Below are positions 1 through 64,000 of a stretch of DNA of 64,000 nt, one piece after another. The translations under genes were made by a program, and so were the position numbers. The notes under the pieces are model-generated. The model ran no database searches. It was given only the letters and a program-made list of their open reading frames with translations, and was not told the origin of the DNA. Every line of letters begins with the position of its first letter. Position 1 is the first letter of the stretch. The DNA is from Triparma columacea (lineage: Eukaryota; Sar; Bolidophyceae; Parmales; Triparmaceae), in NCBI GenBank assembly GCA_030267965.1, contig BRYA01000351.1:32873-96872 (forward strand). Direction: 5' to 3'.

Positions 1-170
1 GGTGAATGAGTAAGAACGGATCGTCGTCGTCGCGAGCATTAAGATGAGCGTGCCAAAAAACCTTGTTGCTGACATCCAAACAAGTGCTGACTGTGACCTG
101 ACAAAATGGATGAGCAAACTTTAAGAGCTGGAAACGTTTTTTAACACGGTATCTTTTTGTTATAACCAGC

Positions 171-1019
171 ATGCATGTATTTCTCTTCATTGTTCTGTTT
201 GTTATCGCTGCAAATGATGTGGTTAAAGGTTACAGCATGCCCCCGCCACCCGCGCAATCTCGAAGAGCCTTTACAAAGATGGTTGTAGCTTCCGTGCCCT
301 TCATCGCTCTACCTGCGAATGCTATTGACCCTGCACTTCTCAAGACACTTCCCACCGAGGGCGACACGACCGGAGGGTCGAAAAGGCTTGCTGAAGTGAT
401 GAAGATACAGCAGGAATCCATTAACAATGATCCTGAGCTTGTCGAACTAATGGAGGGCGTGAGTTATCGGGAGTACAGGGTAGGGAACAACTCCCCTGTG
501 GTATCTGATGGTAGCAGAGTGGGTTTGGAGATGACCGTCCGTTGCTCGACTGTGACTTCTGCTAGTGAACCCAATGGAGCCATGATTTACTCAACTTCCC
601 GGGACGACGACCTTGGGGAGCTCCTAGTCAAAATTGGGGGCGGCACTGTCCCCGCAAGCATCGAGAAGGTGAGAGCGAGAGGTCGAAGAGCCGTTGCGAA
701 GGCACCACTCACTATTTTAACGCATCCCGGTCGAAAAGCCATTGCGAAGGCACCCCTCACTAATTTAGCGCGTCCCTTTCCACAACTTTCGTCGCAGTCC
801 ATCGCAGGCATGTCCAAGGGAGGGCAGAAGAGGATTTATTTGAGTTCAGAGAGGGCTTACGAGTGGAAGAACTCGGGAACTTTACCGATGCCGAAGGGAG
901 ACAGGGAGAAAAGAATAGTTGAGAGGGTCTTCAAGGGGAAAGCTGACTTGATCGTGGAAGTTAAGGTTGCCCGAGTGAGGGGAGGAGTTGGACCGGCAGA
1001 TGCTACCACCACCTCTTAA
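171..1019 (+). CDS. Thylakoid-lumen FKBP-type peptidyl-prolyl isomerase
   Basis: Likely prolyl isomerase or FKBP-fold chaperone of the thylakoid lumen. The N-terminus reads as three-step targeting: a hydrophobic ER signal (about residues 1-20) ending before Tyr, a short transit stretch, then a twin-arginine signal (RRAFTKMVVASVPF) cleaved after ANA. The FKBP fold follows: the VGLEMTVRC strand, the GGGTVPASIEK segment, and the GMSKGGQKRIYL signature. A 129-bp intron at 669-797 (GTGAGAG...TCGCAG) is inferred because removal joins ASIEK to SIAGMSKGG, the usual FKBP spacing; unspliced it stays open and inserts 43 residues. That intron contains two diverged copies of a ~45-bp unit. Spliced length is 239 residues. 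The ATG at 171 is chosen because it begins the signal peptide. FKBP identity is strong; catalytic activity of lumenal FKBPs is often weak. Confidence 0.8.
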   Translation: MHVFLFIVLFVIAANDVVKGYSMPPPPAQSRRAFTKMVVASVPFIALPANAIDPALLKTLPTEGDTTGGSKRLAEVMKIQQESINNDPELVELMEGVSYREYRVGNNSPVVSDGSRVGLEMTVRCSTVTSASEPNGAMIYSTSRDDDLGELLVKIGGGTVPASIEKVRARGRRAVAKAPLTILTHPGRKAIAKAPLTNLARPFPQLSSQSIAGMSKGGQKRIYLSSERAYEWKNSGTLPMPKGDREKRIVERVFKGKADLIVEVKVARVRGGVGPADATTTS

Positions 1020-1033
1020 AAGCCTTTCCAATT

Positions 1034-1094
1034 TAAAATTCAAAACGTTCATATAATCACATAATCTAAAATTCAAAACGTTCATATAATCACA
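1034..1094. repeat. Two-copy 28-bp direct repeat across a stop codon
   Basis: The 28 bp at 1034-1061 recur exactly at 1067-1094, a 33-bp period. The repeat lies in the 70-bp gap between two convergent genes, and its second copy contains the TGA stop (1090-1092) of the minus-strand glycosidase. It is AT-rich and could shape both 3' ends; no function is shown. Confidence 0.85.
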
Positions 1095-2466
1095 ACAGCC
1101 ACGTCGTCACACTCCTCCCCTGCACCACTCCAACGACATCCCCTCCATCAACCCCGCCTAAAGTCACGGTCAAGTCATCCTGAAATTTGTTCATTATCAC
1201 GATAACCGTGCTCCCGTCAGTGTTGACGAAAGCCGCCGATTCGACCCCAGTGCCGTCGTCCCAGACGTAGTCCCCATCCACGTGCAAATACCTGGCGCCT
1301 TTCCTCACGAACTTGGAGAACTGTCCCAGCTTGTAATAGTCCCCAGTGAGCTCGTAATCTGCGACCTTCTGGTTCACCTGCACAATCCCAGTGCACTGCT
1401 CGCAACCCCCGGGATACGAGACGTCGAGATCGACGCTTCCTGCGAGGGTCCAAGCCAAAGACCCTGACGCCCCATTCTGGATCGGACGCATGATGAACTG
1501 GGGGAGGTCGAAGAAGCCCTCGCCAGAGGTCTCGTGAAGCCAACACTCAGTCATGTATTGCTTCACCCCAGGGTTGGCGGCCGCGAAGTCCTTCAGAGGA
1601 GAGAAGCCGCCTCCATAGCAGTGCCACGCGACTGTGTCCACTGACGGGCTGTTGTCCATGACGTACTGTGGGTACTCCGGGTGGTCAGTATTGTGATCAT
1701 ATGCCCAAATTTTGGTCGACAGGCCCTCTCTTCTGATGGCCTCGAAGGTAGCATTGGAGAGGATCGCGGCGTACTCCGAGTCCATGAACATAGTCCATGC
1801 CTCCCCCGAAAGCGGGGCCGTGTGAAGAGGTTCATTTTGCAATGTAATGGCGTCCAACTCGATTCCTACGGTTATGTAGGCTTGGAGGAAATTCACGAAG
1901 TACTGCACGTAGGAGTCACGAAATTCCCAGCGGAGGTTGTTGTTCTGCTTCATCCACCCGGGGGGCGACCACTGGCTCCCAAGCAATAAGATGTCGGGGT
2001 TATAGTCTCCCATCCTCAGTATCCATTTCCTCATCCTCTCTCCTTGCTCAGTCAGGGACCAGTTTGACAGATCCTTATCAGGCAGGCCGTCGTTCTCATC
2101 AAAGCTCCACCTGCTGTCTGGCGTTAAGTCGCTCTGTCCGATGGTCATCCGCATGAACTCCATACCAATGCCCTTGGTTGTGAAGAGATCGGTCATGAGC
2201 TTGTCCTGATCAGACTCCGAGAGTTGGTCAAACAAAAATGTCGTAGCGTCAGTCCAGGCGGCCCCGAATCCGTCAATGGCTTGAAGAGGCTCACAATCGA
2301 GGTTTAGAGTCCAGGTTTCTTGGGAATCAGTTGTCGTACTACAAGGTTGCAAGTTTTTAATTCTATCCTCTGTGGTCGCGAAGCACTCTTTTGGAGTAGC
2401 GGTGGTAACTGCTCTGGACACAGAGCAGCCAAAAGTTGTTATTATCAATGCGTGAATCAATTTCAT
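1090..2466 (-). CDS. Secreted GH30-family glycoside hydrolase (glucosylceramidase-like)
   Basis: Single-exon, 458-residue (beta/alpha)8 retaining glycosidase. A signal peptide (about residues 1-19) predicts secretion or lysosomal/vacuolar delivery. Family landmarks are GFGAAWTDA near residue 67, GSQWSPPGWMK, the acid/base glutamate E212 in LQNEP, and the nucleophile E307 in MTECW. A C-terminal beta domain ends in VVQGRSVTTWLL, as in GH30 enzymes. Known GH30 members cleave glucosylceramide or beta-1,6-glucans and xylans; the substrate here cannot be told, though both catalytic residues are intact. Start is the ATG at 2466. It converges tail-to-tail with the FKBP gene and diverges from the FAD oxidoreductase. 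Confidence 0.9.
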   Translation of the reverse strand: MKLIHALIITTFGCSVSRAVTTATPKECFATTEDRIKNLQPCSTTTDSQETWTLNLDCEPLQAIDGFGAAWTDATTFLFDQLSESDQDKLMTDLFTTKGIGMEFMRMTIGQSDLTPDSRWSFDENDGLPDKDLSNWSLTEQGERMRKWILRMGDYNPDILLLGSQWSPPGWMKQNNNLRWEFRDSYVQYFVNFLQAYITVGIELDAITLQNEPLHTAPLSGEAWTMFMDSEYAAILSNATFEAIRREGLSTKIWAYDHNTDHPEYPQYVMDNSPSVDTVAWHCYGGGFSPLKDFAAANPGVKQYMTECWLHETSGEGFFDLPQFIMRPIQNGASGSLAWTLAGSVDLDVSYPGGCEQCTGIVQVNQKVADYELTGDYYKLGQFSKFVRKGARYLHVDGDYVWDDGTGVESAAFVNTDGSTVIVIMNKFQDDLTVTLGGVDGGDVVGVVQGRSVTTWLL

Positions 2467-2763
2467 TATAAATTCTCAAAATCCTGATTGAGTGATGACT
2501 GATAATGTCCATTGTCCGGAAATATGGTCCTGGGTTAAAAGTTAATTACCAATTCCAACATCTATAAGGTACGATAAGACATATTCAAATTATAATTGGC
2601 CATAAAAATTCATCCTGTCTCCTGTTTTTTCCAAAATAGTCGTCTAAATTGCCCTCCTTAGAAGCTTTTTCCAACATTTCCACATGACTCGGGCTTTTGG
2701 TTTCTGGCGTACCACTTGGTATAGAAGCTAACACGTGATCAAATACTATCCTATCTCTCGCAG

Positions 2764-4165
2764 ATGCTTTCAAGAGCGACATCATCTCTATTAAAACGCT
2801 CTTTGAGCACTACGGCAAAGAAGAATTGCGATATAGTCATAGTAGGAGGTACGAGATTTTTTCTGGCTCGTAAAAACGTTTCCCCGTCCCCCTTACCCAC
2901 TCCCGCGCACCCTATCTCCACCTTACGCAGCTGGAATCAATGGTATGAACATCGCTTACCAACTAATTCGCCGCGATCCCAGCCTTTCCATTGAGCTCCA
3001 TGAGCAGGCCCCTTCCCTTGGTTACGGTTCCTCCGGTTACTCCACTGGTTTCCTCCGCGCCCTATATTCCTTCGATGAGACAATGGAGCTCGCCCTCGAC
3101 GGCATCTCGGCCTACAAGAACTGGGCTGAGTACACTCAACTGAAGCATCCTCAGGCAGAGTTCACGCACACTGGCGCTCTCTGGATGCTCGGGAAATCCA
3201 AGGAGGAGAATGTGGAGATGGCCAAGCGCCTCGAACAGTTTGGGGTCGGTTCAGAGGTGATGGACGCCGCTGCTGTGGAGCAGCGCTGGAAAGTTCTCAA
3301 GACAGACCCCATGCCCACTTACGACGAGAACACTGGGGAGGAGGTTCCCTTCGAGGGAGGAGAGTTCTCTGCCGTTTACGAGGATGGATGTGGTCACATG
3401 GACAGCAACGCGTGTCTCAATGACATGAAGACCGTCTTAGACAACCACTCTATCCCTGTTCACTTCAATAGTAAGGTCGCCAAGTTCGACAAGACTGCTG
3501 ACGGCTCAAAGGTCACTGGAATTGTCCTCGAATCTGGCGAGACCATCTCCGCCGGCACCGTCATCAACTGCGCCGGACCCTGGTTCGAGAAGCTCAACGC
3601 CCCTGCCAACATTACTTGCACGACGGAGATGCTCCCCACCCGCATCCAGGTCGGCCACAAGCACGTCGAGGGAGACTTCCTCGACCTCCCCTTCGTTGCC
3701 GACTCTTGGGGCAACAGCGGTGTGTATTTCATGCCCAGGAAGCAGAACAAGCAGCTCGTTTTCGGGTCCATCGCGCACCGCTTTGAGAGTGAGATCGTTG
3801 ACCCCGACAATTACAACACTAGTCTTGACCCGGAGGTCAAGCAAGATTATTTGAACTGCCTGTTCCATCGGATGCCTACTCTCCCCCGCTCTGGCGAGAT
3901 CCACGGCTTCTCCCACATGTACACCGTCAACCAGGACGACGTTCACCCCGTCCTCGGCCCCTCAAACTCCGCCGAGAACCTCTACCTCTGCCACGGGGAG
4001 TCCGGCCACGGGTTCAAGCTGGCGCCGGCGGTCGGCTCGCTCATGGCTCAAAGCATCTTGGGTAACCGTGTGAAGGACGACACTTTCGAGACCAACGTTC
4101 CGCTGGAGTTCATGCTTCCCGACAGGGAGCCGCTCACTGTCAAGGTTAAGACGCACTTCGCTTAG
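2764..4165 (+). CDS. Mitochondrial FAD-dependent oxidoreductase (DAO family, FOXRED1-like)
   Basis: Two exons, 2764-2848 and 2931-4165, with an 82-bp intron (GTACGAG...ACGCAG). Splicing creates the dinucleotide-binding motif DIVIVGAGINGMN; neither exon alone has it, which fixes the boundary. The 439-residue product starts with a Ser/Arg-rich mitochondrial presequence (MLSRATSSLLKRSLSTT). Further DAO-family marks are a GYGSSGYSTG substrate-side loop, INCAGPW, and a C-terminal HGESGHGFKLAP flavin-contact segment. The family includes glycine/sarcosine oxidases and FOXRED1, a complex I assembly factor; exact substrate is unknown. An AATAAA lies at 4222-4227 about 57 bp after the stop. The intron holds a small inverted repeat (TACGAG ... 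CTCGTA). Confidence 0.85.
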
Positions 4166-4272
4166 TTGAAATGTGCGGGGCGGGCAACTAATTGATGGGT
4201 GTGAGATAGATGAAAGTTCAGAATAAAGTGACGAACATTATTTCTGCTGCAAATTAACCTCTCCAATTTTAT

Positions 4273-5616
4273 CTATTCTTTCTCAAGAACTGTGTACGTG
4301 TGTACATAATCCATGCCGTGGACCCCCGGTTCTTTCTCCACTAGGTCGACGTAGTTGCTCCAGAACTTGGCGATGACTTCTTCTTTATTGTCCCTCTCTG
4401 CGTTCAGTGCGTTCCTGAACGTAGACTCGCTCCAGGTTCGAGTGGTAGGGACATACCACTCCGCGTGATCGCGAGGGGAGCGACCGGCCCTGGAGGAGGC
4501 CCCGGAGTTCCAGGCCTCGCGGTAGGGGCACTTTACGACCTTCTCCTCGATAGAGACGACCTTGAGGCCCGGAACGGCAGCTGCGCCGGCTTCGACCTCA
4601 GACATGGAGCGGTAATAGGAAGGGAAAGAAATTGAGGTGAGCTCGGTGGCATCGATTAGACCCTCGTCGTAGAGCCTGCGCCAGGAGGCTGAAAAGCTGT
4701 CCCACATGGAAACCCCGACGTCAGTTTTTCCGAGGTAGTGTCCCTCCGGAGATTTAGAGAAGTTCACAACCACCATCCTTCCCCCCTTCTTTAGCTCTGC
4801 AGAGCGGGCCGTCAGGATTTTGTTGAAGTCCAAAGCCGCTTGCTCCTTTTCAGCAGCACCGCAGGAAGAGTCTGAGGTGGTTTCGCAGTTTGCAGCGTGC
4901 ATCTGGGGAGGACGGGAGGGGGTGCGGGGGGGGGGGGGGGGGGTTAGTGCCCGTATACTACTAAACAAGTCGTAGCTGCGCCACTCCTCCCCCGCCGCCG
5001 TGCTCTTCGCAATGTCCACTCTCACCTCGTCGGACCTGCCGACCAAACCCCCCGGTCCGCTGCTGAGCCAGTGCATGGCTGTGTAACTCATGCCGAAGTC
5101 TACGGTACTGGATGGGTAGGCCTGTTGGTGGAAACTGATCCCCGTCGCCGATACGAACACCCCATTGTCCGCCCTGTAAGGGGAGCTCAACTCCACCCCA
5201 TAGGCATCAGTAACGTTCTTATGACCCAACGCGTGGTTAAAGACGGACTTCCACTCGTTGTCCTTCTGGTCCTCGTACTGCAGCGAAACTTCCCTACCAG
5301 GTTCTCGAGCCCTAATGGCGGCAACAATCTTGTTCATAGTCCCCAGAGAAGTTCCAGCATCTGCAGTGCCATAATCAGCGACGACAAAAGGCCTCCCCTC
5401 GGTTGGCATAGGTAATGCTGCAATACTCTCGAGTACAAGGGGCAATGCCGTCTCGATGACGTCAAAACATCCCTTGGTCGATGCTGTATATTCACCTTCA
5501 CCATCCTTGCCTACGGGCTTGTGCAGCTCCACCTTTCCTCCGGCGGAAATAGAGGCATCGGCGGCATTGGTAAGAGCCAATGTGGATGCAGCGGCCAAAA
5601 TAGTGAATGTTTTCAT
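4273..5616 (-). CDS. SABATH-type carboxyl methyltransferase with signal peptide
   Basis: S-adenosylmethionine-dependent methyltransferase of the SABATH (salicylate/jasmonate carboxyl methyltransferase) family. Motif I appears as VVADYGTADAGTS, followed by NKIVAAIRA, the SSTVDFGMSYTAMHWLS segment typical of the family, and ARSAELKKGGRMVV. Start is the ATG at 5616, which begins a clear signal peptide (MKTFTILAAASTLALTNA); upstream in-frame sequence has only a GTG. The signal peptide is unusual, since plant SABATH enzymes are cytosolic. An intron is likely near 4958-4872 (GTATACGGGCACTAAC...CCTCAG, 87 bp, in frame). It spans an 18-bp homopolymer whose length may be misassembled; retained, it encodes a proline-rich insert. 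Unspliced product is 447 residues. Confidence 0.75.
   Translation of the reverse strand: MKTFTILAAASTLALTNAADASISAGGKVELHKPVGKDGEGEYTASTKGCFDVIETALPLVLESIAALPMPTEGRPFVVADYGTADAGTSLGTMNKIVAAIRAREPGREVSLQYEDQKDNEWKSVFNHALGHKNVTDAYGVELSSPYRADNGVFVSATGISFHQQAYPSSTVDFGMSYTAMHWLSSGPGGLVGRSDEVRVDIAKSTAAGEEWRSYDLFSSIRALTPPPPPRTPSRPPQMHAANCETTSDSSCGAAEKEQAALDFNKILTARSAELKKGGRMVVVNFSKSPEGHYLGKTDVGVSMWDSFSASWRRLYDEGLIDATELTSISFPSYYRSMSEVEAGAAAVPGLKVVSIEEKVVKCPYREAWNSGASSRAGRSPRDHAEWYVPTTRTWSESTFRNALNAERDNKEEVIAKFWSNYVDLVEKEPGVHGMDYVHTYTVLEKE
4926..4943. repeat. 18-bp G homopolymer
   Basis: Uninterrupted run of 18 G on the plus strand (C on the coding strand) inside the probable intron of the SABATH-type gene. 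Runs this long are slippage-prone and hard to sequence, so the local reading frame should not be trusted from the assembly alone. Confidence 0.95.
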
Positions 5617-5875
5617 CCTGAGGTGGTACGGTTTGTGAGATTTGGGGCCCACACTAAAAAAATACCGAGTCGGAATGTTTAGGGTGGATTTTTTTTCGTA
5701 TGTGTGAACTTATTCGTACAAAGATCGAAATATCCTCAATGATATTAGTATCTCCCTTGTTTTCCCCTCCTTAATCCCCGTAATCATCAATATTACCACC
5801 TACCTAAGGATAAGAGGCTCTACAAAAAATCCGAAGGTTCGTAGGCTCGTGCATACTCGAGTTCTTCATCAAAAA

Positions 5876-7294
5876 ATGGTAAGTATGTGGCTAATGAGCC
5901 AAATTCGGCCACCCAATGGCCCTTTGAAAAGCGATTGATGAGGAGTTGCGATAGGTGATCGTAATTTATACCGGGAGAATATGATTTATAAGACCTTTTA
6001 ATTACTAGTTCACCGACTACACATTTGAGGAAGAAAACAATACCTACTTTAAGCTCATCCGCTCCTTTCGCTTCACTTTCAGATTATATCAAGTCTAAGA
6101 ACCAAGTTGTTGGGCACCAGTAGGTCATTCTCGACCTTTCGCCACCTTTCCATGGCCGCTCATTCCACCGCTGAAATAGAACAGACTTTTAAGATCAGTC
6201 AGGAGGGAGGGGTGACCATCTTCGAGCCGCAAGTCCGCCAGGATGGGGTTCAACTCTTTATTGCTAACGATGGCCCGCTCCAATTGGCCCGTCCTGGCAA
6301 TGGAGGAATGAGGCTTCTAGAGTACCCAGACGAGAAGACGGCCATCGCTGACGCTGTCCGCCTAGCGGAGGGAATGACGAGGAAGCACAACTGCTACAAC
6401 ACCGGATTCAGCGGCGCCAAGCTCGTCGTGCGCTGCAGCGAGGAGGTGACTCCTAAGTCTGTGGACCGTCTGTCCCTCATGGAGGACTGTGCAGACGCAT
6501 TGGAGGCCCTACAGGGAACCGTCTGGACCGGGTGCGACCTCAACACGACCGGGGACGACATGGATATGCTCGTAGACAAGACTCCGTACGTCCTGGCGGG
6601 GCTAGGCTCCAAGGTGGATACGAACATAGCCACTGCCATGACGACTGTCGGCAGCATCCTAGGTCTCGTGGACGCCCACTGCATCGACATCAACACGCAA
6701 ACGTTCATGGTCCAGGGGTGCGGTAAAGTTGGGATGCATGTTGCTAGGACGCTCGTTTCGCTGGGTGCCAAGAAGGTTCTTACTTGCGACATTAGTGAAG
6801 AGCGGGCCAACATTGAGGGTTGTACGCCCCTCTCCTCCTCGGAAAACTGGTACGATCAGGACGTCGACTTCCTCGTCCCTTGTGCTAACAGCCTCGCTAT
6901 CAACGAACGCGTCCTCCAGCGCATGCCCCCCCCTTCCTTCGTGGTTGGGGCCACCAACCAGCCTTTCTCGTCGCATGCCGTGCGCGACGCCTTCGATAAG
7001 AATGGCGCCCTCCATATTCCCGAGAGCATATCTTCCGGGGGGGCGATTATGGCGGACTCCATTGAGTGGGCCCTCCCCAAGCTCTTCCGCACCGTGGAGC
7101 CCCAACTTGTCTATGACTGGATATTAGACGTCTCCAAGGCCAAGAGCAAGGAACTCTCCCTCCGCGCGGAGAACGAAGCCCTTAACATTAAGCGCGTCGT
7201 CGACTGCGTTTACGAGGGCTCGGATACCGTCCCCGTCGGTCTGAGATTCCCTGACTGGCTGAGGGAGAACGGGCACGAAGTTCAGACGGAATAA
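5876..7294 (+). CDS. Leu/Phe/Val dehydrogenase-family enzyme, probably mitochondrial
   Basis: Member of the Glu/Leu/Phe/Val dehydrogenase family, which oxidatively deaminates amino acids with NAD. Visible marks: GFSGAKLVV (equivalent of the catalytic-lysine loop GGGKAVI), GCDLNTTGDDMDML (equivalent of GEDVGTT), a Rossmann turn QGCGKVGMHVA, PCANSLAIN, and VGATNQP. The catalytic Lys and Asp positions are present but surrounding residues are altered, so activity and substrate are uncertain. The main exon is open from 6083; its first ATG is 6152. An ATG at 5876-5878 directly followed by GTAAGT, with an acceptor at 6082 (CTTTCAG), would add MIISSLRTKLLGTSRSF in frame, a good mitochondrial presequence. 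I prefer that two-exon model (403 residues in the product), but the 6152 start is possible. Confidence 0.75.
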
Positions 7295-7444
7295 ACAATA
7301 GGAATAGGTTGGCTTCACAACTTTAGGGATTACGCTCAGTTACAAACACTAAAAGCAAACAGTTACAAAAACTAAAAACATAAATTTGAAATGCGAAACC
7401 TAGGATTCCTAAATACACGAAATACACGTGCTGTGTCGGTTTGT

Positions 7445-9721
7445 TTAAGCCGGTGACTCTACCGTTTTGGCAGCAGCTACCCCTCCCGCGCCGCCCGTGA
7501 AATAACCAGCGGCGGCGAAGCTCGCCACGGCGACTGCGAAGGTAGCGGCGGCGAACGTGACGATGGATATGAGGAAGGGCTCTTGATTCGTGAATCCGGT
7601 GTTGGAGCTCACGGAAATGGCCTCGGCAGGGCTGTCGAAGCACTTGGCCGAACCCTCCGCGATGTCCGCTGCGTCGAGGTAGGTGAGCATCTCCATAATC
7701 TGCAACGACTGGACGTTGATGATATTCCAGCACAAGGCCTTGAAGTCGAGGTCAGGGAATTTGAGCGGGTCGTTCTGTGAGCCGAAGAGCGAAGCGGCAA
7801 GTTAGTACACCATTGATGTATTAGTATTAAAGTTGACGGGCTAAACAAAATGACGCCTCTTACCTCCGCGTATTCCGTAACCAACAGGCTCTTGCACATT
7901 TGAATCGCGTTCTCGTGGTGAGGGACCATCGAGTGGACGAACGTGACGAGCGGGTTGGTCTGGTTAGGGACGATGATCATAGAGTACTGCATCGCGCAAT
8001 TCATGGCGTCGAGGCAATCGTTGAAGACCTCCGCCTGTAACATGACGAATGAAGGAGGGGGTTTTGTCGTGTGTTAGATATGCAGGAAAACTACGCGTTC
8101 TTCTTCTTCTTCTTCTTCTTCTTCGTCTCACCTCAGCATTGAAAGTCAAACCTTCCGTACAAATGTAATTCGTCGGGCACTTGCCGTTGTGCTTGTCTTC
8201 GAAGAACGAGTTTAGTCCGACGGTTCCGCATTCCGTCTCTTGTCCACTCGAGACGATCTTGTAGGTCGGAGCTGGGTAGAGCGGAGCTCCACGGAGGTTT
8301 CCTTCCAAGGGGGGGAAGTCGTTGGGGCTGAGGATGCTCCCATCAACGGGCGATAGCTGCAACAGCGAGGAGTGGATCGATGAGCGAAGTGACGAGTTAG
8401 TTTTAAAGTTGATATCGCAATTGATGGGATGGACTCGTACTGTCTAGATTGTAATAGTTTGGTCTCACCTGCTTAACTCTACCAGACATGCCGATGTGAA
8501 TGTGGCAGAAATAGAAAATATCGCCAAGGAAGGTCGTGTCCGTGAGGTTCAGCCTAACGTTCCAATTAAGCGGAGATGTGACAGGAGTGTTGGTCGGATT
8601 GACCATGGGAATGGTTTTCGGACCGGCGTCGGGCCCTCCCCAGGCGAAGTTGGGATACTTAAAAAAAGGCTCATAAAAGTCAAGCCCGAAGTCCGAACCA
8701 ACGCCTCCAGTGGGCACGTAATCTCCCTGATAAGTCTCGTCCTGGTAATGGCGAGGAGTAAAGTGAAAAACGAAGTGACGAGTTGGTATTGGTGAAGTTG
8801 ACAGTGTCTAGACTTGTTCAAGCGAAGTGTTGCACGAAGTGACTCGCAGAAAATGCATTTGATGAACTCTCAGCCCGTAGTAGTCTACCACCTCACCTGG
8901 TAATACATCGGAGCCTGACACGCGTTAGTCTCCGCGCAGGTCGATCCAGTTCCAGGCGGGGCGATTTTTGGCTCAAGCTCGTCGACATTTTGGTGGGCGC
9001 CATCGGTGTAATAAGCGTAACCCAATGGGTGCATGATGTTGGTCGGGTCATACTGGTTGAAGCGGTATTCGACGCCTTGGATCATACCAAGGGTTGGCTG
9101 CTGAACTGCGTCGAGCGTAGAGAGTCGCATGAAGGTTGACGTTAAAGAGTTAGAAACACACAGCGACGGTAGCAGCGTCGATATCTAGACTAGAGGTATT
9201 AGTGCAGCCAAATAACAGCGAAATCGATACATTTCGCTCCTTGCATCTTCTCACCTCCGGGACATGCATTGAACTCATAGTAAGCGATGGCATTGCCGAT
9301 CGCGACGAGCTTGACGTCGAAGACGCAAACCGTGGAGCTGGGTACACAGCCATCGGGGGTGCATCTAAAGTTTAGGAGACGAAAGGGGACGAGAAGAAGG
9401 GGAAGGGGATGAGTCGGGAAAGAGAGTGCTTAGAAGTGTGCCCTTAAAATTAATATGAGAGCGCGGAGGCTTAGTTGAATTGGTACTCACGGATCTATTG
9501 CAATATAAAACGTAGATATCAGAGGTATTCAAAAGAGCGGGCGAGCGTGGTGTTAATAAAAGGATGACTTTGTTTGTAAAGGCACACGCCTTTTTGAAGA
9601 ACGGAGAGATAACTTGTTTGAGCGTACCTTTGCTGCTACCGGTGCCTGCACCTGTGCATACGTCGAACAGGGCGAGGTTAAACAGCAATGCGGGCGCGAG
9701 AATGGATTTGATAGTCATCAT
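7445..9721 (-). CDS. Secreted cupredoxin-DUF305 fusion protein, C-terminal membrane anchor
   Basis: Eight exons on the minus strand: 9721-9628, 9494-9491, 9364-9255, 9105-8897, 8741-8469, 8356-8132, 8034-7864, 7774-7445. All phases agree, giving 471 residues. After a signal peptide (about 1-25) comes a cysteine-rich stretch, then a cupredoxin-like half containing MHPLGYAYY and FCHIHIGMSG, which resembles the Cys-His-Met ligand loop of a type 1 copper site. A DUF305-like segment follows (FVHSMVPHHENAIQMCKSLL; HH metal-ligand signature). Near the C-terminus a hydrophobic span of about 25 residues would anchor it. Both modules are linked to copper in other organisms, so an extracellular copper-binding or redox role is inferred. 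Exon 2 is only 4 nt; omitting it shifts frame and gives a stop in the next exon. Confidence 0.72.
8098..8124. repeat. (TTC)n microsatellite in intron
   Basis: Nine tandem TTC triplets on the plus strand (GAA on the sense strand) just inside the 5' end of intron 6 of the cupredoxin-DUF305 gene, beside the donor GTGAGA. Confidence 0.9.
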
Positions 9722-9957
9722 TTTGGAATATGAGATATTTTCGTTCAACATTCCCAGGGTTGGGCAAAATGAAAATTTAAGAGCAACCTTTCGACTGCGC
9801 AACTGTACGAATTGTATTATCGAAGAGTTGTGCGTAGTTTCGAAGCACCCCATCACGCATTAGGGGGGATATAAGTAGCGTTGGTGTTTGATTGAGCGTA
9901 AAATAAGAGGACGAGGGTGAGCCGAGAGCCGAAAGGAGGTTAGGACTTGATTTTGGA

Positions 9958-10839
9958 ATGAGTGAGGAGGTAGCGACCAAAATGACCGAGATAATGGAGG
10001 AGGTGGTGTTGGAGGTCAGGAACTTCGCGGAGGAGTACGATGGGGAGTTGAGGAAGGTGAAGGAGATGGTGGAGATGATGAAGAGGACAGGCGAGGAGGA
10101 GGACAAGGATGAGGATAGGTACTATATGGTTGCTACGGCGCGTGAGCATCTCATTGTTGGTGACCGTGGCGTTAGGTAGATTGGAGAGACGGCATTTGAG
10201 TTTTGTACCAACGTGTGGAAAGTGACGGCACCATTCTTTGAAGAGGTTGGGTGGGATGCGCTTTACGAGTGTTAGAATTTTATTGAAGTCATCCTCCCCA
10301 GCGCCAATAGGGTGGGAAGGTCGGCCTTTGATTCTTGGAATATCTTGCGCAAAGTCGTACTCCCAAATGCAAGATCAATTGGTTCATAAGCGTTTAATGC
10401 TTGTCACGACCTCCGCCACATCACACTCCATCCCGACGTCGAGGTTGATATTATGACATTCTTCAGCCGCTTCTCGCTTGAGGTCCTCGCAGCTTCCACC
10501 AACTTCGAGATCGACACGGGGGATGTGGACGAATACGGTGAGAACGACCCCACCGTCGAAATGACTCGCTACCTCCACTAGAGACGTGACACGGACGCGC
10601 TGCTCCGGGAGCAGTTCTACACCATCGCGACCATGCTCAAGCTCTGTGTGATCGATAAGAAGAAGCCCTTGATTCCGCCGCGTGCCACCCCCAACGATCC
10701 GATCATGAAGTTCCTCGTAGAGTTTGGCGAGGGGGGCATAGCGCGGACCGTCCTGTCGTTCTTCGGGGAGAAGCTAGGGAAGGGTGGCATCCGCGGTGCT
10801 ACCAAGGCCAAGCTTCTTGCGGTCGTGCTGGAGTTTTGA
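9958..10839 (+). pseudogene. BspA-type leucine-rich-repeat protein, nonsense-disrupted
   Basis: One reading frame of 294 codons runs from ATG 9958 to TGA 10837 but is broken by four stops: TAG 10177, TAG 10273, TAA 10387, TAG 10579. There is no frameshift. Reading through shows BspA/LRR_5 repeats, for example IGETAFEFCTNVWKV, VGRSAFDSWNILRKVVLP and AFNACHDLRHITLHP, each with the family pattern of IG-x-x-AF, a Cys/Leu core and V-x-LP. An acidic N-terminal helix precedes the repeats and a non-repeat C-terminal part (NDPIMKFLVEFG...) follows. Such proteins are often large, recently expanded families in protists. Other genes in the window end in TAG or TAA, so stop-codon reassignment is not a reasonable explanation. 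I call it a pseudogene decayed by point mutations only. Confidence 0.75.
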
Positions 10840-10930
10840 ATCAGACTCAGTGACGCGTGTCCCCAAGTGCCTCTTGTAACTGATATCAAGATCCTCCTGC
10901 ATTCCAGGAAAGGATCCTCTTGAAGATTTC

Positions 10931-11038
10931 GAGGGAGGAGCACAACGAATGAAACGAGAAGTGCTGGGGCGTCAGGGTTGATGCAGAGGGGGCTATCATC
11001 GGGTAATTAACCACACAAACGCGTTCTGAATGAAAACA
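10931..11038. repeat. Diverged duplicate fragment, copy 1
   Basis: About 108 bp that recur at 11273-11381 with roughly 80% identity by eye, including the shared core GGGGCGTCAGGGTTGAT and ATTAACCACACAAAC/CTTAACCACACAAAC. In this copy the frame matching copy 2 has stops (NE*NEK, IIG*LTT). It lies 92 bp after the LRR pseudogene and is probably more debris of the same or a related gene. Confidence 0.7.
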
Positions 11039-11272
11039 CCCTTGTCCCCCCCTTTCACCCACCCCTTATAAACTGTCTTCTCCTTCGGCGCCCACTTGCT
11101 CTTCCCCCTAGCCACACTACTCAACACCCTCTTCTCCCCCCCTCTTTCCCGTCCCCCAATATCTCCTCCTTAGCAGCGCTCCCACCAACGCTACTCCCCC
11201 CCTTGAAGTCCAGCATCGCAGCAGTACTCAACCCAAAAGGACGCGAAGGTCGGGATGAAGGAGAAGATGCTG

Positions 11273-11381
11273 AGGGAGGAGAACAACGACAAGAACGAGG
11301 AGTTCTGGGGCGTCAGGGTTGATTCGGAGGGGGCAGTCATCGGGTACTTAACCACACAAACGAACGTTTTAATGAAAACAG
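11273..11381. repeat. Diverged duplicate fragment, copy 2
   Basis: Second copy of the fragment at 10931-11038. Here the plus-strand frame is open and reads NDKNEEFWGVRVDSEGAV then IGYLTTQT, ending at a TAA after PPINFL. No start codon or upstream domain makes it a convincing gene, so it is listed as a gene fragment. The rest of 10840-11501 is C-rich intergenic DNA with nothing else recognised. Confidence 0.65.
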
Positions 11382-11501
11382 CTAACCCTGACATCGACTT
11401 ACGCCCCCCCATTAACTTCCTCTAAATGAATCTCTATTTATATCTCGCTTATTCACCCCCCCCTAATATGCACGAAAACAAACAATTTTCTCTCGTCAAC
11501 G

Positions 11502-13498
11502 TCACAAGGAATTGTCCTCGTCCGCGTTGTTGATGAGCTCCATGTAGTACTGAACGATCCTACTCATCCCGTCCACGCTCAGCCTCTCGTCCAGGCCATG
11601 GAACATGCTCAAGTCTTTTATGTTGAGCTCGACCGGGGAGAACCTGTAGATGCTGTCACTCAGGTCCCAGTACCACCGGGTGTCGGTGTTCCCGATCATG
11701 ATGGAGCAGGTGGTTGGGTTGCTGAAGACGGAGCTGACGGACTTCTCGATCCAGCTGAATTGGGCGTTGGTTATGCTACTGACGGGGCTGGGGGGGACGA
11801 GCATGTCGTAGGCTTTGATTTTGACCCTCGGGTCGTTTATGATGGTCCTGTCCCTCTCGATTACGCTCTCGATACTCTCGTCCGGGTGGATCCTGTGGTT
11901 CACATAAGCCTTCACCTCGTACGGCAGGACGTTGGTCTTCGTCCCGCCCTTAATAACGGTAGTCGCCGTGGTGGTGCGTAGCATGGCGGCCGCGGCGTTG
12001 CTAGCGCCGAGGAGGAGCCTCTTCATCAAGGGGGCAAATAGCCAGAGGTTGCTTGTTATCACCTTCATGGCGGGGGAGAAATAAGGGCGCACGAGGAGGA
12101 GCTGCTGGTACACGCCGGCGGACGAGGCGGAGAAGTGTGCAGGGAACTGGTTGTTCTCGAGCTTGTTAACAGCGTCGGCGATAATGCTGATGCTGTGAGG
12201 AGCGTAGCGGAGAAGAAGGAGCGATGACATGGAGAATTAGTTTCATTAGTCTTGAAAGCGAAGCCAACTCGGCCACTATCGCACCGTGCTGTCGTCCCTC
12301 ACCAACCTCACCTGTTTTGCTCCTTTATCGGGGGCATGCTCGAGTGCCCCCCTTCAGCTTCAATCTTTATTTCAATCGTTACCGCCCCTTTCTCCGAGTT
12401 CGCCACCAACGCCACTGGGCCCTTGATCCCAGGCAGCGCCCCCTCGACCATCATCGGACCCTCGTCGAAGATGGCCGCCAGACCGTTGGGGCCAATCTTC
12501 TCTACAGACTTCATGTGCTCGGCGATGAACGCGGCGCCCTGAGTCCCGCTGATCTCCTCGTCATGGCCCATGGCCAGGTACACCGTCCTCCTAGGTTGGA
12601 AGCCCGCCCCAAGGAGTTCCTCGACAGCTGCGAGCTGGCCGACGACGTTGTGCTTGTTGTCGATGGCCCCGCGGCCCCAGATTACGCCGTCAACAATCTT
12701 TCCGGCGAAGGGGGGATGAGACCAGGTGCCGGGGGCGGGAACGACGTCGAGATGGGCGCAGAGCATGATAGGGGAGAGGGAGGGGTCGGAACCGGACCAC
12801 TTGTAGACCAGGGAGTGCGAGTTCACGACGGCAAGGGACAGCTTAGAGTGGACATTGGGGAATGAGGAAGCAAGGAGGGAACGGAGCTTGGAGAGCTGGG
12901 AGTAGTCGGTCTTTTCATCTGAGGTTGAGTCATGGGAAATTGTAGGGATCTTCAAGCACTCGGCCAGGACCTCTCCATACTTGTCGAATTTGGAGAACTT
13001 GGCCGGTGGCCTAGTATGGTCCACCTTCCTCGGAGGGCACGTCAGTGTGTTGAACGCAAGAACTGGAACGATCGCAATGAGCGTATACATTACAATTGTT
13101 CTAGCCGCAGTCAGCACCAACAGCGCTTGGGAGAGAAGAGGGTTCGAGGCTTCTGCTGGGCTGGGGGCGGCAGAGACCACACAGGATAGGCACAGGAATG
13201 TCGCGAGGGAAATCACAAAGTTGTACTGGTTAATCGTGCGAGCTTTCTTCACTAAAGACGTGTTACAATCTTCGTTCATGGCGCAGGCGAAGCAAGCGTG
13301 TTTCGAGCCGTATGGTGAGTCACAGAAAGCATACTTTTTCTTTCGACGCCTTCGAAGCCTTGAGAGTTTCTGGATATTTAATGTTGAAGGTGATGGAGAC
13401 GAAAGGTCATCAGAGCAAGGGCCACATAGCAGCAAATCCGACATAATTATTGAGTCGTTATTCAGTTGTTGGGACATTTGAGAGAAAATCAAGTTCAC
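11502..13498 (-). CDS. M20-family metallopeptidase (PM20D1/CPS1-like), membrane anchored
   Basis: Two exons, 13498-12312 and 12192-11502, joined by a 119-bp intron in phase 2 (625 residues). The M20 dinuclear-zinc site is complete: HLD at 249-251, D280 in GRGAID, EE at 314-315 in GHDEEIS, then EGGHSSMPP, GNTDTRWY and a late FHGLDER histidine. Order and spacing match the PM20D1/carboxypeptidase S branch, which hydrolyses peptides or condenses/hydrolyses N-acyl amino acids. Two hydrophobic segments near residues 91-110 and 124-150 suggest an ER or vacuolar membrane anchor. The first 80 residues are Cys- and basic-rich and unlike the family, so the start could lie at a later ATG (13477). It diverges from the CRAL-TRIO gene across 103 bp. 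Confidence 0.88.
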
Positions 13499-13601
13499 TC
13501 AGTTTTTTCTCCTAATTTTATCTTTCCCTCCACAAGTCAGCGCTGCATTTTCACCTCATTCACCATCCAATCACCCCAACTCCGCCACCTTTAACGCCAA
13601 C

Positions 13602-14396
13602 ATGGTCCTTCGCAACCCCAAAAGGATTCCTCCTCTTATGGCTGGTGTTGCCGCAGTAGGACTTGCCACTTTCTACCTCTATCAACAATCAGACTCTTCT
13701 ATCTCCAGTCAGACGGATGGTCGTGTGCACGCTCTATCTCACCCTATATTTCGCGAGCCTGCGTACCACTTCGACATAATCAAAAAATATTACCCAGGCT
13801 ATGTTGCAGGGAGAGGAAGGAAGAATGAGCTAGTGTACTACGAGGAGTGCGGTAAGATAGACCACGACGCGCTACTAAAGAACGGCGTGACTCTCCCCAT
13901 TCTTCTCCAGCATTACGTAATGACGACAATCGCATCATTCGAGCTGGAGGCGAAGGAGGGGCAAAGAATGATCACTGTGTTTGACGTGAAGGGGACGGGG
14001 CTCCACTTCCTTCAGGGGGGAAAGGTCGAGTTCATGAAGGCTGCGAGCAAGATTATGCAAATGGAATACAGCAAAAAGTATGATTACAGGTTCGCGGAAA
14101 AGAATCAAGTGGTAATCATGGTCAACGTTGCGGGATTTTTGACCGCTGGTTGGCGCTTCGTGAGCAAACTCCTTTCTCGGAATACCGTGGAGAAGACAAT
14201 TATCCTCTCCGAGGCAGATACGTACGAGGGGCTATTGAAATGGATTGACCATGATAACATACCGAAACGATATGGTGGGGGCATGGGAGGGGAGGGGATG
14301 AAGGACTGTCGGTTCACAAGCGTGGACGAGATTAAATTGAGGGACTTTGTGATGGAGCAAGGCGACAATAGAGAGCGGCAGAAGCGGCCAGTCTAG
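13602..14396 (+). CDS. CRAL-TRIO (SEC14-like) lipid-binding protein
   Basis: Single exon, 264 residues. The central region matches the CRAL-TRIO lipid-binding fold: a QRMITVFDVKGTGL strand, helix KFMKAASKIMQ-like segment, YDYRFAEKNQVVIMVNVAGF (the YPERL equivalent is degenerate), FVSKLLSRNTVEKTIIL and the IPKRYGGGMGG loop, close to the family's IP-x-x-YGG. The N-terminus has a short hydrophobic stretch (MAGVAAVGLATFYLY) that could be a signal anchor, and the usual CRAL-TRIO N-terminal helical domain is missing or very short. Likely role is phospholipid or small-lipid transfer. The ATG at 13602 is the only good start. It ends 43 bp from the convergent membrane-protein gene. Confidence 0.82.
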   Translation: MVLRNPKRIPPLMAGVAAVGLATFYLYQQSDSSISSQTDGRVHALSHPIFREPAYHFDIIKKYYPGYVAGRGRKNELVYYEECGKIDHDALLKNGVTLPILLQHYVMTTIASFELEAKEGQRMITVFDVKGTGLHFLQGGKVEFMKAASKIMQMEYSKKYDYRFAEKNQVVIMVNVAGFLTAGWRFVSKLLSRNTVEKTIILSEADTYEGLLKWIDHDNIPKRYGGGMGGEGMKDCRFTSVDEIKLRDFVMEQGDNRERQKRPV

Positions 14397-14438
14397 GACA
14401 AAGTGTGTAAAAACTGTTTTCTCAATCCAACTACTGCC

Positions 14439-17400
14439 TTAAATCACTGCAACATTATCGATGCTCGTCATCTCCAGCCCCTCTGAGTGAACACTGCCAA
14501 CCTCGTCCTGAGAAGAGGCCTCCTGCGATTCTTCCTCTCCTTTCCCCCCCCCCCCATCGTTCTCCTCCACCACCCTGCAACAACACACAACCAATAACCC
14601 CACAAACCCCACAAACACGCCCACTACGCACCCTATTAGTTCCTCCGCCGTGATCCCTACCAGTGGCAGCACTGGCCTCACTGTCATCTTACAGTCCCCG
14701 TCTCCTCCCTCCTCCCCTGTTTCAGGGTTCGCATCCAGCCACCCCCTGCACGCCCCATCTTGCCCGTACGGCCCTCCTTCTCCTCCGCTCGCCACTGCTA
14801 CCTCCACACATATCTTGACGAGCTGGCCTCCCGGAATGTTGACGTTGACGAGCGGCCAATCCCCCGTACCCCCCTCTCCCTCAACCCCTCCCTCTACCGT
14901 GAACTCCCCCTCGCTTCCCTCCACGACCTGGCCCGAGCCGCAAATCCCATCCTCCCCCTCCTCTCCCCCCTCGATCTTCACGACCTTGTAGCTGTACCGA
15001 GCCCCCCCCCCCAGCAGCCTCTTCAGCCTCATCCCCACCACCCTCCCCTCTTCTCTGAAGCTGAACGCCGCCGCCTCGAACCGGTCTACCCTGTTGACTG
15101 TGACCGCGACTGCAAAGTCCTTCCCACCCTCGCACTTCCACCCCACCGCCTGCACGGTAGCGTACGATGGTGAGCTAACATCGCCAGTGACCACCTTGTA
15201 AAGAAGGTCCGCCTCCCCGCTAATGGCGGGGAACTCGGACTTTGGGTGCTTCTGCTTCGCCGCGTACTTGTACCACTTGAAGGCACGGTCGGTGAACCTG
15301 ACCTCCGAGGTGAGCGCAGCCTTGTTCCACGCGAACGCATTCCCGATATTCTCCAGGGCCCCCTGAACGCTTGACCAACTTCCGTCCCCGAAGCCGTAGT
15401 TGCTATTGAGAAGGAACTTTGTGTAGGTGTCGCGGGACGTCAAGGCGTCATCGAAGTCCGGGGACCCGTCGGTTAGGAACTTCCACTTTACGAGCCCATC
15501 CATGACGCTTTTGAGATTCCTGCCTCTCACCCAATCGTCGCTCCCCTCGGATCCGAGGTCCGAGGACCCGTCCCAATCCTTTTGCTCTTCCTTCAGCTTG
15601 TCATTGAGCTTGATAGCATTGAGGAGGCTGCGGAGTCCTCCGCACCATTTCGTCTTAAAGGCCACAAGGGCCATGGTCTCGCTCAAGGGCTTTATGGCGG
15701 ACGGCCACGTGAACGCGTCCCTGTGGTGCTCACAGACCTTCCCAAACCGCTTTGTCTCGAGACAGACGTACTTGCATCCGGGATTTTGCCAGCCGCCGGT
15801 GATGGGCCCCCCGGGGGATGACGAGGGGTACCTGAGGGCAGAAGGGATCACGTGCATGGGCTTTCCGCACCCCGAGGTCGAGGCGGACAAGATCCAGTTG
15901 GACATCCAGTCCTTCATCCTCTCTGAAAACTCGCCACTCCCGTCGGCCAGCCGACCATATTGCCAGCTTAGCAGAACTGGCTGAATGGATCTGACGTTAA
16001 GAGCGACGTCGCACTTCATCCTGGCATCCTGGCTGACCTCAGTGCTGCTGAAGAAGGTCGATTTGAACATTATGCCCCCGACATCATTCGTACCCGTCCA
16101 TTTGTCGAGGAAGAGGTTCCTGATCTTATCCACATTGGAGTATAGGGGGTCGGTAGATGCCGCGCCCCCAATGTCCTTCAGCAGGATGGGCATTATGGAA
16201 TCGCTGCTTTCCTCCGCGCTATGCTCTACATCGTGAAGCTCATCAACAAAACCGCCTTGCATGCGATCCTGCGACAAGCGTACATGAGTTAGCGCGTATA
16301 CGTGAATTATCGGCCCGGCTGCTGTTTCAGATTTTTACCAATTCTCACCATGCTAAAAATGTATTGAGCTAATTTCTTTGTGGCGTTGAAAGTCTCGTCG
16401 TCTTCAAATCCCGTAATCAAGAGCTTCAGTTGTCGCCACAATTCAACGTCGTCGTTTGTACCTCCTCCATACTCCCCGTTCTCAAGCTGCCTCTCCCGAA
16501 CCCAGAAGTTGGCTACGTCACGAAGTTTTGCCGAAGCCTTCACTTGCTCGGAGGCCCAAAGCGGCGCCCCAGGAACCGTGACCTCAGAATCTGGCCACTC
16601 TATACCCTTCCCCAAGTACATCCCCATGATCCCATCTTCACCAAAATGCTTCGCAGCGCACTCCAAGTAATGCTTCGCCTCCTTATGCATTTCACCCGCA
16701 AGAATATTGTTCTCCAAAACCGCGTGAGCCACCATTCTCCCACGGTAGTAGCACCAGAGCGGATAGATTATGCTGTCGGTGCTCAACTTCTCGGGGTAAA
16801 CCTCTCCCTGCGGCGAGCGAAGCGAGTCGCGAAGAGAGGGTCTTGTGTTAATGGATATGGGGGTGTTGCCTCCGCCTTGCCCTTTCTTACCATTACGAAC
16901 ATACTAATTTTCGTGGGCCATACCTTGAGGGTGGATAAACGGGTGCGGTGAGCTTGTAAGGAACAAATTGAGCTTCGCATGCTATTTACGACCAGTTCCA
17001 AGAAGTTGCCAAGAAGGCCCCCTTGTACCCAACAATCCAGCCATCTGCTGTGTTCTTCAACCACTGATCTCCACAAAGAAAATGTTTGCGAAGGCCTCGA
17101 AGCACCACTTTCTCGTCACATTATCCCCCCCCCCCCCCTTGCCTCACTTACCTTGTCCCAAAAGTAACCAGCCTGCGTTCCATAGTGTCAGCCGTTGCGA
17201 AGGGCGAAAGCGTATTGTGTTAGGGCTGTGTAATGCGCCGCTTTATCGTCCTTGTCACAGTTCTTGTTGTTGTTTTTATTGTTGTTTGTTCCGCTCTTTC
17301 TTTCTCTGTTCTCTTCTTACCAAGTACCCCGTCTCCGACAGCTTCTCCAGAGACTTAATACGCATCTCCTCCACGTACGGCTCGTCGTCAGGGTAGGCGT

Positions 17401-17680
17401 ATCTGTGAACAGTAGATAGCAACTTTTCGAGATCCTCAATGTCTTTCCCCGTTTCCTTCAGCGCTACAAGATAGCCATGCCGTTCCACCTCATCGTCTGT
17501 CTTCCCGGCCAAAAGAATCAACTGGTGTGCACTGTCGGAGGGGTTGAGAAAGATACTAGGACAGCTGGGGATAGCGAAGGTGTATTCCCAAAGAATCCAA
17601 ATAATCAAGACCGGGAGAATCGTAAATGATAGAAAAACGGCTGCACAAGTGTAAGGTCTCTTTGCCCTATAACTTCGCAT
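14439..17680 (-). CDS. Large membrane protein of unknown function, two hydrophobic segments
   Basis: Five exons with agreeing phases: 17680-17321, 17173-17152 (22 nt), 17063-16924, 16807-16349, 16268-14439; 936 residues. A signal anchor lies near residues 17-40 (AAVFLSFTILPVLIIWIL) and a second membrane span near the C-terminus (LIGCVVGVFVGFVGLLVVCC), followed by an acidic cytoplasmic-type tail. The part between is helical and Trp/Tyr-rich (IIYPLWCYYRGRMVAHAV, FWVRERQLENGEYGGG). That reminds me of alpha/alpha-barrel carbohydrate enzymes, but I recognise no catalytic motif and assign no function. A cysteine pattern such as GCKYVCLETKRFGKVC suggests a lumenal or extracellular location. The start is the ATG at 17680; only a TTG lies upstream. 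The first codon is 59 bp from the divergent AFG2-like gene. Confidence 0.7.
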
Positions 17681-17739
17681 CGTTAGGCTACACCCCCAAA
17701 AAAAACCAGAACAGAAAAATCCCAACCCAAATTTGTCTC

Positions 17740-19799
17740 ATGTCAACAAGAACAAGAAAAGAGGCTCGAAAAAAAGCTCGCCGAGCTGCAGCGGCAGCAG
17801 AAGAGGCTGCTACTACGTCTGTAGAGTCGTCGGTCCGTGATGAAGTAGACGATTTGACTCAAAAGTCCAACAATAGCGATGGCGATTTGGAAGAAAAGCT
17901 GCAATCATTGACGTTACAGGAATCCTCTCCGCCGCTTCTCCCGCCAGTGAGCTATCCATGTGTACTTCAGACTGTGCGTATAAAGACAACTCCCAAAATA
18001 TCGCTTAATGCTTACACCACAGTGGTTATCAGGTCCGCCCTCATGAAGAATCACTCCACTGCAACAATAGGAGGCGGGAGAGTTACGTTGGAGGTAGTTG
18101 GGGGGCTGGGTGGTGGTAGTGTGGGGGTTAAGACTGCAATCAAGCTTTGTGATGACGAATCTCTGGCCCTTGAAGGGGGGGGCAACAACAAGACTGCCAG
18201 GAAAGAGCTTGACAGGGTGGTGCAGTGGAGGCTCGACGAGGTAAGAAAGATTCTTCCTTCGAGCATGATGATCCATGGTCTTCCGGGATCCGGTAAGACC
18301 CACCTTTTGTCAGCTTGCGAGTCTCTTTTTCCAGACCGCCGGGTGGTGAGATGTAGAGGGTCGGATTTTGTGTCCCAGGTTGTGGGGGAGGGAGAGAGGA
18401 GGGTTCGGGAGGTTTTTGGTGGGGAAAATAAGCTAATATTGATTGATGACGTGGGCGTAGTCGCAGCGAATAGGAAGAACAATGAGTGGGGAAGCATTTG
18501 CTCTGAGATACTAAGTGCCATTGACGGTTATGAGAGTGAGGATGCAGTTGAGGGTGCTAGTCGGGCCGATAAAAGGAACATCGTGATTGGAACTTGCGTG
18601 TCTTTGAAGGATCTGGATCCTGCCATGACTCGTGCTGGGCGCTTGTCGGGGCTTGTTGAGTGCAAGTGGGGGGACGCCGAGAGGTGGGAGTGCCTGGTTG
18701 CCGTTCTGAAAGAGTACGGGATAACTGTCGAGGGGATGGAGAAGGAGGAATACAGGGAGCACATTAGAAGGGGGGTGGCCGGCTGGGTGGGCGCCGATGT
18801 TGTAGGTGCGGTAAAGATGGTGAAGAGGGAGGAGGTCGATTTGGAGGAAAGGGGGGGGGTTATAGAGGGTGATCGATTCATGTCCTACGTAAAGGACACG
18901 TCGCCCACCACCATGAGGTCGGAGACTGTCGAGGTTGAGAAAATAAGCTGGGATGATATCGGTGGGATGTCTGGCGTCAAGACAAAAATCCGGCGGATGG
19001 TTACCGGCAGGGTTGAGGTGAGACGAGGGGAAGAGGTATACCTCTCCTCAACTACTGGTAGAATTCTTACCCACTCATCGCATCGCAGAATCGCGCCCTG
19101 TATGAGAAGTACGGAGTCAGAGAGACGAGGGGTGTTCTTATGTACGGCCCGCCTGGGTGTTCCAAGACGCTGATTGCAAAAGCTCTTGCCACTGAGTGTG
19201 GGGGGGGCTTCCTCCTCGTAAAGGGGCCCGAAGTGCTTGGAAAGTACTTGGGCGAGTCTGAGAATAGGATCAAGGAAATCTTCGACATTGCCAGGAAGGC
19301 TGGGAACTGCGTGATTTTCTTCGATGAGTTTGACAGCATCGCTAGCAGAAGGGCAGGAGGAGGCGGTGGCACCGATAGGGTCCTTTCGCAACTCCTTGCC
19401 GAAGTCGATGGGTGCGGGACTCACCCTGGGGTGGTGGTTGTGGGCGCAACCAATCGGCCTGACCTCATTGACGAAGCCATGACAAGGCCAGGAAGAATTG
19501 ATGGTATGGTGTATGTGCCACCCCCGGATGAGGAGAGTAGGAAGTGCATTCTTGAGCTCGAAATGAGGGGAGTTCCGGCCGAGCGAAACGTGAACTTCGA
19601 CGTCTTGGCCAAGCTCACCGAGGGAATGAGCGGCGCGGAGGTTGTGGGGGTTGTCAGGGAGGGCAAGCTGAGGGCAATTGAGGTCGGAAGGGACGCAGTT
19701 GGGATGCAAGACCTTGTGCGGGGAGCAGAGGAAACCCAGAGGGCCATCACAGAGGACATGCTAGACTTCTACGGTAAATTCGAAAGCCGGGAAGGTTAG
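17740..19799 (+). CDS. AFG2/SPATA5-like type II AAA+ ATPase
   Basis: Two exons, 17740-19017 and 19089-19799, 71-bp intron in phase 0, 662 residues. Two AAA modules are visible. Module 1 has Walker A GLPGSGKT (180-187) but a weak Walker B (LILIDDVGVV) and a diverged second region of homology. Module 2 has GPPGCSKT (446-453), CVIFFDEFDSIA and GATNRPDLIDEAMTRPGR. The Ser in GPPGCSKT is characteristic of AFG2/SPATA5, which releases a maturation factor from pre-60S ribosomal particles; CDC48 has Gly there. The protein is shorter than typical AFG2 (about 780-890 residues) and the N-domain is reduced. The start is the ATG at 17740; in-frame sequence upstream of it overlaps the divergent gene's first exon. 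Confidence 0.82.
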
Positions 19800-19821
19800 T
19801 TTACAAAACAATTATCATTTT

Positions 19822-20823
19822 CTAGTATCTACCGAGGTCGTTCATCCACGTGTCGAAGTCAGCTTCTACAGATTTGAGCGTGTTCTTATTTCTTATTGGG
19901 TTCGGGTTGAGCGGTTCTATGTAATCAACGTTTGCCATTATGTCCTTGACCTCCTGCGATGTGCACAATTTCTTGTTGAGGGCAAGCTTTATCGTGCTGA
20001 GGTCCCCTTGCCCCTGGCGCATAGCAAGTGGCATCGACTCCCTCCTCTTCCTTTCCCTTTCCAAAGCTTTCTCGTCTAACCTCTCCTTCAGCGAACCCGA
20101 CGTCCCCTCGAGGGATTTTATCTTGTGATTTACCTCCTCCGCCTCCCTCTGGAGTTCGTTGATCATCCCCCGAAGCTCATCCTTGGTCGCCAAAAACTTG
20201 TTGATCGACTGCGGCTTTGGCTTCCTGCTGCGAGAGTTGAGGCAGTAATCTGCGCCAATTGGTCCACCGTACTTCTTCTGAATGCTCAGGGGAACGCGTT
20301 TTTTGAAATCTTCGGAAGTGAAACTCCCGTACCCCTGAGAGTCCAGCTTGTTCGGCTTATATCTGAATCCACCCCCCAACACAGACCCCATTCCTGTCTT
20401 TGCTCCCTTCCAGTGAGTCATGGACTTTTTAACCGCCCCCTTCCTGCCAACGATCGGTCCTGCCCTACCGTCTACGACGGACTTCATGTCAGAGTACTCC
20501 TTGGAAAGTCTCTCCTCCAGATGCTCCATGTTAAGAGGGTGTCCATGGAAGGCACTTGGAAATGTGAAAGAGGAGCGCATCGCCCCAGTAGGATTTATTG
20601 CGGGTGGTGGGCGAAGCATTGCCTTATTTGATCTTTCGATATGTTGAGTCAAATATTCCGAGCTAGGGGCACCTGTGAAGGAATCAGTTGCGAGGGGAGT
20701 CAAGTCAGTTGAGGGAAAGGAGGTGTGGAAATTGGACCGTAGCGAATTCACGCGATGTTTGGTTGCGCTCTTTTACTCACCAATGACCTTCTCCGGCTTT
20801 CTTTGGACTTTTTCGCGAGGCAT
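19822..20823 (-). CDS. Coiled-coil protein of unknown function
   Basis: Two exons, 20823-20781 (MPREKVQRKPEKVI) and 20672-19822, 297 residues. The splice in phase 1 (CATTG/GTGAGT ... TTCACAG/GTGCC) is supported because it supplies the only upstream ATG. Features: a basic, Gly/Lys-rich middle (residues about 80-160), a predicted coiled coil near 185-240 (LRGMINELQREAEEVNHKI), and an acidic C-terminal end. I do not recognise a family. It runs convergent to the AFG2-like gene with 22 bp between stop codons and diverges from the Rab gene across 143 bp. Confidence 0.7.
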
Positions 20824-20966
20824 CCTGGAGCACAATTTTGCGCCTCTCACCAAAAAGGGAGTGTGGTCGATGGTCGATGATTCTTGGAATGATGAAGATG
20901 GGCTTGTCCGCCGAAGCCCCAAAGGTTTCCCAGTGCTGCTGGTCACAACGACTTTTTCGAAAGAAG

Positions 20967-21737
20967 ATGTCGATACGCGAAGTCAAGATCGTATTTCTTG
21001 GCAGCTCCGGGGTGGGCAAGACATCACTTGTAAGAAGCTTTGTGACCAAACAATTCACCCCCAATGTGGATACAACGATCGGTGCTAGCTATCTGACCAA
21101 GGTGATGCGGGTGGACGGCGTTGGGAAAACGGAGGAGTACGAGGGGGTAACACAAATTGTCAAGGTAAGCTTAAGTCAGTTGACGGGGTTGGTAAACCTC
21201 AAGGTGTTGCTTGGTGGGAACTTCGAGGACTCCAATCTATTAAATCTCCCATACATTGAAATTTCCTCTGACCCAAAAGCTCCCCACGCGCATGTGTCGC
21301 AGTTCAACGTCTGGGACACCGCCGGACAAGAGAAGTACGAATCTCTCACCTCGATGTATTACAGAAATACGGATGCTGCTGTTCTGGTTTACGATGTTAT
21401 GGACAGTCAAAGTTTCAAGAAGCTGAAACATTGGGCGAACGTACTCAAGAATAACCTGGATAGGAAGGTTGCTTTGATTGCGGTTGGGAATAAGGTGGAT
21501 TTGCTAAATGGGGACGATGGCAACAGAGCAGTAGAGGCGGAGGAAGTGAATGAAGTTGTGGCAAGCATAGGGGCCAGCTACGTCGAAACGTCGGCGAAGG
21601 ACAACATAGAGGTAGATGAGGCATTCAAGAGAATAGTTCACCTGCTTCCCCCGTTGGAGGCAGACAATAGCGATGAAGATCAGATCAAGTTACAACTCGG
21701 AGGCTCTGGCAGTGGAAACGGTGCCGGGTGTTGTTAA
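20967..21737 (+). CDS. Rab-family small GTPase
   Basis: Membrane-traffic GTPase. G1 GSSGVGKTS, switch I TTIGASY, G3 WDTAGQE, G4 GNKVDL and G5 ETSAK are all present, and the tail ends in GCC for double geranylgeranylation. SMYYRNTDAAVLVYD and the FxV-WDTAGQEKYESL context resemble the Rab5/21/22 group. As a continuous frame it is 256 residues with a 46-residue insert before the G3 strand. That insert is exactly a GTAAGC...TCGCAG intron at 21165-21302 (138 bp, no stop). Removing it gives 210 residues and QIVKFNVWDTAGQE, normal for a Rab. The start is the ATG at 20967; the longer in-frame extension to 20838 looks non-coding. Confidence 0.88.
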   Translation: MSIREVKIVFLGSSGVGKTSLVRSFVTKQFTPNVDTTIGASYLTKVMRVDGVGKTEEYEGVTQIVKVSLSQLTGLVNLKVLLGGNFEDSNLLNLPYIEISSDPKAPHAHVSQFNVWDTAGQEKYESLTSMYYRNTDAAVLVYDVMDSQSFKKLKHWANVLKNNLDRKVALIAVGNKVDLLNGDDGNRAVEAEEVNEVVASIGASYVETSAKDNIEVDEAFKRIVHLLPPLEADNSDEDQIKLQLGGSGSGNGAGCC

Positions 21738-21815
21738 CGAAAGGGAAAATAACGAGCTTGATTCAAATTTAATTCATAAAGTTCAATCCCTATCGCCCTT
21801 CACCGTTCTACTTAA

Positions 21816-22137
21816 TTAAAAGTTGAACTTGGGCCTATCCCCCTGGCTCTGTTTCTTCGTGGGTGTGTTCCTAAACGTCCCCTGCTGTACAGTCTTCTTC
21901 TCTAGCCCGCTCATGACCTTGGACAGCTCGTTCAGGCTATTCGTGACATTTGTCAAGCCTTCTTTCCTGATTTTCTTCCCCTCTCCTCCCGGGGCGTGAT
22001 CGATCCTCCTCTTGGCCCCTCCAAGGGCGGACGGTGCCTTCTTTGCAAGGCCCAGGCTCCCCGAGCTTGTGCTCCCCATGCTCCGCTTCTCCTTCCATTC
22101 CTGTAGCTTCCTCATTCGCTCGTCCTTCGAAAGAACC

Positions 22138-22209
<72 letters not shown>

Positions 22210-25200
22210 ACCATCGTCGTTGAGGTAGCTGATGCGCTCGACTTGGTGATGCTGGGCTTGGCATGAATGGAGTGCTTGGTGGGCGCCACGACAGTAGTTG
22301 CGGCGTATGTGGCGGCAGGTGCCGTTGTGGGGCGCGCAATGTTGCTGGTGCTCCCTGCGCTCGAGATGCTTTTCGTTCCCAAGTGAACCACCTTTTTGGG
22401 AACAGATGTAGTGGTGGTCGCATTGTCCCCGACTCCCTCCTTCTTTTTCTTGTTGTCAAAAAGATAAACCTTCTTGACCTTCTGGGCGTAAGGGGTGAGA
22501 GACAGTTCGACCTCAGCCTTCTTCTTCGGCGTGTTCGACTTCTGCGCAATTTCGGTATTGCTATCAGAGCTGTCAATCGTTGCACCACTCTTATCAACGC
22601 TACTGGTACTCTCCATGCTGCTGTTCAGGCTACTATCTGCGCTGAGGTCCATGTCGGTCTCTTTTACCTCTGCAAAGAAGTCCCTCAGTCTCTGTTGGAG
22701 CTCGTCCTTCTTCCCCCCCACAAGCAGACCCCTTTTCTTGAGTTCTCTCTTAAGCTCCGCAACCTTCATTTTTTCCAACTCTTCCTCATCAATAATTGCA
22801 CCATTTGTCTCGTCGAGCCCCTTCTTTGCTTTCTTCTCCTTCTTCTCTTTCTTGCTCCTCTTCTTCTTCTCCCCCTTCATGCCCTCCTCCGTCATGCCGT
22901 CGGTGTCATCGCTCAACATCTTAACGATCTCATCCTCTATGATGCTGGTGTCCATCCCAGCTGTCTCCCCGGCCTTGGAAGTAGCCTTTTCGCTCTTTTT
23001 GGACCTCTTCTTCACTGGCGTTTCCGCCCAGTCACTGTCGTCCTCCTCGTTAATTTCCCCGTCGTCCATGAAGTCGTCCTCAAAGACGTCCTCCTCCTCC
23101 TCCTTCGGCTTCCAGATAATTTTCTTCATCTTCTTCTTCTCCTTCTCGCGTTGGAGCTTTTTCTCGAGCCTTTCTTTCTCTTTCCTGTCGTCCTCCTTGA
23201 GATTTTCGAACTCGTTGAAGAGCTCGTCTCCAACTCTGGTGAAGCCCTCGAGGAAGTCGCCCAGCATCTCGTCGACGCTTGCCTTCAAGTTGGCGTCCAC
23301 GACGCCGCCTGTGCCGCTCTCAATGACTTGGAGGCCGACCTTGTGCTCTACGACGCCCTTTGTTCCCTCGAGGAGCGTCATCATGGCCTCACTGTGCTCA
23401 AACTTGAGCTGCTTGATGGCCGCCCTTCCCCTGGCCCTTTCGGCCTCGACAGCCTTGTCGATGGCGTCCTCGTCGCCCTTCTTCTTCGTCTGCTCTAAGT
23501 TCTCCACCTGAAGCTTGGCCGCAATGAGGTCGTCAAAAATCTGCTGAAGCATGAACCTGCACTCAACCCTGTTCATTCCAGCGAACCTCTCGGCATCTAC
23601 ATCATTTGGATTGAGTGTATTGGTCTTGGCCTCCCTTTCGAGCTCCATCAAGGAACGCTGGAGTTGACAAATTACGCCTGTACGAGTTTCAACCTCAATG
23701 TCGAGCATCTTCACTTGCTGATGGATTCCAGTTATACCCCTCTTGTCGGCAAAGCTCTCCCTCTTCTTCGCAGCTGCTGCACGAAGAGTCGCCTGCTCGT
23801 TCAATTGTTCCTTGGTAGACATGACCATCGTCATGTTTTCGATTTCCCTGGACATCCAGGTCTTGAGGTCCTTCTTCCTCGTCTTGTCGATTCCACTTCC
23901 CGTGTTACTCTTTGATGAGGGGGCTCCAGTCTTGACAGCCTGCCTCTTCCTCTGCTCGGCGACGATTCTTTGCTTGGCAAGAGCCTCAGCTGCTTTCCTC
24001 TTGAGGACGTTGGCCTGCTTGGCAGCAGCTTCGCGGACCTTGTTAAGCTCGATCTTGAGCTTCTCGCCATCCCGGAGCATCCTCATCGCCTTTATCTCGG
24101 CGGCCTTCTTCTCATTCCTCCTTCCCTCGGCATCCTCTTTCATTTTCCTCTGTAGAGCCGCCCTCTTTTTCTTATCGTTGGCGATCTCGTCCTGTTATGA
24201 GCGGAGCAAGTCGAGGAGAAGGTTGCGTTAGAGGGAGGTTTGCGATGCCATATTGCTCTTTGGTTCAATCTCACCTGCAGGTGCTTGCACTTCTTCTCGG
24301 CCATATCCCTGAGCCTGATAGCCTTCTGGTGCTCCAAACTCTTGGACTGAAGTTTCTTGATCTTGTCCTGGAGCACCTCTAGTCTCGCCTTCATCTTGGC
24401 CTGGGCGGCAGAAGAGGCCGCGGGCATTGCAGTCGCTGCGGGCTTGGTGTGGATCTTATCGAGGAGCTGGGAACGCTCCTGGTTGAGGACTTCGACCTCG
24501 TCCTGGAGGCTCTTCATTGCGTCCGTGAAGTGGGTCTTAAGGATCTGCATGGACTCCCTCTCCTTTTCAAGCTGGGTGGCCATCTTCTCCTTCTCTTGAA
24601 TGTTCCCCGAGATCTCGTTGAGCTCCGTTGCCATCTTGGCCGTAGCTTTGGTGGCCTGTGCGGGGGCGTCACTCTCGTAGTTCTCTTTCGCACCCTCCTC
24701 TTGGCTCCTCAGGGCCATCTCCTCTGCTGCCGAAATGTCCCCGTCACCCATGACAACGGCCTCGGCCGTGGCCTTGGCAACAGCCGCGTCAATTTGGGCG
24801 TCCTGCAAGGCCTCCTTGAGCCTGTGGATTTCAAGCCTCATGTCTTCCACGGTATCGTTCTCCTGGAAGTGCTCCACGTCGATCTTTACGCCCTGCAGCC
24901 TGCCCATCTCGAGGACCTGCTCGTACTTCCACTTCCACTTGTCGGCGGTGAGGGAAGCCTCAAGGGTCTCTTCGGCACTCCTGACGATTCTCTGCGACAA
25001 AGCAAAGCAAATCGAGCAGAGAAAGTTGCGTTAGCGCTCGAATTGTCGTGTTAACTGCTTTGTCCATTCTCACCTTCTCCGATGCGACAACCCTCTCCCT
25101 GAGGCTCGCGTTTTCACTCCTCAGCTTCATCACGATATCAAGCCTGTCAAGATCCACGACGCTTCCGGGGACGTTGTAGGCTTCTCCTGGGGCCCCGGTT

Positions 25201-26818
25201 GATCCGATGACGACCTTGGAGTCCATCTGTGCTTGGAGTAGCTGGAGCTTGAGGACCTGGTTCTCCCTCCTGAGCCTCGCGGCCTCCTGGGGCGTAATGG
25301 CAGTGGCGACTGTATTCACCGTCGCCTCGTTCCTGATGTTCCTGGCCCTCATGGCGTACCTGAGGGTGTTGGAGGACTCCTCAGTGTTGATGTCGGCTGG
25401 GGACACGCAGCAGAGCATCACAGTAAGCGAGTTACCACCGAGTGAGGACGTCAGGAGGCGGGTGAGCTTGGAGTCGCGGTAAGGAATGTGCGCGTTGGCC
25501 GCGCCTTCGTCGCTCAAAGCAGCGACGACCTTTCCTAGCACGAAAAGTCCCTTGTTGATGTTGATGCCCTCCTTGAGCCTTTCGCCCGTGGCGTTGGTCC
25601 TGGGGAGGAGCGAAGCGACGACCGAAGGAGGGGTCCGTAAGTGAATTGAACGCCATTCGATGCGCGAATCTCGTCGCTGCGCTCCTCTTCCATTCTCACC
25701 TCTTCTGCCTCTCGCTTCCTGCGAGGTCCACGAGGGTGAGCTTGGAGCTGGTGACGTCCGATCCGTCCCTTGGAGTTGACTCCACGTAGATGGTGCAGAT
25801 TGCGTGAGACCGGGAGGACGTGGCGTTCATAGAGGTGGAGCCGGTGGAGCGGATGAGCGAGGCCTTTTGGAGGATCTGGGAGACCTGGGCAGGAGTGGTT
25901 ACGCGAGTGTATGTGAGGTTGGAGACGTTGATCTCGTTGTTTAGGCCCTCGCAGATGCGAAGGACGGGGGCTCCCTTGGAGGGGGGGACGAGGAGGTCCT
26001 TAATCTGAGGGGGTAAAGTGGGGGGGGAAGGGCGCTAGTTAGAAGGAGGGTTTGGGTGACGAGAACACTTCTCATCCATCCTCACCTCCTCGTTGTAAAT
26101 CTCGAGGTAAGAAATCTTAATCTCGAAGGAGGCTTCGTCAGACTGGGTTTAGGGGGGGGTTAGCAGGGGAGGGAGGGGGGGGAGAAAGGAGTTTAAGGGG
26201 GGGCTCACCATTTTATCGGTGTGCTTGAACAGGTCCCTGACAGCCGAAGGTATGACGCCGTCCTCTCCATCTTCCCAATTCGTCCCCATAGTATAGGTCT
26301 TTCCAGATCCGGTCTGACCGTAGGCAAGGACGGTGAGGTTGTAACCCTTTAGGAGCTTCTTGTCGATGGATTTTGCAAGCACGGAGTCATAGACGTCAGC
26401 GGTGGAGCTCGTGGAAGGAAAGATGGTGTCATAAGTGTATACCTTGATTGCGGTGGAGGGAGGTGTTAGGAATGTTGAGAGACGGGGGAGTAAGGGTCAC
26501 TTTCTCTCCCTCTTCATAAAAGTCGTTGGTCCTTGTACTGGTTCAGTTTGATTTTAGGAGTCATCAGTCATATCTGGAGTGATTCCGATATGATTTTTGG
26601 TAGTTATATATACATAAAGAGTCTAATGGAGGGATAAATCCAAATTTGATGAAAGTAGGAGGTTTTAAATGGCTCACCTTATCGTCGCCTCCGAGAGTGA
26701 GGGTGGGATCAGACCCCTGGACTTGAGGGCTTACTTTCAGCACATCAGCACAGCCTTGTGCCTTTTCGTTCGAAGAGAGGGGGCGGACGCGAGTGACAAC
26801 GCGTATATTTGAGGCCAT
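21816..26818 (-). CDS. Kinesin-4 family chromokinesin (KIF4-like) with SAP motif
   Basis: Seven exons, phases all consistent: 26818-26678, 26442-26209, 26142-26086, 26004-25700, 25599-25074, 24991-24275, 24191-21816; 1451 residues. N-terminal motor domain with P-loop GQTGSGKT (89-96), SSRSHAICTI (switch I), LVDLAGSERQKR (switch II) and HIPYRDSKLTRLL. Motor placement and long coiled coils place it in kinesin-4, plus-end motors that bind chromosomes or regulate microtubule length. A long coiled coil spans roughly 390-930. The tail has acidic and Lys-rich blocks and, near 1130-1165, LEKMKVAELKRELKKRGL plus GGKKDELQQRL, a good SAP DNA-binding motif. It also carries a Thr-Ala repeat. Several introns share sequence and inverted repeats (see findings). 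ATG at 26818 starts MASNIRVVTRVRP, as expected. Confidence 0.88.
22141..22206. repeat. (GTTGCC)11 hexanucleotide repeat in coding sequence
   Basis: Eleven perfect GTTGCC units on the plus strand; read on the minus strand they give alternating Ala-Thr in the kinesin tail. A perfect array in coding DNA implies recent slippage and likely length polymorphism. Confidence 0.95.
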
Positions 26819-27164
26819 GTTGTGCCCACAAACAAGGAATAATGGCAAGTCCAAGCAAGGAAGCATTACAAAATTATTTGCTTGCTTTCTAGACTTCTTT
26901 ACGTTCGGAAATTTTGACTGGGTTTGTGTCCTGAGTAATTGAGCGAGCCCATCTACATTTCTTCATCGAAATGTCGTAAATGGTGGAGGTCATTGAACAT
27001 TAGATTATTTTAGTGAATAAAATACCTCTTTCGGAGTTCAATGACAACAAAATTAAGTATGTATTTGTTATCGTTATAAGGAGAGGAGTCCTACGAGCCA
27101 TTTTTTTCCGGTTCGTAGTCTCAAACGAACATAAAGCAAAACCTCACCTACAAAAATATATAAG
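26819..27164. promoter_or_regulatory. Intergenic region between divergent kinesin and NFS1 genes
   Basis: 346 bp between two divergent start codons, so it must hold both promoters. It is AT-rich. The only structure I see is an inverted repeat at 27091-27118: CTACGAGCC, a T-rich loop, then GGTTCGTAG. No gene is apparent. Confidence 0.6.
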
Positions 27165-28957
27165 ATGATGCTTCGATTCAGACCAGTGGCCCGTGCAGCC
27201 CGTCGTCAGTTCAGCTCCAAGGATGGGGCCCCAACTACCGTGACGTTCGAGAAGATGGAGAGTGACCCTCGTTATAAGGCTGGGATCAAGATCGACATTG
27301 ACGAGACCTATGAAGGAGACAGGTTCAGCATCAAGGGAGCTGCCATCGAGAACGTCAGGCCGTCTTATTTAGATATGCAGTCTACTACTCCGCTAGATCC
27401 CAGGGTTTTGGATGCGATGCTTCCTCATATGATGGTGAGAATACGTGCGAAGAACATCCACTGCTCGGACCACCCTGTTCATTTTTCATCTAATGTCTCG
27501 TGTCGCCATCTCTCTCCCCCCCCTCCCTTCCTTTTGACCTCAGGGAAGCTTTGGAAACCCTCACTCCCGCACCCACTCTTATGGCTGGTCCTCTGAGGCC
27601 TCAGTGGAGGAGGCTCGTGCCCAGATTTCCTCCCTCATCAACTGCACCCCGAAGGAGATCGTCTTCACCTCGGGGGCGACTGAGAGCAACAATCTGGCCA
27701 TTAAGGGGGTCGCTGGGTTCTACGGAGGGAGGAAGAAGCACATAATTACCACCCAGACAGAGCATAAGGTGGGGAGATAGAGCGAGAAAAGAGAGGCGAG
27801 CGGCAGGTGCAGCGAGCATGCTAAAAGTTTGACACTAACGCCTTTTGATCGTCGCTTCGCCCCTCCTACCCACCACCACCACCCCTCCCTTAGTGCGTCC
27901 TCGACTCTTGCAGGCACCTCGAGGGCCAGGGCTTTGAGGTTTCCTACCTGCCGGTAGAGAAAAGCACCGGCCTAGTGAACCTTCAGGACCTCGCCAACAC
28001 GATCCGCAAGGGCGAGACTAGCCTCGTCTCCGTGATGGCCGTTAACAACGAGATCGGCACCCTCCAGCCGCTCAAGGAGATCGGGGAGCTCTGCCGCAGC
28101 AACAAGGTCTTCTTCCACACCGACGCCGCCCAGATGCTTGGCAAGATGCCCATTGACGTAGATGAGATGAAGATTGACTTGATGAGCATGAGCAGCCACA
28201 AAATTTACGGACCCAAGGGTATCGGGGGGCTGTACATTAGGAGGAGGCCTAGGGTCAGGCTCACAGAGCTCATCAGTGGGGGCGGGCAGGAGAGGGGGAT
28301 GAGGAGCGGGACGCTACCCCACCCCTTGTGCGTGGGCTTCGGGGAGGCCTGCGAGGTCGCTGGCAGGGAAATGATGAGAGATGAGAAGCACGTGAACCGC
28401 CTCAGTGCGAGGTTGGAGAAGAGCATCAAGGAAAGGATACCAGAGGTCACGGTCAACGGTCATGCGGGGGGGGAGGATGGTATGGGGTACCCTGGGTGCC
28501 TCAACGTGAGCTTTGCGTACGTGGAGGGCGAGAGTTTGTTGATGGCGCTCAAGAACGTCGCTGTCAGTAGTGGAAGTGCCTGCACTTCCGCTTCGTTAGA
28601 GCCTAGCTACGTGCTCAGGGCTTTGGGTGTGGACGATGAGCTCGCCCACAGCAGTCTCAGGTACGGCGAGAGAAGCGAGTGTGGCGAGAGAAGCGAGGCG
28701 CGGAAAGAGATGGAGGATAACATAACATGTCTTACAGCAAACCCTTCGCAACTCGCTTCGTTCGTCGCAGGTTCGGGATTGGAAGATTCACCACAGATGA
28801 GGAGGTTGACTTTGTCGTCGACCTGCTGGAGGAGCACGTCACCAGGCTCAGGGACATGAGTCCTTTGTGGGAAATGGTGCAGGAGGGGATTGATTTGAGC
28901 ACAATTCAGTGGTCGCAGGACGAGGGTCATGATCATGGACATGGACATGGACATTGA
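27165..28957 (+). CDS. NFS1: Mitochondrial cysteine desulfurase
   Basis: PLP enzyme that takes sulfur from cysteine for Fe-S cluster assembly on ISCU. Four exons: 27165-27434, 27544-27768, 27894-28660, 28771-28957; 482 residues. The N-terminus is an Arg-rich mitochondrial presequence. Family marks in order: [61 protein letters not shown], the PLP lysine in [10 protein letters not shown], the persulfide cysteine in [15 protein letters not shown], and the eukaryotic C-terminal DLSTIQW. The last residues are a His-Gly array (DHGHGHGH). The third intron (28661-28770) has GAAGCGAG-type inverted and tandem repeats. The protein is full length with all catalytic residues. Confidence 0.95.
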
Positions 28958-29013
28958 AGGGGAGGGGTGCATGATCGGATAATAAGTGGTTTGTTGAGAA
29001 AGAGCAGTGGGGT

Positions 29014-29803
29014 TTATTTTATCTTGTATTTGGAGAGCAATTTGGAGAGCAATTCAGACAATTCGTCGTGGTTGTAGGAGGGTTGAGATTCGTGTGCATT
29101 TAGGATTATAGTTCTGGCGAAGAACACGCAGTACCAGCCACACGACCACCCGTCGCTCTGCTTCATCGTTCCGGAAGATGGGAAGGGGGTGAGGGGGGTC
29201 ATTTGGGTGGAAGATTTGATGGATGCATGCCCATAAGCGGCAATTAGGGAGCTATTCAAAGTTTTACGGAAGGAGGTAGCCGTTGCGAGGTTGGAGTTTC
29301 GAGGACAGGAATCGTAGTGAACGTGGTGCAAATTGGTGGTGGTGACGCTCCTGCAGATCCTAACGTGAAGTAGGGACCAGTGAGTCCCCCGGCCTAGCTG
29401 CATAAAGGCGGCATGTGGGTCAGAGAAGGACGAATTTATTGGTATTAACAAGTCAATGTCAACGTTCTCATCTTCGTTTAGTACTGGGGGGACAGCACCC
29501 CGAAAGAAGTTCGCGCACTGCAACGAGGGAAACGTTAGTGAGAGGAGTGGATGTATGTGGTGTAACTTTAAAAAGCGGACCCACCTCCTCCCCGTAGTCC
29601 TCGTCGTCGGGGTCTAACTGGTGCACGAGGAAGGAGGAGACAGATGGAGGCAGGAAGTAGTGAGTGTTTTTATTCAGAGACAGAGCCTCAAGAAAGAAAG
29701 CCACGATGTTGTCATTCAGCCACTCGCCAGGTTGGAGGAGATGGAGATCTTGCTCGTATACCTGCTGGTCGCCAAGTTGGGAATGGACAACTGGAGTGGA
29801 CAT
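29014..29803 (-). CDS. SENP8/DEN1-like C48 cysteine protease (NEDD8-specific type)
   Basis: Two exons, 29803-29585 and 29517-29014, phase-0 intron, 240 residues. ULP1-fold protease: LQPGEWLNDNIVAFFLE at the N-terminus, catalytic His119 in GTHWSLL, Asp142 in HYDS, oxyanion Gln193 and Cys199 in KQSDGWSCGWYC. The short length without an N-terminal extension and the WLNDNIVAFFLE/THWSLL context match SENP8, which processes NEDD8, rather than the longer SUMO proteases. Expected to regulate cullin neddylation in cytosol and nucleus. It converges with NFS1, 56 bp between stops. Confidence 0.88.
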
Positions 29804-30591
29804 CTGAGGAAGGCCCCGCGAGGGAGTTTGTGAATAATGAGCGTTTGAAGGAAAGGTAAGGTAAAATGAGACGCAATACAGAAGAGGGGGGCGATATAAT
29901 GTCTATTGCACACTGTTTGCGCAAAAATAAGCCGTTTTGAGAAAATTGTCAAAAATCCAAGCTTTGTGTTTTAAAGATATCAAATTAAAAATTATGTGAT
30001 ATATTTGAATTTGATACAAAACACTATTCTAAATTTATTGGAACTTGACACAAATATTAGAATTTAAAAAAATACTTTTTTTGGTTAATTATTTATTTCG
30101 AATTTAAAAATTATTCAGTAAGTTCAAAAGTATATGACAATAAGCATTAATAATTTTTATAGCATTTAAAGTGCAACAACGTCATAAATAAATTTATTAT
30201 CAGGGTATGTATTGCACTGTAAAGTCGCTAATCAATTACAAGATGATAAAAATTATATATGACTTTGAATGAAGATTTAAAAATATTCATAACAGGTTAA
30301 AAACGAATACACCTCGACCTACAAAGTTGACACTCGAGAGCTACTGAAGCGGCAACTGCCCCCATAGCTTGAACATCTAGTGTTGTTCTTCCATTGTATC
30401 ACCCATATCCTTGTTACGGTAACGTTTAGCGTGAAATTTAATACCATCTCTCCTTAACAGCTTCAAATACCTCTGCTTGGTGCCCTGGCTGTCGGTCGTA
30501 CTACCCCCCGAAACCTCTCCCTCGGTGTCAACCTTCCTTCTTCGCCACTTGCTTCCCAATAAACCACCAAAAATAACGAAATCAGTTCCCA
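29804..30591. other. AT-rich intergenic region
   Basis: 788 bp between divergent genes. From about 29930 to 30300 the DNA is strikingly AT-rich with A/T runs, unlike the GC-rich genes around it. From 30300 to 30590 composition returns to normal. A 75-codon minus-strand frame at 30377-30604 overlaps the next gene's start and has no recognisable features. I see no RNA gene. Confidence 0.6.
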
Positions 30592-31462
30592 ATGTATCAG
30601 GCAATCCGCGAGAACGATTTAAGCACCATCAATGATCTTCACGCTAGCGGCGACTACCCGGATTTGTCGAAGCCAGATGATGTTGGGAACTACCCCGCTC
30701 ACTTGGCTGTCCTCTTCGATCGTCGAGACGTCCTGAGATTCTTACATGACAAGGGTGTTGACTTGTCTGCCAAGTGCGACTCAACAAATTACGGGACGCC
30801 AGCCTTTTACGCAATGGTGAGCCGGGGTGGGGGGAGTGACGCAGCGAGAAACTCTAATGGGCGGCTCTGTAAAAAAATCTTCCTGCCCTTACCCTTGTGT
30901 GTGTGTTTTTCTGCTCCTCCCTCCGCCCCCCTCCCTCCCTTCCCAGCACTACGGTAAGACAGACATGCTTTCCGACCTCTGGAAGATGGGTTACGACCTG
31001 TCCGCCCCCTGCGATCGTTACGGTCTCCCCCCCTTATACTACGCCACCAAGTCCGGCGACACCTTAACCGCGTCCCACCTCGAGGACGTCATGTCGAGGG
31101 GGACATTGCAGGACGTTATGGCACTACTTATACAGAGGTGCACGAGGGGACACTTCGGGAGGAACGTGAGCAGGGCTAGAATTAAGGAGAGGGAGAGGTA
31201 TACGTTCGCGCAGACGCTGATCGCGGCGCCTTGGAGGGGGGGGGTTGTGAGGATGAGGTATAATAAAGATCTGCTGGAGAGGGAGGCGAGGGAGGTAAGG
31301 GCTGCCGCGGAGGGTTGGGGGGAGGGTGGGGGGGAGGGTAAGGATGAGGGTAAGGATGAGGGTAAAGATGAGGGTAATGAGGACGTCAATGTAGCAGCTT
31401 CCGGGCCACCGCCTGAGGTATCAGGTGATGCCGGTGGAGGCGCGGCGGCGACGACGGGTTGA
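30592..31462 (+). CDS. Ankyrin-repeat and IQ-motif protein
   Basis: Two exons, 30592-30816 and 30947-31462, phase-0 intron, 246 residues. The first half holds about three degenerate ankyrin repeats (IRENDLSTINDLHASGDYPD, NYPAHLAVLFDRRDVLRFLHD, GTPAFYAMHYGKTDML). An IQ motif follows (ALLIQRCTRGHFGRNVSRAR), suggesting calmodulin binding. The C-terminus is low complexity: tandem KDEG units, then Ala/Gly/Pro. Ankyrin-IQ proteins of this size often occur in flagellates but no function can be assigned. The second start in the same exon is unlikely because it would break the first repeat. Confidence 0.75.
31336..31380. repeat. 12-bp tandem repeat encoding Gly-Lys-Asp-Glu
   Basis: Three full units of GGGTAAGGATGA (third unit has one change) and a partial fourth, within the ankyrin/IQ gene's last exon. 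Confidence 0.9.
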
Positions 31463-31646
31463 AAATAGAAAGGGGGGGGAGGGGGGGGGGTTGGAAAAAG
31501 GGCGGAATATCTATATTTGAGGACGCAGTGGCTCTAGAGAGGATAGAAAAAATTCAAACACATTTTTTCTTCTTCCTTTTTTTACTTCATTAGCTTAACC
31601 CTAATATTACAACAACTCCCCCCCTCCCCCTTCCCCATCAACTTTC

Positions 31647-32513
31647 CTAGTTGATGAGTTTGTCCGGGAACTGGCTACTGTTACTTTGAATGATGCCCAC
31701 AATAATCCCAAAGATCCCCAGTGCGCTCGCGAAGATCTCAACGATCAATATCTTAACGAACAACGTCGGGTCCTGCGCGTCCGCCAGCGCGCAGCTGCTC
31801 CCCGCAACCCCAACGCTGATCCCGCTCGCCACGTTCGTGAGTCCCACGGATAGGCCCGAGCAGAATACCCCGAAGCCTGCAAAGTACCATGTGTTGTAGT
31901 CCCAACCCTCGGAGAAGACACCGTCGACGTAGGAGGAGTCCTCGGGCTTCTTCATTAGGCCGTTCAGGACGATGGCCATGATTACACCGTAGATCGCGGT
32001 GGCCTCGCAGAAGATAACGGAGATTAGGTTCTTGGAACGGATTCGAGGGGCCTTTACTGCGGCTCCTACGAGGGAGGAACCGGTGAGCCAGATTCCCCAG
32101 GCGGCACCTACGACTGAGAGACCGAGACCGAAGGCTATGCCGAAGGATCCCCAGCCATAGGGCGACCTGTGTGTGGGTGGGGGTGAGTACATTGGTGAGG
32201 GTGAGAGGGTTAGTTTGTTTTGGTCCTTAGTTTCATTTGGGGAGTTGATGTTTGGCGATGTGTCGTTGATGGTGTCGTCAGTGGTTCGATTTGTTTCTTT
32301 TAAGGTAAAAAATGACGCTAAAAATGACGCGAAGGAGAGAATAAAAAAGAGGGCATGTTGTGAATGGTGTGTTGCTTGTCTTTTTGTACGTGTTGTGATG
32401 CATTTCGAGGGATTTGGGTAGATGTGGTTGGTGTACAGCGTGTAAATGATGGTATTATACCCTAATTCATTCCATTTAAGCGCATTTGAGATCGTTTTTA
32501 GTAGTTTTCTCAT
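31647..32513 (-). CDS. V-type H+-ATPase proteolipid subunit c'' (VMA16/ATP6V0B-like)
   Basis: Membrane-rotor subunit of the proton pump. The conserved portion, from about residue 125, has SPYGWGSFGIAFGLGLSV, APRIRSKNLISVIFCEATAIYG (with a buried Glu) and VKILIVEIFASALGIFG (second Glu), the c'' pattern of two carboxylates; c subunits have one. As a single open frame it is 288 residues, longer than yeast Vma16 (213). The N-terminal ~110 residues include a hydrophobic span (ALFFILSFASFLASFF) plus a Ser/Thr/Asn-rich linker. An acceptor-like CACACAG ends at 32167, just before the conserved part, so an undetected upstream exon could replace this N-terminus. I am sure of the family but not of the start at 32513. 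Confidence 0.85.
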   Translation of the reverse strand: MRKLLKTISNALKWNELGYNTIIYTLYTNHIYPNPSKCITTRTKRQATHHSQHALFFILSFASFLASFFTLKETNRTTDDTINDTSPNINSPNETKDQNKLTLSPSPMYSPPPTHRSPYGWGSFGIAFGLGLSVVGAAWGIWLTGSSLVGAAVKAPRIRSKNLISVIFCEATAIYGVIMAIVLNGLMKKPEDSSYVDGVFSEGWDYNTWYFAGFGVFCSGLSVGLTNVASGISVGVAGSSCALADAQDPTLFVKILIVEIFASALGIFGIIVGIIQSNSSQFPDKLIN

Positions 32514-32889
32514 TTGTATCGGATCGGCCTATCACTTCATTGTTAAGTGTGTGCGTGTGTGTGCATATATTATATAGCGTTTATCTTACATATGTGTTAA
32601 TACTTCAGACCATCCTTGATTACAATAAGCAGATTGACAACCAGAGGCGTCAGATGACATCTTAAGAGAATGGGGAAGAGAATGGGAGAGATTTGGGGTG
32701 GGACTTTTGGAGAAAGGAGATTTGGCCCGAACTCATTCTCCTGAGCTGATTATTTCCCTAACAATTTCCCTAACAAACATCTTTACTCATTTTAAAAGTA
32801 TTGACAACATACACAAAGGATATATATAGCATACACACACACCACCTACACGCACTTACACTACACAGACTATATCCTACCTCCACAAA
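32514..32889. promoter_or_regulatory. Divergent intergenic region with TATA-like motif
   Basis: 376 bp between divergent genes. A GATATATATA stretch lies at about 32819-32828, some 60 bp before the Hook-like start codon, and a GTGTGTGC-rich tract near 32550. A CCCTAACAATTT motif is repeated in tandem near 32757-32777. No gene is seen. Confidence 0.45.
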
Positions 32890-35233
32890 ATGTCATCCCC
32901 CGAAGCTTTCAACAACACAGCCTCTGCATTGTTCTCTTACATTACCTCACTACCAGGATGTGATGCTACACAACTTAAAGATCTAGCAGATGGTAACACA
33001 CTATTTACTATTATGAGTAAGGTAAGTTGGAGAGAATCACAGAACACACTTCCAAAACTCTTGTCTTCATTTGTCTTCATTTGTCTTCATATCTCCTTCC
33101 TACACCTCAACCCACCTCCCCTCACCCTCCCCCCCCACCCCCCCCCCCCACACACACCCACCCGCAGGTCTCCCCAGATTACTTCGATCTCTCCACCCTG
33201 ACCCCTACACCAGGCACAAACTGGCCCCTCCGTCTCTCCAACCTCAAGAAGCTTGTTTCCAACCTCACTGACTACTACACATCAGAGCTCCTCATGCAGC
33301 CCTCCCTCCTCCCCTCCATCCAGCTCGACCTAATCGCAAAGTCAGACGACTCCAAGCAACTCTGCGACCTTCTATCCGTCATTGTCCTAGCTTTAATATC
33401 CTGCCCCTCCAAGGCAGACTACATCCAACCAATAATGCAGCTCTCCCCAGACGATCAGGGCGCCCTAAAGTCAGTCATTGAAACGACCATGTCAACTGTC
33501 ACAAAGCTCGAGCTCCAGCGCCGCGAGTCGCTAGAGTCAGAGGGCGAGGAGGTGGACTTTGACTCCCACGGCCTCACGAGCGACGAGGTTACTGCGCTCC
33601 AGGATACCGTCACGTCGCTCACAGCCGAGCTGGCCAAGACCAAGACCGACCTGGCGGCCGCGGAGCTCGCCAAGGACGACGGTCGCGCAGAGGAGGCGGA
33701 GAGGCACAATGAGAAGCTCAGGACGCTCGTTGAGGACCTCCAATCCAGGCTCGAGGCCAAGGAGAAGGAGTCCTCCAGCACGGCCGAGGAGCTCCGGTCC
33801 CTCAAGTCAGCCCACGACGACCTGCTAGACAAGCACGGGACCCTCCAGGCCAGCCAGAAGGGCCACCTCGACGAGCTGGAGATCCTCCGCTCCAAGTCCC
33901 TGCAGCTTACCAAGGCCGAGGCCCAGCTCGCAAAGGCAAAGAGCAAGATCGAGGAGATGGAGCCCACCCTCGTTCGCGTGGCGGAGCTCGAGAGGAAGGG
34001 TGGAGAGTACCTCGACAAGATCCTCAAGCTCGAGGAGGAGACCAAGCAGGTCCCCGTCCTCCAGAAGAAGTCTGACGCCTCCAAGGCCTCCCAGATAGCC
34101 GCCGAGAAGGCAGCCCACGACTTCGAGACCAAGCTCAAGGCCAAGGCTGCGCAGGTCGACCAGCTGAAGTCCCAGCTCCAGACGGCCTCGACCACGTCAA
34201 AGATGTTCGAGACGGAGCTCTCGAACCTCAAGGCCACCCGCTCGGAGTCAGTGGACTCACCCCCCCCCGCAGGTGTCCTCCCTCCCCCCCCAAGCGCCGA
34301 GGTCACAGAGAAGCTAGCCCGCCTAGAGTTCGAGAACACCACCCTGAAGAAGGAGCTCGCCTCCCACGCCTCAGCCTCTGGCGGCGGCCCCTCTCAGGAG
34401 GACCTTGAGGCTGCGGTGAGGAAGCAAGGGCTAGCGACTGCGGACGCGGAGAAGGCGCAGGCTGAAGTAGCGTCACTGAGGGCGGAGCTTAAGGAGGTAC
34501 AGGCAATGGGAGAAGGAAGACAGAAGGACTTAGAAGCGACGAGGGCTACGCTGCGGGACGCTAAGAAGGCACTGGAGGAATCAAAGGCAAAGGAGGAACA
34601 GATTAAGAAGGAGAGGGGGGAGGGAGAGGAAAGTAACAAGAGGAGAGAGGAGGAGGTTGAGCAGCTCAGAAAGAGGGAGGAGAAACAAAAGGGGGAAATC
34701 GACAGCTTTAAGGAAGGTGAGAGTTCAACATGTCAGAAATAACCATAGTATCAAATACCAACACTCGCCCCCCCCAACCCCCCCCCCACCCCCCCCTTGA
34801 AGCCGTCGCTAAGCTGACAGCTTCCCTCAAGACGTCCTCCTCCACAATCTCCAAGCTCAAAAGCGACCGTTTGAACATCGAGGCGTACACGAAGCAGACC
34901 ATAACACGCTTCCAGGACAAGTACCTCGTAGCACTACAAGGGTGTAGGCAGAAAGTTAAGGATGAACGAGCTAGGGCGGAGGGACTAGAGGAAAGAATGG
35001 AGAGGTGAGAAACGTGTTGTGTTGGTGGGGAGACGAAGGAATGAGGGTTGGCTGGCATGCCTTTTCTTCTTCTTTTTCAGCTCTCTAAAAAAATTCCCTC
35101 CCTTCCCCCCCCCCCCCAACCCTCCCTCCCCGCGCGCAGGGATAAGGCGAGCCAAAAGAGGGAGGAGAGACTGCTGAGCGCAACGATATACGAACTGGGT
35201 CTGCGGATCATGTCCGAGCGCATGAAATCCTAA
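32890..35233 (+). CDS. Hook-family microtubule/dynein adaptor-like protein
   Basis: Four exons: 32890-33021, 33168-34716, 34803-35004, 35140-35233; phases 0, 1 and 2 all agree; 658 residues. The first ~150 residues match the Hook N-terminal (CH-like) domain: ALFSYITSLPGC, LKDLADGNTLFTIMSKVSP, NWPLRLSNLKKLVSNL. Long coiled coils follow from about 190 to the end, and the C-terminus REERLLSATIYELGLRIMSER resembles Hook's final helix. Hook proteins link cargo to dynein or kinesin. All three introns carry very C-rich tracts before AG, one nearly all C for about 35 bp. The middle includes a proline-rich break (DSPPPAGVLPPPPS). Confidence 0.8.
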
Positions 35234-35315
35234 ATTTTATATTTTTTCCCAAGAAGACCACCACCTTCATTCAATTACATGAGCCCAAAATTGCACGCCT
35301 CCACCACCTTCCCCT

Positions 35316-38300
35316 TTACCGCTTCTCGCCCCTCCTCTTCCCCCTCCTGGCCTTGCCCGGTGTCCCCACCGCTGTCGGCGACGGCGAAGCTGCCGAACTT
35401 ACGCTGACGCCGCTAGACATTTTCTTCACCAGCACCTTCTTTTCTCCTCTCCCCCCTCCCCCTCCCCCTCGCCCTCCCCCCCCCTTCAGCCTCTCGGCCT
35501 CCCTTTTCTGTGCCCTTGCCTTCCTTTCTAACTTATCCAGAACTTTGGTGCTCGCCGTTCTCAAGCTCCCGATGAACGTGCTCAGCGTCCCAAACAGCTC
35601 CTGCGGTTCCGCCGTCTCCACGTTCTCCCCCAGGTACTTACAGAGGTTCTTGAAGCCCTCCTCCATCGAGCTGTACTTTTTCTCGAGCCCCACCAGCGCC
35701 TCCTTCGCGTTCTCAATGAACTCCTTCATGCTCGACATGCCCTTGTAACCTTCGCTGTCGTCCTCCTCCGCGATCTTCTTGAGCCCGTTCTCGGCGATCT
35801 TGCAGCTGCCGCTAATTTTGCCCATGCTGGTCTTCAGAGCACCCAGGCTCTTCTTGCTGGCGCCTCCGCAGTGAGGGAAGTCGTCAACAACAGAGAGCAG
35901 GTCCCTCATGCTCTCTGCGATGCTGCTGACGACATAGTCGAGCAGGGTCTCGCCCCTGTTGGTTTTGGTCTCAGTAAGCTTGACGAGCCCCGTCATTTTG
36001 AACCCCTTCGCTGACCCCTTCGCCGTCCCCTTATTCAGCTCGTTCCCAAGCTTGAGTACGATGGCGAGGAGGTTCCTAAACTTGGTGCTCTTCTTCGTCT
36101 CCGCGCACGCGCTCACGATCACTTCTATGTCACCGTCGAGCATGTCCACGGCGTCGAAGAAGGTGCGCTTCGCCTGCATCGCGAGTAGCCTCTGCTTGAG
36201 GAGGGGAATCTCTACGATTGCCAAAATGAACTTCTCAGCCTTCCCGAGGAGGTTGGCGTCCTTGCCGTCGTTGACGTAAGTTGTCACGGCGCTGACCTCG
36301 TCCGGTTCGGGAATGAAATCGAGAATGCTGGATATTCCGGCGATTCCTAAAACGGGAAGGGTGGGGGGGTGGGGGGGGGGGGGCTGATGAGTGAGAAGGA
36401 AAAGAGACAGAAATAGATGTATGGGTTATGGTATGAGGTCGTTGCTCACCAATGAACTCATCGTCAAGCTGGTAGCATGCCTCAGCAATGTCCTTGAACT
36501 CCTTCTTTCCGAACTGCGCGAGCATGATGTTCATGTTCTGCGAGCGCTTCCCGTCAATGAGGGAAACCACCTTGCTCCTGTTGCTATTCGACGTCGAGGC
36601 TGACCTTGGCTTTGTTGATGTTATTTCAAAGTTATCTTTGAGGTCAGGAAAGAGAGCGGTGGCATCGGCATCTCCATCTTCAGCTCCATGTCCAAGGTCT
36701 CCCCAGATGGTCCCCTCAGTCGACTTCAAGGTCTCCCAGTGGATTTTCTTCATCTTGGGCCCTTCGTCCTTCTTCTTCCCTCCAAGTTTAAAACCCCCAC
36801 GGCCACCGCCGCCCCTCCCAGCAAGCATAGCAGCTAGCCCTCCTCCTCTCCCGCCGCGCCCTCCTCCGCCTCTTCCAGCCAGCATCGCGGCAAGTGGAGA
36901 AACGGGGAGGCCAGCCTTTCCTGCCCCCCTTCCTCCTCCTCCACCTCTTCCTGCCATCATGGCAGCAAGGGGTGAAACAGGCAACTTGGCCTTCCCTCCC
37001 TTTTCCTCAGATTTGCCCTCTTCCTTATCTTTGGGTTGTTGAGTCTCCTCTTTCTTCTTCTCTACCTCCTTTTCTTCCTTTTCTTCCTTTTCTTCCTTTC
37101 CTTCCTTTTCTTCCTTTTCTTCCTTCTCTTCTCTCTTCTCTCCGCCTCCCTCCTCCCCCCCACCCTCCTCACCATTCCCTTTAGTTCCCTCTCCCCTGTC
37201 CTCCTTTTCTTTCTTTTCTAGCAACGCTTGCATTCCAATGGCGGCGAGCTGCTCCATCGTCAAAGTCGATCCATCTGCAGCAGTAGCGGTTGCCGCGGCA
37301 GCTGCGGTCGAAGTGGATGTAGGAACGGCCACATTGTTGGCAGCCATCGCCTTGAACATTGCCTCGTAATAGTTCATATATTGCTGGTATTTCTGTATTT
37401 CCTCTGGGGTCCACGGTGTTTGCACAGGGGTACCGTCTGTGTTCGTTGGGCGCATTTGAGCAATAGCCGCTTGTGCATAGTAGGATGCGTACTGTTGTTG
37501 TTGTTGTTGCTGCTGCTGTTCCTCCTCCTGCTGTTTTTCTTGCGTCTGTCTGCGTTGCCGCTGTTGTCTTTGCTGTTGCAAAGGACCCCCAACATTCTCG
37601 TTCTTTTTTTCGCTCCATTCCCCCCCCACCTCCTCACTCCCCTTCTCCTGCTCCCCCCCCTCCTCATCAGAACTATTACTATTACTTCCACCTCCATCCT
37701 CCCCGAAACTCAACCCTGCGCCTTCCCACCACTCCGCCAACGACTGACGAGGCTTCACTTTTCTAGGACCGGACCCAGGTGTTGCCGAAACGCTTGATCT
37801 CCTGGAAGTCTCAGCGGCCTTAATCTCATCTTCCTTCTTCTGCGATTCCTTAGCCAGGGCAGCTGCCTTCTCGGCCTGGGGATCAGCTGCGGCAAACATT
37901 GCAGGCACGACGCTTTTTCTTCTCCCTCCCGCAGATATAGTCGCGCCCTCCTGTGCTCGTTCCGTTTCGTTGGACCTCGAAATGGAGGCTAGCGCCGACT
38001 TCATTGCATCTTCAAGCACAATTGACGTTCTACTCCTTGCCTTCGTCGTAGGAACAGATTCAAAGTTTTCTTCGTACTGTTCATCTCCACCACCGGAGTT
38101 GTTATCATCACCTACGACGGGGACCATCTCCTTGTCTTCTTTGTCCTCCTTGTCTACCTTGTCCTCGTCGTCCTCGTCGTCTTCATCATCGTAACTTTGA
38201 TGAGGCACCACAACAAACACACCCTCGTTGAGCGCTTTGACCCTATCCCTTCCCCCCTCGCCACCATCCTCCCCACCCTTAGACTTTGGAGGAGGTTGCA

Positions 38301-39704
38301 CACCGAGCTTCTTCTCGACATCCTTCTGTATTTTCCTAAACTTTATTTTGGCCGCCTTGTTTGGAGCGTGCTCGACAACCTGAGCGTGCAACTCTGAAGT
38401 GAGAACTTTCTGTAGATTGACATCTCTCACGCAGAGCTCCTTGATCTCCGCTCCAGTAATGTAACCGTGAGCCTCAGTCTCTTTCATGAGCTGCCCTGCC
38501 AACTCGACAGTGGTTCCAGATGAGGACGAAATGTTGGACAGAGCCAAACGCAGGTCCTCACTGTTGAACATCATTGTGGCGCTAGTGGTTTCAGAGGATG
38601 ACCCACCAGCCTGATAAGTGGTAGCGGATCTCACCCTGAATATTGCCTCGCTAGCTTTCAAGGTCGTAGGGTGCTCGTTCCCGAGCAGGGATCGGAAGGT
38701 GGAGAGAGCTTTGCTGTAGTGAGCAAAAGCTTCCTCCTCGCTGCCCCCCATAAGCTCACAAGTCTTTCCAAGGGCCATGTGCGTAGAGGCTACAGAAAGA
38801 ACCCCCTCGCCCTCGACCTCTTCTCGGATGGCGAGAGCGTACCTGAAATGCTGCCTCGCCTCAGGAAACTCAGACTGGAGCCTGAAGAGCAGAGCAAGGT
38901 TGAAGTGCGAATCGGCCGTGGCGGCATTTTTAGCCCCGAGATGCCGGATTCTTATCACAAGCGCCCGCCCGGCGTACTCAGTCGCCAACTTAAGCTTCCT
39001 TGTTGAGGCAAAGTAGGCAGACAGGGTCGAGTAAGTGTCTGATGTGCACAGGGACATCTTCCCATAAGTCATTTCAACCGTGGTGCAGAACTGGGAGTAA
39101 AGAGCCTCGGCTTCGATTTGGGGTTATTGTGTTGGGCAAGGGGGGTTAGTACAGAGGTTTGCGAGGGGGGCAGGGGAGGCCAAGCGAAGATACGACTCAC
39201 CCGTGGAGGGGTCGTCCGGGTTCATCTGTTGCGTCATCTCTGCAAGCAAATTGAGGAGAGGGATGGCAGACTGGGGGTTGAGCGAGGGGATGATTGAAGT
39301 CTGAGCCTCCTCGACGACCTCAGCCAACTTTGAGCGTGCACCGTACGAGTCGTTATGGTGATGAAGCGCCCAGCATTTCTCCAAATCTTCGGAGAGCAAC
39401 ATGTGATTTGTGGAACTGTTACTTGGAGTCTGGAGTAACTGGAATTGAGTGGGTTTTGGGAGGGCAAATGGTGGAAGGAAAGAGAAGTTACGTAACAAAA
39501 ATTAAGATGCTGAGGCGATCTCTTTGCGGTGTAACCTACTGTACAAATATACTTTTCAACAAGAGTCGGGTCGTTAAATAAGATCAAACCAAACCCCACT
39601 TGCCGCCGTACACGCGGCTTCAAAATTATTTGTCTAAGCGCCTCACTACCAAATGACCCAGCTGTCAAAAGATTTTCAACGTGCTCATTCTCAGTGCTTC
39701 TCAT
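35316..39704 (-). CDS. TPR-formin (FH2 actin nucleator with N-terminal TPRs)
   Basis: Four exons: 39704-39540, 39438-39201, 39110-36450, 36346-35316; phases agree; 1364 residues. N-terminal third has kinesin-light-chain-like TPRs (ALYSQFCTTVEMTYGKM, ATADSHFNLALLFRLQ, ARQHFRYALAIREEV, ASTHMALGKTCELMG). A long acidic and Gln-rich low-complexity region follows, with a WW-like PWTPEEIQKYQQYMNYYEAM segment. The FH2 domain runs from about 915 to 1290: KKIHWETL, NMNIMLAQFGKKEF, LLAIVLKLGNELNKG, FKMTGLVKLTETK. A basic Gly/Lys tail ends it. The region where FH1 should sit carries LAAMLAGRGGGG repeats instead of polyproline. Formins elongate actin filaments. Exon 2 could begin at 39429 instead of 39438 (both in frame). 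Confidence 0.85.
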
Positions 39705-39809
39705 CTCTTCCTTTTAAATTTCAGGAGCAATCCTGAAGCAAGCTCAAGCAATCCAAGAAACTCAGATTTTAAGTTAGTTGTCTCCTCTTGGATCTAAAGG
39801 CTCCTATCG
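39705..39809. promoter_or_regulatory. 105-bp bidirectional promoter gap
   Basis: Only 105 bp separate the formin (minus) and MAP kinase (plus) start codons, so both core promoters and 5' leaders must fit here. No TATA box is obvious. Confidence 0.5.
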
Positions 39810-42001
39810 ATGAATCGCGGACAAGAGCGCACCCATAATGCGGGAGGAACCGTTTTTAGGGTGAGGAATTGCAGTATCATCCCCCCCACGTACTTCCCTG
39901 GTTCAAATTCTAACCCACATCCCCCTCCTCGAAACTCCCTTTCAAAAAGATTGATAGGAGATACAGTGAGCTGAAGGCCATCGGCAAGGGTTCTTACGGC
40001 GTTGTCGCCTCCGCCGTAGATGCTATCACTCAGCAGAAGGTTGCGATCAAGAAGATCTCCCCCATGGCAGCTCACTCTCAGGATGCCAAGCACGTCTTGA
40101 GGGAGGTTAGGTTGATGAGGTACCTTGGGGTTCACGACAACATTATAACCCTTAAAAACCTGTCGATGCGGGAGCAGGACGACGAGCTTTACATCGTAAT
40201 GGAGCTGCTGGACTCGGACCTTCATAGGATCATTCAGTCGTCCCAGGGTTTGTCTGATGCCCATCATCGCTACTTTATGCACCAGTTGCTTCGCGGGGTG
40301 AATTACTTGCACAAGCACAACGTCATCCACCGCGACCTCAAGCCCGGAAACCTGCTCGTTACAAGAAATTGTGAGTTACGCATTACTGACTTTGGCCTCG
40401 CAAGGTTGAAACCCACGAGGGAGGGTGAGGGGGGAGAGGAGATTGAGGAGGCTATGACTGAGCACGTCGTGACTAGGTGGTACAGGCCCCCCGAGCTGAT
40501 GCTCTGCCCCGACGGCCTCTACACTGCCTCAGTCGACATGTGGAGTGTCGGCTGCATCTTTGCCGAGCTCTTAGGCAGGAAGCCCTTGTTCCCCGGCAAG
40601 AACTTTGTCCATCAGTTGACACTCATATTCGACGTCATTGGTAGCCCGAGGCCTAGCCAAGTTTCCCACATTAAGAGCCGCCAAGCCAAGAAGTTCCTAG
40701 CGAGCGTGCAGGGGAAGACTCCGGTGGACTTCGAGACCTTGTACCCCAGTTGCAACCCCGTTGCTGTGGACCTCCTGAAGAAGCTTCTCAAGTTCGAGCC
40801 TAGTGAGCGCCTCGATGCTGCCGCCGCCCTGGCCCACCCTTACTTCGACGCTCTCAGGGCAAGCAACAAGACTCCCGACCCCCCCGTGAGTATCGACTTC
40901 GAGTTTGACTTTGAGTCCCAGAACCTCAGCAGGGGGCGCCTGAAGGCGCTCGTCATCGAGGAGGTCAAGGGGGTCCAGAGGAGTAGGAAGAAAGCAGCCC
41001 CAGCCGTATCATCTTCTGCCGCGACCGCAGCCGCAGTAGCGAAGAGGGAGAAGGAGAAGGAGAGGGAGGATAGAAAGGCGAGGGAATTTGCAAGGGAGGA
41101 GAGGGAGAAGAAAAAAGAAGAGGCCAGGGCGGCAGCGGCTGCAGCGGAGAAGGAGGCGGAGAGGGACGCTCTGAGGCTTGCCAGGAGAACGGCAGCATCC
41201 GTCAGTCCTACCAAGGAAGAGCCAACCCCCAAGGTTAGAGGGGCTCGTGGAGGGGCTAAGAAGGCGAATGCAGTAGTGAGGGAAGATAGCAGCAGCGACG
41301 ACGACTCCAGTGACGGCAACGAGGATACACACGTTAGAGGTTGCACAAACGACGAGAACAAGCTCCCGGCCAGGTCGAACAATAGCAGTAAAAGTAATGT
41401 ACCGCCTCCCATCCCGAAGCGCCCGGAGCGCAAGGTCAGGGAAGAAGGTGACGCTGAGGCTCGTAGGAAGCCTAGGTACTCCGAAGAGGCAATGAGAATT
41501 GCCCAAGGAAGGCCTCCGGTGGCGGAGCAGGAAAGGAAAGGTCGCATAAAGTCCTCTTTCATGAACCCCACCAAGAGCAATGTCAGGGCCAACGCGCACA
41601 GAGCTGCGACCTCGAGCGCCGTGGGAAGGGGGACAAACCAAGATTTGCTCTTAAAGAGGCACAGGTCTAGGAGCAGGAGTGCGGGGGGGAGCACCGAGCA
41701 GGTGATGGCAGGACACGGACTGTACGGAGGACCTGTGGGAAGGCCAGTCAAGGCAACGAGGGGAGCAATTCCGACTGGCACCGACATCGAGGCCGTCGCC
41801 ATGGCCGCAGCGAACGCTATTGCCGCCGGAAGGGCGGCAAACAAAAATGTTTTGAAGTCGGCAGCTGAGAAGAGGAAGAGCAAAGGTGTCACGGTTCCTA
41901 AAAGTCCAAAATTCAGCGTCATGAACTGGCAGAAGAAGGAACGCGGAGCGAGGGGGACCGGTGTTGGACAGAAACGTGTCGAAAACCGCGTCTTCCGCTG
42001 A
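39810..42001 (+). CDS. MAP kinase with TEH activation loop and long C-terminal tail
   Basis: Two exons, 39810-39860 and 39950-42001 (89-bp intron, TTCTAACCC branch site), 700 residues. Kinase core: IGKGSYGVV, AIKKIS, HRDLKPGNLLV, ITDFGLAR and a MAPK insert (FPGKNFVHQLTLIF). The activation loop reads MTEHVVTRWYRPPELM: the canonical TEY is T187-E188-H189, encoded ACT GAG CAC, and RAPE is RPPE. With no phosphorylatable Tyr, dual-specificity MAPKK activation should differ. About 330 residues follow the kinase: Lys/Glu/Ala-rich, a run of Ser/Asp, and a basic, Ala-rich end. ERK7/8 (MAPK15) also has a long tail, so that branch is possible. The start is inferred because it gives VFRIDRRYSELKAIG, normal MAPK spacing. 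Confidence 0.85.
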
Positions 42002-42165
42002 TGATGATAACTTGTGGAACACTTATAGTAGAAAGTAATGACATATCGTTTTCTTCAATCTGCCTCGCCCAAATCTTCTGCTCTTCTGCAACTCCCAGAA
42101 TTTTCACTTCGTCGATCCCCCACTTTTGTCCTTTAGCTCGCGCCGTAAATAATAAGTCAGATAGC

Positions 42166-43800
42166 ATGGTCGTTGCTATTTCTTCCAAGATCTGCCCGTG
42201 CAATCCATGCTGCAAATGGTCCAATATGGAGGTAACAGCTTGGGCTCTTGATGCGAGCGCCAGAGGGGCCATGGTGATTAGGTGAGTAAATTGGGGGTGG
42301 GGGAAAAGATTCGGTGAACAGAGTGTCGAATTTACCACAATTACCCGTATTGTGCCCGTCTTATGTTTTCCATCGCGTCCTTACCACCTACACCCCCTCC
42401 TCCCCCCCCAATGCAGTGGGATCTTTCTTGGAGTCGCCCTTTTGCGCACGGCCAAGATTTCGGTTGGGTGCGAAGTCTCATGCGAGGGAGCCGATTGTCC
42501 CGAAGACCCTATCGAACTCGCTGATTGCAACGAGAAGGTGTTCGGATTTAAACCTTCCAGTTTGTTGGCAGTGATGGGAATGATTGTTGGGCTCCTGGCA
42601 GCGATAACGATGCCTGTTATCGGGGCTATTGTCGACCATACGAGCTACAGGTGGAAAATCGGAGCAGTCAGTGGATTCTTGTTGGTTCTAATCAACTTCT
42701 TTCAGTCCTTCCTCTCTCAGTCAACCTGGGCCTGGGTTGCCTTCCTTCAGATTGTCGCGCCTTACATATACCTCGTCCACTGCGTCGTGCAGTACGCGTA
42801 CCTCCCAGAGCTCACGTCCGACAAGGACGAGCTTAGCGACATCACCGCTCAGTGCAACATGTGGCAGTTCCTCACTCAAGTCGGTTACATTATTGTCGTT
42901 CAGATTTTTGCCATAGCCATGGGCACGGGGTCGATCGGGACGGCGCGAATCAGCCAGGTTATGCTGGTGGGATGGTCCGCTTTCTTCTTCTACGTCCCTT
43001 GGGCGGAAATGTTTGGTCACCGCCCAGCTTTGAGTTCCGTTCCTGATGGGGAGACCTTGCTTAGCGTGGGCTTCTCCAGGATCAGAAAGACGATTGGAGA
43101 AATGAGGACCGATTTCAACGCCGTCTTCGTCGTCCTATGCGCTGTTGCCTTCAGCGAAGCTGGGGCGAACGCCTTCACCACAATTGCGGTAACTTACTGC
43201 GACCAGGTCTTGCTTATGTCAGCTACTGAGACGTCACTTCTCATCCTCATCTGCTTGGTTGTCGCCGTGCCTTCATCAATTTTATTCGCAAAGTTGACGA
43301 AGAAGATCGGTGCCCACAAGAGCTTCATGCTCTCGTTGGCGTGGTGGGCTTTTGTAACCCTCTTGGCCCCGGTATTTATGAACGGTCCTACCCACAAAAC
43401 GAACGGCTATGTCTTCGGGATTCTCTGGGGCATGGGTTTCGGCTGGATCTACCCCACACAGAGGGCCCTATACTGCCTCCTCATCCCCGGAGGCCAGGAG
43501 AGCGAGCTCATGGGCATCTACATTTTCGCAGGGCAGATCCTGGTCTGGATGCCGCCCGCAATTTTCACGCTGCTGAACGAGGCAGGTGTCAGCATGGCGT
43601 GGGGGCTCGCCAGCGATGCCTGCTTCTTCCTCGTCGCCCTGGTTATTGCCTACAGCATGGGCGATTTTGAGCTGGCCATGCAGAAGGCCAAGGCAACCTT
43701 GAGCAAGAGGGTCATGGGCGCCGGCGCCGACGGCGCACTTGGCACAAACGAAGGGTTGAAGGATTTCGAAATGCCTCCCCAGGATCAGATGACGGTGTGA
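42166..43800 (+). CDS. Atg22/UMF1-type major facilitator transporter
   Basis: Two exons, 42166-42281 and 42417-43800, 135-bp intron in phase 2, 499 residues. About 11-12 membrane spans are visible. TAWALDASARGAMVISGIF near the N-terminus is the Atg22-type TM1 entry, and later spans (AVMGMIVGLLAAITMPVIGAI, GFLLVLINFFQSFL, FGILWGMGFGWIYPTQRALY) fit the group. Atg22 exports amino acids from the vacuole after autophagy in yeast; animal and plant relatives are poorly known. The ATG at 42166 gives a short Cys/Lys N-terminus; an upstream in-frame ATG at 42001 overlaps the MAP kinase stop and is unlikely. Confidence 0.82.
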
Positions 43801-43933
43801 AGGGGGAAGCGTGGAGGAGGGGGGGGAAGGCAATCGTGATCGGATCCCGTAATCTAAAAGCATTTGGCATTCAATTCACAGAACTAGATGTTTAGTTGAC
43901 GTACTCCTTTCCTGCTTCACTAAAACAGGCCGC

Positions 43934-45373
<1,440 letters not shown>

Positions 45374-45687
45374 GGCATCGATTTGCTATTGAGGTTGTAG
45401 CTCTGTGAGCTGCACGGATGTTTCCAAAAGAACAAAAGGGCTTCAAAGAATATCTCAAATCATTTTTGACCCCTTTCACTTCCGCGTTTGTCACCGTAAG
45501 TTTGTTACGCACCGTTAAGACAATTGGAGTAGACGAGATGTTCGTTAAAGAGTCAGATTGATGCCAAATTGGCGACAATCAATCAATTTTCGACCCCTTT
45601 GCGCCCCTTCCTCACGCTCATTTCCGCCCACCTACGAAGATAGACGAACAACGAAACAGGCTGTAATAATTTTTCGTTAAATCGCCC
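45374..45687. promoter_or_regulatory. Divergent intergenic region
   Basis: 314 bp between divergent start codons of porphobilinogen deaminase and the large coiled-coil gene. I see only short AT-rich stretches and no RNA gene. Confidence 0.5.
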
Positions 45688-48600
45688 ATGAAGCCCCTAA
45701 TTGTCCTCTTCATTTCCAATCTTAAGTTTAAAGTCTCACGAACAAGGTCATTCAGTTTAGGAATGGAAACCTTTGAAAGTTCATTCCTCAAGGATCCCCG
45801 AACGGGAGTCTGCGACTGCTCAATAGCATGCAGCGATTTGCTGGGATTAGCGATGTGGAGGAAGGAGGGGAAGGATTGGAAAGTTGACCTCGGCGGTTTG
45901 TCGAGGGGAAAGGTTGAACAAAACTTCGGGTCTCCCGCGGCAATGTCGGGAGTAGTGTCACCTGAGGGGTCTCGATTGGGATCTCCGACCTATAGGATAA
46001 CCCTTAAGAGCTTCCTCCTCGCTCAGGCCACTGAAAAGTTCCTCAGGGAGCCCCTCGATGAGAGCCTCTCTTCTCCATTGTCCACCAACCGGCCTTCCAA
46101 GGAGGTTACGGCCAAGGTTTTAAAGATCATCCGGGAGTGGCATAGGATCGACGCGAAGGCCGGGGCTGCTCTCTCCACGAAGAACGCGCAGGCCTACTAC
46201 TCGGGGGTTGTCTGTACCAAGAACTGCTACGAAGTATGCACCAAGCTCAACGAGATCAGGGCCAGTGCTTTCGGGGGTTGCAACGAGGTTAAGAGGGGGA
46301 AGAGGGGGAGAAAGACGCAGGGAGAGGACATTTTCCTCTCCCCTAGTAAGGGGACGATGGGCGAGGATGAGGTGAGCGATTTTGGAGGAAAGGTTCGCAG
46401 CTGTGAGACAAACCCTAACACATCCCCCCCTCCCAGGCACTGCCGGAAACTGTCCGAGCTTCCATCACACCACCCTCGGATCGCCTCCCTGAAACGATCC
46501 GCACCGCTCGGGGTGGGTCAGACTACGGTCTCCCCCCAACGCCACTGTTCCTCAAGGCCAAGACCATAGACAATTACGACTCCGGCGAGGATTCGGAGAT
46601 ATCGCCCGGCGGGATTGGGGGGAGCATTCTGGCAACGTCAATCGTGAGAGGGAGCTACAGCGAGCATATCACGGGACTAGGGGACGCCCTCAGCTGCATG
46701 GAGAACAACGAGAACGCCCCCGAAGCCAAAGCAGCCGTGATAATTGAGGACAACGACGGCGCCGAGGAGAAGGTGAGAAAGGGTGAAGAACGAAGTCTTC
46801 CATTACTATCATTGTACACCGAGTCAACCGCTGTATAATTCTCACGCCTTATCCCATCCTCACAGGAGGTGGAAAAGAAAAAGATTTTGAGGCGGAAGAA
46901 GAAGACTTCGACCATGAAAAAGAAAATTCAGAGCGCCCAGCGGATAACTGTCTCATCCGAACGACCCGGAACGGCGCCGATCCCAACAAAGAAGAAGAAG
47001 AAGAAGAAGGCAAACAAAATTTCCTCTGACCCTATGGCCAACAATGTCCCCCCCCAAGCCCCCCCCCCTCCCTCCCCCCCGCCTCCCCCGAGGCCTGAAA
47101 CCCCCAAAGGGGCCGCGTCTCCAGCGACCTACGGCACTTCTCCCCAAAAGCCAAGCTCTCCCCCCCCGGCGATCAACAGAGACGCCGTGCTCAACCTCAA
47201 CAGGCTAGCGGAGTTACAGAGGAAGTTCGAGTACGAGGTCAAGCTTAGGGCCGACGCCGAGGCCAACTGCATGATCGCGTCGCGGACCGCCGCGAGCTTG
47301 ACCTTAGAGCTTAAGAGAGAGAAGGAGAAGGTCACGAAGGCTCAAACACAGGCATCCAAGGCCCAAACCTCCCTTCTCGCTGCCAACGAAAACCTCCTCT
47401 TGTCGAAGCAGCATAACAAGGAGTTCATGAGCGAGGTGAGTGCTATGGGAACGGTGAAGTCGAAGGCGAATTGTAATAAGACTTACAATAATGGCTAAAC
47501 TCCCTCCGTTTGCCGCGCATCCCATCCCCACCATCACAGGTAGAGATACTGAAGGAAAAGGTCAGGGACAACACCGGGAAGGCAGCCGCTGCTGAGGCGC
47601 TCCTGGAAGCTGAGAGGGAAAGGAACAAGGTCGCAAAGGCCCATAATTCGGAACTAAAGGCTGCCATTAGGAAGCTGGCGACGCTGAAGGAGACTGGAGA
47701 GTACACACCGCGGGTAAATGCAGCTATTAACGACACATCACCCCCACCAGTTGAGCTGCCCAAGGACACCGCCAACCTCCAACAGATCAAGCAGCTCAAG
47801 AACGAAAACATTTACCTGCGCAAACAGGTCTCTTCGGAAATCCAGTGTAAGAAGGAACTGCAGAAGGTGGTCGAGTCCCAAAACGAGAGGCTCCAGAGCA
47901 CCAACGTCACAATTCGAAACCTGGAGGGCAAGCTGAAGGCAGCTGAAAGCGCCGCCTCAATCTTCGATGAAGCCGGGGAGGAGGACAAGGAGAACCAGAG
48001 CTCAGGCAGCGGTAACAGCCAGCACCCCCTGGAGGTGGAAAACGAGAGCTTGAGGAGGGAGCTGAAGGAGGTGACGGATTGCTACCAAGCTTCGAGGAAG
48101 AATTTGGCCGTGACCCAGAAAGCGCTTGAGAATACCCGTGCCATTAATTCCAAGACGGAATCCGAAATGGGGATCCTCAACGCGCAGCTCGAGGAGACCA
48201 AGGGTGAGCTAGAGGGACAGGCCAAACACCACAGTGACATGGCCGCCCTTCTTGAAAACAAGGTCGAAGCGGCGGAGAGAAAGGCCGAAGGGGTGGAGAG
48301 GCACTACGAAGAGGTTCGAAAGGGGACAGAAGTGGACGGAAGAAAAAAGTTGGCGTGCTTTAGGATGTCCATGGCTGTCATGAGGATTGCGGAGGGAGGG
48401 ACGAGTGGCGACTGTCGCCTCCGGGAAGCCTTCTTTTCGTGGGCCTTCAAAAGTGCGAGCAAGAGGGGGGAGGAGATCAAGGAGGACGCAGAAATTGCAG
48501 CCGTGAAGGACAGGGAGGTCGCGAGGAAGGAGGTTGCGAGAGTTAAGAGGGAGGAAGAAAGAGGAGGTGAGTCTCAAGAGCGAGGAATGAATCCGCCCCG

Positions 48601-51217
48601 AATTATTCTCACCTATTTTCCCATCGCAACAGCTTCGGAAAAAATCGAAGCCGTCAAGAAGAAGGCCACTGACCACATGAACAAAATCAAGGAGGAGATG
48701 AAGAAGCTGCTGACGTCCAAAGACTCTGAGATTGCGCAACTCAAGGGGCTGGTGGAGAACCTCAACAGCAAGCTGAAGGTTGCAGGCGATGATAGGGAGA
48801 CCCTTAAGGGGAGAATCGCAGAGCTTCAGGTTCAGGTGAAGGCCGTAGACGCCGAAAGGGGGAGGGAGAAGAGAGAGAAGGAGGACACAAAGAGAAAGCT
48901 GGAGGACCAGCTTTCGGAGAAGGAGAAGTTATGCAGGGAGCTGGGGGGGAGGGTGGAAGAGACGGAGAGAAAGATGGCGGAGAGAGAGGAGAGTTTGAAT
49001 AGTAAAAACAGCGTTGCGATTGACAAGGCCCTGCTGGACCTCGAGAAGGCGTTGAGGGCGGAGCACGGGAAGGAGGTCTGCTGTATGGAGGAGAGGTGGA
49101 AGGAGGAGATGAAGGCGGAAGAGAGAAGGAGGTTCGAGGCGGAGGAGAGGGGCAGGAAGGAGGTCGAGAGGGTGGTCGAGGGAAAGGAGAAAGAGGCCAA
49201 GGAGGCCGAAGAGAGGTGGAAGGTCGCGTTGGAGGAGGTGAAAATAGCCGAAGCCGAGAGGAGGGACAGGGAGGTTGAGGAGGGAAGGAGGGAAGCGGGA
49301 AGAATGGTCAAGGATGCGGTGGAAATGAAGGAGAAGGAGTCCAAGGGAATGGTAGAGTTGGTGGCGAAGGAGTGGGAGGGCAAGATGGAGAAGGGTAGGG
49401 AGGAGCTGGAGACAGCGTGGAGGAGCAAAATCAGGGAGGTTGGGAGGGAGTGGGAGGAAGAGCTGAAGAAGCAGCTCGAGAAGACCGAGCTTGGCGAGAG
49501 GATGAAGCTCGGGGAGGAGAGGGCTAGGAGTGCGCGGGTCGCCCAGATGGCGAGGGAGGAAACGGAGGCCGCATGGAGTAGGAGAATGAGGGAAGAGGTT
49601 GATAAAACGGAGATGAGATTGAAGGGCGAGTTGAAGGAAGTGGAAGCGAGAGCTCTGAGGGAGAAGAAGGAGCTGGAGGAAGGGAAGAGGGCGGCGGTGA
49701 TGAGGGAGGCTGAGAAGTGGGAGAAAGCCCTCGGCGACGCTGTTGAGGCCGGGGAGAAGAGGAGGGTTGAGGAGGCGGAGAAGTTGAAGGGGGAATACGA
49801 GGCGAGGGGGGAGGAGGGGAGGAAGAGGGTCGCGGATGCTGCAAAGAAGGCAATCGAAGAGGCAAGGAGGAGATTTTTGGACTGCAAGGCGGAGATGGAG
49901 AGGAAGGCGGGGGAGGTGGAGGTCCTGGGCGGGGCCGTGGAGAGGTTGGAGGGAGAGCTGAAGGTCGCGAAGGAGGAGAAGGAGGAGGTGGAGGGGAGGG
50001 TTGTGGACATGATGGGGGATTTGGAGAGGATGGGGAGGAGGGAGAAGGTCAACATGGGCAGCGAGAGAAGGATGGAGGAGGAGATTAAGAAGCTGCAGGC
50101 TGAAGTTGAGGAGGAAAGGAACGAGGGGAAGAAGAAGTTCGCGGAGGGAGTGGCGAAAGGTTTGGAGGAGAGAAAGAGGGAGGCCAGGACGCTGGAGGAC
50201 AAACTGAAGGAGAAGGAAGTCGGGTGGGAGAATGAAAAAGCAACGTTGGTGGAGGGGTTGGAAGGCTGGAAGGAAAGGGGGAGGGTCTGGGGGGAGCAGG
50301 CCGAGGTGCTGGACAGGGAGATACTGGAGCTTAGGGGAGAGAGGGAGAAGATGATTGCTGACAACAAGGCGCTCGCAGAGGGCATGGGAAGGGCCAGGGC
50401 AGAGGCGGAGAGGTGGGAAGGGGAGAGGGAGGAAACGAGGAAGAAGTTGGCCAAGGTTAAGAAGGAGGGGGAGAGGGCGGTTAGGGAGGTCAGGGTGGAG
50501 ATGGGCGTTGAGATGGAGGAGAGGTTAAAGGAGGCAGTGGAGTTGGGTGTCAAGGAGACGAGCAGGAGGGTGGAGGCAGAGAAGGAGGGGAGGGTTAGGG
50601 CCGAAGAGAGATTTAGAATGGAAATGGAGAGATGGGAGGGGGAGAGGAGGGGTTTGGAGGGGAGGGTGGAGGAGGGGGAGAGGAGATTTGGGGAATCGGA
50701 GAGAACGTTGGGGAGGGTGGGGGTTTTGTTGGGTGTGTTGGGGGGGTTGGGGGGGTTAGGGGGGAGGGAAGAAGAGGAAGAGGAAGAGGAGGTGGAGGAC
50801 AGGGGGAGGAAATTGAGGGAGGAATACGATGGGTTGGTGAGAAAAATCCAGGAGAGGGTGGAGAAGGGGAGGGAGATAGGAGAGATGATCCAAGAATGCG
50901 AGAACAAAATCGCTCAGCATGGCAAGGACGGAGGGTCGTTGAGTCCCGGGGGCACCATGAGCCTGAGCCACGTCAAAATCAAGAGGAGGCTGAACGAGGA
51001 GCTAGAGGGCTTCCTCGTCGAGATCGACAAGAACAGAAAGATGGTCAAGAAAATGAACCTGGAAGTCGTCAAGCTTTTGGAGAGGAGAATTCAGGTCGAG
51101 GCCGTGGGGAGAGGAAGGGAGAGGAAGAGGGGAGAAAGCTTAGGAGAGAAGATGAAAAGGGTCGGAGAGGTCGTCAGGGAGTTGCGGGAGGTTGTGGTTG
51201 TGGAAAAAAAGAGTTAG
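45688..51217 (+). CDS. Very long coiled-coil protein, unknown function
   Basis: Five exons: 45688-46371, 46437-46772, 46866-47435, 47540-48566, 48633-51217; 1733 residues. The N-terminal ~230 residues look globular (ITLKSFLLAQATEKFL, VLKIIREWHRIDAKAG, Cys-containing YYSGVVCTKNCYEVC). A Lys-rich and proline-rich linker (KKKKKKKANK, PPPPSPPPPPRP) precedes continuous heptad-rich coiled coil from about 390 to the end, almost all Glu/Lys/Arg in the last 860 residues. This suggests a centrosomal, ciliary-rootlet or cytoskeletal scaffold; no named family is recognised. The fourth intron (48567-48632, 66 bp) has no stop and is in frame, so it can be read through. The start could also be the Met at 45763. 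The Glu/Lys bias makes long antisense frames, which are artefacts. Confidence 0.75.
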
Positions 51218-51318
51218 GGAATGTGAAAATGTGTTTATACTGGAAATGGTTAATTTAGGCTATCTTGTTTTTCGTCGCAACGTGGCGTGGCAAAAAAAAA
51301 GGCATCAATTTGAGATGC

Positions 51319-51326
51319 AAAAAAAA
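51319..51326 (-). terminator. RNA polymerase III terminator of the 5S gene
   Basis: Run of eight A on the plus strand, that is eight T on the minus strand, immediately after the 3' stem of the 5S rRNA. T4 or longer is the standard Pol III stop signal. Confidence 0.8.
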
Positions 51327-51439
51327 TCAGCACTCTGTGTTCCAACGTGGTCCCCCACCGTAGTACTAATAGAGCCAGGTCATGCTTAACTTCGCTGAGC
51401 AGACGGGAAGCGGTGCTGTCATGATTGTGTGGCCGATTC
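51324..51439 (-). rRNA. 5S ribosomal RNA
   Basis: Minus-strand match by eye to eukaryotic 5S rRNA: 5' GAATCGGCCACACAATCATG, then AGCACCGCTTCCCGTCTGCT, CGAAGTTAAGC (box A region of the internal control region), TTAGTACTA, and GGGGGACCACGTTGGAACAC (box C region). Ends pair as AAUCGGC with GCUGAUU (seven pairs, one G-U), giving about 116 nt, normal for 5S. It is followed by eight T. The gene stands alone between two protein genes, not next to rRNA. One copy is visible; others are expected elsewhere. Exact ends are plus or minus two bases. Confidence 0.88.
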
Positions 51440-51539
51440 TGAATGAAGAGGTATTTTCTTGCTATAAGTTTTACCTCTTAATGTCTTTTTCTCCACATTT
51501 TCTCCCACATTTTGGTTTCGTTGTGCAAAAAACCTTGAC

Positions 51540-52020
51540 ATGTCCTCATCAACCAAGCGCAAGGGGGAGGTTCCGGAGGAAGGACAACAACCGGCGACGA
51601 AGAAGACAACAGACGAGAAGATAAAGACAATTACAAAGATAAAGGAGCTCATACAGGTTGGGATGTCCAAGTAAGTTCGGGTGGGGTGGGGTGGTGGTGG
51701 GGGTTGTGGGGAATTGACGGGAGGAATGGTAGATATACTTCTTTAATCGTTCCGAGAAGAGGAGCTTATCCATCGCCCAAACGCTGCCTCCCCAACTCAG
51801 ATACATGACCCAGGCTGAGATAATCTCAGCCCTCAAACACCAACACCAAATCAAGCCTAGCGATACGTGCCTTGTGTGGCGGAAGCTCGAGGAGCAGAAC
51901 AAGGACTTCTTCTTCTCTTATGGGGTAAGATTACGGCTAAAGGACCAGGTGGCTGCGTTCAATTATCTATCTGGACAACATAGAGCTCTGGCGGTGAAGT
52001 TGAGGGGCGACGAAGCTTGA
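51540..52020 (+). CDS. Small protein with plant-type A_thal_3526-like domain
   Basis: Two exons, 51540-51670 and 51801-52020, phase-2 intron, 116 residues. A Lys-rich N-terminus with a KRK cluster is followed by ITKIKELIQVGMSKYMTQAE and IKPSDTCLVWRKLEEQN, then KDFFFSYGVRLRLKDQVAAF. This resembles the short domain described as plant-specific A_thal_3526 (TIGR01589), with conserved YM-x-Q-x-E, LVW-x-KLE-x-x-N-x-x-FF and Y-x-x-RL. Function of that domain is unknown; some plant proteins with it are nuclear. Placement in the family is from memory of the motif and needs a profile search. Confidence 0.7.
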
Positions 52021-52131
52021 TGAAGGAGTATGATTAAAGGTGTACGATACATGTATGTTGGGGGTTATCATTATAGTAGAATTTTATCGGGGAAAAACCT
52101 CACCGTCTTCGTTTATTATATTCCTCATCAC

Positions 52132-54539
52132 TTACTTCAATGAGTAAAACTTTCCACTTGCAGGATCCTGGTAGACCCCCTCCTTGACAAAGACGAGTTC
52201 AAGCTCCTCGTCTTCTTCCTCGGAGTCATCAAAACTACCACCTTCGTAATCAGCGGCAAGAGCGGAGGGTGCAACTTCCGCAAACTCCACCTCCTCCTCC
52301 ACCTCCTCCTCCACCTCCTTCTCCACTTCCTCCTGAACCACAACTTCGTGGCTTACTTCCTGAAGCACATTGCCGCTGTTGTTGAAGTTTCCCGTCCTCA
52401 TCAGTACCAGTCCATCGTTTTCGTCGTCTAGCGTTGGGGGACCCTCCCTCAGCGGCGACTCTGGGTCGTAGTTCTCCTTCTCCTCTCCCTGCTCAAGCGG
52501 GTTAAGGTGAATTTGGTCGTCATACATGGAAGAAGCCGAGCGACTGAGGTCCCCATACTCGGTCTCATAGCTCTCCTCGAGCTGTGGAGGAGAAGCGAGG
52601 GTATTTGTTAGTTTGGGTTTTGTTTGGCTTTTTGCGTCATTGTTGTGCTGGTCGTCCACATTTCAGTCCCCACGTTGACGCTATTCTCACCTCGTCGAGC
52701 TCGCGCTGGAGCTCACGAAGCTTGGCCGCGCCGATATCCATCGTGTTATCGTTCGGAGTCGTGGGGGCGCTATTCTCATGCCAGACCTCCTCGTAGCTCC
52801 TCAGGAACTCCTGGCTTCGTCTCACCCCATCGTCTATGCTAGCGAGCACTGAGCGCCTGCTTCCACCCGTTTGTTGTAGGGACGGAGAATCCTGCATTGG
52901 GCTAGTGTCAAGCATGTTACCGAACGACTGTTCGGTGCGAGGAACTGGAGGGGCAGGTGGCATCGCAGAGGGGGGGAGGGAGTAGTGGCTATTATCATTG
53001 TTGTAGGGGGTGTCCACTGTGGGCGGTGTGGTGGGGCCATCGGCGTCGGCGTCGGCATCGGCATCGGCATCAGCATCGGCGTAAACGGAGAAATTGGAGG
53101 ATGCGGCGGCGCTGACGTTGTGGGAGGGGGTGTTGAGGGAGGAGTCCAAGGTGTTTGAGTGTGACGAGGAGGAACCTGTGGAGTAGTCTTCACGACCATA
53201 CCTCTCCTCCTCCTCCCCCAACACATCCTCCGCACCGACGGTAACAATGTTCCTCTCCATGGCCTTTTTCCTCGCAATCGCCAGTACCCTCCTAACAGCG
53301 TCGGTACCATCCTCGTCATTCTCTTTCTCTTTCTCCTTCTTCGTCAAGACCTTCGTTGCAACTGCACCCTTCTTATCGACGGCCCCTTTCTCCTCCTTCT
53401 CGGGTGTCGAGTCGGCGGCCCCAACCCTGTACCCGAATGCCACCGTCGGCTTGCAGGGTTTAGGCGACCTCATGATAGACATTAGTTTCTGCGGCGAGCA
53501 AGCGGTGAGCAGGCGAGCCGAAGTTTTGCGTTAGGGCTAAAAGAACGGAACTGAGGGAGCTAGAGACATTACGTCTTCTTCCACCTTCTGCAAATTCTCA
53601 CCTTGCTCGGCGTCCTCCTCTGTACTGGTGCAGGAGGAGGTTGATCAGCCTTGTTTGACTTTGCGGCATCGACCTCGGCGTCGCTGTTGTCCCCCTCATC
53701 GTCCTCGTCTCCCCCGACCATGACCACCTTTGCAGGCACCTTCATGGTCCTTGGGAAGTCCAAACTCCCTGGTATCTCAGCGACCTCGGGAGAATCACGG
53801 AGGGTGAAAATCTTCCTGACTTTGGCCTCACTCATGACGGCGATACCGTCGAGAGTTACAAACGTTTGGGAGGGGAATATGTTCCTCACCATGTTGACGA
53901 CATCGAAGCAAAGAGTCGTCCAAGCTCCACCGGGGTCAACCTTACCCATTAAATCAAGCGGCATTTGTGCAGCCAGAGGGCTGACTTTAACGGCGTTGAA
54001 AGAGGTTGACACGTTTATACGGCGACGGGTGCCCTCAGCGGTTGTAACGGCGAGCTCGCAAGCGAAATTCTTGGAGGACCAGAGCTTTGTTTGGAGGACG
54101 AGGTAGCGCTGGGTTATGTGGAGACCGTCCTTGGCCCTGAGAGCATATATATATATGCGTGCGCGTGTGTGGAGTTAGGAAGATTTCACGAGGATTTGGA
54201 TCTGGGCTTTGGGAAAATAAAGGGCATCTGTGACATCTCCTCTCACCTTTTCGGGAGCGACATCTTGCATCCCTGGCTTGGCAGGTTGATCGCCAGTCCT
54301 TGACTCGGCTTGTCGTACGCGCGGGAAATAGCCCCGGAGAGGTTCCACAGACGGCAGGGTTTCGTGCCTGTGGGTTGGAAGATTGGCAGGGATGGCCCCG
54401 ACTGGTAGGAATGCTTGTACCTGTGTGGGGGCAAGGAGGGGGGGGGGAGGGGACGGGTGAGGGAAGATTTACGGATGGGGACATTAAAGGGCGAGGAACG
54501 GTACGGAATGGAGCCACGGAGCGTTTTGGGGGCTCACAT
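52132..54539 (-). CDS. CFAP20-domain (DUF667) protein, CFAP20DC-like
   Basis: Five exons: 54539-54538, 54420-54247, 54136-53602, 53488-52691, 52581-52132; 652 residues. N-terminal ~210 residues match the CFAP20 fold: YKHSYQSGPSLPIF, GTKPCRLWNL, GLHITQRYLVLQTKLWSS, AEGTRRRINVSTSF, AWTTLCFDVVNMVRNIF, KVRKIFTLRD. CFAP20 is a ciliary inner-junction protein; longer CFAP20DC forms have a disordered tail, as here: acidic, Ser-rich, with an Ala-Asp array and a Glu/Val-rich heptad stretch. The initiator appears split: AT ends the first exon (donor GTGAGC) and G begins the second, giving MYKHSYQSG, aligned with family N-termini such as MFKNxxQSG. No upstream ATG in frame exists in exon 2. Confidence 0.82.
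53041..53082. repeat. 6-bp tandem repeat encoding Ala-Asp
   Basis: About seven units of GGCGTC/GGCATC in the coding part of the CFAP20-domain gene, encoding alternating Ala-Asp on the minus strand. Confidence 0.9.
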
Positions 54540-54623
54540 GGAGGGAGGATTTGAAACTGGGGATTGTTCACTGAATCAAAAATGCGCCAAGATTGGCTTT
54601 GCCCGAAAGAGCCACAATTCCTC

Positions 54624-56031
54624 ATGAAAGCCTCTCTCCTCTTTCTTAGCCATTTATACGCAATAAATGGTTTAATAGTAAACCCAAATGGTTTAATGTG
54701 TAATCGTCAGTCTCGTAATGTACTTAATTCAGCTTTAAACTTCAAAAAAAGGCAAAAAAGTTGGCAATCCTCCACACAATCCTCCGACACCTCGCTTACA
54801 TTCACTCCAAAAATGGACACTATTCATCATCTGCATCACTTTAATATTCATAACGTACACATCGCTTCTACTACGCACATCACACATTCAAATGCTGCTT
54901 CAAATAGCGCACTATATGGCTCTAATTACCTTGATAGCCTTACACCTCCACCACAAATTGATATAGCTACAGTACCTAAGGTGAGAACAGAATGGGAAGG
55001 AGTAAGAGAAGGAGGAAGGGAAGAAGAAAGGGAAGAAGAAAGAAGAGAGGGAGAGCACCCGCTCAATGAAGGCCAATATTCAAGGATAGACCCAACCCCA
55101 ACCACGACACCCCCCCTACCACCGATACCCCCCCCACCACCGATACCCCCCCCACCAAACCCAACCTCCAAACCCTTCCAACCCCCACTCACCGCCTTCC
55201 ACCCCCCACCCCCCCTTCCCACTCTCTCTATCAAAACCGCCCATTAGCACCTTTTCTCCCTGTGCTTCCAATACCTGACAATAACCTTCCTCCTCAAGAT
55301 CCTCTTCACCCGTCTATACCCCCTCCTCCCCCCCTCCCTCCTCCCCCCCCTGACCTGGCTAACCTACGCCTTCCTAAGCCTCAAGAGCAGGACCTTCAGC
55401 CTCATGGACAACAGGAGGCCGGGGAAGAGAGAGAGGGGACAGCTAGGATGGTATGACAGGGAAATGCCAAAGGTGAGAGACACTCCTGACTTTGAGAACA
55501 TCGAGCCAGGAAAACTCGCTGAACACAAACACACCACAAACACACACTAACCAATCTACCCCCCTCCCCCCTCCCCCCCTGTCCTAGTGGACCCCCCCAG
55601 GTGTATTCTTCCCGATAATGTGGTGTTTGATAATCACCCCCCTCCGCGCAACCTCCTCCACCCTCCTCCATCTCTCTCTCCCCCCCCCCCTCGCCCTCTC
55701 CTACACCAAAGCCCTAATCCTCCACCTCTGCATCGGGGACATGTGGAACGCCATAAACAACGTCGAGGGAAGGATCGGACTGGCGTGCACGACCGTGCTG
55801 GCGGTTCTGGTGAGCGCGGGGAAGGCGGCGGGAGTTTATAAGGGATCGGGGGTTAAGGGGGCGGGGATTATTCTGGGGGCTACGCTGGGGTGGATTACGG
55901 TGGCGACGGGACTGGTTTGGAACACTTGGTGGATCAACAGGAGAGGACAGGAGGGGAGGAGGGACAGCCTTGTACCGATGAAAGTTAGGGGGGAGGAAAC
56001 TATGACCAAATTCGTTTGGGAGAAAAGGTAA
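54624..56031 (+). CDS. TspO/MBR-like multispan membrane protein with N-terminal leader
   Basis: Three phase-0 exons: 54624-54980, 55248-55472, 55588-56031; 341 residues. The C-terminal half shows the TspO/MBR pattern: WTPPGVFFPIMWCLI at the first-loop/TM junction, a small-residue-rich span, LCIGDMWNAINNVEGRIG, then spans CTTVLAVLVSAGKAAG and GIILGATLGWITVATGLVW. An extra span (FQYLTITFLLKILFTRLYPL) sits before it. TspO proteins bind tetrapyrroles and sterols in mitochondrial or plastid-derived membranes. The N-terminus from Met 54624 (MKASLLFLSHLYAING) looks like a signal peptide, then an Asn/Ser/His-rich stretch, compatible with plastid or ER routing. Met 54812 would remove it. Its start is 85 bp from the CFAP20-domain gene's split start codon. 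Confidence 0.72.
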
Positions 56032-57006
56032 AGGGGGGGGGGGACGGGGGAGAGGGGGCGGAAGGGGGGGAATCAGGGTTAACACTGAGTTTTACTGGAA
56101 AAAAAGTGGAGGGACTTTTTACAACGATAAGAACACTGGAGAGGAGATAGGACGGGGGAGAAGGACGAAGGGGGTAAATGTTGGGTCCTTGGGAAGGGTT
56201 GGGAGCGACTGATGGTTGAATAAGCTGTAAATTGAAGGTCGTTGGGGGAAAGAAAATATATAGGCTTTTAATGGCGATTTCAGCGCTTTGACCGAAAGTG
56301 AATGCGGGAGGGCACCGGGACAGCCCTGGGAGTTTAGTAAATGCAACAACCTTTGAACCACATTTTTCAACTTTGGAAAATAACCAAGCAAAGCGAAAAC
56401 TTAAGGTAAGGACGTACGGGGAGTGACCGCTGTTTATTAGTTGGCGCATTTAATGCAAAAGAAACACAAATTCGGCCGTGATTAGAAATATCAGAAGGCT
56501 CCCCCGAAACCAGTAAATTCCGAATCCATGGATTATTCATCCTTCATACGATTCCCGACGGGATTTTAGCTACACTCCCGGGCTTACTGTACCATACTCC
56601 CGGACTTACAGAGGTCCTTTGACGAATATTATCACCCTTTATCCCTCACCACCTCCCCCCCTTTCCCCTCCCGTCCTCAGCCAAAGTAAACCCCAAGAAT
56701 TAGCCCCTGTAAGAGCTTCGTTGAAGGTAAGAATGTGCATGGAGACCCAAGCTCGGGGGGTGCGAGGCGTAAATTGAGGAAGAAACTAGCGTAACGTAAA
56801 AATACAAGCTTCAGCTCAAATCCACCTTGGTGCCTCGACCAGGATGGTGGGGTTGGTTGACTGCACTGGAGTCAATCGTCGTATATTAATTAGCGACAAC
56901 TGTTGTTACCCCTCATCATCTCGTCACGACCAATAACGTTTCAAAAAACACCTCACTTATCCCCAAACCACCCTTCCACCTTTCAGCCCTCCCTCCCCTC
57001 TAGAGC
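56032..57006. other. Intergenic region, no gene recognised
   Basis: 975 bp. 56032-56170 is purine-rich; a short duplication ACTCCCGGGCTTAC / ACTCCCGGACTTAC occurs at about 56573-56608. Splice-like signals (CTTCGTTGAAGGTAAGAATG near 56716-56730; CTTTCAG near 56980) hint at a non-coding first exon for the START-domain gene, but nothing fixes it. A 149-codon minus-strand frame (56000-56449) has no protein-like features. Confidence 0.5.
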
Positions 57007-60000
57007 ATGAAAGTTAGCCCAATGCAGGAGGACGAGCAAGTCATCGCCGTAAACGACGGCGAGAGGGGCCTCACTGACCAAGAAGAGAATGTCGACGTCG
57101 AGAGCGAAGTAAACGAGGAGATTGTTGGTGCTCCTGACGATATTATTGAGTTGATCAATGACAATGATATGGAGAATGGACGGGTTTTTGGCGTCGACGA
57201 CCCTCCTGACGGCCTTGATGACAACAAACATTCGGTGGAGGAAAAAGCCGAGGGAAACAAAGCGTCCCTCGTAGGCATCGCCGGAGCCACCCAGACTGAT
57301 GAGGAGATTGACCGAGCTGCGCTAGAGGCGCTCACCAACATATTGAGGAACGAGCCACAAGATTACACCGAGGAGGAGAAGCACACAATCAGGAAGGGGG
57401 AGGAGTTCTACGAGAAGTGTAAGAAGGGAGAGAATTTTGACGATTTGAAGAGTCCTGATGAGAGGGTCAAGATGAAGCGAGTTCATGTCGATGGGGCAAG
57501 CAGTGGGACTGGTTTTGCCACAACTGTGGTTGATGCTAGTGTCGAGGAGTGTGCTGCAAGACAAATATCAGTATTGAACAGCAGAGAGACCGGAAAAGAT
57601 TTAAAGAAATGGGGACTGACTTTCTTAAAAACCATCAATGTGAACCCCCACACTCTCTACTACATCACAACAAGGGAACTAGGTCTCCCTGGGTTTGCTC
57701 CACGTGATGGGAGGAGTAAAGTTACCTGGTTCAAGCAACACGATGGCAAAGTCATTATTGATATTGCAGACACAGATGAGCTTCATAAAGACTTTGCAGT
57801 GAAGGCTAGGAATGTTTTAGTGAAGATCCATACAGTATGGGTATTTGAGACACTTGGCCCTATTGGAGGTGTGCCACAAACATCAGTCACTTTCACAACA
57901 AAAATGGACCTTGGTGGTGTTTTCTTCTCCTCTATTGTGAACAAGATTGCGCCAAGGTTTCTTGCACAGGTCTCAGACTTGAGAAAGAAGTTCGATAAGA
58001 GCAGAGATATTGATGGCTTTAAGCTGCTGCAGACAGTAGATATCATCAACAACGAGATCCAGGATTACACTGACGCTGAAGAGGCGCTAATTAGCAATGG
58101 CAAGAAGTTTTACATGGATTGCGTGGCAAGCAAGAAATTCAAGAATGTGAAGAGTCAAGATCCCAGGGTGAAGACTAAGTTGATTCATCTTGAGGGAGAA
58201 TCTCAAGGCATTGTGATATGTGAGGCTGTTGTTGATGCTTCACTTGCAGAATGTGTGGCATACGACTTTACCAAGGACAGCAGAAAGAGGCAAGCTGGCC
58301 TGAAAAATAAGAACATTGTCAAACAACATGTGAGGAGATTAAACAATCACTCGCAGCTCTATTTGCGAATCCAGAATTTTGGAGCTGGATTCTCTCTCAG
58401 GGAAGGACACAGCAAAATAATCTGGAAAAAGGAGGGAGATAAGGCATGGATTATCTACGAAGATACAACTGAGCTGATGGATGACATGCCACTTGGAAGA
58501 CGTAATATTCTAATTTCATTCCGGACAACTTGGTTGTTTGAAAGCATGGAGAACCGGGGGTCAATCAAACAAACACTTGCCTCTTATGCTTCAAGATACG
58601 ATATTAAGGGAGCTGTGCCGGTCTGGTTGGTGAACAAATTGGCTGTTAAAACAGTCCACAACATGATTGAATTGCGGAAGAAGTTTCACCAGAGTGATGA
58701 CAAGATTGACAGGGCTGCGCTGGAATACCTTGCAAATATCATCAAGAATGAGCCTCAAGATTATACCAAGGAGGAGGAGGAGGCAATTGGGAAGGGGAAG
58801 GAATTCTATGAAAAGTGCAAAGAGGGGAAGAACTTTGATGATTTGAAGAGTCCTGATGAGAGGGTAAAGGCAAAGTTTGTACATCTAGAAGGAGTCACAC
58901 TTGGAGTACTTCTTTGCGAAGCTGTTTTGGATGCACCTGTTGAAGAATGTACTGCATATGACTTTATCAAGGACAGCAGAAAGAGGCAAGCTGACCTGAA
59001 GGCTAAGAACATTGTCAAACAACATGTGAGGAGGATAAACAATCACTCGCAGCTCTATTTGCGAATCCAGAATTTTGGAGCTGGATTCTCTCTCAGGGAA
59101 GGACACAGCAAAATAATCTGGAAAAAGGAGGGAGATAAGGCATGGATTATCTATGAAGATACGACTGAGCTGATGGATGACATGCCACTTGGAAGACGTA
59201 ATGTCCTAATTTCATTCCGGACAACTTGGTTGTTTGAAAGCTTGGAGAAGGGGGGGCCAATCAAACAAACACGTGCCTCTTATGCTTCAAGATACAACAT
59301 TAAGGGAGCTGTGCCAGTCTGGTTGATGAATAGACTGGCAATTAAGACAGCCAGCAACATGATTCACATCAGAAAGAAGTTTGACAAGAGCCAAGAGATT
59401 GACGCCTTTAAGAGACAGCAGATCATTGCAAAGTTTGAGGAAATTGCAGTTGAGGGAGCACCAGGGATTGAAAGTCACTTCGACGAGATTGGTGGAGCTC
59501 AAGAGATAAGTAGTGCTTTGTCTGGACAGACCTTGATAAAGGCAGAGAAGGGAATGGGATGGGGGATGACTTCAATAAGTGTAAGAGCATCCCACAAGGA
59601 GGTTGCAGCGTTCTTCTGGGGCCTTAAAAGTGAAGCTGAATCCCAGCCTGAGATTCACAGAGTTAACAACAAGATACTTGTAGTCACAGTTGAACATGAA
59701 GGGCATCTCACAGCTGTAAGGTTCTCAGAGGCTGGCCAGATGAAGACAGACGTTGAAATGATGACTAGACATAAGGGTTTAGGAAAAGCTGCCAGCAAAC
59801 AGAGTGTAATTAAGCACCTGAGCATGGTAACTAATGCTGCTTACTACTTTGATAACCTTCTGAAGAGTGCAGAAGCAGGGGAGCAGGATGGGAGGAGGTT
59901 TGGAGAGCAGCTGATGGAGAGAGTGAAGAAAAGGATTGTTGGGGACAGTAAAGTAGAGGCCGTGAGGGACTTTATTGCTGCCAATAGGGCACTGAGAGAG

Positions 60001-63000
60001 ATTACAGAGCAGCATGGTTTCATGAGATCTCTGCTGTATGCTGTGGTCATGAACAAATTTAAAAGGAGAGCGACAAATGAGGGAGAAGATAATAGTGAGG
60101 AGGAAGCCAGGGGGTGGGAGATTGGGAGTGCAATGACAGCAGTCATGTTGACTACAGCAACTGCTGCTCATGCTGTTGATGAGTGGGCACATCAATTTAC
60201 TGAAGTGCAAGAAGTCATGAATGAACAAGAGTGGGTAAGGCCCATGCTTGAGGAGATTGCTACGAAACTATTTATGAAGTCTACCTTAGGCTTAAAGGCA
60301 AGGGTGACTGTTGGAGCTATTACTAGTATGACTGATTTGCTGACTGATGTGTATGTGACTTACATGCTTTGGAGTGATGAGAAGTATGGGTACTTTAAGG
60401 CATCTCTGGCAAGTTTGACAGTGTCAATTGGGATTCAAATGCTTGTTGTTTGGTTATCGAACAGAAAGTTGGGGATGAAGAGGGTGTTACGGGAGTGGAT
60501 TCCAATCTTACTTGGGTACAAGCCTGCAGTTGATGCTTATAGGGTAGCGACTGGAGCAAAGCAAGAGGTTGGGACTGATGCTGACCCAATGTTTGAGATG
60601 ACAATGATGAAAAGTGTTGAGATGTTTGCTGAGGCAATCCCTGGAGTGATTATCCAACTCATGGCTATAGCAACCAGTGACAAAGATGTTGGAACTACAG
60701 CATGGCTTTCAGTTGCAGTGTCAGCACTTACCACAGGCTTTGCCTCAGCAACAGTCAGTTATGATTTTGACACAGACCCTGCTAAGAGAGAAATGACACC
60801 AGACTTCTATGGATATATACCAGCAAAAGCAAGCAAGAGAACAGTAGTATTTGTGTCAATGTTGCTGTACACTGCAGGAATGCTTCTAATAAGGTGTACA
60901 ACAATAGTTCTTCTTGGGTTGATGGAGGGTAGTTGGGCCTTTTTCTACATTGGAGCAGACCTTGGTTTATACTTTTTGGTTAAGATATTGAGGGGAGACT
61001 TTTGGTACTGGGTACCATTTGGAGGAAACATAGAGATTGTGAGTAGCATTTTTGCCAGAGTGACAGTTAAGATCATTGTAGACTTCACTTCAAATGTGCA
61101 GTTTAGACATCCTAATGAAGTTGGGGGAGCCTATTGGTTGTTTGGTCTTTTGTTGACAATGGGAAGCCTACCAGTGTCAGTATATATAGCTTCACCTTAT
61201 GTTGATAAGAGAGCAATTGATATTGCGTCATCAATTGTGAAGGGTTTCATACCTATAACTACCCTATGCTTTGCTGTCTTCTTTTGGAACATTGAGAAGA
61301 AGTACTTGCACACCTTCTGGAGCACACAGAGATCAAAGGACGTATCAATGGCATATTTCCTTGAAGGAGAAAGTGATAAAATGAAGTTTGAGGTCTTTGC
61401 AAGCTCAAGACATCATTGGGTCGCAATTGAAGGCGAATTAAGAAAGTGGATTGAGTTGAACTGGGCTGAATGGGAAAGGGAGAAGCCAGAGTGGCTTACT
61501 GATGTGATAAAAGCAACAGTACCTGTAGACTTCATTCCAGGAGATGGAGATGCTAGAAGGAGAGAGGGTGTGAGAAGAGCAAGTGTTGATGCTGAAGCTG
61601 AACGTGGTCTAGCAGGTACTTTGAGAGCAAGTATTAGGAGAGCAAGTGTTAATTTGGATAACAGAGGCGCACTGATTGCTTCACATGCTGTGAATGATAC
61701 TACACAAGACTATGCTGATTTAGATCCTAAACAAATAGGAAAGTTGTTGGGTGAGCAACTGTTGGTTGCATTAAGTTTCAGGAAGAAGGGAGTTACAAAG
61801 GAGGAGGCAGTGAGATCATTTATGGTGAACAACTATATTCTGAGACAGGCTGCAGAGAAATATGTGTTTATCATACCAATGCTTGGCGCTATTGTCAAGA
61901 ACAAGCTGCGTGGGCTTAGGAAGGTAGAAGGTAGGGCTGCAGAGCTGGTGGAGAAGGATGGAAGGGAGATTGGGGAGTCTCTAGCGAGGAGTTTGGCAAT
62001 CAATACTCAGCCAGTTGCTGCTGTAGATGCCTTCATCTTAAATTTCCCTGCTCTACAGGAGCTTGATGAGGAATATGAATGGTTCAGACCTATGATTGAG
62101 AGAATTAGCTACAAGCTATTGGAGGAAGTTCCTTGGGGGTTGAAGTTGAGAGTCACAATTGGTGCTATAACTAGTATGACCGATTTAGTGACTGATGTGT
62201 ATGTGACGTACATGTTTTGGAGTGATGAGAAGTATGGGTACTTTAAGGCATCTCTGGCAAGTTTGGTAATGTCAATTGGGATGCAAATACTTGTTGTCTG
62301 GGGTCAGAACAGAAAGTTAGGGACGAAGAGGGTGCTGATGGAGTCCCTTCCTATTTTAATAGGTTTCAAACCTGCAGTTGATGCTTACAGGGTAGCAAAA
62401 GGAGAAAAGCAAGAGGCTGGACAAGCCATTGATGCACTGACAGAGTTAACTTTCATGAAAGTGATTGAGATGTTTGCTGAAGCCATACCTGGTGTAATCA
62501 TTCAACTTATGGCAATTGCAACTAGTGGTAACGAAGTTTCAAAAGCAGCCTGGTTATCACTCTCAGTTTCTGCCCTGACAACAGGCTTTGCATCAGCAAC
62601 TATTAGTTATGACTTTGACACTGACCCAGTGAAGAGAGAGCAAGTGCCTGACTTCTATGGGTATGTGCCTGCAAACCCCACCAAGAGATCTATTGTATTT
62701 GTTTCAATGACATGCTTTAGCGCATGTATGTTTTTGATAAGGTGCATGTCAATAGTTCTGTTAGGGCTACTTGGTGGTAGATGGGTCATTCTCTATGTTG
62801 GGGCTGACCTTGGTCTATACTTTCTTGTGAAGGTCTTAAGAGGAGACTTTTGGTATTGGATTCCTGTTGGAGGCAATGTAGAAGTAGTGAGTAGCATTGT
62901 AGCTAGAGTTCTCGTGAAGGTAGTCACAGACTTTACATCAATTGTGCAGTTTAGGCATCCTTATGAGCTTGGTGGAATGTATTGGCTGCTTGGCTTTGTT

Positions 63001-63603
63001 TTGACGATTGGAAGTCTCCCAGTAGCTATTATCCTAGCTGAAATAGAAGATGTTATCAAGGAGAGGCTTAAATTGGCATGGGCAGTAGTTATAATACTTA
63101 TACCATTCACTATGCTTTGTTTCGCAGCATTTTTCTTGAACACAGAGAAAAAATACTGGATAACCTTTTACAGTTTGGAAAGAGGGAAAGACTTAACTGT
63201 AAAAGGATTCAAGGAAGCTACAAATGACAAGCTGAAGGCATCTAAAGCATTCCGTCATTCTAGAAAACATTTAATTACAATCGAAGAGGAGGTTAAAGCT
63301 TGGGTAGAGGCTAACTGGGAGCAATGGGAGGAAGAGAAGCCAGAATGGTTTGATAAAGCAATGAGAGCTAGAGTACCAGTGGAATACATTCCAGGAGCAG
63401 GAGGTGCTAGAAGGAGAGAGAGTGCTAGGAGAGCAAGTGTCAATGATGCTGAGGGGGGTCTAGCAGGTGCTTTAAAAGCAGGTATTAGGAGAGCAAGTTT
63501 TGGAGGCGCTGATGTTGGAGATATTGTAGGTGTAGGAGGTGGGAAGGCTAAAGTAAGCAGTGTAGTGCCGATGGAAGATGAGGATAGGATTGGGCGTGAC
63601 TAA
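57007..63603 (+). CDS. START-domain / XK-related-like polytopic membrane fusion protein
   Basis: Intronless 2198-codon frame. After an acidic ~90-residue leader come three START-like lipid-binding repeats of about 230 residues (roughly 95-335, 336-565, 566-795), each beginning with EPQDYT-EEE-type and FYEKC helices and containing WLF/WVFE and IIDFR-like core strands. A fourth, diverged START-like domain covers about 797-970. Two copies of a multispan membrane module follow (about 1094-1430 and 1710-2050), each starting GAITSMTDLLTDVYVTYM and including EMFAEAIPGVIIQLMAIA, GFASATxSYDFDTDP and ADLGLYFLVKxLRGDFWYW. The TD-LxTDVYVxY and ExFxExxPG-IQL pattern reminds me of XK-related lipid scramblases; that link is tentative. 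Ser-rich RRASV sites end each module. Codons are A/T-richer than in neighbouring genes. The start is ATG 57007. Confidence 0.78.
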   Translation: MKVSPMQEDEQVIAVNDGERGLTDQEENVDVESEVNEEIVGAPDDIIELINDNDMENGRVFGVDDPPDGLDDNKHSVEEKAEGNKASLVGIAGATQTDEEIDRAALEALTNILRNEPQDYTEEEKHTIRKGEEFYEKCKKGENFDDLKSPDERVKMKRVHVDGASSGTGFATTVVDASVEECAARQISVLNSRETGKDLKKWGLTFLKTINVNPHTLYYITTRELGLPGFAPRDGRSKVTWFKQHDGKVIIDIADTDELHKDFAVKARNVLVKIHTVWVFETLGPIGGVPQTSVTFTTKMDLGGVFFSSIVNKIAPRFLAQVSDLRKKFDKSRDIDGFKLLQTVDIINNEIQDYTDAEEALISNGKKFYMDCVASKKFKNVKSQDPRVKTKLIHLEGESQGIVICEAVVDASLAECVAYDFTKDSRKRQAGLKNKNIVKQHVRRLNNHSQLYLRIQNFGAGFSLREGHSKIIWKKEGDKAWIIYEDTTELMDDMPLGRRNILISFRTTWLFESMENRGSIKQTLASYASRYDIKGAVPVWLVNKLAVKTVHNMIELRKKFHQSDDKIDRAALEYLANIIKNEPQDYTKEEEEAIGKGKEFYEKCKEGKNFDDLKSPDERVKAKFVHLEGVTLGVLLCEAVLDAPVEECTAYDFIKDSRKRQADLKAKNIVKQHVRRINNHSQLYLRIQNFGAGFSLREGHSKIIWKKEGDKAWIIYEDTTELMDDMPLGRRNVLISFRTTWLFESLEKGGPIKQTRASYASRYNIKGAVPVWLMNRLAIKTASNMIHIRKKFDKSQEIDAFKRQQIIAKFEEIAVEGAPGIESHFDEIGGAQEISSALSGQTLIKAEKGMGWGMTSISVRASHKEVAAFFWGLKSEAESQPEIHRVNNKILVVTVEHEGHLTAVRFSEAGQMKTDVEMMTRHKGLGKAASKQSVIKHLSMVTNAAYYFDNLLKSAEAGEQDGRRFGEQLMERVKKRIVGDSKVEAVRDFIAANRALREITEQHGFMRSLLYAVVMNKFKRRATNEGEDNSEEEARGWEIGSAMTAVMLTTATAAHAVDEWAHQFTEVQEVMNEQEWVRPMLEEIATKLFMKSTLGLKARVTVGAITSMTDLLTDVYVTYMLWSDEKYGYFKASLASLTVSIGIQMLVVWLSNRKLGMKRVLREWIPILLGYKPAVDAYRVATGAKQEVGTDADPMFEMTMMKSVEMFAEAIPGVIIQLMAIATSDKDVGTTAWLSVAVSALTTGFASATVSYDFDTDPAKREMTPDFYGYIPAKASKRTVVFVSMLLYTAGMLLIRCTTIVLLGLMEGSWAFFYIGADLGLYFLVKILRGDFWYWVPFGGNIEIVSSIFARVTVKIIVDFTSNVQFRHPNEVGGAYWLFGLLLTMGSLPVSVYIASPYVDKRAIDIASSIVKGFIPITTLCFAVFFWNIEKKYLHTFWSTQRSKDVSMAYFLEGESDKMKFEVFASSRHHWVAIEGELRKWIELNWAEWEREKPEWLTDVIKATVPVDFIPGDGDARRREGVRRASVDAEAERGLAGTLRASIRRASVNLDNRGALIASHAVNDTTQDYADLDPKQIGKLLGEQLLVALSFRKKGVTKEEAVRSFMVNNYILRQAAEKYVFIIPMLGAIVKNKLRGLRKVEGRAAELVEKDGREIGESLARSLAINTQPVAAVDAFILNFPALQELDEEYEWFRPMIERISYKLLEEVPWGLKLRVTIGAITSMTDLVTDVYVTYMFWSDEKYGYFKASLASLVMSIGMQILVVWGQNRKLGTKRVLMESLPILIGFKPAVDAYRVAKGEKQEAGQAIDALTELTFMKVIEMFAEAIPGVIIQLMAIATSGNEVSKAAWLSLSVSALTTGFASATISYDFDTDPVKREQVPDFYGYVPANPTKRSIVFVSMTCFSACMFLIRCMSIVLLGLLGGRWVILYVGADLGLYFLVKVLRGDFWYWIPVGGNVEVVSSIVARVLVKVVTDFTSIVQFRHPYELGGMYWLLGFVLTIGSLPVAIILAEIEDVIKERLKLAWAVVIILIPFTMLCFAAFFLNTEKKYWITFYSLERGKDLTVKGFKEATNDKLKASKAFRHSRKHLITIEEEVKAWVEANWEQWEEEKPEWFDKAMRARVPVEYIPGAGGARRRESARRASVNDAEGGLAGALKAGIRRASFGGADVGDIVGVGGGKAKVSSVVPMEDEDRIGRD
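58280..59340. repeat. Homogenised START-repeat segments, 696-bp period
   Basis: START repeats 2 and 3 are nearly identical at the DNA level over about 58274-58560 versus 58970-59256, an offset of 696 bp, but clearly diverged on either side. Only scattered third-position differences (for example TCTACGA/TCTATGA, ACAACT/ACGACT) are seen within the core. Confidence 0.85.
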
Positions 63604-64000
63604 TAGGGCAGCAACATTTGTAGGAAAAATTGATTTGATTTGTTATTGTTGCGATATTTTGAAAGTGTTAGGGTTGTTTGGTGTGGGGGTGGGAGTTTTA
63701 AAGTGGTTTGTGAGTATTTTAGAAGTGTGGTTTATGTATTTTGAAAGTGTTAAAGTGGTTTGTGAGTATTGAGGAAGTGTTATAGATGTGTGTGTAGTTT
63801 TAAAGAGTTGTGGCAGTGTTATAGTGTTAGAAATTATGGGGTTTTGAAGAATTGTGGAATTGTTAATGTGGTTTGTGAGTATAATGGAAGTTTAGTAGAT
63901 GTGTAAGGGGAGAAATAAAAGAGTGTTAGTGTAGTTGTGGAGAGGATATAGAGAATTTAAGGGGAGAGAGTAGAGGAGAGGAGGGTATAAGGTGGAATAA
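63604..64000. other. 3' flank with GTGGTTTGTGAGTAT repeats
   Basis: 397 bp after tandem stops (TAATAG), rich in G and T on the plus strand. The element GTGGTTTGTGAGTAT occurs at about 63703-63717, 63755-63769 and 63868-63882, with GAAAGTGTTA-type units between. A 64-codon frame here is repeat-derived. The 3' end of the START gene's transcript must lie in it; no poly(A) signal is certain (an AATAAA occurs near 63914). Confidence 0.6.

Follow-up and report, generated by a model that had tools for sequence, protein, structure and literature searches.

A START-XKR gene of Triparma columacea and its many copies close to chromosome ends

Does a single gene of Triparma columacea, a silica-plated marine alga of the sister group of the diatoms, join START lipid-transfer modules to scramblase-type membrane modules of the XK-related (XKR) family, and is it the only gene of this kind in the genome? 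We addressed this question for a long reading frame close to the right end of a 64,000-nt stretch of DNA (the window). All of the features of the window described below lie on its plus strand.

Domain composition of the reading frame

In agreement with a preliminary description of this DNA, positions 57007..63603 form a single frame, which starts with ATG and encodes 2,198 aa uninterrupted by a stop codon. The order of its domains is START-START-START-(START-like)-helical-XKR-linker-XKR. Comparison of the ORF with Pfam gave 41.3 bits for XK-related (PF09815; above the cut-off of 24.8) and 21.9 bits for START (PF01852; cut-off 22). These scores, together with the number of occurrences of a family-derived motif pattern in the T. 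columacea genome (508 vs 0 for the reversed control), indicate that the domain similarity is beyond chance. The ORF matches seven Pfam families at E ≤1, none of which is a chorein family; an Rfam search of positions 55000-64000 gave no family, and no tRNA genes were found in the window.

Three START modules were delimited: A (residues 100-349; 57304..58053) and B (residues 335-568; 58009..58710), with hmmsearch scores of 438 and 449 bits, respectively, against a module profile built from modules A-C themselves, and C (residues 566-815; 58702..59451). Their mutual identity is 35-72% (72% for B vs C). The preliminary description had counted three to four such domains; three of them were found, whereas the fourth stretch, D (residues 816-985; 59452..59961), is short and uncertain, since its alignment in the START register is weak (hhalign E 0.06, probability 0.9%) and BLAST gave no significant similarity to modules A-C. 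Single START modules scored weakly against Pfam, six out of 28 reaching E 0.01, and the module profile retrieved StAR from the PDB with an E of 2e-4. The predicted structure of module C, folded with 11 extra residues, has a pLDDT of 89.7, and its top PDB matches are StAR, STARD13 and STARD10, with CERT slightly lower. According to this model, module C has the helix-grip START fold that had been expected for the first part of the protein.

The two membrane modules (module 1, residues 1091-1492, 60277..61482, 848 bits by hmmsearch; module 2, residues 1707-2110, 62125..63336) are 65% identical across 398 residues, as would be expected from the duplication proposed earlier. Both of the repeats named in support of that proposal are present: GAITSMTDL[LV]TDVYVTYM at residues 1103 (GAITSMTDLLTDVYVTYM, 60313..60366) and 1719 (GAITSMTDLVTDVYVTYM, 62161..62214), and EMFAEAIPGVIIQLMAIA at residues 1205 and 1821 (the latter copy at 62467..62520).

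The structure of module 2 was predicted within a folded 499-aa piece (pLDDT 83.3). The sole clear relatives of the model in the PDB are XKR9, XKR4 and XKR8 (10-15% identity), which argues for an XKR fold in this module and against a non-lipid transporter. In a set of 43 membrane modules (A1), 30 match Pfam XK-related at E 0.01. When the PDB was searched by sequence, the A1 profile reached a solved XKR (7p14) at E 0.7 only, amid unrelated matches, and neither a further profile (A3) nor the whole ORF (by phmmer) gave a match. The link between the module and the solved XKR proteins is therefore made by fold comparison, the sequence profiles having given no significant match.

Six residues of XKR8 are described as required for scrambling (PMC8500837). 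Five of them have counterparts at the same spacing, the sixth, R183, being left out of the mapping. The positions of D26 and D30, placed from the point at which the VIA alignment begins (model 68 = XKR8 7, assumed ungapped), correspond to D1110 and D1114 in module 1 and to D1726 and D1730 in module 2, and both are D in 43/43 aligned sequences of A1. The counterparts of K134, E137 and E141 were placed by spacing: the first is K in 42 sequences and R in one, and the other two (E1821 and E1825 in module 2) are E in 43/43.

The earlier reading of the frame as START plus XKR-type is thus supported, and from it we infer lipid transfer and scramblase activity of the protein. The combination of both parts in a single protein also occurs in other stramenopiles (T. 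laevis and Tetraparma gracilis).

Copies of the gene and their flanks

A 337-aa piece of XKR module 1 was found in at least 118 other places, with 80-86% aa identity (best 119 of 744 candidates). Internal stops were absent from 118 of these 119 matched stretches, and from 135 of 136 in a second family search. Open frames of at least 1,000 codons were present in 113 of the same 119; the six copies in shorter frames may be broken. Relatives were also sought in viral contigs, where none of 39 pattern matches was confirmed by tblastn.

The family proteins contain one to three XKR modules, located behind START domains. In the XKR module tree, several deep branches of which are long and unsure, the positions mix, which does not support an ancient duplication into fixed positions 1 and 2. 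Mean pairwise aa identity among the copies is 0.50 for START C (minimum 0.09) vs 0.77 for XKR1, the low START value resulting in part from the alignment of different module compositions. The family is under purifying selection (dN/dS about 0.3). Positive selection on START was considered and was not seen, the dN/dS of this part being 0.31-0.35.

The gene is preceded by a conserved 5′ block, a promoter/leader region (56186..57006), the DNA of which recurs in at least 39 further places with 83-90% identity; the copies are about 630-820 bp long and end at or close to the ATG (best 40 of 89 candidates). The block has an edge near 56186, the 786 bases further left matching themselves only.

The stop codon is followed, up to the end of the contig, by a cytosine-poor 3′ flank (63604..64000; 1.3% C, GC skew 0.93), which is common to other contig ends and was found in at least 39 other places, some of them partial, with 72-94% identity (best 40 of 281 candidates). 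On contigs C427, C378 and C76 the same flank (90-94% identical) leads into TTAGGG arrays. The right end of the window is the end of its contig (G000:C336:96872), and a TTAGGG array is absent there and from the first 8,600 bases at the left of this contig. Since the flank reaches arrays on the three other contigs, we infer that the window ends at a chromosome end.

Position and orientation at chromosome ends

A family gene is located at 27 of the 35 telomere ends found in C1-C122 by a ten-unit pattern, with which arrays of <60 bp are missed. It is missing, among the best candidates, at the starts of C53, C68, C70, C84 and C109 and at the ends of C71, C77 and C98. Analysis of the first 100 motif modules revealed that 90 point outward within 10 kb of an end; nine are separated by >10 kb from the end that lies ahead of them, and one has no assignable distance. 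Because of these eight ends and nine distant modules, a telomeric position is not required.

Against the 90 outward modules, one inward-pointing module is known (C105:6238). Minus-strand modules on C9, C76 and C118 possibly point inward near an end, and with them the ratio would still be 90 to 4. In a sample of every tenth contig (30 readable ends), a weak inward match (31%) was found at the end of C35. Many of the copies are the last gene in front of the telomere and face it. The many copies, their proximity to telomeres and their fixed orientation identify a chromosome-end multigene family, which is not visible from the window alone.

The arrays at the 12 ends read are 60-69 bp long, run TTAGGG outward, stop with the contig and follow differing junctions. 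On three contigs there is an array at either end, and C22 has an internal one, about 0.6 kb in. A search pattern that required a base other than G ahead of the array gave five matches and was discarded, since a G precedes the array at the 12 ends read.

Proposed mechanism and alternative explanations

The explanation that we prefer, and to which we would give an even chance, is that the gene is a member of a chromosome-end multigene family whose START array and XKR modules act as a one-chain lipid mover. In the putative topology, the START array would remove lipid monomers from the cytosolic leaflet of the protein's own membrane, or supply that leaflet with them, and the XKR modules would allow lipid to pass to the other leaflet, so that the transfer would cause no area imbalance. 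The protein would then unite in one chain what the VPS13A-XK and ATG2-scramblase partnerships divide between two proteins, and might be useful for fast membrane growth or remodelling, e.g. of phagocytic cups in a predicted phago-mixotroph. The shared 5′ block and the shared 3′ half, with the more variable START part between them, may constitute a cassette, the form of which would allow chromosome-end recombination to multiply it and shuffle the START part. The mechanism gives no account of the two or three scramblase-type modules per chain.

A broader version is more tentative, and we hold it to be possible rather than probable. The genome would be divided among a few hundred linear chromosomes, each ~70-130 kb long, with an outward START-XKR gene last before TTAGGG at most ends. 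The cassette, in which an exchangeable START array and a constant scramblase half are framed by the conserved 5′ block and the C-depleted 3′ flank, would serve at the chromosome ends of this free-living, photosynthetic eukaryote to diversify a machine that moves lipids, and not surface antigens. Should the small contigs that have a telomere at each end prove typical, this would be among the most subdivided nuclear genomes outside ciliate macronuclei, and published assemblies would show it as a low N50 only. The N50 is itself no proof of chromosome size, since that of the T. retinervis assembly is 8.2 kb. A karyotype of this kind may perhaps occur in other Triparma too.

Yeast Y′ elements spread between chromosome ends by recombination. 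A telomere-near gene could likewise have been copied from end to end, its copy number being without functional meaning, which we consider rather unlikely. The common 3′ flank, the 5′ block with its edge, the six short frames and the XKR modules that are not cleanly sorted by chain position, as exchange predicts, fit such amplification, whereas the prevalence of stop-free stretches and long frames, the low dN/dS and the invariant scrambling-path residues do not. Moreover, it accounts for the spread and not for the protein, and is compatible with the one-chain lipid mover.

It is also conceivable, but in our judgement unlikely, that the START array senses a ligand and thereby gates the XKR part, so that a lipid or steroid cue leads to phosphatidylserine exposure (e.g. 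in cell death, recognition or defence); with their variable START parts, the genes at chromosome ends would then form a repertoire of sensors with a constant output module. The var and VSG genes, with their chromosome-end location, provide a precedent. Repertoires with a constant output are often located there (PMC11739655), and XKR8 is described as a gated scramblase, switched by caspase or kinase (PMC8500837). The greater variability of START compared with XKR1 points in the same direction, but it derives partly from the unequal module compositions aligned, and a START dN/dS below 1 indicates that there is, on average, no diversifying selection on this part.

The demonstrated activity of XKR family members varies, and a fold alone does not show function. 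The XKR modules might thus anchor the START array in the membrane, or act as its receptor, without scrambling; this is quite improbable, as the five mapped scrambling-path residues (R183 left out) keep their chemistry, and an anchor needs no such invariance.

Finally, contigs that break in repeats could collect a repeated family at their ends, next to arrays that are possibly interstitial, as might be suspected from the Platanus assembly of 1,858 scaffolds (PMC10328945), from short arrays ending with the contig, which a k-mer assembler would produce at any long repeat, and from the array inside C22, yet such an artefact is very improbable, because repeat breakage has no orientation, all 12 ends read run TTAGGG outward after different junctions, three contigs have arrays at both ends, and interstitial arrays would require very many tail-to-tail fusions.

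Comparison with known systems

The START-XKR protein differs from the XKR scramblases (PF09815; XKR4, XKR8-basigin, XKR9 and XK) in having two or three modules per chain behind START, and the solved members share only 10-15% identity with module 2. With the START lipid transfer proteins (StAR, CERT and STARD4; PF01852) it would, according to the model of module C, have the helix-grip fold in common, but here three such modules stand in tandem on an integral membrane protein of scramblase type, and their sequences are close to or under the Pfam cut-off.

In the VPS13A-XK and ATG2-scramblase systems, cytosolic lipid transfer is coupled with leaflet equilibration, in the case of VPS13A via an XK-family scramblase (PMC9436381, PMC8978259). 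The START-XKR protein would share this principle; however, those systems consist of two proteins binding each other, whereas here START is part of the same chain and there is no chorein-type bridge. A chain with both kinds of module would be a natural test object for the question of whether lipid transfer proteins need leaflet equilibration in cis, which these papers address with separate partners, e.g. VPS13A and XK (PMC9436381, PMC8978259).

In Parmales, START belongs to the domains with the highest enrichment; the number of its genes, multi-domain forms included, reaches 141 in Tetraparma gracilis (Ban et al. 2023, PMC10328945). The main text of that paper contains no mention of XK-related or telomer, and the START-XKR fusion may stand in its supplements. 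In the open-licence PMC literature we found no paper combining Bolidophyceae with telomeres, none, by title, on XK-related with START domain or subtelomeres, no mention of scramblase in papers on Triparma or Bolidomonas, and no Triparma among the matches listed for karyotypes.

It is mainly from parasites and yeasts that chromosome-end gene families are known, and immune evasion or niche adaptation is the explanation given for them. A family of hundreds of copies, composed of lipid-handling parts, in the sister group of the diatoms lies outside this frame. VSG, var and Y′ elements are telomere-adjacent and present in many copies, and their more variable part is enclosed by conserved flanks; the START-XKR family has these features too. 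In contrast to those elements, the copies described here belong to a free-living alga and encode membrane lipid proteins, with no evidence of antigenic variation, and they are located at 27 of the 35 telomere ends examined, on what are apparently very small chromosomes.

START modules and a duplicated XKR-like module in one frame

The START-XKR gene of the window (57007-63603, plus strand) consists of one frame, as the preliminary description had stated, and this runs uninterrupted for 2,198 codons. Comparison with Pfam gave 41.3 bits for XK-related (cut-off 24.8), in two stretches, and 21.9 bits for START (cut-off 22). The proposed duplication of the membrane module was borne out, the two copies being 65% identical across 398 residues. 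Three to four START-like domains had been claimed: a START-module profile search recovered three, namely A (residues 100-349), B (335-568) and C (566-815), while the fourth, a shorter START-like stretch D (816-985), aligned in register with the START profile only weakly, at E 0.06. Modules B and C share 72% identity, and A is 35-44% identical to them. These observations confirm the presence of START modules and a duplicated XKR-like module in a single frame. The interpretation as START-XKR is supported by fold, residues and architecture, and we infer a function in lipid handling.

Of 20 larger ORFs scanned in window 1-55247, 14 are ordinary-looking and match Pfam at 1e-5 (GH30, DAO, methyltransferase 7, Glu dehydrogenase, M20 peptidase, AAA, SAP, FH2/TPR, kinase, Atg22-like, Ras, HOOK, aminotransferase V and ATP synthase c). 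Two long frames overlap there on opposite strands: 47510-51217 (plus; 1,235 codons), for which a Pfam search gave no match, and 48832-50907 (minus; 691 codons).

Residues of the scrambling path

The XKR8 mutants D26A, D30A, K134A, E137A, E141A and R183A are described as expressed and localised, yet showing little PtdSer exposure (PMC8500837). We mapped XKR8 D26, D30, D129, K134, E137 and E141, leaving out R183, onto the predicted structure of a 499-aa piece holding XKR module 2. The VIA alignment begins at model 68, equivalent to XKR8 residue 7, and places D26 and D30 at model 87 and 91 if the first helix is ungapped. The D129-K134-E137-E141 spacing recurs at model 174, 179, 182 and 186. Among 43 aligned sequences, positions 87 and 91 are always D and positions 182 and 186 always E, position 174 is E in 42 and V in one, and position 179 is K in 42 and R in one. 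Module 1 carries the same residues at every covered position in 19-21 of 30 rows from its own genome (one K as R), the rest being gaps.

Copy number, location and orientation

The main new points are the high copy number of the family, its location at chromosome ends with fixed orientation, and evidence that the chromosomes are very small. Homologues from T. columacea show 50-69% identity. A 337-aa query from XKR module 1 gave 744 initial candidates; 119 of these were scored and all 119 matched, with identities of 80-86% (self-match excluded); a single match contains an internal stop, and 113 lie in open frames of at least 1,000 codons. The lower coordinate of every minus-strand match in this set is at most 6.1 kb from the contig start.

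The back-translated motif RHP-x-E-x-GG occurs 508 times in the genome (control, 0). Position and orientation were tallied for the first 100 occurrences (contigs C1-C122): 90 modules are no more than 10 kb from the contig end that they face, nine are more distant, and one is on a contig without a length figure. One of the nine (C105:6238) faces inward at less than 10 kb from an end; three of them have a known distance to one contig end only. The ratio of outward to inward modules is 90 to 1 (p 7e-26). With approx. 1.47 modules per locus in C1-C122, a rough extrapolation gives about 345 loci.

A minority of family modules are interior (C1:23434, C8:38481, C15:43122, C61:30584 and C62:38797); these are possible donors or older copies. 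The two top Pfam XK-related scores of the genome, at C528:27823-28311 and C470:4815-5282, fall in shorter frames (609 and 640 codons), perhaps stand-alone XKR genes.

Telomere arrays at contig ends

The pattern (TTAGGG)3, with at most one extra base between units, gave 618 + 688 occurrences (control, 4 + 5), and the ten-unit pattern 83 + 103 (control, 0), of which 100 were examined (C2-C348). In all 12 contig ends read, an array of 60-69 bp begins after G and reaches the end; arrays beginning after A or T were found at five ends.

Contigs C1-C122 contain at least 35 telomere ends, omitting an array 0.6 kb inside C22. An outward-strand family gene was found at 27 of these 35, in 24 cases via the motif and in three (C34, C52 and C115) via other searches. 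Among the motif hits and the best candidates scored in the other searches, no family gene was seen at the remaining eight, i.e. the starts of C53, C68, C70, C84 and C109 and the ends of C71, C77 and C98.

In a separate sample (both ends of every tenth contig, C5-C185), 30 of 38 ends were readable, two of them partly. An outward XKR match was present at eight of the 30, including all five telomere ends; one further end matched outward over residues 1-116 alone, and another had a weak match pointing inward.

Chromosome size

The published T. columacea assembly is reported as 43.0 Mb in 1,858 scaffolds, with an N50 of 63.5 kb (PMC10328945); the genome analysed here comprises 789 contigs (37.85 Mb). 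Among the ten-unit matches examined, arrays occur at both ends of C70 (75,484 bp), C71 (84,296 bp) and C75 (67,733 bp), with an outward gene at each end of C75 and at one end of C70 and C71. Twelve contigs of 67-94 kb in C1-C122 bear signs of a chromosome end, either an array or an outward gene, on both sides, and C23, for which there is no length figure, is a possible thirteenth. Both ends of the window's contig (96,872 bp) carry an outward gene, and neither carries an array. The family member at its start (C336:1-8600), whose open frame spans 2,865 codons, has three XKR modules.

The lengths of every tenth contig (n=79) average 46.3 kb and reach 100.8 kb at most, where an exponential of equal mean above 10 kb predicts a maximum of approx. 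190 kb (p 0.001). The longest contig among those with length read is 129,512 bp. By two crude extrapolations, the chromosomes would number about 240 (at 160 kb) or 390 (at 98 kb). The N50 of four other Triparma assemblies, given as 73-83 kb (PMC10328945), is compatible with small chromosomes; neither these values nor the 8.2 kb of T. retinervis constitute proof.

Flanking sequences and selection

A stretch of about 630-820 bp in front of the ATG recurs with 83-90% identity at 39 further sites, 40 out of 89 candidates having been scored, and the 786 bases to the left of this block gave only a self-match in the genome search. The 397 bp past the stop recur at 39 other places with 72-94% identity, some partial (40 of 281 candidates scored).

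Between these two flanks, START C has a mean pairwise amino acid identity of 0.50 (up to 30 rows), stretch D one of 0.70, the helical part 0.78 and XKR1 0.77, the START values being depressed where differing modules were aligned. Median dN/dS, excluding pairs with saturated pS, is 0.31 for START C (94/153 pairs), 0.35 for stretch D (134/171), 0.21 for the helical part (169/171) and 0.27 for XKR1 (435/435). XKR modules did not sort by chain position in a 50-row tree.

GC skew of the coding strand is 0.18 where the gene begins and rises to 0.93 past the stop, where C accounts for 1.3%. At ten other ends, flank GC skew is 0.58-0.92 in nine and 0.14 in one; an eleventh was too short to be counted. 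GC content falls from about 0.53 over the first 56 kb to 0.36 near the contig end (window 57000-64000). The coding strand, here nearly devoid of C, ends in TTAGGG in other copies. Cytosine depletion could stem from transcription, or from deamination of an exposed single-stranded G-strand.

Relatives

T. columacea is a parmalean (Bolidophyceae), and diatoms are the sister group of Parmales. The module search found 305 proteins, with sources mostly jgi and ena among the 120 matches listed. In T. laevis (four proteins) and Tetraparma gracilis (one protein), START modules occur together with an XKR module. In a Bolidomonas transcript (P0023) the XKR module is preceded by a different N-terminal part, and an ena protein (P0019) has three XKR modules and no START-module match. 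No relative was detected in the viral contigs searched. Relatives also occur among transcript-derived sequences (MMETSP, EukProt), which suggests their transcription. The TrCOL gene models P0005 and P0013 stop within an XKR module and are shorter than the genomic family frames on C8 and C225; the family may therefore be under-annotated.

Possible role of the START-XKR protein

Since the chain ends of XKR proteins are cytosolic, the START domains would lie on the cytosolic side. Phagocytosis may be guessed at as a use of the protein, because phago-mixotrophy is predicted and START proteins are described as acting in Entamoeba phagocytosis.

The lipid transfer protein VPS13A is reported to partner XK, which scrambles lipids; transfer works on the cytosolic leaflet, so that a scramblase is needed for equilibration (PMC9436381, PMC8978259). 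With its START array joined to XKR modules, the present protein would probably combine lipid transfer and leaflet equilibration in a single chain.
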